DNA from: Thermoanaerobaculia bacterium
GTDB lineage: Bacteria > Acidobacteriota > Thermoanaerobaculia > Multivoradales > Multivoraceae
Assembly (NCBI GenBank): GCA_022824725.1
Contig: JAJDZH010000178.1
Coordinates: 1 to 40,911, forward strand
DNA length: 40,911 bases
Direction of reading: 5' to 3'
The notes beneath the pieces are model-generated. The model was not told the origin of the DNA, made no database searches, and saw only the letters and a list, made by a program, of their open reading frames with translations. Made by a program: the position numbers and the translations under genes. Below are positions 1-40,911 of this stretch, one piece after another (within the stretch, counting starts at the first letter, position 1; the number at the start of each line of letters is the position of its first letter).

Positions 1-1938
1 GCCGAGGACGTCGCCGTCGGACCCGGTCCAGCGTTCCCAGCCGAGGGTCGCGGCGGCCTCGACGGCGAGCCGGCGGCGGACGCCGGGGGGCAGGATTTCG
101 TCGCGGTACTCCTGGGGCTGCGCGGCGAAGGCCTCCCAGGAGGGCATGCTGACGACGCGGACGGCGTGGCCTTCCGCCGCAAGCTCCGCCGCAGCGTCGA
201 GGCTGGGGGCCACCTCGGAGCCGGTGGCGATGAGGATGAGATCGGGCTCGCCGGCGCCGTCGCTCACGACGTAGGCGCCGCGGGCGACGCCCTCGAGCGC
301 TCCGTCGACGGTAGCCTCCAGCACGGGCAGCTTCTGGCGGGTCAGGACGAGGGCGCAGGGGCCCGGCGTCTCGAGCGCCAGGGCCCACGCCGCCGCGGTC
401 TCGTTCGCGTCCGCGGGCCGGACGACGACCAGCCCCGGCACCGCGCGCAGGTGCGCCAGGTGCTCGATCGGCTGGTGGGTCGGTCCGTCTTCGCCCAGGA
501 AGACGGAGTCGTGGGTGAAGACGTAGATCGCCCGGAGCTCCATCAGTGCGGCCAGCCGCAGACTGGGCTTCAGGTAGTCGAGGAAGCAGAGGAAGGTGCC
601 GCCGTACGGGCGGAACAGGCCGGAGAGCGCCAGGCCGTTCATCGCCGCCGCCATCCCGTGCTCACGCACACCGAAGCGGAAGTGGCGCGTTGGCGCGCCG
701 GCGGCGTAGTCGCCCTCGCCTTCGAGCAGGGTGTTGTTCGAGCCGGTCAGGTCGGCCGAGCCGCCGGCGAGCTCCGGCACCAGATCCTTCAGCGCGTTCA
801 GTGTCACGCCGGAGGCCGAGCGGGTGGCGATCGGGCCGTCGGCGGAATCGAACCTGGGCAGCGCATCGCGCCAGCCGTCCGGCAGCCCAACGGCAAGCCG
901 GCGGTCGAGTTCGGCCGCGGCGTCCGGGTACTCGCGGCGGTAGGACTCGAGCAGGCGGTTCCATTCGGCGACTGCCTCGGCCCCGAAGTCCGCGGCAGGC
1001 GCGAACGCCTCGCGGGCCGCCTCGGGCACGAGGAACTCGGGTTCGAGCGGCCAGCCCAGGGCCTCCTTGGTGGCCACGACTTCGTCCGCGCCGAGTGGCG
1101 CGCCGTGCGACGCGGCGCTGTCCTGCTTGTTCGGGCTTCCGTAGCCGATGTGGGTGCTGACCTGGATCAGGCTCGGCCGGCCCGTCTCCGCCAAGGCCGC
1201 CTCGAACGCCGCGTCCAGTGCCTCGATGTCGTTGCCGTCGTCGACCGACAACGTGTGCCAGCCGTACGCCTGATAGCGCGCGAGCACGTCCTCGCTGAAG
1301 CTCAGGTCCGTCGGACCGTCGATCGTGATCCGGTTCGCGTCGTAGAGGACGTTCAGCTTGCCGAGGCCGAGGTGACCGGCCATGGAGCAGGCTTCGGAGG
1401 CGACGCCCTCCATCAGGTCGCCGTCGCTGGCGAGCACCCAGGTCTTGTGGTTGAACAGGAGGTGGTCCGGCCGGTTGAAGCGGGCGGCGAGCAGTTGCTC
1501 GGCGATCGCCATGCCGACCGCGGCGGAGATGCCCTGGCCGAGCGGACCGGTCGTCACCTCGACGCCGGGGGTCAGGCCGTGCTCGGGGTGGCCCGGGGTG
1601 AGCGAGCCGTACTGGCGGAAGTTCCGGATCTCGCCGAGGCTCAGGTCATAGCCGGCCAGGTGCAGGAGCCCGTAGATCAGCGCCGAGGCGTGGCCGCAGG
1701 AGAGGACGAAGCGGTCCCGGTTCGGCCACCGCGGATCGTTCGGCGCGAAGCGCAGGTACTTCGTCCACAGCAGCGCCGCCATCGCGGCCTGACCCATCGG
1801 CGCGCCGGGATGGCCGCTGTTCGCCCGCTCGACCATGTCGACGGCGAGGAATCGCAGCGTGTCCGTCGCGACGTCCAGCGGCGCACGCTGCGGCGGCCCG
1901 CCGGCGTCGGCGGTTCCGGCGGCCTCGACCTGACTCAT
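1..1938 (-). CDS. tkt: Transketolase, 3' end cut by window edge
   Basis: Transketolase moves two-carbon ketol units between sugar phosphates in the pentose phosphate pathway, using thiamine diphosphate (TPP) and a divalent metal. About 646 codons lie in the window; the family is about 660-670 residues, so only the extreme C-terminus is missing. Visible landmarks are [17 protein letters not shown] near residue 42, the TPP/metal-binding stretch [16 protein letters not shown] ending in LNVLYDAN, and the pyrimidine domain [15 protein letters not shown] with its catalytic Glu. The ATG at 1938 gives the normal N-terminus (MSQVEAAG). The 120-bp gap to the phosphatase upstream holds a possible -10 (TATATG on the minus strand at 2012-2017) without a good -35, so it may have its own promoter or be read from the SUF operon. 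Confidence 0.96.
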
Positions 1939-2058
1939 CGACGCGTGGTTCTCGTGGGTCGTGGGCGCGGCAGGCGAAGGCGGGGCGAGAGGCCGGTCAA
2001 GCGGCGCCAAGCATATACGCCGCCAGCCGGACGAAGACGCGGCTCCTGCGGTCCTCCG

Positions 2059-2580
2059 TCAGGGGCGCGAATCGAGGTAGCGGTCGACCGCTTTCTCGAG
2101 TGCGGCGCTTCGCAGCCCGTTCTCCTTGGCGCGGGCCCTGGCCGCTTCGCGGTCCTCGCCCTTGCCGGCCACGAGGTAGGCGTAGTAGAGCGCGCCGACC
2201 CGGTTGCCGGAAGCGCAGTGCACGAGAGCCGGTCCATCCAGCTTCTGCATCGCCTCGATGAAGCGCTCGAAGGTCTCGGGCTGCTCCATCCGCTCGCCGT
2301 CGACCGGCAGGTTCAGGTACGGAATGTCCAGACTTTGCAGCGCCGCGGGTTCGTCGAAGCCGCGGTTCTCGCCCTCGGCGCGCAGGTCCAGGACGAAGGA
2401 AAGCCCGTCCGCGGCCATCGCCTCGAGCTGTTCCTCGGTGGGCTGGCCGCCGAAGAGAACGCCCGGTTCCGGGTGCTTCGCGCCCCGCAGCCCGTGGTCC
2501 TTCTGCTCGGCGAAGGCAAGGGAAGCGGTGAGAACCAGGGCCAAGGTGGACAGAACACTCCCAAGGGAGAAGCTACGCAT
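2059..2580 (-). CDS. Secreted DSP/PTP-like phosphatase family protein
   Basis: Protein of 173 residues with an N-terminal signal peptide (MRSFSLGSVLSTLALVLTAS, cleavage probably after AFA) and a cysteine-phosphatase-like fold. The signature HCASGNRVGAL is the Cys-loop-Arg of the DSP-PTPase/DUF442-like group (C-x4-R, one residue shorter than classical C-x5-R). A strand VLDLRAEGEN and the text PYLNLPVDGE are also typical. A longer frame starts at 2634, but the ATG at 2580 has a strong GGAGG ribosome site 9 bp upstream and opens directly with the signal peptide. It lies 53 bp after sufT, separated by a hairpin repeat. Substrate is unknown; the signal peptide places it in the periplasm, so a direct role in Fe-S assembly is unlikely. 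Confidence 0.78.
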   Translation of the reverse strand: MRSFSLGSVLSTLALVLTASLAFAEQKDHGLRGAKHPEPGVLFGGQPTEEQLEAMAADGLSFVLDLRAEGENRGFDEPAALQSLDIPYLNLPVDGERMEQPETFERFIEAMQKLDGPALVHCASGNRVGALYYAYLVAGKGEDREAARARAKENGLRSAALEKAVDRYLDSRP

Positions 2581-2599
2581 CGGAGAACCTCCTCCGGAT

Positions 2600-2627
2600 G
2601 CCGGCCAGAAGGCCGGCGCACCCAGTG
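2600..2627. repeat. Hairpin repeat module between sufT and phosphatase gene
   Basis: A 7-bp perfect stem (2600-2606 with 2611-2617, loop AGAA) is flanked by the module GCACCCAGTG at 2618-2627. Read on the minus strand it gives CACTGGGTGCGCCGGC followed by GCCGGC. The same 16-base string occurs at 23231-23246 inside the larger element at 23149-23290. It is probably a partial copy of a dispersed REP-like family. Its place between two cistrons could dampen read-through or protect the upstream mRNA end. Confidence 0.65.
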
Positions 2628-2633
2628 TTTTCA

Positions 2634-2975
2634 TCAGAAGAACCCCAGTTCCAGTTTGGCGGCCTCGCTCATCATCGCCGGATTCCAGGTCGGGTCCCAG
2701 ACCACCTCGACCTCGGCGCCCTCGACGCCTTCCACGTCGCGAACGGTCCGCTCCACATCGCCCGGCAGCGACTCGGCGACCGGGCAGTGCGGCGAGGTCA
2801 GCGTCATCTGCAGCTTGACGTGGGCGTCCTCTTCGATCCGCACGTCGTAGATCAGGCCAAGCTCGTAGACGTCGACCGGGATCTCCGGGTCGTAGACGGT
2901 CTTGAGCGCCTCGACGATGCGGGCCTCGAGGGCCGCCATGTCCACCGGGACTCCAGTCGTGGCAGTGTCGTCCAT
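2634..2975 (-). CDS. sufT: SufT-like Fe-S assembly protein (MIP18/DUF59 family)
   Basis: Small protein (113 residues) of the MIP18/DUF59 family, which supports Fe-S cluster maturation or transfer in SUF operons. The family core is clear: IVEALKTVYDPEIPVDVYEL, then GLIYDVRIEED, then the LTSPHCPVAESLPGDV loop with the conserved Cys, and VVWDPTWNPAMMSEAAK near the end. It is the seventh gene of the SUF operon, 28 bp downstream of sufU. The start at 2975 gives a short acidic leader before the domain, normal for SUF-linked members. Function is assigned from family and position. Confidence 0.9.
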   Translation of the reverse strand: MDDTATTGVPVDMAALEARIVEALKTVYDPEIPVDVYELGLIYDVRIEEDAHVKLQMTLTSPHCPVAESLPGDVERTVRDVEGVEGAEVEVVWDPTWNPAMMSEAAKLELGFF

Positions 2976-3003
2976 TCTCCGTTCCTCCCGTCGACCGTAC
3001 AGC

Positions 3004-3456
3004 CTACTCGGTCGTCACGGCTTCCGAATCCCCGCCCTCGAGGGCGGCCCGGAGCGCGTGCCAGGCCAGCGTCGCGCACTTGATCCGCACCGGGTAGTCC
3101 TTGACGCCGCTCAGCACCTCCAGTTTGCCCAGGTCGATGTCCCCGGCCCCGTTGCCCTCGCCCGTCATCAGGGCCAGGAAGGAAGCGATCAGCGCCTCCG
3201 CCTGCGGCCGCTCCAGCCCGCGGACGGCCTCCGTCATCAGGGAGGCCGAGGCGGTCGAGATCGCGCAGCCGACGCCTTCGAAGGTCGCGCCGTCGACGCG
3301 GTCGCCGTCCATCCGCAGGTAGATCTTGACCTGGTCGCCGCACAGCGGGTTGTAGCCCTCGGCGCAGGCCGTCGCCGGATCGAGAGCCCCGAAGTTCCGG
3401 GGCGAGCGGTAGTGGTCGAGGATGACCTGCTGGTAGAGATCGCGGAGATCGGACAT
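3004..3456 (-). CDS. sufU: SufU Fe-S scaffold / sulfur-transfer protein
   Basis: IscU/SufU family protein of 150 residues that accepts sulfur from SufS and relays it to the SufBCD scaffold. The metal or cluster ligands are visible: Cys in NPLCGDQVKI, Cys in GVGCAISTASASLM, and Cys in RIKCATLAWHAL. The frame extends to 3618, but that part is shadow sequence over the end of sufS. The ATG at 3456 (MSDLRDLYQQVILDHY) matches the family N-terminus. Lying directly after sufS is the usual SufSU pairing. In Firmicutes SufU acts as a zinc-dependent sulfurtransferase; which role applies here cannot be told from sequence. Confidence 0.94.
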   Translation of the reverse strand: MSDLRDLYQQVILDHYRSPRNFGALDPATACAEGYNPLCGDQVKIYLRMDGDRVDGATFEGVGCAISTASASLMTEAVRGLERPQAEALIASFLALMTGEGNGAGDIDLGKLEVLSGVKDYPVRIKCATLAWHALRAALEGGDSEAVTTE

Positions 3457-3485
3457 GGTGTTCGGCCCTGCTCCCTGAAGGCCGT

Positions 3486-4766
3486 TCAGCCGAAGATCCG
3501 CCGCACTTCGTGCAGGCCGGAGACGAGCAGGTCGACCTCCTCGTGGGTGTTGTACATACCGAACGAGGCTCGCACCGTCGCCGGGACGCCGAGCCGGTCC
3601 ATCAGCGGCTGCGCGCAATGATGACCGGCACGGATCGCGATCCCCTGCTCGTCGAGGATCGTTGCCACATCGTGGGGGTGGGCGCCGTCGATCACCAGCG
3701 AGACGACCGCGGCGCGGACCGGTCCGGCGTTCGAGGCGTGGCCCAGAACGTTGACCCAGGGCAGATCATTCAGGACTTCCATAGTGTGGGAGAGCAGTTC
3801 GTGCTCGTGCCGCTCGATCCGCTCCAGACCGATCGACTCCAGGAACTCCACCGCGACGCCCAGACCGATCGCCGGCGCGATTGCAGGCGTTCCCGCCTCG
3901 AAGCGCTGGGGCGGCGCCATGTACCCGCTGCGCTCGAAGGTGACCCGCGTGATCATCGCGCCGCCGCCGTGGTACGGGGGCATGGCCGCCAGCAACTCGT
4001 GCCGGCCCCAGAGCACGCCGATGCCGCCGGGACCGTACATCTTGTGGCCCGAGAAGGCGTAGAAGTCGCAGCCGAGCGCGGCGACGTCGACCGCCATGTG
4101 CGGTACCGCCTGCGCTCCATCGACGACCACGGCCGCGTCCGAGCGGGAACGGGTCAGCTCGACAACGGCCGGGATGTCGTTGACCGTGCCGAGCGCGTTC
4201 GAGACGTGGGCGAGCGCGACCACCCGGGTGCGCTCGTTGAGCATGCCGGCAAACCGGTCCAGATCGAGTTCGCCGTCGTCCGTGAGCGGCGCCGCAAGCA
4301 CCCGGGCGCCGGTCTGCTCGCAGACGAGCTGCCAGGGGACGATGTTCGAGTGGTGCTCCATCTCGGTCAGCAGCACCTCGTCGCCGGGCTCAAGCCGCGG
4401 CCGGCCGTAGCTCTGGGCGACCAGATTCAGGCTCTCGGTCGTGCCGCGTGTGAAGACGACCTCGTGGCTGTCCGGGGCGCCGATGAAGCGCGCGAGCTTG
4501 CCGCGGGCCGCCTCGTAGGCGTCGGTGGACTGCTCGGACAGGGCGTGGACGCCGCGGTGTGCGTTGGCGTAGTAGGTGCGATAGCAGTCGCTGACCGCCT
4601 CGATGACGACTTCCGGGCGCTGCGCGCTGGCGGCGTTGTCGAGGTAGACCAGCCGGTGGCCGCGAACGTTCCGCTCGAGGATGGGGAAGCAGGCCCGCAG
4701 GCGCTCGACGTCGAACGCGGCGGAGTCCCGTTGTTCGTTCCCGACCGCGGCTGCCGGCGCCGTCAT
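3486..4766 (-). CDS. sufS: Cysteine desulfurase SufS (group II)
   Basis: PLP enzyme of 426 residues that removes sulfur from L-cysteine as a protein persulfide for Fe-S assembly. The PLP lysine lies in FYAFSGHKMYGPGGIG and the catalytic cysteine in the short-loop motif RAGHHCAQPLMDRLG, which marks the SufS rather than the IscS/NifS type. YLDNAASAQRP near residue 40 and EMEHHSNIVPWQ are further family signatures. The N-terminus carries about 20 extra residues compared with E. coli SufS. The ATG at 4766 lies 4 bp after the sufD stop, so translation is probably coupled. SufU follows 29 bp downstream. Confidence 0.97.
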   Translation of the reverse strand: MTAPAAAVGNEQRDSAAFDVERLRACFPILERNVRGHRLVYLDNAASAQRPEVVIEAVSDCYRTYYANAHRGVHALSEQSTDAYEAARGKLARFIGAPDSHEVVFTRGTTESLNLVAQSYGRPRLEPGDEVLLTEMEHHSNIVPWQLVCEQTGARVLAAPLTDDGELDLDRFAGMLNERTRVVALAHVSNALGTVNDIPAVVELTRSRSDAAVVVDGAQAVPHMAVDVAALGCDFYAFSGHKMYGPGGIGVLWGRHELLAAMPPYHGGGAMITRVTFERSGYMAPPQRFEAGTPAIAPAIGLGVAVEFLESIGLERIERHEHELLSHTMEVLNDLPWVNVLGHASNAGPVRAAVVSLVIDGAHPHDVATILDEQGIAIRAGHHCAQPLMDRLGVPATVRASFGMYNTHEEVDLLVSGLHEVRRIFG

Positions 4767-4770
4767 CCGT

Positions 4771-6141
4771 CTACCCGCCCTGCCCGTTGCTCCGGCCGCC
4801 GTTCAGGCTGGCGAACAGGCGAGCTTCCAGGTCCCGCCGCAGCGGCTCGAACGTCGCCTTGTCGGTGACCTCCCGCGCGAAGGCGTGGACGAGCATGCCG
4901 TGCGCTTCCTCGAAACCGATGCCGCGGGCGCGCAGGTAGAAGAGAGCCTCTTCGTCGAGACGGCCGATCGTCGAGCCGTGGGTGCAGCGGACGTCGTCGG
5001 CGAAGATCTCGAGTTGCGGGTTGCTGTTGGCCAGCGCGGCCTTGGACAGCAGCAGGTTGCGGTTCGTCTGTTTGGCGTCCGTCTTCTGGGCGGCCTGGTG
5101 AACGTAGATGCGGCCGTTGAACACGGAGCGGGCCTGGCCGTCTAGCACGCCCTTGTAGAGCTGGTGGCTGGTCGTGTGCGGCTGCCGGTGCTCGACCCGC
5201 ATGTGGTTGCCCGTGAACTGGGAGCCGGCGAGGACGTAGAGGCCGTCGAGGGTGCAGTCGGCCCCCTCGCCGTCCAGCAGGGCGACCGTGTCGTTGCGTA
5301 CCAGGGCGCCGCCGAAGGCCAGGGAGGAGGACTCGAAGGCCGCGGCCCGGTCGAGCCGGGCATGCTGGAAGCCGAGGTGGAACGCCCCGGCCGCGTCGGC
5401 CTGCAGCCGCGTGTGGCGGACCACCGAACCCGCGCCGCAGACGAACTCCGCCGCAGGGCAGACGAAGTAACCGCCAGCCGCCGGATCGGCGGCGGCGAAG
5501 GTCTCGATGACGGCAGCCTGGCTGTTCTCGCCGGCGACGACGAGCAGGCGCGGGAAGCTGACCTCGATCGAGGCCGGGGCGCCGTTGTCTCCAGCCGCGG
5601 CGTCCGCGGACGGCGCGCTGAGCCAGAGCACCTGGATGGGCCGCTCGAGCGCCGTCCCCGCCGGAATCCCGAGCGCTACACCGTCCTCGAACAGCGCCGT
5701 GTTCAGCGCCGCGAACGGATGGACGCCGGCGTCGGCGCTGCAGGAGGCGCGGCCGTCCACGCTCGCACCCAGGTGCTCGGCGAGGAGCTCGGAGCCGGCG
5801 CCCTCCGGATCGGCGAGGGAGAAGGCGGTCACCCCCTCCGGCGGCGACGAGGCGGCCGGCGCATAGCGGCCGTTGACGAACACCATCCGGTCGCAGTCGG
5901 GGTAGAGAAAGGGCAGGGCGCCGCCTTCCCCCAGCGCCCCTCCGGCCGCCGGCACGGGCCGGGCGCGCAGGATCGGGCCGAGGTTCGTCTGCCGCCACTC
6001 CTCGTCGCGCGAACCCGGAAAGCCGGCTGCTTCGAAGCGCTCGATCGCCTGCTGCCGCCTCGCTGCCACGGGCCCCCCGGCGCCGCGGCCGGCGAAGAGC
6101 TCCAGGTAGGGACCGGTGCGGTTGTCGGCGCCGGAGGTCAC
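4771..6141 (-). CDS. sufD: SufD subunit of the SufBCD scaffold complex
   Basis: SufD (456 residues) pairs with SufB and SufC to build and release Fe-S clusters. The right-handed beta-helix core is recognisable in the C-terminal half: GQARSVFNGRIYVHQAAQKT, then QTNRNLLLSKAALANSNPQL, then EIFADDVRCTHGSTIGRLDE, including the conserved His of the DVRCTHGST segment. The N-terminal third, rich in Ala and Gly, is more variable. The start is GTG at 6141, just behind a GGGAGGG ribosome site and 12 bp after the sufC stop. It lies between sufC and sufS in the usual SUF order. Confidence 0.95.
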   Translation of the reverse strand: MTSGADNRTGPYLELFAGRGAGGPVAARRQQAIERFEAAGFPGSRDEEWRQTNLGPILRARPVPAAGGALGEGGALPFLYPDCDRMVFVNGRYAPAASSPPEGVTAFSLADPEGAGSELLAEHLGASVDGRASCSADAGVHPFAALNTALFEDGVALGIPAGTALERPIQVLWLSAPSADAAAGDNGAPASIEVSFPRLLVVAGENSQAAVIETFAAADPAAGGYFVCPAAEFVCGAGSVVRHTRLQADAAGAFHLGFQHARLDRAAAFESSSLAFGGALVRNDTVALLDGEGADCTLDGLYVLAGSQFTGNHMRVEHRQPHTTSHQLYKGVLDGQARSVFNGRIYVHQAAQKTDAKQTNRNLLLSKAALANSNPQLEIFADDVRCTHGSTIGRLDEEALFYLRARGIGFEEAHGMLVHAFAREVTDKATFEPLRRDLEARLFASLNGGRSNGQGG

Positions 6142-6153
6142 GATCCCTCCCGT

Positions 6154-6909
6154 TCAGGCCTCTGCCCGCGCACCGTCGAACCCGCCGTAGCCCTTCTCTT
6201 CGAGTTCGTGCGCGAGCTCGCTGCCGCCGGAGCGGACGATTCGGCCGTCGAGAAGGACGTGAACGTGGTCCGGAACGATGTAGTTCAGCAGCCGCTGGTA
6301 GTGGGTGATGACGACGAACGCGCGGTTTTCCGCCCGGAGCGCGTTGACGCCTGCCGCCACCGTCTTCAGCGCGTCGATGTCGAGCCCGGAGTCCGTCTCG
6401 TCCAGCACCGCGAGCCGGGGCTCGAGCACCGCCATCTGGAGGATCTCGTTCCGCTTCTTCTCGCCGCCCGAGAAACCGTCGTTGACCGGACGCCGCAGCA
6501 GCGCCTCGTCGACGTCGACCAGCGTGGCGCGCTCGCGCAGCAGCTTCAGGAAGTCCATCGCGTCGAGCTCGGGCTCGCCCCGCGCCTTGCGGTTCGCGTT
6601 GACGGCCGCCTTCAGGAAGTAGCTGTTGCCGACGCCGGGGATCTCGACCGGATACTGAAAGGCCAGAAACAGGCCCGCGTGGGCCCGCTCTTCGGGCGCC
6701 ATCTCCTGCAGGTCCTCGCCATCGAGCTCCAGCGAGCCCGCGGTGATCTCGTAGTCCTCCTTGCCCGCGAGAACCTGGGCCAGCGTGCTCTTGCCAGAGC
6801 CGTTCGGCCCCATCACGGCGTGGACCTCGCCGGCGCCCACCTCCAGGTCCACGCCCTTCAGGATTTCCTGTTCTTCGACCTTCGCGTGAAGGTCCGTCAC
6901 CCTCAGCAT
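6154..6909 (-). CDS. sufC: SufC ATPase of the Fe-S assembly complex
   Basis: Soluble ABC-type ATPase of 251 residues that drives conformational change in SufBCD. It shows the Walker A motif GPNGSGKSTLAQVLAG near residue 35, the signature FSGGEKKRNEILQM, the Walker B segment LAVLDETDSGLDIDALK, and the switch His in VVITHYQRLL. The EDYEITAGSLELDGED text is typical of SufC rather than transporter ATPases. The ATG at 6909 is preceded by GGAGA. It is separated from sufB by 72 bp holding two hairpins, unlike the tightly spaced genes downstream. Confidence 0.97.
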   Translation of the reverse strand: MLRVTDLHAKVEEQEILKGVDLEVGAGEVHAVMGPNGSGKSTLAQVLAGKEDYEITAGSLELDGEDLQEMAPEERAHAGLFLAFQYPVEIPGVGNSYFLKAAVNANRKARGEPELDAMDFLKLLRERATLVDVDEALLRRPVNDGFSGGEKKRNEILQMAVLEPRLAVLDETDSGLDIDALKTVAAGVNALRAENRAFVVITHYQRLLNYIVPDHVHVLLDGRIVRSGGSELAHELEEKGYGGFDGARAEA

Positions 6910-6928
6910 TGCTCTGTTTCTCCGTATG

Positions 6929-6981
6929 GCGGCTGAGCAGCCGCTTGCGGTCCCGGCAGCATGCGGCTCCCCAAAATGGGG
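6929..6981 (-). promoter_or_regulatory. Two hairpins in the sufB-sufC intercistronic gap
   Basis: On the minus-strand mRNA the sufB stop codon is followed at once by a small palindrome, CCCCA-TTT-TGGGG (6969-6981). About 25 bases later comes a 6-bp stem GCGGCT/AGCCGC with a four-base loop (6929-6944), just ahead of the sufC ribosome site. Neither has a U-tract, so they are not classical terminators. They could stabilise or cut the transcript so that sufB is produced at a different level from sufCDSUT. Confidence 0.45.
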
Positions 6982-8429
<1,448 letters not shown>

Positions 8430-8430
<1 letters not shown>

Positions 8431-8906
8431 CAGGTGCTGCTCCCGAGCGGAATGAGGGTGGCGGCCCCGGAACGCGGCCGGCTGCCGGCGGACTGTCCGG
8501 AGAGAAAGTCCGGCCGCGCCATGTCCTCGATCGTGACCGCTTCGAGAGCGCCGCGAACGGCCCGGTCGATCCGCTGCCAGTTCTCGCTCACGCGGCAGAA
8601 CGCCTCGTACGAGCAGTCGTCGTGGGAGTGCTCGCTGCACTGGGTCAGGGCGATCGGCCCCTCGAGCGCGAAGATCACCTCGGCGACGCTGATCTCGGAC
8701 GCCGGACGCGCCAGCTCGTAGCCGCCGTGGACGCCGCGGTGGGACACCAGGAGCCCGTTCCTGGCGAGCAACTTGAGGATCTTGCTGACCATCGGCGGCG
8801 GCAGATGCGTCTGCAGCGCCAGTTCGGCGGCCGCGGCCTGCCCCGTCAAGGCCAGTTGGCTCAGCAGGACGATGCCGTAGTCGGCTTGCTTGGTCAGTCG
8901 GATCAT
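8430..8906 (-). CDS. Rrf2 family Fe-S-sensing regulator of the SUF operon
   Basis: Winged-helix regulator of 158 residues. The N-terminal DNA-binding part is plain: [20 protein letters not shown], then [20 protein letters not shown], then the wing [13 protein letters not shown]. Three cysteines in [19 protein letters not shown] (C-x7-C-x5-C) fit an IscR/SufR-like cluster site. It is the first gene of the SUF operon, so it most likely represses the operon when its cluster is loaded. The frame reaches 9239, but the ATG at 8906 gives the exact family N-terminus. Whether it is closer to SufR or IscR needs a phylogeny. Confidence 0.93.
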
Positions 8907-8942
8907 GACGCGTGTCGTCGGAGGCAGAATGTGGCCGACGAA

Positions 8943-8973
8943 CAGGACTCCGATCTCAATCGATCGAGTCCCG
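8943..8973. promoter_or_regulatory. Inverted repeat in the SUF leader
   Basis: CAGGACTC (8943-8950) is matched by GAGTCCCG (8966-8973), 7 of 8 bases complementary, around a near-palindromic centre containing ATCGAT. It lies 36 bp upstream of the regulator start and inside the predicted 5' leader. It may be a second operator or an RNA stem. Confidence 0.4.
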
Positions 8974-9005
8974 GTGCGCGCCACCCCTGGAACCGGGACC
9001 CCGTT

Positions 9006-9023
9006 AGTCCCGATTGGGAGACT
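9006..9023. promoter_or_regulatory. Candidate Rrf2 operator over the SUF promoter -10
   Basis: The 18-base dyad AGTCCCGATTGGGAGACT has AGTC/GACT ends and an internal CCC/GGG pair. It covers most of the predicted -10 element of the SUF promoter. IscR-type sites also carry a GACT/AGTC core dyad. Position over the -10 is what an autorepressor operator would have. No binding evidence is available. Confidence 0.5.
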
Positions 9024-9046
9024 AGCACGGGAAGGTCGCGTGTCAA
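9019..9046 (-). promoter_or_regulatory. SUF operon promoter (sigma-70 type)
   Basis: On the minus strand, a consensus -35 TTGACA (9046-9041) is followed after 16 bp by TAGTCT (9024-9019), which keeps T1, A2 and T6 of the -10 consensus. Transcription would start near 9012, giving a leader of about 105 bases before the Rrf2 ATG. The next gene upstream ends at 9074 on the same strand, so this gap is where the operon promoter is expected. Confidence 0.65.
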
Positions 9047-9073
9047 TGGGTTGCGCGGACGTGAGTCCCGGCT

Positions 9074-10261
9074 TCAGTCCTTCCCCTCGGCGCCGGACGC
9101 CGGCGCCAGACGCTCCGCTTCCCGACTGTCGCCGAGCAGCACGGCGACCCAGCGGAACTCCTCCGTGTTCTCGAGCAGGATCTTGACCACCATCGTCAGC
9201 GGCACCGACAGCAGCATCCCGACCGGTCCCCAAACCCAACCCCAGAAGACGAGGGACAGGACGACCACCAGGGTCGACAAGCCGAGCCGCCGCCCCAGCA
9301 GCGGCGGTTCGATGAAGTTGCCGATGACCATGTTGACCACCAGGTAGCCCAGGGCGACGAGCAGCGCCCGGCCGACGCCGATCTGGACCATGGCCAGGAG
9401 GGTCGTCGGCACCGCCGCGATGATCGAACCGAGGTTCGGGATGAAGTTGAGAACGAAGGCCACCAGACCCCAGAAGACCGCGAACTCGACGCCCATCACC
9501 CCCACCCAGATGCCGATCAGCAGGCCGGTGACCAGGCTGATCACCGTCTTGATCCCCATGTAGTGCTGGATTTCGTGCATGGCGCGCGCGAAGCGCGCCT
9601 CGGCGCCGGCGCTGCCGAAGGCCGCCCGGACCTTGGGGCCGAAGGACGCCGCCTCGAAGAGGGTGAAGATGACGATCAGCGAGATGACGAGGAACGACGA
9701 AAGGGCCGCCGTCGTCGTCCGCAGCGTCCGGTTCACGAAGTCGACCAGGAAGCCTGGCTCGAAACGCGAGAACAGGGCAAGCGACAGGGAGTCGTCACCG
9801 CCGTCGGTCGCGGCCTGGGCGGCATCCGGGGACTCCGGGTCGACGGCCGCGGCTCCATCGCCTGTGCCGTCCGCCGTCGAGTCCGCCAGCCAACTGGCGA
9901 CGGGCACTCCCCGCTCCTCGAGCCAGTCGCCGCCGTCTTCGATCCACTCCGAGAGCGTGGACTGGATCTCGCCCATCTCGCCCGCGACCTGGTTCGCCGT
10001 GGAAGCGACCAGATAGCCGGCCAGGGCGATGACCAGCAGATCCATCAGGATCGTGCCGAGGACGGCGACGATCATCGGCAGGCCTCGCTGCAGCCAGGTC
10101 AGAACGGGCAGGCTGATCGCGGCGATGAAGACCGCGACCAGGAACGGGATCATGATCGAGGACGCGGCCCGCAGGCCGGCGACCAGGACGACGACGCAGG
10201 CAGCGACCAGAAGCAGTCGCATCGGCGTAACGAGATCCCGTGCCTGATCGTCCCTGGCCAC
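9074..10261 (-). CDS. AI-2E family transporter (PerM/DUF20 permease)
   Basis: Integral membrane protein of 395 residues. Its hydrophobic segments are an N-terminal pair (LLLVAACVVVLVAGL, then FLVAVFIAAISLP), one at MIVAVLGTILMDLLVIALAG, and a C-terminal cluster. The family motifs are FVLNFIPNLGSIIAAVP and GWVWGPVGMLLSVPLTMVVK near the end. A soluble region between residues about 95 and 165 is unusually rich in Asp, Gly and Ala. Despite the family name, most members have no proven AI-2 transport, and some act as Na+/H+ antiporters or other exporters. The start is GTG at 10261; ATG at 10222 (MRLLLVAAC) is an alternative. Confidence 0.9.
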   Translation of the reverse strand: MARDDQARDLVTPMRLLLVAACVVVLVAGLRAASSIMIPFLVAVFIAAISLPVLTWLQRGLPMIVAVLGTILMDLLVIALAGYLVASTANQVAGEMGEIQSTLSEWIEDGGDWLEERGVPVASWLADSTADGTGDGAAAVDPESPDAAQAATDGGDDSLSLALFSRFEPGFLVDFVNRTLRTTTAALSSFLVISLIVIFTLFEAASFGPKVRAAFGSAGAEARFARAMHEIQHYMGIKTVISLVTGLLIGIWVGVMGVEFAVFWGLVAFVLNFIPNLGSIIAAVPTTLLAMVQIGVGRALLVALGYLVVNMVIGNFIEPPLLGRRLGLSTLVVVLSLVFWGWVWGPVGMLLSVPLTMVVKILLENTEEFRWVAVLLGDSREAERLAPASGAEGKD

Positions 10262-10313
10262 TGGCCGCAGTGTAACCGTGCCCGGCCCCTGGGCCCCCGT
10301 GCCCCCCTGAGGT

Positions 10314-12257
<1,944 letters not shown>

Positions 12258-12275
12258 CCGGGTCTCCCTATCGCT

Positions 12276-13865
<1,590 letters not shown>

Positions 13866-13931
13866 CTCTTGCTACCTCGCCACGGTCGAGAGCGAGAAAC
13901 GGTCCCGCCTCACCGTCCAGGCCGTGAACAG

Positions 13932-14006
13932 TGGCTCCTCGGGAGGGATTCGAACCCCCAACATTTCGGTTAACAGCCGAACGCTCTACCGTTGAGCTAC
14001 CGAGGA
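13932..14006 (-). tRNA. tRNA-Asn (GTT), CCA encoded
   Basis: The minus strand folds into a full cloverleaf: acceptor TCCTCGG/CCGAGGA, D-arm GCTC/GAGC, anticodon arm TTCGG-CTGTTAA-CCGAA with anticodon GTT, and T-arm with the TTCGAAT loop. The gene ends in an encoded CCA (13932-13934). Length is 75 including CCA. A strong promoter lies just upstream. Confidence 0.97.
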
Positions 14007-14049
14007 AGAATCCGCCTCAAGGCAAACAGCGGCGGGCGACACGGAGTTC

Positions 14050-14079
14050 ATCTTAGGGAGGCTTCAAGCCGACTGTCAA
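14050..14079 (-). promoter_or_regulatory. Promoter of tRNA-Asn
   Basis: On the minus strand TTGACA (14079-14074) and TAAGAT (14055-14050) are separated by 18 bp: a perfect -35 and a five-of-six -10. Transcription would start near 14043, leaving a short leader before the tRNA 5' end at 14006. It may also feed pckA-acs downstream. Confidence 0.75.
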
Positions 14080-14107
14080 ACCCCCGCCCGAACGCCTTTC
14101 GGCGAAG

Positions 14108-15832
<1,725 letters not shown>

Positions 15833-15841
15833 GACATCTCC

Positions 15842-17638
15842 TCAGCGCCCCGACTGCCCGTAGAACTCGCGGCTGAGCTGCTGCTTTTCCTCGATCATCC
15901 GGTGCAGGGTCTCCATGTCACCTTCACGCTGTGCGCGATTGATCTCCCGGGCAAGCAGGTTGAGCCGCTGTCTGGTGAAACGCCGACCCAATTCCACGAG
16001 ACTGATCCGAAGCTCCGATTCAGAGAAGGCAGACGACCGTTGTAACAAAAGCCCGGCGATCCGGTCAACAGGTCGATCGGTCTCGTCGTCCGTACCGGCC
16101 CGGCGTCCCAGAACATCCACGAGGGCGCCGGAGTCGATCCGCTCCGCCCCGGCTTGGGCCTGCTCCCTCATGGCCTCGTAGATGGCGCGCAGGGCGGGAT
16201 CGAAGAAGGCATCCGGCGCCGGCCATTCGATGCCGCGAAGGTCCGGGGCGGCGGCCGTCAGACGCAGCACCTGCTCCTCGATCGACGAGGTCACCGGGGG
16301 ACGGCGGACGGCGGCGGGCCCGGGCGCGTCCGCGGCGGCCGGCTTCTCAGCCGCCGGGGCGGATTCCCGCAGCAGCACGTCGACCTTGACCCCGAGTCGC
16401 TCGGCGGCGGTCTCGTAGTAGCCCCTTCGCGCGATCGGGTCGCCGATCCGGTCGATCAGCGTCCGTACCCGCGCGGCCTCGCGCGCCCGCAACCGCGGAT
16501 CGAGCTCGCCCCGGCTGGGCAGGTCGTCGATCTCGATCGCCACCGCATCCCGGGCCTCGGCAACCGTGGCCCGCACCGCCCCGGGTCCCTCGTCGAGCCG
16601 CAGCGAATCCGGATCCTGGCCCGCCGGAAAGAGCGCCCGGCGAACGTTGAGCCCGGCCTCGAGCATCAGTCCCGCCGCCTTGCGGGCCGCCTCGATGCCG
16701 GCACGGTCGCCGTCGTAACCCAGGACCACCTCGTCGGTGTAGCGGGACAGCAACCGCACCTGCTGCTCCGTGAGCGCCGTCCCCATGCTCGCGACGGCCC
16801 AGTCGATGCCCGATGCCGCGGCGCCCATCACGTCGAAGTAGCCCTCGACCAGGAGCGCCCGGCCCTGTTCCCGGATCCCGCGGCGGGCGGCGTCGAGCCC
16901 GTAGAGCAGCGTGCCCTTCCGGAAGTGATCCGTCTCGTTCGTGTTGACGTACTTGGCCTGGTCGTCGCCGAGGGTGCGGCCGCCGAACGCCAGGAGGCGG
17001 CCGGAAGGCGACCGGATGGGGAACATCAGCCGGTTGCGGAACCGGTCGTAGGGACGGTCCGGCGCCTTCGGGCTGCGGGCGATGAGACCCGCGGCCTCGA
17101 GGTCGGGAACCGGTATGCGCCGTCCCAGATCCTCGATCATCGTCCGCCAGTCGTCGGGCGCGTAGCCCACGCCGAAGCTGGCGATGAGCTCCCGCGGCAC
17201 CTTGCGCCGCTCCAGGTACTGCCGGGGCACGGGCTCCGTCCCGAGCTTCGCCCGGAAGAAGTCGTAGGCGGCGTCGAGCGCGGCCTGAACGCGCTCGGAG
17301 CGGTCGGCCCGGCGATCGGCGCCCGGCCCGGAAGCCCGCCGCAGGGGAACTCCGTAGCGGCGGGCCAGACTCTCGATCGCGGTGGCGAAGGTGTCGCCGG
17401 TGAGTTCCATGTGGAAGCGGATGGCGTCGCCGCCGGCGCCGCAGCCGAAGCAGTAGTAGAGCTTGCGCTCGGGATCGAGCGACAGCGACGGCGTCTTCTC
17501 CTTGTGGAAGGGGCAGAGCGCCACGAAGCGCTGGCCGCGGCGCTCGACCTTCGTGTGCTCGCTGACGAGGTCGATGAGGTCGACCGCCTCGCGCACCGCG
17601 TCCACCGCCTCGTCGGTGAGCCTGGAGCGTCGCTGCAC
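15842..17638 (-). CDS. dnaG: DNA primase DnaG
   Basis: Makes RNA primers for replication. The protein has 598 residues. The N-terminal zinc-binding domain has CPFHKEKTPSL and YYCFGCGAGGDAIRF, giving C-x2-H and C-x2-C ligands. The Toprim catalytic core shows ALLVEGYFDVMGA with its Glu and VVLGYDGDRAGIEAA with its DxD-type acidic pair, at about residues 260-320. The C-terminal part (TSSIEEQVLRLTAA onward) is the helicase-interacting domain. The start is GTG at 17638 (MQRRSRLTDEAVDAV). It ends 9 bp before rpoD and begins 40 bp after mutS2. Confidence 0.97.
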   Translation of the reverse strand: MQRRSRLTDEAVDAVREAVDLIDLVSEHTKVERRGQRFVALCPFHKEKTPSLSLDPERKLYYCFGCGAGGDAIRFHMELTGDTFATAIESLARRYGVPLRRASGPGADRRADRSERVQAALDAAYDFFRAKLGTEPVPRQYLERRKVPRELIASFGVGYAPDDWRTMIEDLGRRIPVPDLEAAGLIARSPKAPDRPYDRFRNRLMFPIRSPSGRLLAFGGRTLGDDQAKYVNTNETDHFRKGTLLYGLDAARRGIREQGRALLVEGYFDVMGAAASGIDWAVASMGTALTEQQVRLLSRYTDEVVLGYDGDRAGIEAARKAAGLMLEAGLNVRRALFPAGQDPDSLRLDEGPGAVRATVAEARDAVAIEIDDLPSRGELDPRLRAREAARVRTLIDRIGDPIARRGYYETAAERLGVKVDVLLRESAPAAEKPAAADAPGPAAVRRPPVTSSIEEQVLRLTAAAPDLRGIEWPAPDAFFDPALRAIYEAMREQAQAGAERIDSGALVDVLGRRAGTDDETDRPVDRIAGLLLQRSSAFSESELRISLVELGRRFTRQRLNLLAREINRAQREGDMETLHRMIEEKQQLSREFYGQSGR

Positions 17639-17678
17639 GACCGCTCATGCTACAGCGACAGGCGCCCCTCGGGAGCCG

Positions 17679-20240
17679 TCAGCGCAGGAGGACTTCGGTC
17701 GCGCCGTCGCCGCCGGCGGAGGGGAGAGCGGGATCGAAGCCGGCCACCGCCGGGTGGCTTCGCAGGTGCTCGCGAACCGCCCGGCGAAGCCGGCCGCTGC
17801 CGTGGCCATGGACCACGCGAACCCGTTCGCGGCCGGCCGCCAGAGCCCGATCGAGGTAGGCGTCGAGGGAGTCGAGGGCCGGCTCGACCAACTGGCCGAT
17901 CAGGAGCAGCTCCGCTTCCACCGAAGGCGCGGGAGATCTCTGGACCCGGACCCGGCCGGGCGCCGGCCGTTCTCCGCCCGCTACCGCCAGAAGATCGGCG
18001 CCGGGCGCCCGGACCCGCTTGCCGCGGACCAGCACCGTCGCCTGGTCGCCGCGCAGTTCCACGAGCTCACCCAGCCAGCCCAGCGAACGGTGGCGGACAC
18101 GCTCACCGGCAACCAGGGGACGCTGCTCCTCCGGCTGCGACGGTTCCTCCGGTTCCCGTTCCGGCGCGGGGTCGATCTCGCCAGGCGCCCGGGAAGCGCG
18201 ATCGGCCGCCGCCGCCAGGTCCCGGTCGAGTTCTCCGTGCAGGGATGCGGCGGCCCGGGCGAAGGCCCGTTTGCCCGGCCCCCGGGAGGTCGACGACAAC
18301 CCGGCCAGGGCCTCATCCAGCCGGCGGCGGTTCGCCCGCCGCAACGCGTCGACTTCCCGCCCGAGCGCCTTGCCGAGTCGTTCCCTGGCCGCCCGCAGGG
18401 ACTCCTGCCGGGTCTCGAAACGGGCGCGGGCTGTCTCCGTCTCGGCGGTCCGCCGGGCGAGCTCCGCCTCCCGCTCGAGCAGCCGCTCGCGGAGGCGTTC
18501 GTTGCGTTCCAGCACCCGCCGCAGCTTCTGGTGCTCGGAACCCAGGAAGTGCTCGGCCCGCTCCAGCCAGGCCGGCGGCAGGCCGAGGCGACGCGCCAGC
18601 GCCAACGCCTGGCTTCCTCCGGGCGGGCCGACGACCAGCCGGTAGGTGGGCAGGCCGTTCTGCGGATCGAAACCCATCGCGGCGCAGGAGGCCGACTGCG
18701 ACTCGAGGGCGGCCGCGGCAAGCTGGGTGAGGTGGGTCGTCAGGATGCCGAGCGAACCGCGCTCGACCAGCCCCTCGAGCAGGGCGATTCCGAGCGCGGC
18801 GCCCTCCTCCGGGTTCGTCCCGGCGCCGACCTCGTCGAGCAGGACCAGGGTGCGCGGCCCGGCGCGGCGCCACACCTCGCGCAGGCGGAGCAACCGGGCG
18901 CTGAACGTCGACTGCTCGTCGAGGACGCTCTGCTCGTCGCCCACCACCGCCACGACGTGGTCGAGGATCGGCAGGCGACTGTCCCGCCCGGCGGGAACCG
19001 GCAGACCGGCCTGGTTCATCAGGCACAAGAGCCCCACCGTCTTCAGGGCGACCGTCTTGCCGCCGGCGTTCGGACCGGTCAGCACCAGGGTTCTACACCC
19101 CGGCCAGGAACCGCCCGCGCCGCTGCCGATCCCTCCGCGGGAGTCCCCGCCGTGATCGTCCAGCTTCAGGTCCAGCGGCACGACGACGCCCCGGTTGCCG
19201 GCCGCGCCCAGCGCCAGTTCCCTGCGGTCGGCCAGCCGCGGATCGAGCAGCGGGTGGCGGGCGCCGCGGAGTTCGAGCAGCGGCGCTTCGCCGGCCGGAC
19301 CGTCGGATGCGACCGTGGCGAGCACGGCGTCGACGTCGACTGCGAAGCGCGCCGCCGCCTGCATCGCATCGACGGCGGCCAGGAAGTCGATGCGCGCGAC
19401 GATCGCCGGCGTGAGGACCTGCACCTGAGCCACCAGCTCGGCCAGGATGCGGCTGCGCTCGACGTCCTTGTCCGAAGCAAGCCGCTCCATCTCGTCGTTG
19501 CCTTCGACTACCTCCGAGGGTTCGAAGTAGAAGCTCCTGCCCGAGGCGGAGCGGCCCCTGACGAGTCCGGCGAGACGGCCGCGGCTACCCGAGGGAAGGA
19601 GGACCGACAGCCGGCCGCCCCGCATGGGCGTCGAATCGTCCGCCAGGGCGTTGCCGTGCTCCCGCACCCAGGCCTGAAGCGAGGCCTCGACCGAAGCCTG
19701 GGTGCGCCGGGCGTCCCGGACGAGCGTCCGCAGCCGCGGCGTCGCGTCGTCCCGCACCTCGCCGCGCCGGTTCAGCATGCGGCGCAGGCGGCTCGCCAAC
19801 CCGGCGCAGCCTCCGCCATGCTGGCCCGGAGGGACGGCTTGCGCGGCGTCGGCCTCCATCCGTCGCAGCGTCTCGACCTCGGCGGCGCATTGCGGCGTGG
19901 CGCCGGGACTCTCCAGCCGTCCCACCACCTCCTCGCTGGCCTCGATCGCCGCGGCCAGGTCGAGCAACTCCGGACCGCCCAAGCCTCGACCGTCCCCTTC
20001 GAGATGAGAGCAGAGGTCGAGAAGCCCATCGAGCGACGGCACCAGGACACCGTCCCGTTCGACCTCCCGGGCGATCTCCGCGTAGCGAACCCGCCGCCGC
20101 TCGATCTCGTCGCGGTCGGTTTCCGGCGCGATGGCGCGGACCGCCCGGCCCCCTATGTCGGTCGAAGCGAAACCCGCGAGGACGGCGAGCAGCGACGGAA
20201 ACTCGAGCGCCTCGGAGGTAGCGGCGCTACAACAACTCAT
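17679..20240 (-). CDS. mutS2: MutS2 family ATPase with degenerate-looking Smr tail
   Basis: MutS2 (853 residues) acts on recombination intermediates and, in Bacillus, on collided ribosomes. The ATPase has Walker A TGPNAGGKTVALKTVG near residue 388, the Walker B segment LVLLDEVGAGTNPEEGAALG, and the switch His of LTTHLTQLAA. A long arginine-rich coiled coil follows (about 520-640), then a beta-barrel-like stretch and a C-terminal Smr domain. In the Smr domain the HGHGSGRLRRAV motif (near 812) is kept, but the usual LDLRG-x-R strand is replaced by LLLIGQLVEPALD. The gene lies between rpsU and dnaG, an insertion into the classic operon. ATG start at 20240. Confidence 0.95.
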   Translation of the reverse strand: MSCCSAATSEALEFPSLLAVLAGFASTDIGGRAVRAIAPETDRDEIERRRVRYAEIAREVERDGVLVPSLDGLLDLCSHLEGDGRGLGGPELLDLAAAIEASEEVVGRLESPGATPQCAAEVETLRRMEADAAQAVPPGQHGGGCAGLASRLRRMLNRRGEVRDDATPRLRTLVRDARRTQASVEASLQAWVREHGNALADDSTPMRGGRLSVLLPSGSRGRLAGLVRGRSASGRSFYFEPSEVVEGNDEMERLASDKDVERSRILAELVAQVQVLTPAIVARIDFLAAVDAMQAAARFAVDVDAVLATVASDGPAGEAPLLELRGARHPLLDPRLADRRELALGAAGNRGVVVPLDLKLDDHGGDSRGGIGSGAGGSWPGCRTLVLTGPNAGGKTVALKTVGLLCLMNQAGLPVPAGRDSRLPILDHVVAVVGDEQSVLDEQSTFSARLLRLREVWRRAGPRTLVLLDEVGAGTNPEEGAALGIALLEGLVERGSLGILTTHLTQLAAAALESQSASCAAMGFDPQNGLPTYRLVVGPPGGSQALALARRLGLPPAWLERAEHFLGSEHQKLRRVLERNERLRERLLEREAELARRTAETETARARFETRQESLRAARERLGKALGREVDALRRANRRRLDEALAGLSSTSRGPGKRAFARAAASLHGELDRDLAAAADRASRAPGEIDPAPEREPEEPSQPEEQRPLVAGERVRHRSLGWLGELVELRGDQATVLVRGKRVRAPGADLLAVAGGERPAPGRVRVQRSPAPSVEAELLLIGQLVEPALDSLDAYLDRALAAGRERVRVVHGHGSGRLRRAVREHLRSHPAVAGFDPALPSAGGDGATEVLLR

Positions 20241-20298
20241 CTGTCAGCCCGGTAACGGATCACCAAGCTCGGCGCAGCGCGTTCGCTGCGGGGACGCC

Positions 20299-20508
20299 CT
20301 AGGCGAGACCGGCGCGGCGCTCCTCAGCCAGCCGCCGCAACATCTTCTTGCGGGCCTGCATGACCTTGCGCTTCCGCTTGACGGACGGCTTCTCGAAGTG
20401 CTGGCGCTTCTTGAGCTCCGTCAGGATGCCTTCCTTCTCGCACTTCCGCTTGAAGCGGCGAAGCGCATTCTCGAAGCTCTCGTCTTCGCGTACCTGCACA
20501 ACCGGCAT
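20299..20508 (-). CDS. rpsU: 30S ribosomal protein bS21
   Basis: Basic 69-residue protein of the bS21 family, a late-assembling subunit protein near the anti-Shine-Dalgarno region. [20 protein letters not shown] at the N-terminus and [19 protein letters not shown] in the centre are diagnostic. It leads the macromolecular synthesis operon (rpsU, then dnaG and rpoD), as in E. coli, but with mutS2 next. A promoter about 90 bp upstream is visible. Confidence 0.97.
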
Positions 20509-20598
20509 GAAGTGATCTCGTTCCCTTTGTTGACCCGCGGGCTTCCGCCCGGATAGCCCGATCGCCGCCGACGCACGTCAGCCCACGGGCGAACGCGG

Positions 20599-20627
20599 AT
20601 TCTGCACGAGCCGGCCCGCCCCGTCAA
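20599..20627 (-). promoter_or_regulatory. Promoter of the rpsU-mutS2-dnaG-rpoD operon
   Basis: On the minus strand TTGACG (20627-20622) is followed after exactly 17 bp by CAGAAT (20604-20599). That is five of six at -35 and four of six at -10. The start would be near 20592, with a leader of about 84 bases. The -35 lies in the loop of a 7-bp hairpin (CCGGCCC 20611-20617 with GGGCCGG 20628-20634), just 3' of the lipoprotein gene, so the end of that transcript and this promoter overlap. Confidence 0.6.
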
Positions 20628-20640
20628 GGGCCGGGCACGC

Positions 20641-21432
20641 CTACTCCTCCTCCGCCTGACCCTCCACGGCGTTGGCGTCGGTGCGGTAGACCGTCCCGTC
20701 GCCCTCGCGGAAGAACACCCCGGCGGCCGCGCCGGCGCCATGCTCCTCGGGGTTCTTCGGGTAGAACCAGGCGAACACGTTCTCCTCATCGAACTCCCGG
20801 ACGTTGCGATGGAACACCTTGCCGAGGAGCGCTTCGACCTCGGCCTCGGTCATCCCCCGCTCCACTTGGGCCAGCCGTTCGGCGGTGATGTAGCGCGCGT
20901 CCTGGTACTCGGCCAGCCGCGCCTGGAGATCGGCGTTGTCGGGGTCGACGCCGAGGGCCCGCTGCAGGATCTCGACCGCGCGGCGGTAGTCGCCGCCCTT
21001 GACCACGTACTCCTCGGCCAGGTACATGTCCTCGGCGCTCTTCATCGCGAAGGCGGCCCGCTGCTCTTCGGTCATCTCACCGCCGAGTTCCCATTCCGCT
21101 TCGTTGATGTAGTTGACCAGCTTGGTCGCAAAGGCCTCTCCGTCGTTTCCGATCTCGTTGTCGAGGGAATCGACCTGCGCGGCGAGGGCCTCGACGTCGT
21201 CGTCCTCGCCCGGCGTGAGGACCCGCGCGCGAAGCCCCGCCAGTTCGTCGCGCTTGACGTTCAGCGCCGCCTGCTCTTCCTGCAACTCGGCCCACGCATC
21301 GGCGCGCGCGGCGGACACCCGTTCCTCCTCCGAGGGACCGCACGCGACCAGAGCGGCGAACAGGACGATGACCGAAGCGCAAGCGGCGAACGCCGCCCGG
21401 CCCGGCCGCCCGATTGGAGTGGATCTCGACAT
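20641..21432 (-). CDS. TPR lipoprotein with a BamE/SmpA-like C-terminal region
   Basis: Protein of 263 residues with a lipoprotein signal: basic start, hydrophobic core, then lipobox LVAC with Cys at about 31. A charged coiled coil follows (about 40-90). Around residues 130-180 is a TPR-like helical pair (YRRAVEILQRALGVDPDNAD). The C-terminal part (ERGMTEAEVEALLGKV, then NVFAWFYPKN and GVFFREGDGTVYRTD) resembles the SmpA/OmlA/BamE fold. The ATG at 21432 has AAGGAGG upstream. It probably sits on the inner leaflet of the outer membrane or the periplasmic face. No precise function can be given. Confidence 0.82.
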   Translation of the reverse strand: MSRSTPIGRPGRAAFAACASVIVLFAALVACGPSEEERVSAARADAWAELQEEQAALNVKRDELAGLRARVLTPGEDDDVEALAAQVDSLDNEIGNDGEAFATKLVNYINEAEWELGGEMTEEQRAAFAMKSAEDMYLAEEYVVKGGDYRRAVEILQRALGVDPDNADLQARLAEYQDARYITAERLAQVERGMTEAEVEALLGKVFHRNVREFDEENVFAWFYPKNPEEHGAGAAAGVFFREGDGTVYRTDANAVEGQAEEE

Positions 21433-21469
21433 TCTGGCGCCTCCTTGGACCGCTTGTTGCGTGCCGGCG

Positions 21470-21475
21470 ACTATA
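21470..21475 (-). promoter_or_regulatory. -10 element of the lipoprotein gene
   Basis: TATAGT on the minus strand, 38 bp before the ATG. No good -35 is visible at the right spacing. It is divergent from the tRNA promoter about 50 bp away. Confidence 0.45.
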
Positions 21476-21523
21476 CCCCAAGGCGAGCCGCGACAGGGCG
21501 CACACGGAGGCTCGACGTGGGGC

Positions 21524-21529
21524 TATACT
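21524..21529 (+). promoter_or_regulatory. -10 element of the CAT-anticodon tRNA gene
   Basis: TATACT on the plus strand, 26 bp before the tRNA 5' end, five of six to consensus. The -35 is weak. Start of transcription is expected near 21536. Confidence 0.5.
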
Positions 21530-21554
21530 GCGGCACTGCGCTCGGGTGCCCTGA

Positions 21555-21627
21555 GGGTCCATAGCTCAGCGGTTAGAGCATCCGGCTCATAACCGGCAGG
21601 TCCCTGGTTCGAATCCAGGTGGACCCA
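21555..21627 (+). tRNA. tRNA with CAT anticodon (elongator Met or Ile2)
   Basis: Cloverleaf: acceptor GGGTCCA/TGGACCC, D-arm GCTC/GAGC with the 8-base loop AGCGGTTA, anticodon loop CTCATAA, T-arm CCTGG-TTCGAAT-CCAGG, discriminator A. It is not an initiator, since the three G-C pairs of an initiator anticodon stem are absent. No CCA is encoded (CAC follows). The short D-loop and the non-paired 27/43 position are more like tRNA-Ile2, whose C34 becomes lysidine, but elongator Met is equally possible. Identity needs a covariance or TFAM-type classifier. Confidence 0.93.
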
Positions 21628-21685
21628 CACCGCGAACTGCGGAGCCTGCGATCGCTAACTCACTGGAACCTCTGACAATCGGCGC

Positions 21686-22426
21686 ATGGAACGAGTCCTC
21701 GACACGATCGTAGATCTGCAGCAGGCGAGCCTGGAACTCGCCCACAGCCGCGCCCTTCTGGACGGGGTTCCCGAGTCGATGCAGGAGCTCCACGACCAGT
21801 ACGTGCACCAGCGGAGCGAGATCGAACGGCTCGAGCAGGAGTGCCAGCAGGCCGAACTCGAGCGCCGCGCCGCGGAAGCAGAAGCGGCGGCGGGAAAGGA
21901 GAGCATCGAGCGCTACCAGGAGCAGATCGCCCGCGTCACGACGCAGCGCGAGTACGGCGCTCTTCTGAGTGAGATCGACACGGTGCGCGCCGGCATGCGG
22001 GAAGCGGACGAGCAGGCTCTCCTGGCCATCGAGCGCCAGGACGAGGCGTCGGCGCAGCTCGACGAGATCCGCGGCGCGTTCGAGACGCTCGACCAGCAGT
22101 ACCAGGAGCAGCTCGCCGTGTGGGAAGAGCAGAAGCCCGAAATGCGCAAGCGGGTCGAAACGCTCGAGGGGCAGATCGAGGTGTTTCGTGAACGCCTCCC
22201 GCCGGCCGCCCTCCTCCAGTACGAGCGCCTGTTCGACCGCCACGGCGGCGCGCCGCTGGCCGCCATCGGAGTCGTCGAGAGTACCGGCGCTCCCATCCGG
22301 CACTGTTCGTTCTGCAACTACCGGATCAGGCCTCAGGTCGTCGTCCAGATTCAGACCCAGGGCGCGCTCGTACCCTGCGACTCCTGCCAGCGAATCCTGT
22401 ACCTGGACGGCGGAGAGACCGGCTGA
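21686..22426 (+). CDS. Coiled-coil protein with C4-type zinc ribbon (DUF164/CdsZ-like)
   Basis: Protein of 246 residues. Residues about 5-170 form a long helical coiled coil (for example EIERLEQECQQAELERRAAE). The C-terminal end is a zinc ribbon with two knuckles, HCSFCNYRI and VPCDSCQRILYL, giving four Cys ligands. This matches the C4-type zinc ribbon family (COG1579), which commonly sits next to genes of the YggS or Nif3 type in GC-rich bacteria. Function is not settled; a chlamydial member has been linked to type III secretion and others to nucleic-acid binding. It follows the tRNA by 58 bp with no clear promoter, and its stop abuts the yggS region. Confidence 0.88.
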   Translation: MERVLDTIVDLQQASLELAHSRALLDGVPESMQELHDQYVHQRSEIERLEQECQQAELERRAAEAEAAAGKESIERYQEQIARVTTQREYGALLSEIDTVRAGMREADEQALLAIERQDEASAQLDEIRGAFETLDQQYQEQLAVWEEQKPEMRKRVETLEGQIEVFRERLPPAALLQYERLFDRHGGAPLAAIGVVESTGAPIRHCSFCNYRIRPQVVVQIQTQGALVPCDSCQRILYLDGGETG

Positions 22427-22470
22427 GCGAGGCGCCGGGGAAGACGGCGGCCGAACGCTACGCGGAGATA

Positions 22471-23148
22471 GTGGAGCGGCTGGCGGAGGCCTGCCGGCAG
22501 GCAGGCAGGGAGCCGGAAGAGGTCGCCCTGGTCGGCGCCTGCAAGCGGCAGCCGCTCGACCGCATCGCCGCGGCGCTGGACGCCGGCCTCCGCATCCTCG
22601 GCGAGAACCAGGTGCAGGAGGGCGAGGCGCACCGCGCGGCGCTGGTCGACGCCGGCTACAGCGACCGGGTCGCCTGGCACCTGATCGGACCGCTGCAGTC
22701 GAACAAGGCGGCCCGCGCCTGCGACGCCTTCGACGTGTTCGAAGCGGTCGACCGGCCGAAGATCGCGGAGCGGCTCGACCGTGTGCTCGGCAGCCGGGGA
22801 CTCGGCGTCCGCGGCTGCCTGCTCGAAGTGAACATCGGCCGCGAACCCAGCAAGCACGGCTTCCTGCCCGAGGACACGGAAGCGATGCTGCGCATCGGCG
22901 AACTCGACCATCTGCGGGTGCGCGGCCTGATGGCGATTCCGCCGCCGCGCTCCGACGCGGGCGAGTCCCGCGCCGACTTTGCCGCTCTCAGGCGCCTGCG
23001 CGACCGGCTGGCCCGCGGCGGCCTGTTCGGCGACCGGGAGGGATGGCTGTCGATGGGCATGAGCGCCGACTTCGAGGCCGCGGTCCTCGAGGGCGCCAGC
23101 CACGTGCGGATCGGTTCCGCGTTGTTCGGAGAGCGGCCGCGGCGATAA
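22471..23148 (+). CDS. yggS: YggS/PLPBP family PLP-homeostasis protein
   Basis: PLP-binding protein of 225 residues from the GTG start, involved in vitamin B6 and amino-acid balance, without known catalysis. It is a single TIM-barrel: the PLP lysine is in VALVGACKRQP, followed by ILGENQVQEGEAH, AWHLIGPLQSNKA, LLEVNIGREPSKHGF, RGLMAIPPP, and the phosphate-binding end WLSMGMSADFEAA and ASHVRIGSALFGER. The usual VSK before the lysine is here ACK. The frame stays open back to a CTG at 22423 that overlaps the previous stop (CTGA). Residues upstream (ERYAEIVERLAEAC) look like the missing first helix, so the real start may be there rather than at the GTG. Confidence 0.9.
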   Translation: MERLAEACRQAGREPEEVALVGACKRQPLDRIAAALDAGLRILGENQVQEGEAHRAALVDAGYSDRVAWHLIGPLQSNKAARACDAFDVFEAVDRPKIAERLDRVLGSRGLGVRGCLLEVNIGREPSKHGFLPEDTEAMLRIGELDHLRVRGLMAIPPPRSDAGESRADFAALRRLRDRLARGGLFGDREGWLSMGMSADFEAAVLEGASHVRIGSALFGERPRR

Positions 23149-23290
23149 GGTCGCCGCTTCGCGGCGGCTATGTCGACGCCGCCTCCGGCGGCAGCGGGTC
23201 AGAAGACCCGCGCACCCAGTTGGCGCGGCACACTGGGTGCGCCGGCGCCCTCGCCGGCTTCTGAAGACAACGCGCCGCGAAGCGGCGACC
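23149..23290. repeat. Compound palindromic intergenic element (MITE/REP-like)
   Basis: A 142-bp element begins at the base after the yggS stop. Its ends are a perfect 18-bp inverted repeat: GGTCGCCGCTTCGCGGCG (23149-23166) and its complement at 23273-23290. Nested inside are TCAGAAG/CTTCTGA (23199-23205 and 23258-23264) and GCGCACCCAGT/ACTGGGTGCGC (23210-23220 and 23232-23242), plus smaller hairpins. It has no coding potential. The inner module recurs at 2600-2627. Symmetry and nesting suggest a non-autonomous mobile element or a structured REP unit. No flanking target duplication was clear. Confidence 0.75.
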
Positions 23291-23321
23291 ATCCCGCCGC
23301 GCTAGTGCTAGCGTCTACTGC

Positions 23322-25103
23322 TTGGAGTCTCTTTCCGATCTGCTTCGAGTCGTAGCGGAACGCTACGGCGAACGCGAGGCCCTGCTGTCCATCCGGCGCC
23401 ATCGCCGGACGGACTCGCTTTCCGCGCGGGAGTTCCTCGACGCCGTCTGCCGGACCGCCTGGGCGCTCGAGTCGCGCGGCGTGGCGAAGGGCGACCGTGT
23501 GGCGCTGTTCGCGACCAACCGGCCGGAGTGGCACATCGTCGACTTCGCCTGCCACCTGCTGGGCGCCGTTTCCGTGCCGATCTATCCGACTCTCAACGCG
23601 CCCCAGGTCGCCTACATCCTGCTCGACAGCGGCGCCGGCTGGATCTTCTACGACGACAAGGCGAAACGGGACCTGCTGTCGGGCATCGTTCCCAGCGACG
23701 GCGGCGAGGACGACCAGAACGGCGATGAGCAGCGCGGTCTGCGCATGGTGGCGCTGGATGCCGAGGCCGCCGCCCCCGGCGGCACCCACCTCGAAGCCCT
23801 GATCGCCGGGGCGCCGCCGGCCACGGATGCCGACCTCGCCACGTTCAGCGGGCGGGTCGGCCGGGACGACACGGCGAGCATCATCTACACCTCCGGCACG
23901 ACCGGCGACCCCAAGGGCGTCGTCCTGTCGCACCGGAACTTCGTCTCGAACATCCTGGCCTGCCAGGAGCTCTATCCGCTGGGGGAGGACGATCAGGCGC
24001 TCTCCTTCCTGCCGCTCTCCCACGTGTTCGAGCGCACGGTCGACTACCTCTTCTTCTACCGCGGGGTGTCGATCCACTACTCCCCCGCGATCGAGCGTGT
24101 CGCCGGCCTGATGCCGGACGTGCGGCCCACCGTCCTGTGTTCGGTGCCCAGGCTCTACGAGAGCGCCTACCTGCGTATTCAGAACCTCTTCGCGAGCCAG
24201 CCGCCGGCCCGCCGCCGGCTGATCGCCTGGGCGCTCAAGGTCGGCAAGCGGCGCGCTGAGCGCGGCGGCGCGGCGCTCCAGGGCCTGATCGCCGACCGCC
24301 TCGTGTTCCGCAAGATCAAGCAGCGCTTCGGGGGCCGCCTGCGGTTCGCCATTTCAGGCGGCGCCGCGATCGCCAATGAAGTCGCCGAGTTCTTCGACGC
24401 GATCGGCATCCGCCTCTACCAGGGTTACGGATTGACCGAAACCGCACCGGTTCTGGCAGTCGAGTACCCGGGCGCCTCCCGCCGGGGCTCCGTCGGCAAG
24501 GCCGCTCCCGGGGTCTCGCTTCGCATCGCGGACGACGGCGAGATCCTCGCCCGCACCGACGGCCTGATGCAGGGCTACTGGAAGAAGCCCCAGGCCACCG
24601 CCGAGGCGATCGACCCGGACGGCTGGTTCCACACCGGCGACATCGGCCGTCTCGACGACGACGGCTACCTCTACATCACGGACCGCAAGAAGGACCTCCT
24701 GGTGACGAGCGGCGGCAAGAACGTGGCGCCCCAGCCGATCGAGCAGATGCTGATCACGCACCCCGCGATCGCCCAGGTGGTCGTGGTCGGCGACGGCTAC
24801 CCGTACCTCAATGCCCTGATCGTCCCGAACTACGCGGAGCCGCCGGCGCCGTTCACCGGCATGGACCCCTCGGAACTCCGCCAGGACCCGCGCCTCCAGG
24901 AGCTCGTCCAGGGCGTGCTCGACCGCGCCAACGAGCGGCTGCCGACCCACGAGCGCGTGCGCCGCTTCCGGCTGCTCGAGCGGGAACTGACGCTGGAGGA
25001 GGGCGAGATCACGCCCACGCTGAAGGTGCGCAGGAAGATCGTCAACGAGCGCTACCGCGACGTGATTGCCTCGATGTACCTCAAGAGCCAGCGCGTCAGT
25101 TGA
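23322..25103 (+). CDS. Long-chain fatty acid--CoA ligase (AMP-forming)
   Basis: Adenylate-forming enzyme of 593 residues that activates fatty acids to acyl-CoA for breakdown or lipid synthesis. Motifs: SIIYTSGTTGDPKGVVLSH (phosphate loop) near residue 190, SFLPLSHVFERTVDYLFF, RLYQGYGLTETAPVLAVE, DGWFHTGDIGRLDDDGYL, and YITDRKKDLLVTSGGKNVAP. The SHVFERT and KNVAPQPIE texts are typical of the long-chain (LACS/FAA-like) group. The best start is TTG at 23322 (MESLSDLLRVVAERYGEREA); the leader before it lies in the palindromic element. It is convergent with the DUF3467 gene. Confidence 0.93.
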   Translation: MESLSDLLRVVAERYGEREALLSIRRHRRTDSLSAREFLDAVCRTAWALESRGVAKGDRVALFATNRPEWHIVDFACHLLGAVSVPIYPTLNAPQVAYILLDSGAGWIFYDDKAKRDLLSGIVPSDGGEDDQNGDEQRGLRMVALDAEAAAPGGTHLEALIAGAPPATDADLATFSGRVGRDDTASIIYTSGTTGDPKGVVLSHRNFVSNILACQELYPLGEDDQALSFLPLSHVFERTVDYLFFYRGVSIHYSPAIERVAGLMPDVRPTVLCSVPRLYESAYLRIQNLFASQPPARRRLIAWALKVGKRRAERGGAALQGLIADRLVFRKIKQRFGGRLRFAISGGAAIANEVAEFFDAIGIRLYQGYGLTETAPVLAVEYPGASRRGSVGKAAPGVSLRIADDGEILARTDGLMQGYWKKPQATAEAIDPDGWFHTGDIGRLDDDGYLYITDRKKDLLVTSGGKNVAPQPIEQMLITHPAIAQVVVVGDGYPYLNALIVPNYAEPPAPFTGMDPSELRQDPRLQELVQGVLDRANERLPTHERVRRFRLLERELTLEEGEITPTLKVRRKIVNERYRDVIASMYLKSQRVS

Positions 25104-25162
25104 CGTCTGCGCGTCGGACGGGATCGCCGCGATTGCACAGGGAGCCAGCGCCTCAGTTGACG
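25085..25162. repeat. 21-bp direct repeats spanning two convergent stop codons
   Basis: GAGCCAGCGCGTCAGTTGAC plus G at 25085-25105 recurs as GAGCCAGCGCCTCAGTTGAC plus G at 25142-25162, differing at one base. The first copy holds the TGA stop of the acyl-CoA ligase. The second, read on the other strand, holds the last codons and stop of the DUF3467 gene. Spacing is 57 bp. It looks like a short segmental duplication between convergent genes. Confidence 0.7.
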
Positions 25163-25467
25163 CGCCCGGACGGCTCCGTCGGGTCGGGCGCTTCCTCGAT
25201 CACTCCGTGGACCTCCTCGTAGCGCCGGAGATTCGTGCCCAGGGCCCGTATGATCCGCTTGAGATGCCCGGGACTGGTCACGATCCGGGCGCTGACGATG
25301 CCCTGAGGCGGAACCACGTTGATGAAGTCGAGGATGAACTCCTCGCGGGTGTGGGTGATGCGCAACAGGTTGGAGTAGGCCCCCTTCAGCTCGGCGTCGC
25401 CGATCTTGACGTTGATCGACGAGGACGCATCCTGGTCGGCCGGTCCTTCCTTGGGTTGGTCGCTCAT
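25153..25467 (-). CDS. DUF3467 domain protein
   Basis: Protein of 104 residues. The core GAYSNLLRITHTREEFILDF, then SARIVTSPGHLKRIIRALGT and NLRRYEEVHGVIEE, matches DUF3467, a small family of unknown function found widely in bacteria and some archaea. The N-terminal 15 residues are charged and probably disordered. The ATG at 25467 overlaps the wzt stop by four bases (ATGA) and has GGAGG upstream, so it is the last gene of the long mreB-to-wzt unit. The C-terminus (SGRVN) lies in a 21-bp direct repeat shared with the convergent gene. Confidence 0.85.
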   Translation of the reverse strand: MSDQPKEGPADQDASSSINVKIGDAELKGAYSNLLRITHTREEFILDFINVVPPQGIVSARIVTSPGHLKRIIRALGTNLRRYEEVHGVIEEAPDPTEPSGRVN

Positions 25468-26804
25468 TCGATCCTCCGTTGGTCGCCGGCCTGTTGGCCG
25501 GGCGAAAGCCAGTCGATGTCGGTCCGCGCAGCCAGCGTCTCCACCTGCCACTCGTGGTCGGGAAGGTAGAGGCCGATGCTCCTCAGCGACGTGCTCTCCG
25601 TCACCGTGAACCGGAGCGCGCGGCGGCGGTAATCGTACGCCCTGCCGTCGCGGGCGTGAACCGCGACATCCACGGTGTACTCGCCCGGCGCCAGCCGCAA
25701 CTCCGGACAGACGAGCCGGACCCGCACCGGCCCGGCGAGAGAGCGCGGTTCGTAGCCGGCCAGATCGGTGTTCGTGCCCCAGCAGTCGACGCCCCGCGGC
25801 GTCTTGACGCCGACGCCGAAGACGAAGTCGGACAGTTCCTCTCTTGGTTCGACGTCGAGCTCGAAGGCCACCGCTTCCCCGCAGTGGACGTGGTAGCGCT
25901 CCTGCCGCTCGTCGCCGGCCAGCAGGCGCGCCGCCAGGATCTCGGCCTGCCCCGAACCCCAGCGCGCGACCTCCTCGGCAGCGTCCGCGGGCGCGGTCGT
26001 GGCGTGCTCGCCTTCCTCCGACTGGCGGCGCCGGTCGTGGGCCTCGCCCTCGCGGGCCGCCACCGACTCCAGGTAGGCGTCGATGACTCGTCGCGTCGAC
26101 CCCAGGCCCCGGACCCGCCCGCCGTCCAGCCACATCGCCCGGTCGCAGATCTCGTCGATCAGCGTCATCGTGTGGCTGACGACGAGCAGGGTGCCGCCCC
26201 CGGCCAGGTGCTCCTCGATCCGCGCCAGGCAGCGGTGAACGAACTCCTCGTCGCCGACGGCGAGGACCTCGTCGACCAGGAGCACTTCCGGGTCGGTGTG
26301 AATGGCGACCGAGAAGCCGAGCCGCACGTACATGCCGGAGGAGTAGTACTTGATCGGCTCCTCGATGAAGTCGCCGAGACCCGCGAACTCCACGATGTCG
26401 TCGTAGCGCTGCTCGATCCGCCGCCGGCTCAGCCCGAGCAGCGCCCCGTTGATGAAGATGTTCTCCCGGCCGGAGATCTCGGGATGAAAGCCCGCGCCGA
26501 GCTCGATCAGGGCCGCGACCCGTCCGTTCACCGAGAGTTCGCCGGAAGTCGGCGGCAGCAGACCGGCCACGAGCTTGATCAGCGTCGACTTTCCCGAACC
26601 GTTGCCGCCGATGATCCCCACCGCCTCCCCGGCCGCGACCTCGAAGCTGACGTCGGTCAGGGCCTCGACGACTTCACCCGAGGCCAGGCCCCCGGTCAGG
26701 CTGCCTTCGAGCAGCGCGCTCTTCAGCGTCCGCAGCCGGTAGCCGCCGGCGGCGCGCCGGTACCGCTTGCACAGGCCGCTCGCCGCAACCGCCGGCGGGC
26801 TCAA
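25464..26804 (-). CDS. wzt: Wzt-type ATPase of a polysaccharide ABC exporter
   Basis: ATPase of 446 residues that energises export of a lipid-linked glycan. The nucleotide-binding domain has Walker A GIIGGNGSGKSTLIKLVAGL, the text GAGFHPEISGRENIFINGAL typical of O-antigen and teichoic acid exporters, the signature YYSSGMYVRLGFSVAIH, and Walker B VLLVDEVLAVGDEEF. Residues about 300-430 form a beta-sandwich glycan-binding domain like Wzt-C (VAFELDVEPREELSDFVFGV, then GVDCWGTNTDLAG and PGEYTVDVAVHARDG). Such domains recognise the glycan end before export. A TTG at 26804 lies one base after the wzm stop and is the likely start; the frame runs to 26903 but that part overlaps wzm. Confidence 0.93.
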   Translation of the reverse strand: MSPPAVAASGLCKRYRRAAGGYRLRTLKSALLEGSLTGGLASGEVVEALTDVSFEVAAGEAVGIIGGNGSGKSTLIKLVAGLLPPTSGELSVNGRVAALIELGAGFHPEISGRENIFINGALLGLSRRRIEQRYDDIVEFAGLGDFIEEPIKYYSSGMYVRLGFSVAIHTDPEVLLVDEVLAVGDEEFVHRCLARIEEHLAGGGTLLVVSHTMTLIDEICDRAMWLDGGRVRGLGSTRRVIDAYLESVAAREGEAHDRRRQSEEGEHATTAPADAAEEVARWGSGQAEILAARLLAGDERQERYHVHCGEAVAFELDVEPREELSDFVFGVGVKTPRGVDCWGTNTDLAGYEPRSLAGPVRVRLVCPELRLAPGEYTVDVAVHARDGRAYDYRRRALRFTVTESTSLRSIGLYLPDHEWQVETLAARTDIDWLSPGQQAGDQRRIE

Positions 26805-26805
26805 C

Positions 26806-27606
26806 TCAGACCGCCTCGGCCAGGGTGTCGGAGAGGCGCGAGAAGAGGCCGGCGCCCGCCACCCACGACACGGCGGCGATCGCGGCCATGATCGCCCACA
26901 CATGAAGTTCGGGCAGGCGGCCGAAGAACAGGAGGTCCTGCGTCGCGGTGGTGAACGAAGTCATCGGATTCAGTTGCACCACCTTCGCGAACCGTGGTGG
27001 CAGGTCGCTCAGGGTGTAGATGATCGGCGCGAGGAAGAAGGCGAGGACGAGCAGGTTGCCGAGAAGATCTCGCACGTCCTTGAAGTGAACGCAGAGAGCC
27101 GAGAGGGCGAAGGCGAGGCCGGCCACCATGACCAGTTCGATCGCCAGAACGGCAGGCAGCAGGACGGCCGTCCAGCCGGAGATCGGATAGCCGAGCAGCC
27201 GGCCGGCGACCAGGGCGACCCCAACGATCGGCAGCGCCAGGAGGAAATGCACCAGGTTCGCCGCCACCGCCACCGCCGGCAGCACCTCGACCGGAAACAC
27301 GGCCTTCCGGATCAGGCCTCCGTTGGCCGTAAGCGACGTGCAGCCTTCCAGCAACGAGGTGGAGACCCAGATCCAGGGGAACAGACCGGTCACGAGAAAC
27401 ACGCCGTACGGCTCGACCGCCACCAGGTCCGAGCGCTTCAGGATCATGCCGAAGACGAACGAGTAGACGGCGAGCAGCAGGAGGGGATTGAGCAGGGACC
27501 ACAGGAACCCCAGGACGCTTCCCCGGTAGCGGGCGCGCAGCTCCCGCATGACCAGAGTCCAGAGGAGGCTGCGGTAGCGGACCAGCGTTCGGGCCAAGTC
27601 GACCAT
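26806..27606 (-). CDS. wzm: Wzm-type permease of a polysaccharide ABC exporter
   Basis: ABC-2 type membrane protein of 266 residues that forms the channel for glycan export with Wzt. It shows the amphipathic N-terminal segment LLWTLVMRELRARYRGSVLG, then FLWSLLNPLLLLAVYSFVFG. Five further hydrophobic stretches follow, and the C-terminal text LNPMTSFTTATQDLLFFGRL is typical of the family. ATG at 27606 (MVDLARTL) is preferred; ATG at 27618 is four codons upstream. The fusion protein gene ends at 27620, so both genes touch. Glycosyltransferase genes that would build the glycan are not in the window. Confidence 0.94.
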   Translation of the reverse strand: MVDLARTLVRYRSLLWTLVMRELRARYRGSVLGFLWSLLNPLLLLAVYSFVFGMILKRSDLVAVEPYGVFLVTGLFPWIWVSTSLLEGCTSLTANGGLIRKAVFPVEVLPAVAVAANLVHFLLALPIVGVALVAGRLLGYPISGWTAVLLPAVLAIELVMVAGLAFALSALCVHFKDVRDLLGNLLVLAFFLAPIIYTLSDLPPRFAKVVQLNPMTSFTTATQDLLFFGRLPELHVWAIMAAIAAVSWVAGAGLFSRLSDTLAEAV

Positions 27607-27619
27607 TGCCGCGAGCATC

Positions 27620-29851
27620 TTACGCGGGTGCGCGGGCCGGACCGGCGGTCGCGCACTCGAGGTACACCGGCGCCCCGGCAAGCACGGCGGGAACCCGGTC
27701 GAGTTCCCGTCCATCGCGGTCGCGCACCGCGCGCACCTCTCTCCGCGGCCGGTAGGAGCGACCGCGGCCGTCCAGCGCCCAGACGACCCGGATCTCGCGC
27801 CCCTCCCGAAGCGCCCGGTAGCCGCGCAGCCCTGAAGGCATCCGCAGGCGCAGGACCTCCGCGCCGGCCAGTTCGCGCTGGAGTTGACGCAGGGCGAGCC
27901 AGGCCGGGCGCCGCCGGAGGCCGTCGCCCCGCGGGTCGAGTAATCCGTAACCCGCGGCCGCCAACTGCCACCAGTAGACGCGCTCCGCCAGACCGCTGCC
28001 CAGCGCCTCCAGGGCGTAGCGGACCAGGTAGCTGGCCTGGGCGTCCTCGTCGACGGCGACATCGCGGCCGGCGGGGGCATGCGGACCCTCGGCGAGCGGC
28101 CAGTTGAACTCGGTGACCCAGCTCCTCTCCGACGCGCAGTCCGGCGCCCTGCGAGCCAGGGAGCGCAGAACCGCCAGCTTGCCGGCGAGGTCGAAGCCGA
28201 GCTGGCGGTTCTCTGGCGCGCCCCGCCGGTCGACGTAGAGCTGGCTCGCCAGAACATCGAACCGGCGCTCCGGCTGTCCCGAGTGGATCAGAGCCGCTGT
28301 CGCGTGAGGCTCGAAGTCGATCACCGCGGGTGCGAGAACGCAGGCGTCGCGGCACTGGGCCCGTACGGCCTCGGCGCCGGCCGCCAGCAGGTTCCAGTAG
28401 TCCCCGGGCCGCCAGACGCCCCACTTGCTGCGATTGGGCGCCTGGCCGATCAGGAACCGGCGCCCGCAGGGAGCGAGCGCGGCCGCGGCTTCCTCGACCC
28501 GCCGCCGCCAGAGCCCGGCGTCCCGAACCAGCGACCGGTCCTGGCTGAACTGGAACACCAGGTCGACCGGCCGCTCGCCACGGCGGAGAGTCCGCGCCAG
28601 TTCCAGCAGATCGCGGTCGACGCCCTGCCAGAGGTGGAAGCGCAGGAGCACGGTCTCGACTCCGAGCTCCTCGATCGCCTCGGCCAGGGAAGGGACCGGG
28701 GCCGAGCCGGGCCCGATCGCGACGCCCAGGCCGCCGAAGGGAACCGGCGCCGGCGCGCGGTCGAGGGCACGCCTGACGCGACGCGCCTCCGCGACCGACA
28801 GGAGCAGCGGTCCGGCGGATCGAAGCAGCGGCCTAGCGTGGTGGCCGGCGTCGCGCAGGCGCACGCCCAGGCGCTGGCCGCGGCTGGCCTGCTGATGCGG
28901 CTGATCGGTCAGTGGATCCCAGACCGTGCGCTCGGTGGCCGTGGCCCCGCGTTCCGCATCGGGAACGTGGGGGTGGGCGCGGCGCCGCGGCAGGAGGAGA
29001 TCGGACAGACGCCGCAGGCCCCGGCGCGCGCCCTGCTTCGATCCCAGCTTGAGACGGAACGCGCGGTGGCAGGTCTCGAACCAGATTCGCTGAAGCCGCG
29101 GCAAACCGCCCGGCCGGTAGCCGGCCAGGTACTCGGCGCGATCCTCCGGCCGCAGCACCGGCATCCGGCTCAGGTCCCTCAGTCGCTGACTGGTCGACAG
29201 CCGTCGGCGAAAACGGGCGCGGTTCAGGTCGACCAGGAAGAGTTCCGCGTCGGTCGTCGCTTCCGACAGGAGGACGTTGCCGGAGGTCAGATCCCTGAAC
29301 CAGACGCCGTGACGGTGCAGTTCCGCGGCCAGCGCCCCGACCCGCCGCAACAGGGTCGGACCGTGGATTCCGGGAAACCGCTCGGGGCCGTCGCCGCCGT
29401 TCAGGGCCCGCAGGACGTAGCGCAACTCCAGCGCGTCCGGCACCAGGCGGCAGACGTACCAGGCGGGACCGTCGATGGTGTTCGATTCCGCGTAGAGGAG
29501 CGGTTCCGGCGTCGGGATCCCGAGACGCCGGAAGCGGACCGCGGCCCGGAAGCTCAGACGAGCCCGGCTGCCCCGGCGGCGGCGGCGGAGCCGCGCGTGC
29601 AGATCATCGTGGCGGAATTGCTTGACGACCACGGCCGTCTCGGCCGCCTCCGCGGGCCCTCGCCAGCCGGCTTCGTAGAGGTAGCTGCGTCCCCAATGCA
29701 GGCTGCGCCGGCCGCTCCCCGGGTCCAGCAGCCGGCGCAGGGCCTCCTCGAAGCCGGCGCCCAGGTCACCGTCCACGGCGGTCGGCGTGACCGCGCCGGT
29801 GAGGTCGTCGAACTCGAACCGGCGTTCCGGTCCTTCGGCCCTGGCCGTCAA
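27620..29851 (-). CDS. Kdo/WaaP-type kinase fused to a glycosidase-like domain
   Basis: A 743-residue protein from a TTG at 29851 that overlaps the rng stop (TTGA), behind AAGGG. Residues about 45-290 look like an LPS kinase: VVVKQFRHDDLHARL with the ATP-binding Lys77, RAAVRFRRLGIPTPEPLLYA, then GVWFRDLTSGNVLL with Asp187 and LFLVDLNRARF with Asp208. The usual HRD is FRD. Residues about 370-660 resemble a clan-A glycosidase barrel: GVAIGPGSA, FRFHLWQG-like strands, FLIGQAPNRSKWG, and SWVTEFNWPLAEG with Glu581 in the nucleophile position. The acid/base position reads Asn-Arg (473-474) instead of Asn-Glu. A beta-sandwich-like tail follows. No signal peptide, so both domains appear cytoplasmic. 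A glycan-modifying or priming role is inferred from its place between rng and wzm. Confidence 0.75.
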   Translation of the reverse strand: MTARAEGPERRFEFDDLTGAVTPTAVDGDLGAGFEEALRRLLDPGSGRRSLHWGRSYLYEAGWRGPAEAAETAVVVKQFRHDDLHARLRRRRRGSRARLSFRAAVRFRRLGIPTPEPLLYAESNTIDGPAWYVCRLVPDALELRYVLRALNGGDGPERFPGIHGPTLLRRVGALAAELHRHGVWFRDLTSGNVLLSEATTDAELFLVDLNRARFRRRLSTSQRLRDLSRMPVLRPEDRAEYLAGYRPGGLPRLQRIWFETCHRAFRLKLGSKQGARRGLRRLSDLLLPRRRAHPHVPDAERGATATERTVWDPLTDQPHQQASRGQRLGVRLRDAGHHARPLLRSAGPLLLSVAEARRVRRALDRAPAPVPFGGLGVAIGPGSAPVPSLAEAIEELGVETVLLRFHLWQGVDRDLLELARTLRRGERPVDLVFQFSQDRSLVRDAGLWRRRVEEAAAALAPCGRRFLIGQAPNRSKWGVWRPGDYWNLLAAGAEAVRAQCRDACVLAPAVIDFEPHATAALIHSGQPERRFDVLASQLYVDRRGAPENRQLGFDLAGKLAVLRSLARRAPDCASERSWVTEFNWPLAEGPHAPAGRDVAVDEDAQASYLVRYALEALGSGLAERVYWWQLAAAGYGLLDPRGDGLRRRPAWLALRQLQRELAGAEVLRLRMPSGLRGYRALREGREIRVVWALDGRGRSYRPRREVRAVRDRDGRELDRVPAVLAGAPVYLECATAGPARAPA

Positions 29852-31314
29852 GGCCCTTCGATCTCGGTTACGACGAAGCGCTCCCGGTCGAGGTCCGGAT
29901 CCGCCCGCAGCAGGATGGGGACGTCGAACGCTCCCTGCATCCCGTCCAGCACGTCCGATTCGGAACCGTTCAGGCCGTCCAGCACCTCCGGGTGGACCCT
30001 CACCGCCAACTGGCGGCAACCGCGGCCGGCGCGCGCCAGACAGGTTCGCCGCAACTCCAGGCAGATCGTCGCGACGGACTTGATCCGGCCCCGGCCCCGG
30101 CAGGTCGGGCAGGGCCCCATGAGCGCCCGCTCCAGGTTCTCGCGCCGCCTCTGCCGGGTGAGTTGAACCAGGCCGAACTCCGAGATCTCGAGCACCCGCT
30201 TCCGGGCGCGGTCCTTCCGCAGCTCCAGCTCGAGCCGCGCGAACACCGCGCGACGATCTTCTTCGTGCTCCATGTCGATCAGGTCGATGACGAGGATGCC
30301 GGACAGGTCCCGCAGCCGTATCTGGCGCACGGCTTCCGCCACCGCCTCGAGATTGGTCCGGAGGACGGTGTCGCGGAAACCGCCGGAGCCGACATCGCGG
30401 CCGGAGTTCACGTCGATGGCCACCAGCGCCTCGGTCTGGTTGATGACCAGGTAGCCGCCGGAGGGCAGCGGCGCCCGCGGCTCCAGCGCGGCGTCGACGG
30501 CGGCGTCGATCCGGTAGCGATCGAACAGGCCGCGACGGCTCTTCTCCAGCCTCGTCACGAGTTCCGGCTGGACCCGCCCGAGGTACTCGCGGATGACCCT
30601 GTGCGCATCGGCGCCGTCGACCAGCAGGGCGCCGAAGTCCTCGCCGAAGTGGTCGCGAATCACCCGTACCGCGAGTTCTTCCTCCTGGTGGAGCAATGCC
30701 GGGGCCGCGGTCGCGGCCGCCCGCCCCTCGATCTCCCGCCAGACCTCCGCCAGAAGCTCGTACTCCCTCCCCAGGTCCTCCGCCGGCGCCCCCTCCGCCG
30801 CCGTGCGCACGATGCACCCCGTCGCTTCGAGCGCGTCGCCCCACCCTTCCATGACCGCCGTCTTCAGACGCGCCCGTTCGTCCGGATCCTCGATCCGCCT
30901 GGAGATTCCCAACCGACCGGCCAGCGGCGTCAGCACCAGGTACCGGCCGGGAAGCGTGATCTCGGTCGTGACCCGCGGTCCCTTGTCCGCCAGTCTTTCC
31001 CTGGCGATCTGAACGACGATTTCCTGGCCCCGCCGCGGGATGCCGGGGCTCATCCGCCGGCCGTCTCCGCCTGGCGCTCCCGACTCGTCGCCCGCCATCT
31101 CCTCGAGGTACAGGTAGCCGTCCCGTTCCAGTCCCAGATCGACGAAGGCAGCCCTCATGCCGGGAAGAACCCGCCGTACCCTCCCCTTGTAGATGTTGCC
31201 CACGAAGCCGCGGCCACGATGGCGCTCGACGAAGAACTCCACCAGCCGGCCGGCCTCGAGGACGGCAAGGCGGGTCTGGTGCGGGTCGCCTTCGACCAGA
31301 AGCTCCCTGTGCAT
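29848..31314 (-). CDS. rng: Ribonuclease G
   Basis: Endoribonuclease of 488 residues in the RNase E/G family, which processes 16S rRNA and degrades mRNA. The N-terminal S1 part (FVGNIYKGRVRRVLPGMRAA) contains an insert (GDESGAPGGDGRRMSPGI). The catalytic segment has ALVAIDVNSGRDVG with its metal-binding Asp, then ILVIDLIDMEHEEDRRAV. The Zn-link is CPTCRGRGRI. The C-terminal scaffold of RNase E is absent, hence RNase G. ATG at 31314 (MHRELLVEGDPHQTR) fits the family; the frame extends further as a shadow. In E. coli rng also follows the mre genes, so the position is conserved. Confidence 0.95.
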   Translation of the reverse strand: MHRELLVEGDPHQTRLAVLEAGRLVEFFVERHRGRGFVGNIYKGRVRRVLPGMRAAFVDLGLERDGYLYLEEMAGDESGAPGGDGRRMSPGIPRRGQEIVVQIARERLADKGPRVTTEITLPGRYLVLTPLAGRLGISRRIEDPDERARLKTAVMEGWGDALEATGCIVRTAAEGAPAEDLGREYELLAEVWREIEGRAAATAAPALLHQEEELAVRVIRDHFGEDFGALLVDGADAHRVIREYLGRVQPELVTRLEKSRRGLFDRYRIDAAVDAALEPRAPLPSGGYLVINQTEALVAIDVNSGRDVGSGGFRDTVLRTNLEAVAEAVRQIRLRDLSGILVIDLIDMEHEEDRRAVFARLELELRKDRARKRVLEISEFGLVQLTRQRRRENLERALMGPCPTCRGRGRIKSVATICLELRRTCLARAGRGCRQLAVRVHPEVLDGLNGSESDVLDGMQGAFDVPILLRADPDLDRERFVVTEIEGP

Positions 31315-31346
31315 GTCGGTGCCGGCGGCCGCCCCTGACGGCCCGC

Positions 31347-32462
31347 TCAGATGTTGACGAAGCGCTGAACGTCGACGCGGATCATCAACCCGGTGGCCGC
31401 ACAACAGAAGAGCATGAAGGAGCCGCCGTAGCTGAGGAAGGGCAGCGGGATGCCGGTGATCGGAAGCAGACCGACCACCATCGCCGTATTGTAGAGAACG
31501 TGGCCCGCAATGAAGGCGAGCAGGCCGACGACGAGCAGCATGCCGGCCGGGTCTCGCGCGGCCAGGGCCGCGCGCACGCCGTTTCCCAGGTAGAGGAGGA
31601 GCAGCCCCAGGACGACGGTGACGCCCATGAACCCGTACTCCTCACCCAGCACGGCGAACACGAAATCGGTGTGAGGCGTCGGCAGAAACTGCAGATTCGA
31701 CTGCGTGCCCTCGCCGTATCCCTTGCCCAGCATCTGGCCTGAGCCGATGGCGATGCGGCTCTGGCGCACCTGGTAGCCCGACCCGAGCGGGTCCGCGCCG
31801 GGCCTGAAGAAGCTGGACACCCGGTCCTTCTGGTAGTCCTGCAGGGCGAAGACCCAGATGGCGCCCGCGACCATCGCGGCCACCCCCAGCGCGATCAGGG
31901 CGGACCGGAGCCTGAGGCCGGCGACGATAGCCATCGCTGCGAGCATCGGCACGAACATCAGGGCGCCGCCCATGTCCGGCTGCAGGGCGATCAGCAGCAC
32001 CGGCGCCACGACGAAAGCCGAGGCCGCCCAAAGCCAGTCGCGAGGCGCCACCGGCGCCTGGGCTTCCGCCATGTGCCGGGCCAGCAGGAGAACCGTCGCG
32101 ATCTTGCAGAAGTCCGACGGCTGACCGCCGAAACCGCCGATACCGATCCAGCTCCGTGCCCCGCCCGCTTCGTGGCCGAAGAAGGTCACCGCGGCGAGTA
32201 CCGCCACCGCCGCCAGGTAGATCCAGAAGGCGTAGCGGAGCAGGAACGTGTAGTCGACCGCGGCGGCCGCCGTCATGACCAGCAGACCCAGAACGATCCA
32301 CGCCGACTGGCGCACTTCGTAGTCCGTGTTCATGTCCGCGGAGGCACTGGAAATGACGACCAGGCCGATCACCGACAACGCCAGCGCCGACCCGGCGAGC
32401 AGCCAGGTGACGGACCGGACCCGGCGCAGCAGATGCCAGCGATCAGGTTCCCGCGGCAGCAC
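31347..32462 (-). CDS. rodA: RodA peptidoglycan glycosyltransferase (SEDS)
   Basis: Polytopic SEDS protein of 371 residues (E. coli RodA has 370) that polymerises lipid II during cell elongation. Signatures: WIGIGGFGGQPSDFCKIATV, LLIALQPDMGGALMFVPM, ADPLGSGYQVRQSRIAIGSG, FVFAVLGEEYGFMG, and the C-terminal GIPLPFLSYGGSFMLFCCAA. The frame runs back to 32699, but the GTG at 32462 (MLPREPDRWHLL) gives the right length and overlaps the mrdA stop by 20 bp. It pairs with the class B PBP encoded just upstream. Confidence 0.95.
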   Translation of the reverse strand: MLPREPDRWHLLRRVRSVTWLLAGSALALSVIGLVVISSASADMNTDYEVRQSAWIVLGLLVMTAAAAVDYTFLLRYAFWIYLAAVAVLAAVTFFGHEAGGARSWIGIGGFGGQPSDFCKIATVLLLARHMAEAQAPVAPRDWLWAASAFVVAPVLLIALQPDMGGALMFVPMLAAMAIVAGLRLRSALIALGVAAMVAGAIWVFALQDYQKDRVSSFFRPGADPLGSGYQVRQSRIAIGSGQMLGKGYGEGTQSNLQFLPTPHTDFVFAVLGEEYGFMGVTVVLGLLLLYLGNGVRAALAARDPAGMLLVVGLLAFIAGHVLYNTAMVVGLLPITGIPLPFLSYGGSFMLFCCAATGLMIRVDVQRFVNI

Positions 32463-34242
32463 CGAAGTGATCCTCGAGCAACTCTCTCGCCAGCGGCGCC
32501 GCCGCTTCCGAGCCCCTGCCCCCGTTCTCGACGAAGACGACGACCACCAGCTCCGGCGCGTCCACCGGAGCGTAGGAGGTGAACCAGGCGTGGTCGGCCT
32601 GATCGGGCGGGAGATCCTCCGAGCGGATCCAGGTCTCCTGCGCGACGACCTGGGCGGTTCCCGTCTTGCCCGCGACGGCCACCACCGGCGTTCTGGCACC
32701 GCGTCCGGTTCCGTTCGCGACGACGTTGGCGAGCGCTTCGGCGACGAAGGCGATCACTTCGGCATCCAGGCCGAGCGGCTCGGGAGGCTCCCCGCCGCCC
32801 GCGACCAGGTACGGGCGCACCCGGAACCCCCCGTTCGCCACCGCGGCGGTCATCACCGCCACCTGCAGCGGCGAAGTCAGCAGCGGCCCCTGGCCTATCG
32901 CGACCGAGACCGTCTCGCCCGGATACCACGGATAGCCTCGCCGATCCCTGCTCCACTCGGAGTCGGGCACGAGACCCTCGCTCTCGCCGGGGAGTTCGAC
33001 TCCCGTTCGGCCACCCAGCCCGAGCCGGCGGGCGTAGGCGGCGATCACCTCGATTCCGATCTTGACGCCCTGCCGGTAGAAATAGACGTCGCAGGAGTGC
33101 TGCAGGGCCCCGCGCAGATCGACGAAGCCGTGCCCACGCCGCTGCCAGCAACGCCAGCGGCGGTCGTAGAGCCGGGTCGCGCCGTTGCAGTAGACCCGTT
33201 CCTCGGGGTCAAGCAGTCCCTCCGCGAGACCCGCCACCGCCATCACGATCTTGAACACCGAGCCCGGCGGGTAGGTGTTCTGGATCGCGCGGTTCTGCAG
33301 GGGCTTTCCCGGTGCGTCGACGATCCGGTCCCAGTCCTCCTGGCTCAGCCGGCCGGCGAAGCGGTTCGGGTCGAACGACGGCGAGGAGACCATCGCCCGC
33401 ACCGCGCCGTCGCGGGGGTCGAGCGCGACAATCGCGCCGGCCTTGTCCGCCAGCAGGCTCTCGGCCAATTGCTGCAGCCGCAGGTCGATCGTCAGGGTCA
33501 CGGACTCGCCGGGCTCGGCGTCCGCCCGTTGCACGTCCTCGCCCATCAGGCGGCCCCGGCTGTCGACGACCACGATCCGTTCCCCGTGGTTTCCGCGCAG
33601 CCGGCGATCCCGCAGCAGTTCCACGCCGCTGCGGCCTACCAGATCCCCGGCCGCCAGAGAGTCGTCGCGGTCGTGTTCGGCTGGAGTGGGTTCACCCAGA
33701 TAGCCCACCACATGAGCTGTCTGAAAACTGTGCCGGTACAGCCGGCGCCTCGACGTGGAGATCTCGAACTCCGGATGCTCGGGCTCCGAGACCTCGAACC
33801 GGGCGACCTGGGTCAGCTCCAGGTCCTCGGCCAGCAGCACGGGCACCTCCCGGGCCACGCCCCGATGACGCTCCAGCGCGGCCCTGAGCTCCCGCTCCTC
33901 CCGGCCGAGGATCCCGGCCGCGAAGGCCAGACTGGCGCCAAGGTCCGCGCTCTCGCCGCGGTCGATCATCAAGCGGAAAGTGGGCGTGTTCTCGACCAGG
34001 ATCCGCCCCGAGCGGTCGTAGATCAGGCCCCTCGGCGCGTCCAGTCGCAGCACCCGCAGCCGGTTGTTCTCGGCCAGACGTTCGTAGTGCTCCGCCCGAA
34101 TGATCTGGTGATACCAGTAGGCGCCGATCACGACCGCCAGGGCCACGCCCAGCACGCCGCACAGCCATCTGAGCCGGACGGCCATGTTCAGCAGGACCCA
34201 ATCCACGCTGTACTCGCCGGTGGGGTTCCGCAGACTCATCAT
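32443..34242 (-). CDS. mrdA: Penicillin-binding protein 2 (elongation transpeptidase)
   Basis: Class B PBP of 599 residues with one N-terminal membrane segment (LCGVLGVALAVVIGAYWYHQ). The dimerisation domain has APRGLIYDRSGRILVENTPT. The transpeptidase motifs are SxxK in PPGSVFKIVMAVAG, SCD in LQHSCDVYFYRQG, and KTG in AVAGKTGTAQVV. Together with RodA it forms the synthase of the rod complex. ATG codons at 34242 and 34239 are both possible. The 13-bp gap from mreD and the overlap with rodA indicate one transcript. Confidence 0.96.
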   Translation of the reverse strand: MMSLRNPTGEYSVDWVLLNMAVRLRWLCGVLGVALAVVIGAYWYHQIIRAEHYERLAENNRLRVLRLDAPRGLIYDRSGRILVENTPTFRLMIDRGESADLGASLAFAAGILGREERELRAALERHRGVAREVPVLLAEDLELTQVARFEVSEPEHPEFEISTSRRRLYRHSFQTAHVVGYLGEPTPAEHDRDDSLAAGDLVGRSGVELLRDRRLRGNHGERIVVVDSRGRLMGEDVQRADAEPGESVTLTIDLRLQQLAESLLADKAGAIVALDPRDGAVRAMVSSPSFDPNRFAGRLSQEDWDRIVDAPGKPLQNRAIQNTYPPGSVFKIVMAVAGLAEGLLDPEERVYCNGATRLYDRRWRCWQRRGHGFVDLRGALQHSCDVYFYRQGVKIGIEVIAAYARRLGLGGRTGVELPGESEGLVPDSEWSRDRRGYPWYPGETVSVAIGQGPLLTSPLQVAVMTAAVANGGFRVRPYLVAGGGEPPEPLGLDAEVIAFVAEALANVVANGTGRGARTPVVAVAGKTGTAQVVAQETWIRSEDLPPDQADHAWFTSYAPVDAPELVVVVFVENGGRGSEAAAPLARELLEDHFGAAAGT

Positions 34243-34255
34243 GTGCCCTTCGCGG

Positions 34256-34768
34256 TCATCGCGGACGCTCCCTCCGCCGCTTCAGGGTACGCCGTTCATC
34301 GACCCAGGCCTGGGCGCGGTTGAACAGCCACAGGCCCGGCAGGCCGACGGCGGTCGTCGCGGCCACGCGCAGCGGAACGACCGCGCCGCCCAACCCGCCG
34401 ACTTCCAGAAACCTGAGCAGGCCGAGAACGATCGCCTGATGCACCAGCGTACCCACCGCGACCAGGAGCAGCACCACCGTCTGCTGGCCGGTGTCCACGC
34501 GCTGCGACAGGCGGGCGACTCCGTAGCCCACGACGCAGCAGGCGAGGCCGTGAAGGCCGAACGGCGAGGTGCTCAGCGTGTCCTGAACCAGGCCCGCGAC
34601 CAGGCCGCCCGCGACGCCCTGGAGCGAGTTGCCGGCCAGGCTGCCGAGCACGACCAGGAGCACGAAGAGGTCGATCGTCCGCCCGGCCGCCGGCAGCACT
34701 TCGGCCAGCAGCAACTCGACCAGCGACACCAGGGCCAGACTGGCGGCGAACCTAGCGGCCCACGGCAT
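34256..34768 (-). CDS. mreD: Rod shape-determining protein MreD
   Basis: Membrane protein of 170 residues with about five hydrophobic helices (AASLALVSLVELLLAEVLPA, IDLFVLLVVLGSLAGNSLQG, GLACCVVGYGVARLSQRVD, VVLLLVAVGTLVHQAIVLGL). The GLVAGLVQDTLSTSPFGLHG segment is the best-conserved MreD motif. The frame extends to 34975, but ATG at 34768 (MPWAARFAASLAL) overlaps the mreC stop by 17 bp and gives the usual length. It connects MreC to MreB and the synthase in the elongasome. Confidence 0.93.
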   Translation of the reverse strand: MPWAARFAASLALVSLVELLLAEVLPAAGRTIDLFVLLVVLGSLAGNSLQGVAGGLVAGLVQDTLSTSPFGLHGLACCVVGYGVARLSQRVDTGQQTVVLLLVAVGTLVHQAIVLGLLRFLEVGGLGGAVVPLRVAATTAVGLPGLWLFNRAQAWVDERRTLKRRRERPR

Positions 34769-35591
34769 CCGCGCCGTCCATGACCGCCTCGGGCACCGGG
34801 TCGCGGCGCCACACGAAAGCGTGGCTGAGCGAACCGAGATCCACGCGCGGGGCGACCTTGATCTCGTGGAAGTGATCGTCGCCGGACTCGACGGAGGTGA
34901 CCGTGCCGATCGGGATTCCTCGCGGGAAGACGCCGTCGATGCCGGCCGTGACCACGCGGTCTCCCGGCTGGACATCGACCTGCACCGGCACGTACGCGAG
35001 CGAGAGTACGCCTGCCGCCTCGGTGCCCCGGACGATGCCCTGACGGCGCGTTCGCTCGATCATCGCGCCCACCGAAGAGTCTCGATCCGTAACGAGCAGC
35101 ACGCGCGCATAGTCGCCCCCGGCCGAAACGACGCGGCCCAGCAAGCCGTCGACCGTGGTCACGGGCCGCCGCGCCCACTCGGCTCTCGCGTTGCCGCGAG
35201 GCAACCGCAGAATGGCCGTGCGCCGCCACGAGTGGTAGTCGACGTAGACGACGTCCGCCAGCAGGAGCTCCGCGTCCGGCGGCCGCGCGTATCCGAACGG
35301 CGCCGAAAGCAGGTCGACCTCGAGTTCCGCGCCAAGAGCCGTGGCATGGGCCGCCTCGAGCTGCCGCAGCCGGCTTCGAAGTTCCTCGTTCTCGCGTTCC
35401 AGCCGAGCCCTCGTCCGCCACCCGTCCCGCACGCCGCCCGCGACATCGGCGGCCGCGGCGACCAGTCGCTTCGCCGGAGCCTCCACCCACAGCGCCACGT
35501 CGGCCGAGCGCTCCGGCGACTGAGCGGTCAACGACGCGAGCAGAAAGGTCACCGTGACGGCGAACAGGATGGCGACCCGGCGCTCGCTCAT
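34752..35591 (-). CDS. mreC: Cell shape-determining protein MreC
   Basis: Bitopic membrane protein of 279 residues. A short N-terminus and membrane helix (AILFAVTVTFLLASLTAQS) are followed by a coiled coil (RARLERENEELRSRLRQLEA) and two beta-barrel-like domains with AILRLPRGNARAEWARRPVT-type text, DRDSSVGAMIERTRRQGIVR and GDRVVTAGIDGVFPRGIPIG. The last is the hallmark MreC C-terminal motif. It controls PBP2 activation in the elongasome. It starts 15 bp after mreB and overlaps mreD. Confidence 0.95.
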   Translation of the reverse strand: MSERRVAILFAVTVTFLLASLTAQSPERSADVALWVEAPAKRLVAAAADVAGGVRDGWRTRARLERENEELRSRLRQLEAAHATALGAELEVDLLSAPFGYARPPDAELLLADVVYVDYHSWRRTAILRLPRGNARAEWARRPVTTVDGLLGRVVSAGGDYARVLLVTDRDSSVGAMIERTRRQGIVRGTEAAGVLSLAYVPVQVDVQPGDRVVTAGIDGVFPRGIPIGTVTSVESGDDHFHEIKVAPRVDLGSLSHAFVWRRDPVPEAVMDGADAVGR

Positions 35592-35606
35592 CTCGGTGAA
35601 CGCTCC

Positions 35607-36623
<1,017 letters not shown>

Positions 36624-36645
36624 TCGGGATGAACCTCGCGCCGCG

Positions 36646-36651
36646 ATCATA
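36646..36651 (-). promoter_or_regulatory. Candidate -10 of the mreB operon
   Basis: TATGAT on the minus strand, 22 bp before the mreB ATG, five of six to consensus. No clear -35. It overlaps the alternate start codon at 36650, which argues for the downstream start. Confidence 0.4.
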
Positions 36652-36742
36652 ACCGCCGGACGACCGCCCGATCCTGTTACGATGGCAGTACTTCTGAACC
36701 CGGAGGGCCTTCCGCGTTCTACCGGGCGCCCGGGTCCGAATC

Positions 36743-38695
36743 ATGCTGAACGTCATTCGCAAGAACATCAAGAGCTTCTATCCGCTCGCCATCGGCCTGG
36801 CCCTCGTCTTCGTGCTGCTTGTCTTCACCGACTTTCAGACGCTCGACGGCACGCAGATCAATCCGGACGCGGCCACCGTGGGCCGCGACAGAATCACCTT
36901 CGCCGAGTTCGAGCGCAGCTACCGGAACGCGGAGAGCCGCTACCGGGAAATCTACGGCGACGCCTTCAACGCGGATCTCGCCGACCAGCTCCAGTTGCCG
37001 GTTCAGGCGCTGGAAGCCCTGATCAACGACCGCCTTCTCATCATGGAAGCGGAACGGATGGGCCTGACCGTCAGCGACGAGGAGCTGCAGGAGGAGATCC
37101 TCGCCGTGCCTGGCCTGACCGACGGGGCCGGCAACTTCATCGGCGCGCGGCAGTACCAGGATCTCCTGCGCGCGAACCGACTCTCGGTGGACGACTTCGA
37201 GGCCGACCTGCGCACGTCCCTGCTCGTGCGCAAGCTGCAGGCGGCGCTGGCCGAGGTCGCCCACGTCTCCGACGCGGAGGTCGAGCTGCGCGCCCGCGAA
37301 GCGGCCGAGCGCGCCGCGATCCGCTACTTCCAGGTGCCGGCCAGCCGCTTCGCCGCCGAGGCCGAGCCTTCGAGCGAAGAGGCCGCGGCCTACTACGAAG
37401 CGCATCGCGAGGAGTTCAGGCTGCCCGAGCGCCGGCGGGTGGGCTACCTCCTGGTCAGCACGAACACGGTCCGCGCCGAACTCGAGGTGACCGACGACGA
37501 GGTCCGGACGTACTACGAAGACAACCCGGCCCAGTTCGAGATCCCGGAGCAGGTTCGGGCCAGCCACATCCTCCTGCTCGAGAACAGCGAACGGGACGCG
37601 GAGCAGGCGCGCAGCCTGCTGAACCGGCTGCGCGGCCGCATCGAAGCCGGAGAGGACTTCGTGGCGCTGGCCCGGGAGTACTCGGACGACGAGGCCACGA
37701 AGGAAGCAGGCGGCGACCTCGGCTACTTCGGCCGCGGTGCGATGACCCAGGCCTTCGAGGACGCCGCGTTCGGCGCCGCCGGCGGCGACCTGGTGGGACC
37801 GGTCGAGAACCAGCTCGGTCCGCGCACCGGCCATCACCTGATCCAGGTCCACGAGCGCCGCGAAGGCGGGCGCCAGACCCTCGAGGAAGTCAGCAACCTG
37901 ATCCGGGTCCAGCTCCTGGCCACCCGGGCCGAAGACGAGGCGAAGAGCCGGATCGATTCCCTGCACGAGCGCCTGGCGGACGAGACCTTCGCCGGCGAGG
38001 ACGAAGCCCGGGAACTGGCCGCCGCCGAAGCGCTCGTCTACGCCAGCACGGAGCCGTTCGGCGAAGACGATGCCGTGGCCGGCATCGGCCGCAACTTCAA
38101 CTTCAGCTCCGCGGCGTTCGGTCTCGAGGCCGGCGCCTGGTCCGAGCCGGTCCGCATCGCGGCGGGCTGGGCTCTCCTCTCCGTGCTCGAGGTGCTGCCG
38201 CCCAGGGACTCGGAGTTCGTGGAAGTCGAGGTCGACGTTCGCGAGGTCGTCCGCCGGCAGAAGGAGACCGAGCTCCTGGCGGCGGCGCTCACCGAGACGC
38301 GGGGCCGCGTCGAGGACGGGCTGAGCATGGACGACGCGGCCGGGGAGTTCGATGCCGTGATCGAGGAGAGCGGCAGCTTCGGCCTGCGCCAGCCGATCGG
38401 CACCCTCGGCGCAATGCCCGAGCTGGCCAGCGCCGTGTTCGCACTCTCCGCGGGCCAGTTCGGCGGCCCGGTGGACACTCCGTTCGGCGCCGTTCTGTTC
38501 GAGGTGACCGAACGCGAATCCTTCGATCCCGTGCTGTTCGACCCCGAAGCGACACGGAACGAGCTCCTGTCCGAGCGGAACCTGACCATGCTCCAGTCCC
38601 TGCTGCAGCGGCTCCGCGAGGAGGTCGGCGTCCACTACACCCAGGACTTCATCGAGAACTTCGGCCTGGGCGAGGCCGAGGCCGCCGGCGCCTGA
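36743..38695 (+). CDS. PpiD/SurA-type periplasmic chaperone with PPIC domain
   Basis: Membrane-anchored foldase of 650 residues. An N-terminal helix (FYPLAIGLALVFVLLVFTD) anchors it in the inner membrane with the rest in the periplasm. Residues about 45-150 form a SurA-N-like domain (ALEALINDRLLIMEAERMGL, then VSDEELQEEILAVPGLTDG). The parvulin domain lies at about 265-375: RASHILLLENS, EDFVALAREYSDDEATKEAG, then GGDLGYFGRGAMTQAFEDAA. A C-terminal SurA-like part follows. PpiD assists outer-membrane protein folding at the Sec exit. ATG at 36743 fits the helix. A weak TACGAT -10 at 36678-36683 is possible. Confidence 0.93.
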   Translation: MLNVIRKNIKSFYPLAIGLALVFVLLVFTDFQTLDGTQINPDAATVGRDRITFAEFERSYRNAESRYREIYGDAFNADLADQLQLPVQALEALINDRLLIMEAERMGLTVSDEELQEEILAVPGLTDGAGNFIGARQYQDLLRANRLSVDDFEADLRTSLLVRKLQAALAEVAHVSDAEVELRAREAAERAAIRYFQVPASRFAAEAEPSSEEAAAYYEAHREEFRLPERRRVGYLLVSTNTVRAELEVTDDEVRTYYEDNPAQFEIPEQVRASHILLLENSERDAEQARSLLNRLRGRIEAGEDFVALAREYSDDEATKEAGGDLGYFGRGAMTQAFEDAAFGAAGGDLVGPVENQLGPRTGHHLIQVHERREGGRQTLEEVSNLIRVQLLATRAEDEAKSRIDSLHERLADETFAGEDEARELAAAEALVYASTEPFGEDDAVAGIGRNFNFSSAAFGLEAGAWSEPVRIAAGWALLSVLEVLPPRDSEFVEVEVDVREVVRRQKETELLAAALTETRGRVEDGLSMDDAAGEFDAVIEESGSFGLRQPIGTLGAMPELASAVFALSAGQFGGPVDTPFGAVLFEVTERESFDPVLFDPEATRNELLSERNLTMLQSLLQRLREEVGVHYTQDFIENFGLGEAEAAGA

Positions 38696-38720
38696 CCGCG
38701 GCGCGGCGCTCCCTGGCGGC

Positions 38721-39338
38721 TTGATCGGCTATCTGCGCGGGCGCCGCCTGGCCCTGGACCCGGAGCGCCTGGTCCTCGACACGAACGGCGTGGGGTTCGA
38801 CCTGCGGATTCCCCTGTCGACCCACGCCGAGCTGGACAAGCTCGACCCGGACGCCGAGGTCGGCCTGTTCGTCCACACCCATGTCCGGGCCGACGCCATC
38901 GAGCTGTTCGGTTTCTGGACGGAGGCGGAACGAACCCTCTTCGAACACCTGATCGGCATAAGCGGCATCGGCCCCCGGCTCGCCCAGGTGGTGCTGTCCG
39001 GAGGTTCCACCGGCGATCTGCTGAACACGATCGGTGGCGGCAACGTCGCGGCTCTCGTCCGAATCCCGGGCATCGGCAGGAAGACCGCGGAACGCATGGT
39101 CCTGGAACTCAGGGAGAAGGCCAAGACGCTGCTCGCCGAAGCCGGCGCCGAGCCGCCAGCGGCCGAGCCCCAAACCGGCCGCGAGGACGAGCAGGACCAG
39201 GCCGTCAGCGCGCTGGTCAACCTCGGCTACCGCGCGGCCGAGGCGCAGCGGGCCGTCTCCGCGACGCTGGCCGAAGCACCCGAGGCGGAGTTTCAGGACC
39301 TTCTGCGCCTGAGCCTGCGCCGGCTGTCACGGCTGTAG
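38721..39338 (+). CDS. ruvA: Holliday junction complex subunit RuvA
   Basis: RuvA (205 residues) binds four-way junctions and loads RuvB. The OB-fold opens with IGYLRGRRLALDPERLVLD. Helix-hairpin-helix motifs LIGISGIGPRLAQVVLSG and LVRIPGIGRKTAERMVLELR are clear, and the flexible linker leads to the RuvB-binding domain DEQDQAVSALVNLGYRAAEA. The start is TTG at 38721, which yields the invariant MIGYLRG. ruvB follows 24 bp downstream. ruvC, often the partner gene, is not in the window. Confidence 0.97.
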   Translation: MIGYLRGRRLALDPERLVLDTNGVGFDLRIPLSTHAELDKLDPDAEVGLFVHTHVRADAIELFGFWTEAERTLFEHLIGISGIGPRLAQVVLSGGSTGDLLNTIGGGNVAALVRIPGIGRKTAERMVLELREKAKTLLAEAGAEPPAAEPQTGREDEQDQAVSALVNLGYRAAEAQRAVSATLAEAPEAEFQDLLRLSLRRLSRL

Positions 39339-39362
39339 GGGCAGCGGGGTAGCATCGCCGCC

Positions 39363-40430
39363 ATGGCAGGTTCGGGAGTCGACGAGGTCGAGCGAAACGT
39401 CCTCTCGGCCGCTCAGGACGCGGACGACCGGCGCGTCGAGCCGTCGCTGCGGCCCCAGCGCCTGGCCGACTACCTGGGCCAGGAGAAGATCGTCAAGCTG
39501 CTCGACGTCTACATGCGGGCGGCCCGCCAACGCGGAGAAGCGCTCGACCACGTCCTTCTCTTCGGCCCGCCGGGCCTGGGAAAGACCACTCTTGCCCACA
39601 TCATCGCCCGCGAGATGGGCTCCGCCCTGCGCGCCACGTCGGGCCCGGTGCTTGAGCGAGCCGGCGACCTGGCGGCGATCCTGACCAACCTGGAACCGGG
39701 CGATGTTCTGTTCATCGACGAGATCCACCGACTCGGGCCGACGGTGGAGGAGATCCTCTATCCGGCGCTCGAGGACTTCCAGCTCGACCTGGTCATCGGT
39801 CAGGGGCCGATGGCCAAATCGATGCGGATCGATCTACCCCGGTTCACCCTGGTCGGGGCCACCACCCGCGCCGGCATGATCACGGCGCCGCTGCAGGCCC
39901 GCTTCGGCATCGTCCACCGGCTCGACCTCTACGACTCGGACGTGCTGACCAGGATTCTCCAGCGTTCCGCCGACGTGCTCGAGGCGCCGATCGACGAGGG
40001 CGGCGCCAACGAGATCGCCCGGCGCAGCCGCGGCACCCCCCGGATCGCCAACAGGCTGTTGCGCCGGGTACGAGACTACGCACAGATCGAGGCCGACGGC
40101 CGGGTCGACCGAACGACCGCAACCGAGGCCCTGGAGCAGCTCGAAGTCGACGATCACGGCCTGGACGAGATCGACCGCAAGATCATGAGGATCCTGATCG
40201 AGCAGTACGGGGGCGGGCCTGCTGGCCTCAAGGCGCTGGCCGCATCCGTCGGTGAGGATCAGGGAACGATCGAGGACAACTACGAGCCGTACCTGGTCCA
40301 GCAGGGCTTCCTGCAGCGCACCTCCCGCGGCAGGGAGGCAACGAACAAGGCGTACGGACACCTCGGCCTGGGCTGCTCCGATGACCCGAGCAAGAACAAG
40401 CGGCCGAGCAAGAACAAGCGGCTCTTCTGA
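39363..40430 (+). CDS. ruvB: Holliday junction branch-migration helicase RuvB
   Basis: AAA+ motor of 355 residues. Signatures: [20 protein letters not shown], Walker [21 protein letters not shown], Walker [21 protein letters not shown], sensor and arginine finger regions in [19 protein letters not shown], and the C-terminal winged helix [20 protein letters not shown]. The end is unusual: after the family tail (HLGLG) it carries [17 protein letters not shown], made of a perfect 18-bp tandem repeat. The tail is basic and probably disordered. Confidence 0.97.
40386..40421 (+). repeat. 18-bp tandem repeat in the ruvB tail
   Basis: CCGAGCAAGAACAAGCGG occurs twice in a row (40386-40403, 40404-40421), coding for PSKNKR twice at the end of RuvB. 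It is a simple in-frame duplication and could vary between strains. Confidence 0.85.
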
Positions 40431-40546
40431 AAGCAGGCGCCGGAACGGGCGGGCAACCGCACGCCACGCCATTCCAGTTCCGCCCGGTTGCTGTAGTTCA
40501 GCACCCGGCAGTGCTTTGAGCGCCTGACCTCCGCGAGCTCACGCGC

Positions 40547-40639
40547 CTACGTGTAGCCGAATGCCTCGCGCGCAGCGTGGAAGAGGTTCTGCCCGTCCAC
40601 GAAGACGACCGCGCGCTTGACTTGAGGCTCGCTGTTCAC
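40547..40639 (-). pseudogene. Remnant of an NYN-domain (DUF88/LabA-like) gene
   Basis: From a GTG at 40639 the frame reads 30 residues and stops at TAG. It contains RAVVFVDGQNLFHAAREAF, which is the first strand and metal-binding Asp of NYN (PIN-like) nucleases, normally followed by GY-x-YPNYD and about 150 more residues. Here it ends at GYT. The bases after the stop do not continue the family in any frame I checked. A terminator lies just upstream. It is most likely a deletion remnant rather than a functional peptide. Confidence 0.6.
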
Positions 40640-40650
40640 CGCCCGTCTGG

Positions 40651-40693
40651 AAAAAATAACCCCGCCCGAGGCCTTGCGGCGTGTCGAGCGGGG
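40651..40693 (-). terminator. Rho-independent terminator (minus strand)
   Basis: On the minus-strand RNA, CCCCGCUCGA (40693-40684) pairs with UCGGGCGGGG (40669-40660) over 10 bp, including one G-U pair that would be a C-A mismatch on the opposite strand. The loop is 14 bases. UUAUUUUUU follows at 40659-40651. Orientation is therefore leftward. No minus-strand gene that needs it is visible to the right in this window. Confidence 0.75.
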
Positions 40694-40855
40694 AGCAAGT
40701 GAAGGCACGCTACCAAACCGGGCCCAGTCCTTCGAGCATCGGCTGGCGTGCCAAGCGGGGCTTCGCCCGCCGCATGGCGCCAGCCGGCGCGCGCGTATAC
40801 GCTATGTCGCCTTTCGCGCCCTCCGACGACGACGTGACTTCCCGCCCATCCGATC

Positions 40856-40911
40856 ATGAAGGTACTCAAGTTCGGCGGCTCTTCCGTGGCCGATGCAAGC
40901 CGCCTGCGGGC
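40856..40911 (+). CDS. Aspartate kinase, N-terminal fragment at window edge
   Basis: Only the first 18 codons are present: MKVLKFGGSSVADASRLR. KFGGSSVAD is the substrate-binding start of the aspartokinase family, which phosphorylates aspartate toward lysine, threonine and methionine. The MKVLKFGG form is common in the bifunctional aspartokinase-homoserine dehydrogenase (ThrA) type, but monofunctional LysC cannot be excluded. ATG at 40856. Confidence 0.88.
   Translation, partial: MKVLKFGGSSVADASRLR

Follow-up and report, generated by a model that had tools for sequence, protein, structure and literature searches.

Tail-to-tail REP-like elements behind yggS and a REP/RAYT system with an unusual foot tag in a genus of Acidobacteriota

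What is the compound palindrome that begins directly behind a yggS stop codon in a Thermoanaerobaculia genome, and how would it have arrived there? An earlier note on the window (the whole stretch of DNA analysed, 40,911 bp) had described positions 23149-23290 as a perfect 18-bp terminal inverted repeat with further inverted repeats nested inside, typical of a MITE or of a complex REP unit. We followed the sequence through its own genome (G000, a draft of 3.72 Mb in 490 contigs), the other 20 genomes of the genus and 20 genomes of other genera. The feature is two separately acquired REP-like elements, one of type A and one of type B, fused tail to tail.

Anatomy of the palindrome

The arms proved to be as described, 23149-23166 being the exact reverse complement of 23273-23290, and within the window they form the only perfect 18-bp inverted pair spanning at most 300 bp. 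The placement directly after the yggS stop was also correct, in that the YggS-family ORF ends one base before 23149. The 18-bp "terminal repeat" is formed by the hairpin 1 of A and that of B, the two elements being joined at their tails. The parts, their neighbors and a further REP of the window are as follows.

22471-23148, plus strand: YggS-family gene (TIGR00044, 158.7 bits); upstream context, outside the element
23149-23219, plus strand: REP-like element of type A, composed of hairpin 1, spacer, hairpin 2, REP hairpin and tail GCACCCAG, a layout common to 30 A units from loci of the same genome
23150-23168, plus strand: hairpin 1 of A, the left arm of the 18-bp inverted repeat
23178-23192, plus strand: hairpin 2 of A (GCCGCC-TCC-GGCGGC)
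23194-23211, plus strand: REP hairpin of A (GCGGGTC-AGAA-GACCCGC), with 135 hairpin-plus-tail copies in the genome and none in the reversed control
23212-23219, minus strand: tag of A, which reads CTGGGTGC on the minus strand at the 5' foot of the REP hairpin and is conserved at the foot of RAYT-flanking hairpins
23220-23305, minus strand: REP-like element of type B, composed of hairpin 1, spacer, REP hairpin and tail; copies are 95-99% identical over 23220-23300
23233-23240, plus strand: the corresponding CTGGGTGC tag of B, again at the 5' foot of the REP hairpin
23241-23258, minus strand: REP hairpin of B (GCCGGCG-AGGG-CGCCGGC), with 197 hairpin-plus-tail copies in the genome and none in the reversed control
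23273-23290, minus strand: hairpin 1 region of B, the right arm of the 18-bp inverted repeat
23322-25103, plus strand: acyl-CoA ligase-like ORF (best model FadD11, score below its cut-off); downstream context, outside the element
2600-2627, plus strand: second, minimal REP of the window, a type C hairpin (GCCGGCC-AGAA-GGCCGGC) followed by GCACCCAGTG, flanked by two genes of the minus strand

Type B has the same tail as A, and many of its aligned copies carry outer CTAGC/GCTAG ends. The B element of the window is truncated at the tail-side end, where full copies continue to GACAGACTGCTAG. The CTAG ends were considered as a transposition target and dropped, as the copies vary there. Hairpin 1 differs among the A units yet still pairs, in GCCGC-TTC-GCGGC, GCCGGCC/GGCCGGC and GGGC/GCCC forms. 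The variants differ in register, as judged from 28 of the 30 units that were aligned, two tandem copies being left out.

Inner inverted pairs do exist (23207-23220 and 23232-23245 are 93% complementary), although a series of local hairpins is the more accurate picture of the interior. The one correction to the earlier description concerns the extent: 142 bp fits the arms, but the right-hand element runs on to about 23305. The sequence was said to have no coding capacity; mechanical ORFs at 21969-23264 (plus strand) and 22351-23292 (minus strand) cross it, with no sign of either being a gene. Folding was strong both as RNA (23140-23300, z = -9.75) and as DNA (23149-23290, z = -8.63), with none of 200 shuffles equaling either value, and the DNA fold of element A by itself (23150-23220) gave z = -4.45. 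Head-to-tail arrays of REP parts were observed at loci L048 (39 bp), L046 (64 bp), L016 (about 21 bp) and L057 (about 980-1090 and 2050-2140, about 20-21 bp).

Copies, placement and turnover

A search of G000 with a 161-bp query gave matches at 55 places, and both halves of the query were covered only in the window, the remaining places matching one half or the other. The earlier note had held that a single copy without relatives elsewhere would refute its reading; the exact 142-bp fusion is indeed single-copy but its parts are multi-copy, so the objection fails for the parts. A 13-base tail pattern was found at 220 sites in G000 versus 0 for a reversed-pattern control. The 20 other genomes of the genus had 10 to 198 sites, the lowest (G019; 10, control 5) being not clearly above background, and the 20 genomes of other genera had 0 to 14 (maximum in G022; 14, control 2). 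Similarity searches gave strong matches in all 21 genomes of the genus and marginal ones (E 5e-4 to 1e-3) in 4 of the 20 others. Stem-specific patterns for hairpin plus tail gave 135 units of type A, 197 of B, 19 of C and 0 of D in G000, and their reversed controls gave 0 in each of the 21 genomes. These patterns demand perfect stems and therefore the counts are lower bounds and by themselves no evidence of covariation. These are short hairpin-forming palindromes, together present in more than about 100 copies in G000. They also occur in inverted pairs or clusters, as in the window pair, the pairs at RAYT genes and the arrays. Of 84 matches placed relative to genes, 56 were intergenic (32 in convergent, 22 in tandem and 2 in divergent gaps), 20 lay inside a called gene and 8 at a locus edge, as judged with a crude gene caller on loci selected by similarity.

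The yggS site itself varies across the genus. YggS orthologues were found in 20 of the 21 genomes (as two fragments in G016). Behind the stop codon there is no REP hairpin in G001, G002, G003, G004, G010, G014, G016, G017 and G020, and a longer unrelated spacer in G015 and G019. The site is occupied by A alone in G013, by an A-like element in G005 and G008, by a B-like element in G006 and G011 and likewise in G018 (there with another palindrome inside), by an array in G007 and by a different hairpin element in G009. At the orthologous site of close relatives, where 40 kb is mostly 94-97% identical, G003, G004 and G017 are without the element, G013 has A and the window has A plus B. Sites that are empty or hold A alone in such close relatives indicate that the elements come and go. 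The difference at yggS may be a gain or a loss. G003 (L184) and G004 (L183) retain only the eight bases GCACCCGG where G013 has the whole of A, which may be either the scar of a precise loss or a pre-existing target. Retention of GCACCCGG in both genomes would fit GCACCC being part of the target and not of the element; it is missing from G014, a more distant relative, and may equally be a scar.

Comparisons among the window and contigs of three relatives (72 orthologous comparisons) revealed many more differences, mostly of 54 to 308 bp. Some are clean single gaps, for example the 146 bp present in G013 versus both G003 and G004; other differences were untidy. The type C REP at 2600-2627 has a similar counterpart in G004 and G013, and the counterpart is missing in G003 and G017. 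At window positions 9058-9062, G003, G004, G013 and G017 have about 830-850 bp extra with one REP tail motif within it. At 19094-19151, 58 bp inside a called gene (17679-20240, minus strand) stand against 1 bp in G003, G004 and G013, a 57-bp in-frame difference. Behind yggS in G018 (L193) and G007 (L195) the loop of a REP hairpin contains a different palindromic repeat, as though REP loops were the target of a second element family.

Given these data, the first proposal of the earlier note, a MITE with an 18-bp terminal inverted repeat, is not supported. Under that reading one transposon with 18-bp terminal inverted repeats would have been moved by a DDE transposase, as the perfect arms enclosing a 142-bp unit suggest, and other units with long inverted ends do exist, such as the 146-bp insert of G013. 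However, the arms are the first hairpins of two different and opposed elements, the full unit is single-copy whereas each half is multi-copy alone, and in G013 the left half stands alone at this very site. The alignments of relatives gave no exact target-site duplication at the yggS site, a feature which the earlier note had suggested as a check. We consider a MITE extremely improbable. Another reading is that the yggS transcript has a functional RNA or terminator here, with hairpins kept for termination or mRNA protection rather than for mobility: the fold is very stable, it lies directly behind the stop codon, and intergenic copies are mostly in convergent or same-direction gaps. This reading is nevertheless very improbable in view of the relatives that are without the element behind yggS, the copies behind unrelated genes, the lack of any Rfam match and the presence of the repeats on the flanks of a transposase gene. 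A secondary role of this kind is possible for the element, and any effect on the mRNA of yggS or of the ligase would be a side effect.

A RAYT gene among the repeats

G000 encodes one Y1 transposase (C119, L057:1159-1827). Its best family is REP_Tyr_transpos (NCBIfam), at 78.5 bits versus a cut-off of 80; a second member from the genus (L090) scored 81.6 bits, above the cut-off, and the RAYT model matched 30 of 30 homologues from the wider family at E <= 1e-3. The alignment of the wider family covered 30 of 80 homologues, taken from the top of the list, with L125 dropped owing to a stop in frame. Within the genus, Pfam (Y1_Tnp match above cut-off) and a genus-specific profile agreed on 13 RAYT genes in 12 of the 21 genomes, and neither detected a RAYT in the remaining 9. 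The HUH motif (NHVH) and the tyrosine motif (Y-x-x-x-N-P) are invariant in all 13 proteins, each motif being found in an alignment in which L086 is shortened. Among solved structures, 4ER8, in which a RAYT binds a REP hairpin, is closest to the predicted fold, a modest model (mean pLDDT 78.4, below 50 for the first 23 residues). A sequence search of solved structures matched 4ER8 weakly (E 3.9e-4), and the fold search was clearer.

The G000 gene is bracketed on both sides by inverted pairs of the form CTGGGTGC-hairpin ... hairpin-GCACCCAG. Taken together, the flanks of the 13 RAYT loci contain 60 tail motifs in 29.7 kb, versus 0.15 per kb in the window. At least one standard tail motif was present in the flanks of 11 of the 13 loci; L081 and L082 had none, L082 having a GCACCGACA variant. 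The earlier note had asked for a REP-associated transposase, and one is present in the same genome with the repeats in its flanks. Its second proposal, a complex REP unit, was right in kind, because the parts are multi-copy, inverted in pairing and mostly intergenic and because the genome has a REP-associated transposase gene flanked by them.

REP type also agrees with RAYT type. When each RAYT was typed by the REP adjoining it, mean counts of the cognate REP were 81 for A, 175 for B, 115 for C and 61 for D. The same REPs averaged 47, 49, 42 and 7, respectively, in genomes with another RAYT and 32, 66, 27 and 3 in genomes without a RAYT. None of 20,000 label permutations reached the observed rank sum, kinship among the genomes being uncorrected. 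Total REP units were also higher in genomes having a RAYT (p = 0.013, again for related genomes with kinship uncorrected). Two observations count against the link. Four genomes (G004, G006, G016 and G018) have 190-309 units despite no detected RAYT, and the RAYT of G000 is of type B, no RAYT for the A copies being seen in the draft. The source of those A copies would then be a RAYT since lost, or one that the draft does not include.

The RAYT genes in this genome and genus, the repeats in their flanks and the match of types together indicate a REP/RAYT system in an Acidobacteriota genus. We therefore think it very probable that the tail-to-tail A/B pair consists of non-autonomous REP-like elements that arrived separately behind yggS and were moved by a RAYT encoded elsewhere. 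Each element is a chain of DNA hairpins in which the REP hairpin bears CTGGGTGC, the putative guide, at its 5' foot. The single-copy RAYT (an HUH/Y1 transposase) would bind the tagged hairpin in single-stranded DNA, cut beside it and rejoin it elsewhere, and the places where copies are tolerated would lie mostly downstream of genes. The feature in the window is then nothing out of the ordinary, two elements having landed side by side. Further points against this account are the sub-cut-off score of the G000 RAYT, the two RAYT loci without a standard tail motif (L081 and L082) and a tag other than the GT[AG]G of the RAYTs studied so far. Spread without a dedicated enzyme, the hairpins multiplying by recombination or slippage during replication, would accord with the tandem arrays of units, with some REP-rich genomes in which no RAYT was detected and with some untidy differences between relatives. 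However, such passive spread is very improbable given the dispersal to hundreds of separate places, the location of RAYT genes amid the repeats and the agreement of REP type with the RAYT of the genome.

The foot tag and known REP systems

RAYT-tied REPs are reported with GT(A/G)G heads (PMC2817692; PMC6006769), and a second REP class is reported with a CGTC tag and no associated transposase gene (PMC3733652). Here, the hairpin foot is neither GT[AG]G nor CGTC; it is CTGGGTGC, and the RAYTs of the genus adjoin hairpins with this foot (10 of the 13 loci viewed).

In other respects, the system resembles the GT[AG]G-tagged REPs, BIMEs and REPINs with their RAYTs (TnpA-REP), as described in PMC2817692 and PMC3733652: short hairpins rich in GC and numbering in the hundreds, arrangement in clusters and inverted pairs, probably a location mostly downstream of genes, a low-copy REP-flanked RAYT and a REP type that matches the RAYT type. 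It differs from those accounts in the CTGGGTGC foot, the chains of two or three hairpins and the host phylum, Acidobacteriota. CGTC REPs are likewise tagged palindromic repeats, but the tag differs, and PMC3733652 reports no transposase gene for them. TIRYT genes, which have long terminal inverted repeats with the consensus GGGGWSAS, provide another comparison, being RAYT-like genes outside the GTAG world, some from Acidobacteria and some with repeats in dimers or clusters (PMC3733652). Unlike the TIRYT repeats, the motif here is at a hairpin foot (CTGGG[AT]NC), and by eye CTGGGTGC does not fit GGGGWSAS; the TIRs were compared by description only, and the two groups may overlap. Among TnpA-Y1 proteins, subclass 2.7 appears nearest as judged by the table motifs only of PMC6006769 (NHVH, Y---NP and a length near 213 residues), but that subclass is reported with GT[AG]G tags and, in the table, has W followed by Q. 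In E. coli TnpA-REP, W94, Q95 and R104 are given as well conserved in REP-linked subclasses (PMC6006769); in our alignment W94-Q95 corresponds to a W followed by M in all 13 RAYTs of the genus.

We looked for the tag beyond the genus in the best 80 homologues of at least 541 relatives, a set of which 7 are from this genus and of which 40 loci were inspected by eye. A hairpin with a TGGG[AT][AG]C foot lay within 500 bp in 36 of these 80. Among loci with full flanks it was present in 30 of 63 versus 3 of 50 control windows located 2-2.5 kb away. Neither known tag was enriched near these homologues: GT[AG]G was found in 13 of 80 (10 of 63 full-flank loci versus 7 of 50 controls) and CGTC in 5 of 80 (5 of 63 versus 9 of 50). 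A search with no preset motif of the 73 non-genus loci (from the L090-L169 set, part of which had already been inspected by eye) returned CTGGG, three bases from the stem, as the top foot word, in 32 loci versus 2 of 71 distal controls. The complete feet seen most often were CTGGGAGC and CTGGGAAC. GT[AG]G stood exactly at the foot in 5 of the 73, and the CTGGG-type tag was absent from more than half of them.

The open-access literature available to us, comprising parts of PMC3733652, PMC6006769, PMC2817692, PMC8266576 and PMC12306157, yielded no CTGGG foot tag, and we found no report there of the REP/RAYT system of this genus. REPs are among the commonest bacterial repeats, and in the accessible literature their spread is tied to RAYTs via the single tag GT[AG]G. 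A differently tagged RAYT branch, found in several lineages of a single genus that each have a REP stem of their own, provides matched enzyme/substrate pairs for studying what determines the guide and how repeats evolve together with a domesticated transposase. There is also a warning for annotation, in that tools requiring GT[AG]G miss CTGGGTGC-tagged repeats. On balance, we lean slightly toward a third, unnamed REP superfamily having a CTGGG[AT]NC foot tag and its own RAYT branch across many bacterial phyla, in which the guide would have changed together with a residue that reads it (Q95 of E. coli, M in the 13 RAYTs of the genus). The tagged loci carry the names Acidobacteria, Verrucomicrobia, Prosthecobacter, Roseiflexus, Thermoflexia, Chthonomonadales, Kapabacteria and Bacteroidaceae, together with several proteobacterial bins.

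Follow-up and report, generated by a model that had tools for sequence, protein, structure and literature searches.

Where it has been studied, phosphorylation of the LPS core proves either essential for the integrity of the outer membrane or important to it, as with WaaP in Pseudomonas (PMC6147952). WaaP (RfaP) is the LPS core heptose(I) kinase and carries D188-L189-H190 and R191 (DLHR) at the position of DFG (PMC6147952). KdkA phosphorylates O4 of Kdo, the position that a second Kdo would occupy (PMC10743493), and the Kdo hydrolases of Helicobacter take off the outer Kdo (PMC5371381). WbdD of E. coli O9a, a glycan kinase of the cytoplasmic O-antigen pathway, combines kinase and methyltransferase (PMC3482155). 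The GH39 protein PslG has a C-terminal carbohydrate-binding domain in its layout, and its catalytic residues are E165 (acid/base) and E276 (PMC7237758).

Here we describe a gene that joins a WaaP-type kinase to a GH39/PslG-like barrel in a single product of 743 aa. It lies in the window, by which we mean the whole stretch of DNA analysed: 40,911 nucleotides of contig JAJDZH010000178.1 (assembly GCA_022824725.1, a Thermoanaerobaculia bacterium), from a metagenome-assembled genome (MAG) of 3.7 Mb and 97% completeness. Both folds are already known; the conserved pairing, its fused, split and reversed history and the family of barrels lacking an acid/base residue are apparently undescribed. To our knowledge no KdkA has a barrel partner, and full-text searches of limited open-access literature found no described kinase-GH fusion, in agreement with the initial annotation, whose author knew of no protein with this pairing. 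ORF analysis of the window placed the fusion gene on the minus strand, a detail not given in the initial annotation, among the following genes:

29848..31314, minus strand: rng (RNase E/G family), the upstream neighbour conserved in the class; PF10150, E 2.9e-87
27620..29851, minus strand: kinase-barrel fusion gene; ORF, kept in 58 of 60 relatives, AlphaFold2 pLDDT 92.4
26806..27618, minus strand: wzm (ABC-2 membrane protein); PF01061, E 2.6e-19
25464..26804, minus strand: wzt with a C-terminal Wzt_C domain; PF14524, E 1.9e-26, and PF00005

The fusion gene starts with a TTG codon at 29851, in a 4-nt overlap (TTGA) with the stop of rng, and it ends with a TAA stop 1 nt before the wzm ATG. Among the relatives that keep it, which represent 24 of 25 genera, it is mostly a single uninterrupted frame. 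When codon positions of the window were compared with those of relatives whose proteins are about 50-91% identical, divergence fell mainly at third positions and did so equally in kinase, linker and barrel. Because this third-position pattern extends across the linker, the fused state is under purifying selection and is not the product of a frameshift. The notion that two unrelated genes were joined by frameshift, misassembly or chance into something functionally meaningless was therefore rejected, on the conservation among relatives and the codon-position divergence, and we give it a negligible probability: nothing was found in its support beyond a linker composition that is unusual at first sight, and it is contradicted by the single frame across many independent assemblies, by coding-type divergence that spans the linker and by fusions that recur, in either order, across three phyla. 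The gene is thus a genuine single gene, as had been proposed from the window alone.

An AlphaFold2 model of the fusion protein, built from 45 related sequences, was of high confidence (mean pLDDT 92.4, pTM 0.85) and showed a kinase followed by a barrel, so that both the WaaP-type kinase and the glycosidase-like barrel anticipated in the initial annotation were recovered. The residues that the annotation had listed (Lys77, Asp187, Asp208, Glu581 and Asn473-Arg474) were each confirmed at the stated positions. The features of the kinase half are as follows:

28994..29824, minus strand: WaaP-type kinase domain, residues 10-286; PF06293, E 1.2e-9, profile match to WaaP 6dfl, E 1.9e-17, fold Z 17.1
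29621..29623, minus strand: Lys77 codon, ATP-binding Lys, invariant in alignment A4
29291..29293, minus strand: Asp187 codon, catalytic-loop Asp, in FRD here and in HRD in most relatives (alignment)
29228..29230, minus strand: Asp208 codon, Mg-binding Asp, with DLNR replacing DFG; invariant in alignment A4

Its sequence places the kinase in PF06293, the Pfam family that it has in common with KdkA: its match lies above the gathering score (38.3 bits against a cut-off of 21.3), the same family was matched in fused and split relatives, and no other PF06293 match was found in the 97%-complete genome that carries the fusion. The NCBIfam KdkA model matched weakly, below its cut-off. In a profile comparison with PDB chains WaaP 6dfl scored best by a wide margin, followed by PRPK at 3e-9, and when the kinase domain was modelled alone (pLDDT 92.7) WaaP was the top fold match over 225 residues (rmsd 4.1), tied with PRPK/Bud32. 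Identity to WaaP 6dfl is 19%. The two proteins share the catalytic Lys, the catalytic-loop Asp and a D-L-x-R motif in the place of DFG, and heptosyltransferases co-occur with both. Unlike WaaP, the kinase described here is fused to, or in an operon with, a glycosidase-like barrel. In the 33-row alignment A4, Lys77, Asp187, Asn192, Asp208 and Arg211 were invariant. The assignment as a Kdo/WaaP-type kinase built on Lys77, Asp187 and Asp208 thus stands, whereas the FRD motif, to which attention had been drawn as a replacement for HRD, turned out to be a feature of the genus: FRD is typical of the window's genus and was seen only there among kinase-barrel fusions, and the other relatives mostly have HRD and variants of it.

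The remainder of the protein divides into three parts, in which two codons carry the catalytic comparison:

28757..28933, minus strand: residues 307-365, a conserved W-D-x-L-x-D-Q-P-H stretch with helices (alignment, AlphaFold2 model)
27872..28756, minus strand: (beta/alpha)8 barrel, GH39/PslG-like, residues 366-660 (AlphaFold2, structure search, profile alignment)
27647..27871, minus strand: C-terminal beta domain, residues 661-735 (AlphaFold2, structure search)
28439..28441, minus strand: Ala471 codon, where GH39 has its acid/base Glu (hhalign); all 69 non-inverted members have Ala and all 7 inverted members have Thr
28109..28111, minus strand: Glu581 codon, aligned with the GH39 nucleophile; all 69 non-inverted members have Glu, which all 7 inverted members have lost

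In the split clade, where the barrel has a gene of its own, residues 307-365 correspond to the N-terminus of its product. The best structural matches of the barrel were GH39 proteins, with 5jvk at Z 30.6 (341 residues aligned, 14% identity) and PslG at Z 28 (about 350 aligned, 20-21% identity). The likeness to PslG and GH39 (PDB 4zn2, 5bx9, 9g17; 5jvk) takes in both the (beta/alpha)8 barrel and the C-terminal beta domain, at Z 28-31 and 14-21% identity; the beta domain occupies the place of PslG's carbohydrate-binding domain, the position of the nucleophile Glu is retained, and PslG is likewise part of a polysaccharide pathway. No Pfam or NCBIfam model matched the barrel, and a search of its own genome with PF01229, the Pfam model for GH39, gave no match.

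We compared the barrel by profile-profile alignment (hhalign) with the GH39 proteins L102-L105, which are PslG-like and come from the same order; they matched it with a probability of 96% and an E of 2e-9. In this alignment Glu581 falls on the GH39 nucleophile at the end of strand 7, the catalytic Asn-Glu of GH39 aligns with Gln470-Ala471, and the second Asn of NEPN pairs with Asn473. The initial annotation had correctly recognised a barrel that keeps a nucleophile-like Glu581 and misses the acid/base Glu, but had placed the missing residue at Asn473-Arg474, three residues beyond Ala471. The canonical acid/base Glu is absent from every one of the 76 distinct barrels collected. The barrel differs from PslG and GH39 in having Ala at this position, in its fusion to a kinase, in many additional conserved basic residues and in having no signal peptide, unlike the proteins of L102-L105, which begin with signal-peptide-like sequences. 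Since the acid/base feature and the family profile PF01229 both fail, the barrel is, as judged from its residues and profiles, a relative of GH39 that is not assignable as a GH39 enzyme.

Conservation within the barrel points in two directions. Asn473, Arg474, Trp477, Asp512, Glu514, Lys558 and Trp584 were constant in 76/76 barrels, with Arg439, Lys476 and Arg542 nearly constant, and the charged residues of this set (R439, R474, K476, R542, K558, D512, E514) lie at or near the ends of barrel strands. The clan-A companions Arg404, Tyr539 and Trp627 were kept in nearly all non-inverted barrels. Against a pure binder, the retention of Glu581, Arg404, Tyr539 and Trp627 looks like a working -1 subsite, and altered catalysis in the barrel is a serious rival to a binding role. 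Such a barrel might use Glu581 as its nucleophile together with a new acid (Glu514/Asp512), or act on a substrate with a good leaving group in the manner of myrosinase; it could trim or transfer a core sugar, after which the kinase would phosphorylate the freed hydroxyl, comparable to a Kdo hydrolase followed by a Kdo kinase. We consider this unlikely, even with Glu581 in 69/69 non-inverted members, D512 and E514 in all barrels, the three companions so widely kept, the KdkA site coinciding with the position of the second Kdo (PMC10743493) and hydrolases for the outer Kdo known from Helicobacter (PMC5371381), given that the canonical acid/base is missing from every member, that reverse-order fusions keep the kinase and lose Glu581, and that no sign of Kdo specificity was seen. 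It is a rather unlikely prospect that the barrel represents a new class of enzyme, a nucleophile-only clan-A fold acting on an activated or acidic LPS glycan by transfer or trimming, with the kinase of the same chain phosphorylating the product; if true, the protein would modify the LPS core in two steps and would do so across both Acidobacteriota and Verrucomicrobiota.

The arrangement of kinase and barrel varied among lineages. The 76 distinct barrels comprise 47 kinase-barrel fusions, 7 barrel-kinase fusions and 22 barrel ORFs without an in-frame kinase; the question of whether PF06293 and a glycosidase-like domain share one chain elsewhere is thereby answered by recurrence in both orders. 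Fusions of the window's type occur in its class and in Verrucomicrobiota, where 58 of 195 genomes gave a match to the barrel profile, a strong one in about 30, and a kinase is also present in most of the long barrel frames examined. In other, distant Acidobacteriota kinase and barrel are separate neighbouring genes, which overlap by 4 nt in L082, L085, L086, L087 and L088. Barrel-kinase fusions were found in Gammaproteobacteria, in Verrucomicrobiota and in one Acidobacteriota genome (L081/L091), at these loci:

L081:1390-3594, L091; L126-L129, L168, L169: reverse-order fusions

The reverse-order fusions form a single clade in the tree (support 100/99), and the topology as a whole demands several fusion or fission events. 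The pair is therefore a conserved partnership across several phyla and not an accident. Within the reverse-order clade Glu581 and Arg404 are lost, whereas the Asp residues of the kinase are kept, as are N473, R474, W477, D512, E514, R542 and K558 of the barrel. These proteins are a natural pseudo-enzyme form of the barrel, and their loss of the nucleophile, with the kinase and the other barrel residues kept, supports a binding role.

Several loci departed from these arrangements. Adjoining the reverse-order fusion in two loci (L162:12851-15088 and L163:12902-15127) is a protein of 741-745 aa, a type that in L162 has three PF06293 (Kdo kinase) stretches in tandem. Barrels that stand alone, outside LPS clusters, also occur in Gammaproteobacteria; those of L119-L124, L061 and L062 have no adjacent kinase and keep both Glu581 and Ala471, and the two in L061 and L062 lie near trmB- and rpiA-like genes. 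In one member of the window's class (G249; L100 / L080:1288-2031) the mre-mrdA-rodA-rng locus is followed by a kinase without a barrel, and the slot next to rng thus seems able to hold the kinase alone.

Genes in the flanks were called with a two-pass codon model. Upstream of the fusion and in the same direction lie rng, rodA and mrdA, together with mreD, mreC and mreB as identified by reading the sequence; downstream lie wzm, wzt and an ORF of the DUF3467 type. It was this setting that had suggested a kinase of the WbdD type, which would cap the non-reducing end of a cytoplasmic O-polysaccharide; the barrel would bind the chain or gauge its length, with Wzt-C reading the cap as the mark for export. 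The fusion shares with WbdD a glycan kinase and, in the window's genus, the proximity of Wzm/Wzt with Wzt_C: wzm-wzt directly follows the fusion gene in the genus and lies within a few kb of it in five other loci (L054, L092, L093, L098, L101). A methyltransferase gene after the split pair in Acidobacteriota also recalls the kinase and methyltransferase of WbdD (PMC3482155). The co-occurrence with Wzm/Wzt that had been put forward for checking is nevertheless patchy. No wzm-wzt was found in the fetched flanks of seven other class members (L049, L050, L055, L056, L057/L094, L095, L097) or at any split-gene Acidobacteriota or Verrucomicrobiota locus examined, so there is no constant genetic link of the fusion to Wzm/Wzt with Wzt_C, and the neighbours at the split-gene and Verrucomicrobiota loci are lipid A/core genes. 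In addition, the kinase profile is closer to WaaP, and the fusion has no N-terminal methyltransferase domain, PF06293 being its sole Pfam domain and the model consisting of kinase and barrel. The protein fails the defining domain content of WbdD. A role in chain termination or chain length is weakened by these findings; we regard it as improbable, and as the least likely of the three readings. The DUF3467 ORF (window 25153-25467) follows wzt in the genus and likewise in L054, L092, L093 and L098, and is apparently a constant companion of this type of Wzm-Wzt.

In Verrucomicrobiota (L151-L154, L156) the fusion is the last gene of an operon with LpxK, heptosyltransferase II and usually a GT2 gene; mostly these operons also have a CAAX-type protease and/or an O-antigen ligase, and genes overlap in several of them. 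In the split-gene Acidobacteriota the kinase, the barrel and the methyltransferase gene that follows them adjoin genes for a Trm112-like protein, a heptosyltransferase, an O-antigen ligase and a D-glycero-beta-D-manno-heptose-7-phosphate kinase. The neighbourhood shared by two phyla, together with the WaaP-like kinase, points to LPS inner-core phosphorylation. On balance we favour, with some confidence, a kinase of the LPS inner core that acts in the cytoplasm and is permanently tied to a degenerate GH39/PslG-like barrel, with both halves working on one glycan. Inferring both the substrate and the order of steps, we propose that the barrel would grip the acidic core oligosaccharide and present it to the kinase, binding it and not cleaving it through the usual pair of Glu residues, and that the WaaP/KdkA-type kinase would phosphorylate lipid A-core, most likely on a core heptose or on Kdo, at the cytoplasmic side of the inner membrane. 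As noted in the initial annotation, no signal peptide is visible in the fusion protein sequence, and it is probable that both parts face cytoplasmic, lipid-linked glycan.

Against an LPS-core role, the gene is accompanied in the window's genus by mre/mrdA/rodA/rng and wzm-wzt and is not part of an LPS-core cluster, the stand-alone barrels of Gammaproteobacteria lie away from LPS genes, and no heptosyltransferase (GT9) was found in the fusion's own MAG. Given that GT9 is present in 59/60 relatives, its absence from the MAG is probably an assembly gap; for the same reason we rejected the idea of a heptose-less core and hence a Kdo kinase. The genome does have WaaA, with LpxK directly after it.

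An inner-core kinase with a constant partner barrel that lacks the acid/base residue, in phyla whose LPS has hardly been studied, would offer a testable entry to LPS-core assembly in Acidobacteriota and Verrucomicrobiota. It would also show how evolution has remodelled a clan-A glycosidase fold, either into a binding module or into an enzyme of altered mechanism.

Two further observations concern the Verrucomicrobiota loci. In one of the operons a single ORF of 713 aa (L153:10497-12638) combines a CAAX protease-like domain with an O-antigen ligase (Wzy_C) domain. In one other genome a sulfotransferase gene (L155:7018-7836) overlaps the fusion gene by 4 nt, a hint that the core in this genome is sulfated.
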